Below, piece after piece: positions 1 to 10,618 of a stretch of DNA of 10,618 bases (the first letter of the stretch is position 1; each line of letters begins with the position of its first letter). A program made the translations under genes and the position numbers. The DNA comes from Temnopleurus reevesii (lineage: Eukaryota; Echinodermata; Echinoidea; Temnopleuroida; Temnopleuridae), in NCBI GenBank assembly GCA_036244855.1, contig BQKZ01002886.1, positions 23,851 through 34,468 on the forward strand, in the 5' to 3' direction. The notes beneath the pieces were generated by a model. That model did not search any database. It was not told the origin of the DNA and saw nothing but the letters and a program-made list of their open reading frames with translations.

Positions 1-117
1 AATGCACCTTTGTAAATGGTAAAATGTCATCCACGAGAAGAGTTAAAAGCGGTACCACAAGGAAGCATCCTCAGCCCTTTTATCATGTTTATTCTTATTT
101 TTCTTGTCAGCTTCTAG
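1..117 (+). pseudogene. Decayed non-LTR retrotransposon reverse-transcriptase fragment
   Basis: The frame starting at base 9 reads FVNGK and then RVKSG up to about base 51. The reading then continues in frame 1 from base 52 as VPQGSILSPF, ending at TAG at 115-117. Together these recall the segment of LINE-type (CR1/Jockey-like) reverse transcriptases in which a variable-SG stretch precedes VPQGS and a hydrophobic strand. A shift at the SG/VPQ boundary, best explained by two lost bases, plus the early stop show it is dead. No YADD catalytic motif or endonuclease domain follows. It may be the end of a longer copy that starts before the window. The family assignment is inferred from one motif only. 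Confidence 0.6.
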
Positions 118-929
118 AGGCAAAATGTGACTCTCAGCGCGGCGCAGAAGAACTAAGAATATCCATCTTTAATTTGTCTGCTCCGTTTAAAGACCTTAAT
201 TATCACATACCGTGTATCGAGAAATATATTTGAAGAAAAAAAACATCCAGATCGTGGGGAACATAGACGCATGTGGCTAGTGTTCTATGACATAAAAAAA
301 TTATTGACAAGCATGAATATAACACAAAATGTTTTAGAATGTGGTTCAAATCAGAAGTTTTGTAACTCGGGCGTCAAATCTAACGCCCAAATGCCCAAAT
401 TTAATTGTTGCCGTTGATAACACTGATTTCAAATTCAACTTCCATATAATTATTTTTTCTCGAAAATTTTGGTTATCATAATAATCTTAGACTTTCACAA
501 TGGTTGTTATAAGCAATTTGTTTAAGCCACTCTTAGTAAAATGAAGGTTTCGAGACGTTTGTCATTCAGTCCTAATTATCTATACCTTTATCGAGCTCAT
601 TTACTTTGTTTTCATTAATGATTTTATTTGAAAGAAATTATTTGACGGAATGATATATAGCCTTTAAACAGATAGACCAGTTTTGGGAGAGATGGCGCTT
701 CAGATATTAAACTACTTTGTGAGTTGCAGTAAAAGTATTACCATAATTCAGTTTTTCAATGGCAAATTAGAGCATGTTCATAGTTTGTTTAAATTAACAT
801 CGATCGAAAAATGGCTTAATCATCGCACAAGAAGAAATAACGACAGCATCGCTCTCCCCAACACAACATGCTTCACGCACAAAATGAATACGAACTCGCA
901 CACTGTCGCTCTTGCCATTCTACGCCGCT
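118..929. other. AT-rich non-coding stretch, no recognisable feature
   Basis: Both strands were read. The longest open frames (for example 683-937) have no domain-like composition and no good splice context. I see no RNA gene, tandem repeat or clear inverted repeat. It is probably intron or intergenic DNA upstream of the TSP1 exons. Confidence 0.5.
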
Positions 930-1040
930 CAGAATAATTGCGAAACTCTTTTCCTAATATCGTACACAGTTATATTTAAGCAAGTAAAGTAATTATCAGC
1001 TAGTTTTTAATCAATTTCTGCATCCCGGCCATAACGATTC
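930..1040 (+). repeat. Intronic block duplicated at 2717-2830 (copy 1)
   Basis: This stretch aligns with 2717-2830 through shared words in the same order: AGAATA, GCGAAA, TCGTACACA, GTAAAG, then ATCAATTTCTGCATCC and ACGAT. Each copy lies about 0.4 kb upstream of a TSP1 exon (1375 and 3111). The likeliest explanation is a tandem duplication of exon plus upstream intron, since diverged. Identity was judged by eye. Confidence 0.6.
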
Positions 1041-1374
1041 TATACCTTTAATACTCCGTGTCAAAAGTGGCTCTGGGGCGAATGTTTTCTCCTACTTAAT
1101 TGAGTTAATTCATCTTTATCTAATGATTCCAATTCATTTATTAATATACATGTAACTATTTGTTATATTGATATCCCTTTAATTTGTAAAAGCTTGCGAC
1201 AGGGACAAATATGATTTGAAAATAAAGTTCATTAAAGTCATGCACAGTATTCTAATTGAAATAATGATTAAAAAAAATCATGGGAGGGTGAATTGCTGTT
1301 ACGGAGGCGCAACGTTTCCCGGAAATTTAAATATATGCTGAATCAAATTTGATCACAAATCTTTTCATTCGCAG
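1041..1374 (+). other. Intron upstream of the broken TSP1 exon, with 3' splice site
   Basis: The stretch is AT-rich with no coding signal. It ends in a pyrimidine-rich run and the acceptor TTCGCAG at 1368-1374, directly before the TSP1-like exon. The acceptor itself looks functional. Confidence 0.5.
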
Positions 1375-1551
1375 TCGATGGTGGTTGGGGCGAGTGGAGT
1401 GATTGGGGAACATGAAGCACTCGTCGCCCCCGGGGGAGGGGTAGCCGCTACAGGAGAAGAGAATGCAACGCACCACCCCCTCAGTTCGGCGGCAGTCGAT
1501 GTCAGGGGCGAAGCACCGAACGAGAAAAATGCACCAAAACTCAACTTCCAG
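1375..1551 (+). pseudogene. Broken thrombospondin type-1 repeat exon
   Basis: This 177-bp stretch between an acceptor (ends 1374) and a donor (GT at 1552) aligns without gaps to the intact TSP1 exon at 3111-3287. After the split Val codon it reads DGGWGEWSDWGT, so the three stacked tryptophans (residues 5, 8, 11) are kept, as are Cys-31, Cys-43 and Cys-53. However, Cys-14 is TGA (1413-1415), the Cys-19 position is CCC (1428-1430) and Cys-58 is CTT (1545-1547). In the usual group-1 pairing (C1-C5, C2-C6, C3-C4) only one disulfide could form. The phases (1 in, 1 out) are still symmetric, so skipping the exon would keep the frame. It is most likely a dead duplicate, though poor assembly quality nearby (adapter at 1773) means base errors cannot be excluded. 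Confidence 0.85.
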
Positions 1552-1556
1552 GTACT

Positions 1557-1709
1557 AAAAGTGAGTTTCGAAAATATAGGACGTCGGTTTGTGGACGGTA
1601 GAAAGTGAGTGAGTATATGATGTGCGCAACAAACGATGCGCACATCAGTTGCGCACTCGTTTTCTACCGTCCACAAGGTTCCGTACAACAATTTCAAAAA
1701 CCCACTTTT
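1557..1709. repeat. Long imperfect hairpin / small MITE abutting a splice donor
   Basis: The left arm begins AAAAGTGAGTTT at 1557 and the right arm ends AAACCCACTTTT at about 1709. The inner core pairs TTGTGGACGGTAGAAA (1589-1604) with TTTCTACCGTCCACAA (1661-1676), and further in GATGTGCGCA with TGCGCACATC, leaving a loop of about 8 bases. The left end sits only five bases inside the intron of the broken TSP1 exon. The right flank CCATGGTA resembles the left flank CCAGGTA, which could be an imperfect target-site duplication. I see no transposase, so it would be a non-autonomous element. Confidence 0.75.
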
Positions 1710-1741
1710 GATGGACCATGGTAACATAGGACCAAGTTGTT

Positions 1742-1851
1742 TTGTGTGTTTTTTTTTTGGGGGGGGGTTTTTTAAGCAGAAGACGGCATACGAGAAAAAC
1801 TTGTGACTGGAGTTTATATTTGTGCGCTTTCTATTTTTTTGGGGGGGGGGG
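1742..1851. other. Sequencing artefact: Illumina P7 index adapter with homopolymer flanks
   Basis: Bases 1774-1795 match positions 2-23 of the Illumina P7 oligonucleotide exactly (AAGCAGAAGACGGC then ATACGAGA). After one expected T (here A) and a six-base index-like stretch comes GTGACTGGAGTT at 1803-1814, the start of the TruSeq index-side sequence. The next 22 bases match the rest of that adapter at 14 positions, with most mismatches reading T. The whole fits 64 bases, 1773-1836, the length expected for a six-base index. Read on the minus strand it is a classic read-through: insert, adapter, then run-off homopolymers (A and C runs). The T/G runs at 1749-1773 and 1837-1851 are part of the artefact. 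Open frames across this region are not biological. Confidence 0.95.
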
Positions 1852-2055
1852 AGGTGCGGCTACCTCCTTACTTCCATCTGCTGCCATTGTTGTTGTTGTT
1901 GTTGTTATATCATTTATAAGCACCTCATCAGCTATACAAAATTAATTTTCGCGACCAAAATATTAAGTTGTGAGTATTTATTCCCATATCATCCAGATAT
2001 TAATACAAATATTAGAAAGATAACAATGATTATAGCCAAGGACAATTAATTGATA

Positions 2056-2194
2056 GGCCAGGGCCTTTATGTATAAAAAGTTGCGTTTGAACGCAGCTTA
2101 AGAAATTCACGTTCCTGATTGGTTAAAATTGGAGTTGCGTTACAGTTTCTTACTTGCGTTTTAACGCAACTTTTTATGCAATAGGTCCCTGGGC
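2056..2194. mobile_element. Small palindromic MITE
   Basis: Terminal inverted repeats of about 40 bp face each other. The left side runs GCCAGGGCCTTTATG, then AAAAAGTTGCGTTTGAACGCA. The right side, read in reverse complement, runs GCCCAGGGACCTATTG, then AAAAAGTTGCGTTAAAACGCA. The element is about 139 bp with no coding capacity. ATA lies just outside both ends and could be a 3-bp target-site duplication. The superfamily is not assigned. Confidence 0.75.
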
Positions 2195-2394
2195 ATACAA
2201 TAATAGAATTTAGATACATACAAACGGATTCGATAATGAATTATTCGTTTTGTTTGGAAAAGACAGAAATTCGCAGATTGATGAGTTGGTAACGGTGGAT
2301 AGATCCAATGAGGTGAACAGGGGAGCGAAAAGATAGATGTTAGAAATTGGGAAAATGTAGGAGAATCACGAAAACAACTATTTTCGAAAAATAG

Positions 2395-2640
2395 TCCCCC
2401 GGGTCAGAGCTAGGGGGCGCCAAAATTTGATGGCCAAAAGTGCTTACAAGGGGGCGCCAAAACGTTGATAGGGGGCGCCAATTTCTTTTTTTTTTCAGCT
2501 CTTCTCAGCCCCCTGGGGGGTGCAAAATTTCAAATTTGCTCTTTGTGCTCAGCCCCCCCCCCCCCCCCCCCCCCCCCATCTATTTTTTTGCTTGTCAGCT
2601 CAGCTAAGCTCCCCAGGGGCGCCAAATTGAGCTCTGTACC
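2395..2640. repeat. Degenerate GGGGGCGCC-rich repeat array
   Basis: The word GGGGGCGCCAA, usually followed by AATTTGA or similar, occurs at 2413, 2450 and 2471, with variants at about 2514 (GGGGGGTGCAAAATTT) and 2616 (GGGGCGCCAAATT). The spacers carry TCAGCTC and C-runs. Spacings are irregular (37, 21, about 43, about 102 bp), so this is a scrambled array or the tail of an unrecognised transposon rather than a clean satellite. Confidence 0.6.
2553..2577 (+). repeat. 25-base poly-C run
   Basis: There is an uninterrupted C run inside the GC-rich repeat. Such runs are poorly sequenced on short-read platforms, so the length is unreliable. A similar 26-base run lies at 8411-8436. Confidence 0.9.
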
Positions 2641-2716
2641 CCCATCCCGTATCAAAATCCTGGGTTCACGCATGGTGGGACTGACGGTTGAATCGAATTC
2701 TCAAAGTAAAATAAAC

Positions 2717-2830
2717 CAGAATATGTGCGAAAATCTGCTCCCAGTTTCGTACACAATCATTTTCATGCATGTAAAGCAGTATGTGAATACATCGCCTTGT
2801 TTCACATCAATTTCTGCATCCTGACGATGT
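2717..2830 (+). repeat. Intronic block duplicated from 930-1040 (copy 2)
   Basis: This is the partner of the block at 930-1040, carrying AGAATATGTGCGAAA, TCGTACACA and ATCAATTTCTGCATCC in the same order. It lies about 0.39 kb upstream of the intact TSP1 exon at 3111 and supports duplication of exon plus upstream intron. Confidence 0.6.
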
Positions 2831-3110
2831 GTATACACACAACCCCTCAAAATATAATGCATTTATTTGGTAAACAGGCAGATCTGCGGGCTGTATGTTG
2901 AATTAAATCCAGGAATAACACGATATAGGATATTTCCGAAAAGTTAAGAGAGCCACACACAATAGAACCGTACGCCATGTCTTCAACTGTGTGGACACAA
3001 CAATCGCAAGCCGGTTCTGACTTGAATAGCATTACAAACGACCATTGAATTTCCAGTCGACTTAAGTTTTCGAAAATAGTTTATATCGTGTTGAATATTC
3101 TTTCCCGCAG

Positions 3111-3287
3111 TTGACGGTGGTTGGGGCGAGTGGTCCGATTGGAGTCCGTGTACTGCCCAGCGGTGCCGGGGGAAAGGGATGCGCTTCAGGACCAGGGACT
3201 GCGACGCACCACGCCCTCAGTTCGGTGGAAGCTATTGTCATGGGACAAGCAGTGACAGCGAGACATGCAAGAAACCCGATTGCCCAG
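3111..3287 (+). CDS. Thrombospondin type-1 repeat, internal exon
   Basis: This is one complete TSP1 domain of 59 codons, an extracellular three-stranded fold that commonly mediates matrix, receptor or glycosaminoglycan binding. The acceptor TTTCCCGCAG ends at 3110 and the donor CCAG|GTAAAC starts at 3288, giving a symmetric phase 1-1 exon. The frame begins VDGGWGEWSDWSPC, with layered tryptophans at residues 5, 8 and 11. Cysteines sit at 14, 19, 31, 43, 53 and 58, the six-cysteine set. The basic stretch RFRTRDC supplies the arginines that usually stack between the tryptophans. WGEW and WSDW-type spacing fits the WxxW motif for C-mannosylation. C1 and C2 are separated by four residues and R precedes C2, so the usual O-fucose motif is absent. 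The neighbouring exon at 4507 continues in phase. The parent protein is unknown, and many families (ADAMTS, hemicentin, semaphorin-5, secreted TSP1 arrays) share this domain. Confidence 0.9.
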
Positions 3288-4040
3288 GTAAACATCTGGA
3301 CATTGCTTTCGGAAGACAGACATTCATTCATTTCTTTGTTTCCATTTTTGTAAGTCCTGTATGTCTCCTAGTCATTCATAGCTCATTCAAGCGCCTTGAG
3401 CATTTAATCAAAATGGATAATGGCGCTCGACAATCTCGTGTATATTTAATATAGGTCTTCCGGCCAATTTCATCAGAGTTGCATTCAAATCAACGAATGG
3501 ATGTTGAGATTCCACTTTCGTGATCGCACTTGTACCATGGTTCCTTTTCCTTTATTTGTCATTCAATTTAGTTTAATATTATTCCTTTAATCTTACTACT
3601 AGTTCAAGTTAGCGGAATATCAATTCCACTTTGAATTATGCACTTCTTGTGGTTTGTTAAATTGTTCGTTCTTACTTTCATGCTGAAATAAGAAAATATT
3701 AATCGCATGTCCATTAAGTCAAATCAAAGGAAGAATATTAAGGTAGTTAAGCAAATGCGGGTCTTGCAGGTATATCACGCTTCACGATATCATGTTTATG
3801 CAAGCTTAAAAGAAAGGGTTCGTAAGTGAGGGGTGCTATTGTTTGGCATAATGAATTCCCCCGACGGAAGTAAAAGTACCTTAATTTACGTCTCCAGCGA
3901 GAAATGATCATAATCCGCTGCTCTCTTTTGCCAGCAATAGTTGTTGGATTGTTCTCAATTCCGTTCAACACCGTTATAATAGGCAACATATTCCAGGGAT
4001 AGATTATGAGACCCGGGCATAACAATCACGGCGCGGCATC
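3288..4040 (+). other. Intron between the two intact TSP1 exons, first part
   Basis: The intron starts with donor GTAAAC at 3288. I see no repeat or coding signal. Open frames at 3179-3454 and 3747-4025 (minus) are compositionally noise or shadows of the exon. Confidence 0.55.
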
Positions 4041-4157
4041 CATGGCACGGCGCCATGGCACGGCGTCATGGCACGGCATCATGGCACATCGTCATGGCAC
4101 GACGTCATGGCACGGTGTCATGGCACGGTATCATGGCACGGCATCAAGGCACGGCCT
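4041..4157 (+). repeat. 13-bp minisatellite, nine copies
   Basis: Consensus CATGGCACGGCGT repeats nine times head to tail at exact 13-base steps (4041, 4054, 4067, 4080, 4093, 4106, 4119, 4132, 4145). Changes concentrate in the last five bases of each unit, and the final unit starts CAAGG. A more degenerate unit may precede at 4028. The GC-rich array stands out from AT-rich surroundings. The 13-base period cannot encode a protein repeat. Confidence 0.95.
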
Positions 4158-4253
4158 TTACGCGATATCTCTAATAAATTGCTGAACATCCTTTGCGCGG
4201 AAGAGCGCGCTGACTAATAGCAACCAATATACTGCGTACATAGCGTGCCCTTA

Positions 4254-4384
4254 AGCCTCGGTCACATAGGGTCCCCGGAAGCAACACGATTGAACACGAT
4301 TCTTTGTTCTGAGGCAGTTAACTGTGAATCAACATAGAGTCGTGTTGAACCGTGTTTCTTCCGGGCCTCTATGTGACTGGGACC
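4254..4384. mobile_element. MITE family A, copy 1 (131 bp)
   Basis: The ends read AGCCTCGGTCACATAG and, in reverse complement, GGTCCCAGTCACATAG. TTA flanks both sides (4251-4253 and 4385-4387), a 3-bp duplication of the TWA type typical of PIF/Harbinger elements. The inner sequence is also roughly palindromic (GTCGTGTTGAA, CAACACGATT, TTCCGG). A sister copy lies at 4948-5058. There is no coding capacity. Confidence 0.85.
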
Positions 4385-4506
4385 TTATGACGTGCCGTGT
4401 TTGATGTGTTGAGGCCTGTAACATATTGACAAAGGTAGTCTCTTCACAAAGACATTACAAAATTCAGTTGTCAATGCCTTAAACCTGATTCAATTTTGTA
4501 CAACAG

Positions 4507-4691
4507 TTGACGGTGGTTGGAGTGAGTGGATCGATTCATCAGACTGTTCTGTCACCTGCGGACGGAGCGGCCGTATAAATCAGAGGAGGTCGTGTACCAA
4601 CCCGGCCCCAGTCCTAGGGGGCAAGGACTGTGAAGGTGACTCCTCCAGGTTGACACCCTGCAGGGGCCTACCACACTGTGAGGGTGATGAG
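4507..4691 (+). CDS. Thrombospondin type-1 repeat, penultimate exon
   Basis: This is a second intact TSP1 domain (62 codons counting the split first codon), preceded by acceptor TACAACAG ending at 4506. It reads VDGGWSEWIDSSDC, so the first two tryptophans are present but the third is Ser (residue 11). Cysteines are at 14, 18, 30, 42, 52 and 58. CSVTCGRSG fits the protein O-fucosylation motif C-x2-3-S/T-C-x2-G, and WSEW fits C-mannosylation. Two donors exist: GAG|GTAAGT at 4692 (strong, exit phase 0) and GAGG|GTGATG at 4684 (weaker, phase 1, which would make the exon 177 bp like its siblings). I chose 4691 because the next plausible exon, at 5640, opens in phase 0. Its 3' half is tandemly copied downstream (4741-5405). 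The domain call is sure; the exact 3' end is less so. Confidence 0.88.
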
Positions 4692-5405
4692 GTAAGTAGA
4701 GTCTTAGAAAAGAATTTCTTAAAGGGTTAACCGTTGTATGTGCACGAACGCGGCCCCAGCCCGACGGGGCAAAGACTGTGAAGGTGACTCCACCAGGTTG
4801 ATACCCTGCAGGAGCCTACCACAGTGTGAGGGTGATGAGGTAGGTAGAATCTTAGAAAAGAAGTTCTTAAAGGGTTAACCGTTGGATGTGCACCAACCCG
4901 GCTACTCTGTAGAGGCCTACCTTGACGTGTAGGGGCTCATTCGGTAAAGCCCTGGTCACATAGGACACCGGACCCTTTGTTCAGTTCACAGTTAGCTGCC
5001 TGCGAACTAAGAGTCGTGTTGAATCGTGTTGCTTCCGGGGCCCTATGTGACCGGGGCTTAAATGGATTCTTAGAAAAGAAGCTTTCAAAGGATTAATCTA
5101 TTGATGTGCACCAACCCGGCCTCAGCCCGCAGGGGCAGGCACTGCAAAAGCGACCGATCAAAGAGGGTACCCTGCAATGATCTCAGCGTGAAGGGTCTCA
5201 TTCGGTAAGTAGAATCTTAGGAAAAAAGTTCTTAAAGGGTTAACCGTTGGATGTGCACCAACCTGGCCCCAGCCCGACGGGGTAAGGACTGTGGAGGTGA
5301 CCTATTAAGGAGGGGAGGGTTCACTGCTAATATCTATTTTAGCGTGAAGGATCTCCTTAAAGTAGATTCTTAGAAAATATGTTCTTTAAAGGTATAAAAA
5401 TACAT
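4593..5405 (+). repeat. Tandem array: 3' half of the TSP1 exon plus donor and intron start
   Basis: Units of about 148 bp start at 4593 (inside the real exon), 4741, 4889, 5107 and 5254. Each runs from TGC/TGT-ACC-AAC-CCG through the last TSP1 cysteines and the donor, then into the intron word CTTAGAAAAGAAGTTCTTAAAGGG. Unit 2 (4741-4888) is well kept: it is open from CTNAAPARRGKDC to EGDE and keeps a donor, GAG|GTAGGT. Unit 3 is deleted internally and holds a MITE. Unit 4 is diverged but keeps three cysteine codons and then hits TAA. Unit 5 is degenerate. None has an evident acceptor, so they are probably intronic relics rather than exons. Confidence 0.9.
4948..5058. mobile_element. MITE family A, copy 2 (111 bp) inside the half-exon array
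   Basis: The ends are AGCCCTGGTCACATAGG and, in reverse complement, AGCCCCGGTCACATAGG. TAA duplicates flank it (4945-4947, 5059-5061). Sister array units carry the uninterrupted site, GGTAAGTAGA at about 5215-5224, so insertion boundaries are fixed by comparison. Inner words AGAGTCGTGTTGAA and TTGCTTCCGG match the copy at 4254-4384. Insertion came after the array began to form. Confidence 0.9.
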
Positions 5406-5639
5406 TTGCACACATTACGGTTATGCTTACAACTTGTTGTGCACCTCAGATATGCTAAAATAATAACCTTTATGAAGTATTCTGGTCGAATGTAGTCCAG
5501 AATATTTAATTGCAACCGGAATAGTCATGTCGATCATCGATCATGACGGACTGACTTTAACATATATCATCATGTTAGTGGAACTTTAAAGGAATCCTCT
5601 ATTTTCTTTGCTTATGTCTTCCACCTCCTGCTGCTCCAG
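5406..5639 (+). other. End of last intron with strong 3' splice site
   Basis: The stretch is AT-rich and ends in a long pyrimidine tract (5594-5636, TCCTCTATTTTC to CCTCCTGCTGCTCCAG), with the acceptor CAG at 5637-5639. The tract is the best-looking acceptor downstream of the TSP1 exons. Confidence 0.6.
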
Positions 5640-5885
5640 TTTTCTTCTTTTTCTGATACCTGGGAGTCAGAAAGTCTGAGGCCAGTGATAGATGTCTCCC
5701 CATCTTCAGATTGTCGAGAGGAATCAGCCAGCTCATCATGGTCATCGGGCTCAGAACAGGGCGGGGCGACTACCCCCAGCGAGGGTCCACACCAGAGTTT
5801 TGACGAGCACTCCCGCTGGAGTTCGGAATCGGTTGCAGATGTCCCTACCGACGCTGATCCATTCGGAAGCAGCTTTCGATCATAA
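5640..5885 (+). CDS. Probable terminal exon: acidic, serine-rich C-terminal tail
   Basis: After the acceptor at 5639 the frame is open for 81 codons to TAA at 5883-5885, starting FSSFSDTWESES and ending DPFGSSFRS. By my count 24 residues are Ser and 15 are Asp or Glu. There is no hydrophobic segment and only one Cys, so it is not another TSP1 domain. Motifs such as SDTWE and SSESVAD suit acidophilic kinases (CK2-like) if the tail were cytoplasmic, but no membrane segment is visible between it and the TSP1 exons. It begins in phase 0, matching the GTAAGT donor at 4692. The compositional contrast with the AT-rich flanks, the pyrimidine tract and the phase match argue for a real exon. No family is recognised. 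Alternatively it could join an exon outside this model. Confidence 0.65.
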   Translation, partial: FSSFSDTWESESLRPVIDVSPSSDCREESASSSWSSGSEQGGATTPSEGPHQSFDEHSRWSSESVADVPTDADPFGSSFRS

Positions 5886-6177
5886 CATACACACTAAGAA
5901 GAAAAAAGGGCAACCTCGCACCTTTATTGGTTTGATATTAAACCCTTACAAAGAAATGCAATTCTGGGAGCGCCTGATAGTAAACCCTTTTCATACTTTG
6001 TACATCTTACAAAACGCATATTTTTGACAACTTTGCACCTTTAACGATGCAAAGTAATGTAATACTGGAACATGCACATTTTAGAGTGCAATATTGAATC
6101 CTTTTTCATAACAGTTAAATATTTTACGACATACATTCAAATTAAGGATCGCTTCATTCCAAGGGAGACAGTTTACC
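5886..6177 (+). other. Probable 3' UTR and flank
   Basis: The stretch follows the TAA of the presumed terminal exon. A variant polyadenylation hexamer, ATTAAA, is at 5937-5942, about 50 bases past the stop. No canonical AATAAA is seen here. There are no other signals. Confidence 0.35.
5937..5942 (+). terminator. Candidate polyadenylation signal ATTAAA
   Basis: This is the second most common animal poly(A) hexamer, and it lies about 50 bases after the stop codon at 5883-5885. T-rich sequence follows near 5988-6004. A six-base word in AT-rich DNA is weak evidence. Confidence 0.3.
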
Positions 6178-6990
6178 GACTGATCTGCTCGCCACTTTCG
6201 AACAATGGACGTAACTTTAAAGGGGAATTACACCCAGGAAATAATGTACGGTCAGTAAATAGAGATTAATTAGATGAACAAACTGCGAAAATCTGAGCAA
6301 AATCCGATAATCCGCTCAAAAGTTGCGAATTTTCTAAGTTATCATTTCCACCTGTGCTGGGCATCCTTAAATTGTATAGCCAATTAGCATAATCTGTGAT
6401 GTCATACATGGAGAACTCCTCATTTGCTTTATACATGAATGTATTAAAAATTGATAAATATCATGTTTAAGATGAGGAACCAACATCGTTCTTTGTGTAA
6501 TGCCTGCAGAATTGATTCGGCTATAATATATTTAAACGAAAAAAAAAACAAAATTTTGTCTACTTTTCTGGAAAAAGAAGAAAATGTGAAATTTCGTGTA
6601 CAAAGTGAATGTAGAGTAAGTTCTCCATGTTGGCAGCCATTTTGTGCCTGTACGTTTGCCAATTTAAGGAGCCCATGAGGGGTAAAAATAAAAACTTTGA
6701 AAATTCATAACTTTTGAATGGATTATCAGATTTTGCTAAAATTTTCACAGTTTGTTCATCTTAGTTTTCTCCATTTAATGATAGCAATTTAATGTCTGAG
6801 TGTAGTTCCCCTTTAAGACATCAAACATAGTCTCTGATTCGTCAATTCATTTCTCATGAAACAAAGTATGTCTAAGTATTTACACGTGGCTACCGACAGA
6901 TCTAAAAGACTGAGCTGCTCACCATTTTCGACCAATGGACGTAACTTTAAGACATCAAACATAGTCTCTGATTCGTCAATTCATTTGACA
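6178..6990 (+). repeat. Tandem duplication of about 134 bp, first copy split by a transposon
   Basis: Copy 1 is 6178-6220 plus 6817-6907; copy 2 is 6908 to about 6990. Shared words are GACTGAnCTGCTC, CAATGGACGTAACTTTAA and GACATCAAACATAGTCTCTG followed by ATTCGTCAATTCATTT. Removing the 596 bp of transposon plus duplicated TTAA gives a 134-bp period. Copy 2 keeps the uninterrupted site. Confidence 0.9.
6221..6812. mobile_element. 592-bp palindromic TTAA element (non-autonomous)
   Basis: The ends are AGGGGAATTACACCCAG and, in reverse complement, AGGGGAACTACACTCAG. TTAA is duplicated on both sides (6217-6220, 6813-6816). The arms stay alignable for at least 115 bases (GATGAACAAACTG, TAATCC, TTCAAAAGTT against CTCAAAAGTT) and, with gaps, to ACATGGAGAACT near the middle, so it is a foldback-type MITE. 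TTAA targeting is the habit of piggyBac-like transposases, which would have to act in trans. Open frames at 6444-6748 on either strand are mirror images of each other across the palindrome and not genes. Confidence 0.9.
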
Positions 6991-7064
6991 AGAAGTCAAG
7001 ACGTCTTAGCGAGAAGAGGATAGCTAAGACCATTTCGAGCAATCGGCCCCTGTTGTATAATATT

Positions 7065-7908
7065 CCCGAGTTTACGCTCGACAACGGAGCGGCTCAACGA
7101 CGGGAGAATTCGTCAGATTCCCGCGTTCTTGCTAACCCGTCCTTATTCCCTCCGTTGCTCTTAACTTCTGTTACGCTACTCGCTCAACGGCAGTATGCAA
7201 ATTGAGTGTGACGAGCTTTCACGCCGAAATCCAAAGATTTGCATAATAGGCACGTGATACGCTTGGCCGCATCTGATTGGCTACGTTCCTGCATCTAAGA
7301 CGGACGTGGGATTCAGCAAAAACCGTTGTAGAATTCTGCTCTTCGCCGCTGTTGTCACTGGCAACCAGCGAAGCCGACTTAAACGGGTCAAAAATGGTAT
7401 TGATCAGCGATTTTGCCGTTCGTGATGACGGTGCGTAACCTTGCTATTATTGCACCTTCATGAAAAAGGGCAATATTATATTGCCCCCTGAAAGGTGAAG
7501 CTCCCTAAAATTTCAAAAGTGAGGTTACGCACCGTCATCACGAACGGCAAAATTGCTGATCAATACCATCTTCGACCCGTTTAAGTCGGCTTCGCTGGTT
7601 GCCAGTGACAACAGCAGCGAAGAGCAGAATTTTACAACGGTTTTTGCTCAATCCCACGTCCGTCTTAGATGCAGTAACGTAACCAATCAGATGCGGCCAA
7701 GCGTATCACGTGCCTATTATGCAAATCTTTGGATTTCGGCGTGAAAGCTTGACTCCTGACGTCACACTCAATTGGCATATCGCCGTTGATCAAGTAGCGT
7801 AACAGAAGTTAAGAGCAACGGAGGGAATAAGAAAGGGTTAGCAAGAACGCAGGAATCTGACGAATTTTCCCGTCGTTGAGCCGCTCCGTTGTCCAGCGTA
7901 AACTCGGG
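7065..7908. mobile_element. 844-bp near-perfect palindrome (foldback element)
   Basis: Left arm 7065 to about 7440 and right arm about 7530 to 7908 are reverse complements at high identity, beginning CCCGAGTTTACGCT and ending AGCGTAAACTCGGG. The middle holds a 19-base perfect palindrome, GGGCAATAT-T-ATATTGCCC (7468-7486), and flanking CACCTTCA / TGAAAGGTG, so pairing nearly reaches the centre. Both arms keep ATTTGCAT (7237-7244; mirrored 7719-7726), CACGTG (7251-7256; 7707-7712) and ATTGG/CCAAT (7276-7280; 7683-7687). I see no coding frame and no clear target duplication. Open frames at 7553-7744 and 7809-8006 are incidental. Confidence 0.9.
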
Positions 7909-8935
7909 GAAAGTCTCTTGGTCGACGGAGTCGTGAAGCTGCTACCAATTTTTACATTAATTTGCAACTTTGTTTCCTTAGTGTGCTGTGTATTGAAACA
8001 AAACACAATGTATTCCCCCTTTCGTATACTCTGACAGAATGAATGACATTTCTAATATGCAGCAGCGACGGGGTAGTTATTTCAGGATGTTTAACTGGAC
8101 AGAACGAAGGACATTATGTAACGAGTAAGATCATTCATGCGTAAAAATAATTACAGTGTGTTTTATGGGATACAGGACATGTATATTAGGATGTGTTTCC
8201 AAAAAGAAAATTCACTCTGTACATAAAATATGTATGCACATTCAATGGTGACCCATGTCATTTTTAGTAATGTATTTTATCACATTTTGCAGAGTTTGTA
8301 CCGCGCTCAATTAAAAACACAACTGAACAATATCAGACCGAATGGAGAAATTCGACATCGAATTTCATATGCTCAAAAGGGTAGCTACTATTGGGTAGAG
8401 CAGCTCTACGCCCCCCCCCCCCCCCCCCCCCCCCCCTCACAAAAAATATATGCAAGGACCCCGTGAAAGTGGCTTGAAGTGGACTTGAATTCCAGTTTGC
8501 GCTTCCCTAATCTGAACGGGGACACAACTGACCGTCCAAACCTGCTTTCAAAACTAGTTTAGTGGAAGCCATTTTGAAAACTAGGTTCGAACGGGGTCAA
8601 ACGAGCTGATAAAATGAACTAGAACAGTGTAAGATCAATCAATTTGATATGTGATGTCGTGCACGGGGTCATGACTTGTTTTCTATTTATGGACGACTTT
8701 TATTGTCTGAACTCAAGTAAACACATGCATATGACGTCACGCACGGAACGGAATACACATTAAAAGTTAAACGAGCAGCAAACTATTAATCTTGTTATTA
8801 TGTTCTTTTTATTCTACATGTTGTACAAGGTATACACAATTTCTATGAGATCATCAGATATTTACAAAGAGGTGCGAAGATGGATGATTAAAAGCATGAA
8901 GATTGTCAATTTGATCATAGTTCACACAAGTTTAA
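7909..8935. other. Non-coding stretch with one poly-C run
   Basis: Nothing resembling a gene, RNA or transposon end is seen apart from the 26-base C run at 8411-8436. The 78-codon frame at 8230-8466 runs through that C run and has no domain features. Confidence 0.5.
8411..8436 (+). repeat. 26-base poly-C run
   Basis: An uninterrupted C run sits in otherwise AT-rich DNA, without the GC-rich context of the similar run at 2553. The true length is uncertain on short-read assemblies. Confidence 0.9.
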
Positions 8936-9862
8936 AGACTTGGTCTCGGTCAGTAATACATGTATCTTGCTTTGATTGAAAGCAGAAAAATCAGACGAGC
9001 AGATAAAAACAGTTTGAAGGAAATCGCACAACGAATGAAAATTGAGTATTTCAATTATATAACCCAATAGTTGTAATCAGTCAAATTGGCAACGTTTAGT
9101 CACGTGATTATGACGTATATCATGTACTTTTCTGCAAGTAGTTTTGGATCGTACAAAGACAAGCGGAGATGTGTCTCGTTGTACGATCCATAGGATTCAA
9201 TTTCTATGACGGGACACAAATAGTCATTGCTGAAAATCATCAAAAACCCTTGACGAAACGACGAGCGCCATCGTCCGTGAATTACATTGAGGTGAAGTCA
9301 CCGAAAAAAATAGCTTGGTGCTATTGCGTACTTAAGCAATGTAATGCGGTATCTTCAAATAGAAAAGTAAAAAACATGAAATACGATATTTTGACTATCA
9401 AGTTATCAACCACTTTCGTTTTCAAGTTTTTCTCGACATAAATTCGAATGACTGCCAAAACAAGTTTTTTATTCTTATTGTTTTAAAACCTTCTTTGTCA
9501 ACCAGGTAACGCAAAAAAATTGTTGGTTTTTTTCGTCGATATATACATGGGTACAGATACATTTATTGATTCAACGTTTTGAATACGTTAAAAAAATAAG
9601 TGTGACGGATTAAAACGGATTTTAAAAACAGTAAGTTATAATAAGCTCACTGACAGAAAGTGCATGATCTACGTCATAGCACGTGACCAAAATTCACGTG
9701 TTACGTCCTACTGCGTACTACTGAATTATCACTGTTCAGTCGTATCATTGAAATGTTCACAACTTTCTTAATTCTTGTCGGATTTACTTTAATTTTTTTA
9801 CCTGTTCGTCTGACTTTTCTGTTTTTAATCAAAGCAAGAATTTTCTAGCCCAGGCCAAGTCT
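8936..9862. mobile_element. 927-bp long-inverted-repeat element at TTAA
   Basis: Arms of just over 200 bp (8936 to about 9138; about 9650 to 9862) are diverged reverse complements. Both begin, read inward, with AGACTTGG. Then follow CTTGCTTTGATT, CAGAAAAATCAGACGA against CAGAAAAGTCAGACGA, CACGTG, ATGACGTA and ATCATG. TTAA (within TTTAAA) lies immediately outside both ends at 8932-8935 and 9863-9866. The 0.5-kb interior has a 90-codon frame (9169-9441) with no recognised domain, so the element looks non-autonomous or internally deleted. Confidence 0.8.
9145..9190. repeat. Perfect 12-bp hairpin just inside the left arm
   Basis: TGGATCGTACAA (9145-9156) is the exact reverse complement of TTGTACGATCCA (9179-9190). 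AGACA / TGTCT can extend the stem inward, leaving a loop of about 10 bases. Confidence 0.85.
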
Positions 9863-9885
9863 TTAAAGCAAAATCCTGGCAATTG

Positions 9886-10010
9886 GATGCGCCGTGGTGT
9901 AGTGGTCCGCGCTAAAGCCAGGGTAATAATGCTGCAATTGTAGGGCGCTTAGGGAACTCTTAGAGTTGATAGGCGCTATATAAATGCCGTTCATTATTAC
10001 TATTATTATT
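9886..10010 (+). mobile_element. tRNA-like SINE remnant
   Basis: The 5' part contains TGGTGTAGTGG (9895-9905), a good match to the RNA polymerase III A box as found in tRNA-derived SINEs. The 3' part reads GGCGCTATATAAATGCC and ends in a TTATTATT-type simple tail (9993-10010), a form I recall from SINEs of marine invertebrates. A consensus B box (GGTTCRANNCC) is not visible, so the head is degenerate or deleted. It lies about 20 bp beyond the right end of the 927-bp element. Confidence 0.65.
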
Positions 10011-10055
10011 GATTTGAAGCAAATAAATTACGCTTAATATACAGTAAGCAAATTT

Positions 10056-10093
10056 TATGAATGAATGAATAAATTTGTCAATGAATGAATAAA
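10056..10093 (+). repeat. AATG-type short tandem repeat
   Basis: ATGAATGAATGAATAAAT is followed by a second short block, AATGAATGAATAAAAT, after about nine bases. It is an imperfect microsatellite in AT-rich DNA. Confidence 0.7.
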
Positions 10094-10618
10094 ATTAGTC
10101 AATAAAATGCAATGCATTTCCATAAATATTTGGAAATAAACGGTTCTAAGAATTGTCACCTTTTCCCGCTCAAATATTGTTAAACTTTTACAATAACAAA
10201 CTCAATACTATACTATTAAATATAAGGTCGTAAAAAGTCTGGTCAGCTTTTTCGGTCAGCACATTCTTCATTTTCCAAAACACTGTCCTGTTTATTAACT
10301 AATTGTATGGTAATTTATTGTATTTGATTGGACTTTGCTGCTTAATGCATTCTTAATGTGGGCTGGACAGACCCCTCTTTATTTTCCCAAAGCGCATTCA
10401 CTTTGATAAAAGCTGATTATATAATAACTTGTTGTATTTCTAATTAAACAAACAGCTTTGATTGTAGAGGTTTTACTCGACCAAAGAGCGTAGCGAAGAG
10501 GGCTCACTTGCCGATTAATACACGCAAAAAAGTGTCGTACGCACAGACCATAGGGCTTCCATTTCGGAGAATACACATGAGTTCTAGCCGGGGACACAGA
10601 GCTCTTGTAGAAGAGTGT
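10094..10618. other. Non-coding stretch, nothing recognised
   Basis: The stretch is AT-rich with no repeat, splice-flanked exon or RNA signature. The 72-codon minus-strand frame at 10379-10597 has no domain character. Confidence 0.45.

Follow-up and report, generated by a model that had tools for sequence, protein, structure and literature searches.

A degraded Illumina P7/TruSeq index adapter, almost certainly a sequencing artefact, in an apparent intron between two TSP1 exons

Introduction

The closest described counterparts of the locus reported here are copies of the same Illumina adapter in at least 240 further public stretches, which were collected as a control set defined by an exact adapter core (described below) in at least 120 viral contig stretches and at least 120 prokaryote genome stretches. 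Among the matches listed there are 244 copies of the core in 240 loci; at most 200 bases of the stretch remain on the P7 side in 234 of the 244 listed matches (119 of 123 viral, 115 of 121 genome), and 208 of the 240 full-length frames listed are without mismatch (101 of 122 viral, 107 of 118 genome). The sequence beyond P7 has a recurrent composition in the listed copies: of the 233 that have at least six bases on the P7 side, 220 show a T-run of four or more immediately next to P7, positions 7-12 beyond P7 are 87% T and 9% G, the positions 31-40 bases beyond hold 33% T and 33% G (n=132 listed copies; raw values, without genome background), and T/G-rich sequence reaches out to 80 bases on this side, likewise without genome background. 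The listed genome copies are not independent, many of them coming from few assemblies, and of at most 121 listed genome matches 67 have one index and 24 another.

Degraded copies are also found in this set. Of the 14 listed frames with four or more mismatches, one (L045) has five of six errors to G or T in the same adapter part as the copy described here and another (L038) has all four errors to G or T, and the other 12 show mostly small deletions or early insert junctions, as judged by eye. Among phage records, seven of 50,697 match the 64 bases of the adapter stretch, with 79.7-83.7% identity to the copy in our window (the whole stretch of 10,618 nucleotides that was analysed); two of these seven matches start at record positions 5 and 8, one lies within 200 bases of the end and four are internal.

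The adapter match

The features at and beside the match are as follows.

1736..1772, + strand: T/G run-off tail, with a T/G-rich start, T10 (1749-1758), G9 (1759-1767) and T5 (1768-1772); left edge approximate
1773..1836, + strand: 64-base frame that matches the Illumina P7/TruSeq index adapter at 48 of its 58 fixed positions
1774..1795, + strand: 22 bases identical to the P7 flow-cell oligonucleotide, AAGCAGAAGACGGCATACGAGA
1797..1802, + strand: six-base index position, read AAACTT
1803..1814, + strand: GTGACTGGAGTT, exact start (12 bases) of the TruSeq read-2 primer region
1815..1836, + strand: remainder of the read-2 primer region, degraded, 14 of 22 identical
1837..1851, + strand: T4 followed by G11 (1841-1851), on the insert side

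This stretch is almost certainly a sequencing artefact, namely an Illumina P7/TruSeq adapter left in the assembly. The P7 and TruSeq primer strings are printed together in published papers. The sequence-only reading had proposed an embedded P7 index adapter made up of a 22-base exact match, an index-like gap and the TruSeq spacing, and each of these elements was found: an exact 41-base core occupies 1774-1814 and consists of AAGCAGAAGACGGCATACGAGA, seven bases and GTGACTGGAGTT, the seven bases being an A at the final P7 position and then AAACTT, and P7 and the read-2 primer region are separated by exactly the six-base index spacing. Position 1773 is T where P7 has C; the P7 part is contiguous and matches at 22 of 24 positions (maximum 16 in five shuffles), and the read-2 primer region from GTGACTGGAGTT... 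to ...CCGATCT matches at 26 of 34 (maximum 20 in five shuffles). The index itself differs at two of six bases from the closest among 12 TruSeq indices; 42% of all 6-mers are as near to one of these. That natural or chance genomic sequence should resemble P7 to this degree is next to impossible, in agreement with the earlier view that chance could not be the source: none of 200 shuffles contains the 41-base core, the full frame reaches 48 of 58 against a maximum of 32 and a mean of 28.4 in 200 first-order Markov simulated windows, and the adapter stretch has no match at E 0.01 in any of 72,556 plasmid or 20,395 E. coli genome records. The 244 embedded copies in the listed loci further support its identification as an adapter.

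The error-laden continuation that had been described as filling the full 64 bases is likewise borne out, with 14 of 22 identical positions at 1815-1836 in the correct frame. All eight differences in this part are changes to T or G on the + strand. Shuffling that 22-mer 100,000 times gave a score of 14 of 22 or better in 15 cases, and four of the 21,194 22-mers in the window (both strands, adapter site included) attain it as well; this part alone would not convince, and it counts by lying in the correct frame. The string AGATCGGAAGAGC with up to two mismatches is absent from the window, as is expected because that end of the adapter is degraded.

Other adapters were also compared with the window. 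The SMRTbell adapter gave 27 matches at 1862, compared with 25 in five shuffles, and was rejected, its score being due to a TTG microsatellite: once this was masked, the score was equalled by 345 of 500 shuffles. PE2 gave 22 matches and the best of five shuffles 21, and P5, Nextera, the mate-pair junction and the loxP linker gave no score in the window above those of five shuffles. The window also holds C-runs of 25 bases (2553-2577) and 26 bases (8411-8436), the true length of which is doubtful in a short-read assembly; none of the best matches to the other adapters falls at these two runs.

Flanking runs and origin of the artefact

Positions 1736-1773 are exclusively T and G, and the T5 beside P7 becomes T6 when position 1773 is counted. 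Within the window, 40-mers with at least 38 G+T occur only at starts 1734-1737. The homopolymer run-off that had been noted on the low-coordinate side is thus present, with a T-run placed as in the great majority of the listed copies, and the T-run together with the T/G-rich tail on the P7 side points to a read that ran through off the end of its template. According to the proposed mechanism, a short fragment of the library, derived from the flank on the right, would have been sequenced on the minus strand, and the read would have passed through the insert, the TruSeq/P7 adapter and then the end of the template, where it would have produced A and C noise; one such untrimmed read, or a few, may then have been taken up by the assembler or a gap-filler. 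On the + strand this would give the order T/G noise, P7, index, primer region and insert. We infer the read direction, the four-colour chemistry and the entry at a gap or contig join.

Reads usually worsen towards their end. Such a rise of errors along the read, which is usual for read-through and not strictly defining for it, is absent in the inferred direction, in which eight of the 10 errors fall in the first 22 adapter positions and the later P7 part is clean. This insert-proximal concentration of errors counts against the proposed read direction, not against the adapter. Counted in the minus-strand direction, the 10 errors comprise eight to A, one to C and one to T; four-colour chemistry uses one laser to read A and C and a second for G and T, as described in PMC4381044, and the laser common to G and T is also mentioned in PMC2745764.

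A different origin has been considered, in which P7 lies inside the fragment of a chimeric library molecule or adapter concatemer that was read in the + direction. The degraded part at 1815-1851 with its G run, where most listed copies have a clean insert junction, would fit such a molecule, as would the + direction errors, most of which are changes to T and which become more numerous along the adapter, resembling the Genome Analyzer pattern given in PMC2745764, in which T is called for G and later also for A and C. However, a chimera or concatemer leaves the T/G run before P7 unexplained, since ordinary sequence would be expected there; read-through past the template end would produce a T/G run on that side, and 220 of 233 listed copies have a T-run there. 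We therefore consider this origin very unlikely, and read-through remains the likelier one.

On the insert side, the runs at 1837-1851 are either noise or a true G tract adjoining the insert. The insert-proximal errors and G11 could together reflect a transient loss of signal where the insert has a genuine G/C homopolymer, a reading that is unlikely; if it were true, the artefact would flag a tract that short-read chemistry could not cross, which would be a technical curiosity and no biological element.

The surrounding locus and the possibility of a false join

The adapter appears to lie within an intron of an animal-like gene, flanked by two TSP1 exons. The TSP1 exons of the window (Pfam TSP_1 cut-off 21.6 bits, exon ends judged by eye from splice signals) are the following.

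1375..1551, + strand: decayed TSP1 exon, left of the adapter, with an in-frame TGA at 1413-1415; Pfam TSP_1 27.6 bits for the piece after the stop
3111..3287, + strand: intact TSP1 exon, right of the adapter; Pfam TSP_1 42.5 bits
4507..4691, + strand: second intact TSP1 exon; Pfam TSP_1 35.3 bits

All three exons begin in the same phase. Among solved relatives of the second TSP1 exon, thrombospondin-1 chains score best, and a 120-aa two-exon query gave five hits among 10 candidates, of which the best-scoring is 41% identical; the two named hits are from Nematostella vectensis and Trichonephila clavipes. In the first exon, the TGA at 1413-1415 replaces the first cysteine, and the second and sixth cysteines are lost too (three of six). 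The adapter starts 222 bases beyond the end of this exon, and the T/G tail 185 bases beyond it. The earlier suggestion that tied the adapter to a broken TSP1 exon is not upheld: the exon is a decayed copy broken by substitutions (the in-frame TGA and the lost cysteines), and at its distance of 222 bases the adapter is not the cause of the disruption.

A false join, in which the left and right flanks would originate from separate genomic locations and have been joined at an adapter-bearing contig end, is compatible with the artefact. It would agree with the position of 234 of the 244 listed embedded adapters near the ends of their stretches, and with L124 and L223, two of the 10 listed copies in which the P7 side exceeds 200 bases: both have N within 20 bases upstream and thus lie at gaps. 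On the other hand, colinear blocks of similar sequence are found in the same orientation in both flanks: an intron block at 930-1025 is similar to 2717-2821 (E 3e-10), and 1370-1554 aligns to 3106-3290 over 185 gap-free bases with 69.7% identity (E 8e-25, self-alignment). The intron block is the better argument, the exon block alone being weak because TSP1 exons resemble each other. These alignments suggest that the two flanks of the adapter are parts of a single locus duplicated in tandem, which weakens the case for a false join, and we regard the latter as quite improbable. The blocks leave the bases next to the adapter uncovered, no similarity covering the adjoining bases having been found, and they argue that the order and orientation of the flanks are probably right while the distance between them is unreliable.

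Open frames cross the artefact, among them a 56-codon frame with an ATG (1636-1806) and, on the minus strand, a 164-codon frame from stop to stop (1365-1859), and there is no reason for calling such frames genes. The 47-aa frame at 1776-1916 gave one candidate and none at E 0.01 or better among about 5.8 billion proteins, in a search that detects only proteins of similar length sharing short words, and a literature search for the adapter peptide AEDGIRD returned no match. Rfam (at gathering thresholds) and ARAGORN gave nothing within the window.

Several other features of the window were recorded. An open frame at 5601-5885 on the + strand, ending in ...SEQGGATTPSEGPHQSFDEHSRWSSESVADVPTDADPFGSSFRS-stop, resembles by eye a terminal coding exon and may belong to the TSP1 gene. 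Degenerate tandem copies at 4592-5393, with a start-to-start spacing of 147-218 bases and a 34-base piece that occurs five times, start in the third TSP1 exon and take in its 3' end and splice donor, and a 13-base unit forms a tandem array of 8.8 copies at 4041-4155. A hairpin-forming inverted repeat at 1557-1709 (73% over 154 bases), possibly a small mobile element, lies just left of the adapter tail. Further to the right, an element with long terminal inverted repeats (146-base arms, 77%) occupies 6217-6816; near it, the 43-base stretch 6178-6220 recurs at 6908-6950 (91%) and the 50-base stretch 6811-6860 recurs at 6945-6994 (94%). A large, foldback-like inverted repeat at 7065-7908 has arms of about 390 bases that are 89% identical in a gapped self-alignment, with 66 bases between the inner arms.

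Conclusions

The adapter stretch is an ordinary artefact without biological function, and its significance is one of hygiene only. Masking is advisable for about 1736-1851, which should not be taken for sequence of the organism; distances across these positions are unreliable and open reading frames through them are suspect.

In comparison with known cases, the copy in the window is like the listed TruSeq/P7 read-through copies in its P7 letters, its spacing, its six-base index position, the T-run on the P7 side and the T/G-rich sequence beyond. Unlike most of them, it lies 1.7 kb inside its stretch, whereas theirs lie near the stretch end, and it is degraded at 10 of 58 positions, whereas theirs are error-free. 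It also differs from the average of the listed copies by having G9 close to P7, although single controls such as L130 and L151 have long G-runs in this tail. Finally, Klebsiella phage EI (MN106245.1) and Salmonella phage TS13 (MK249308.1), two of the seven phage records, carry matches to the same 64 bases in genomes other than that of the window.
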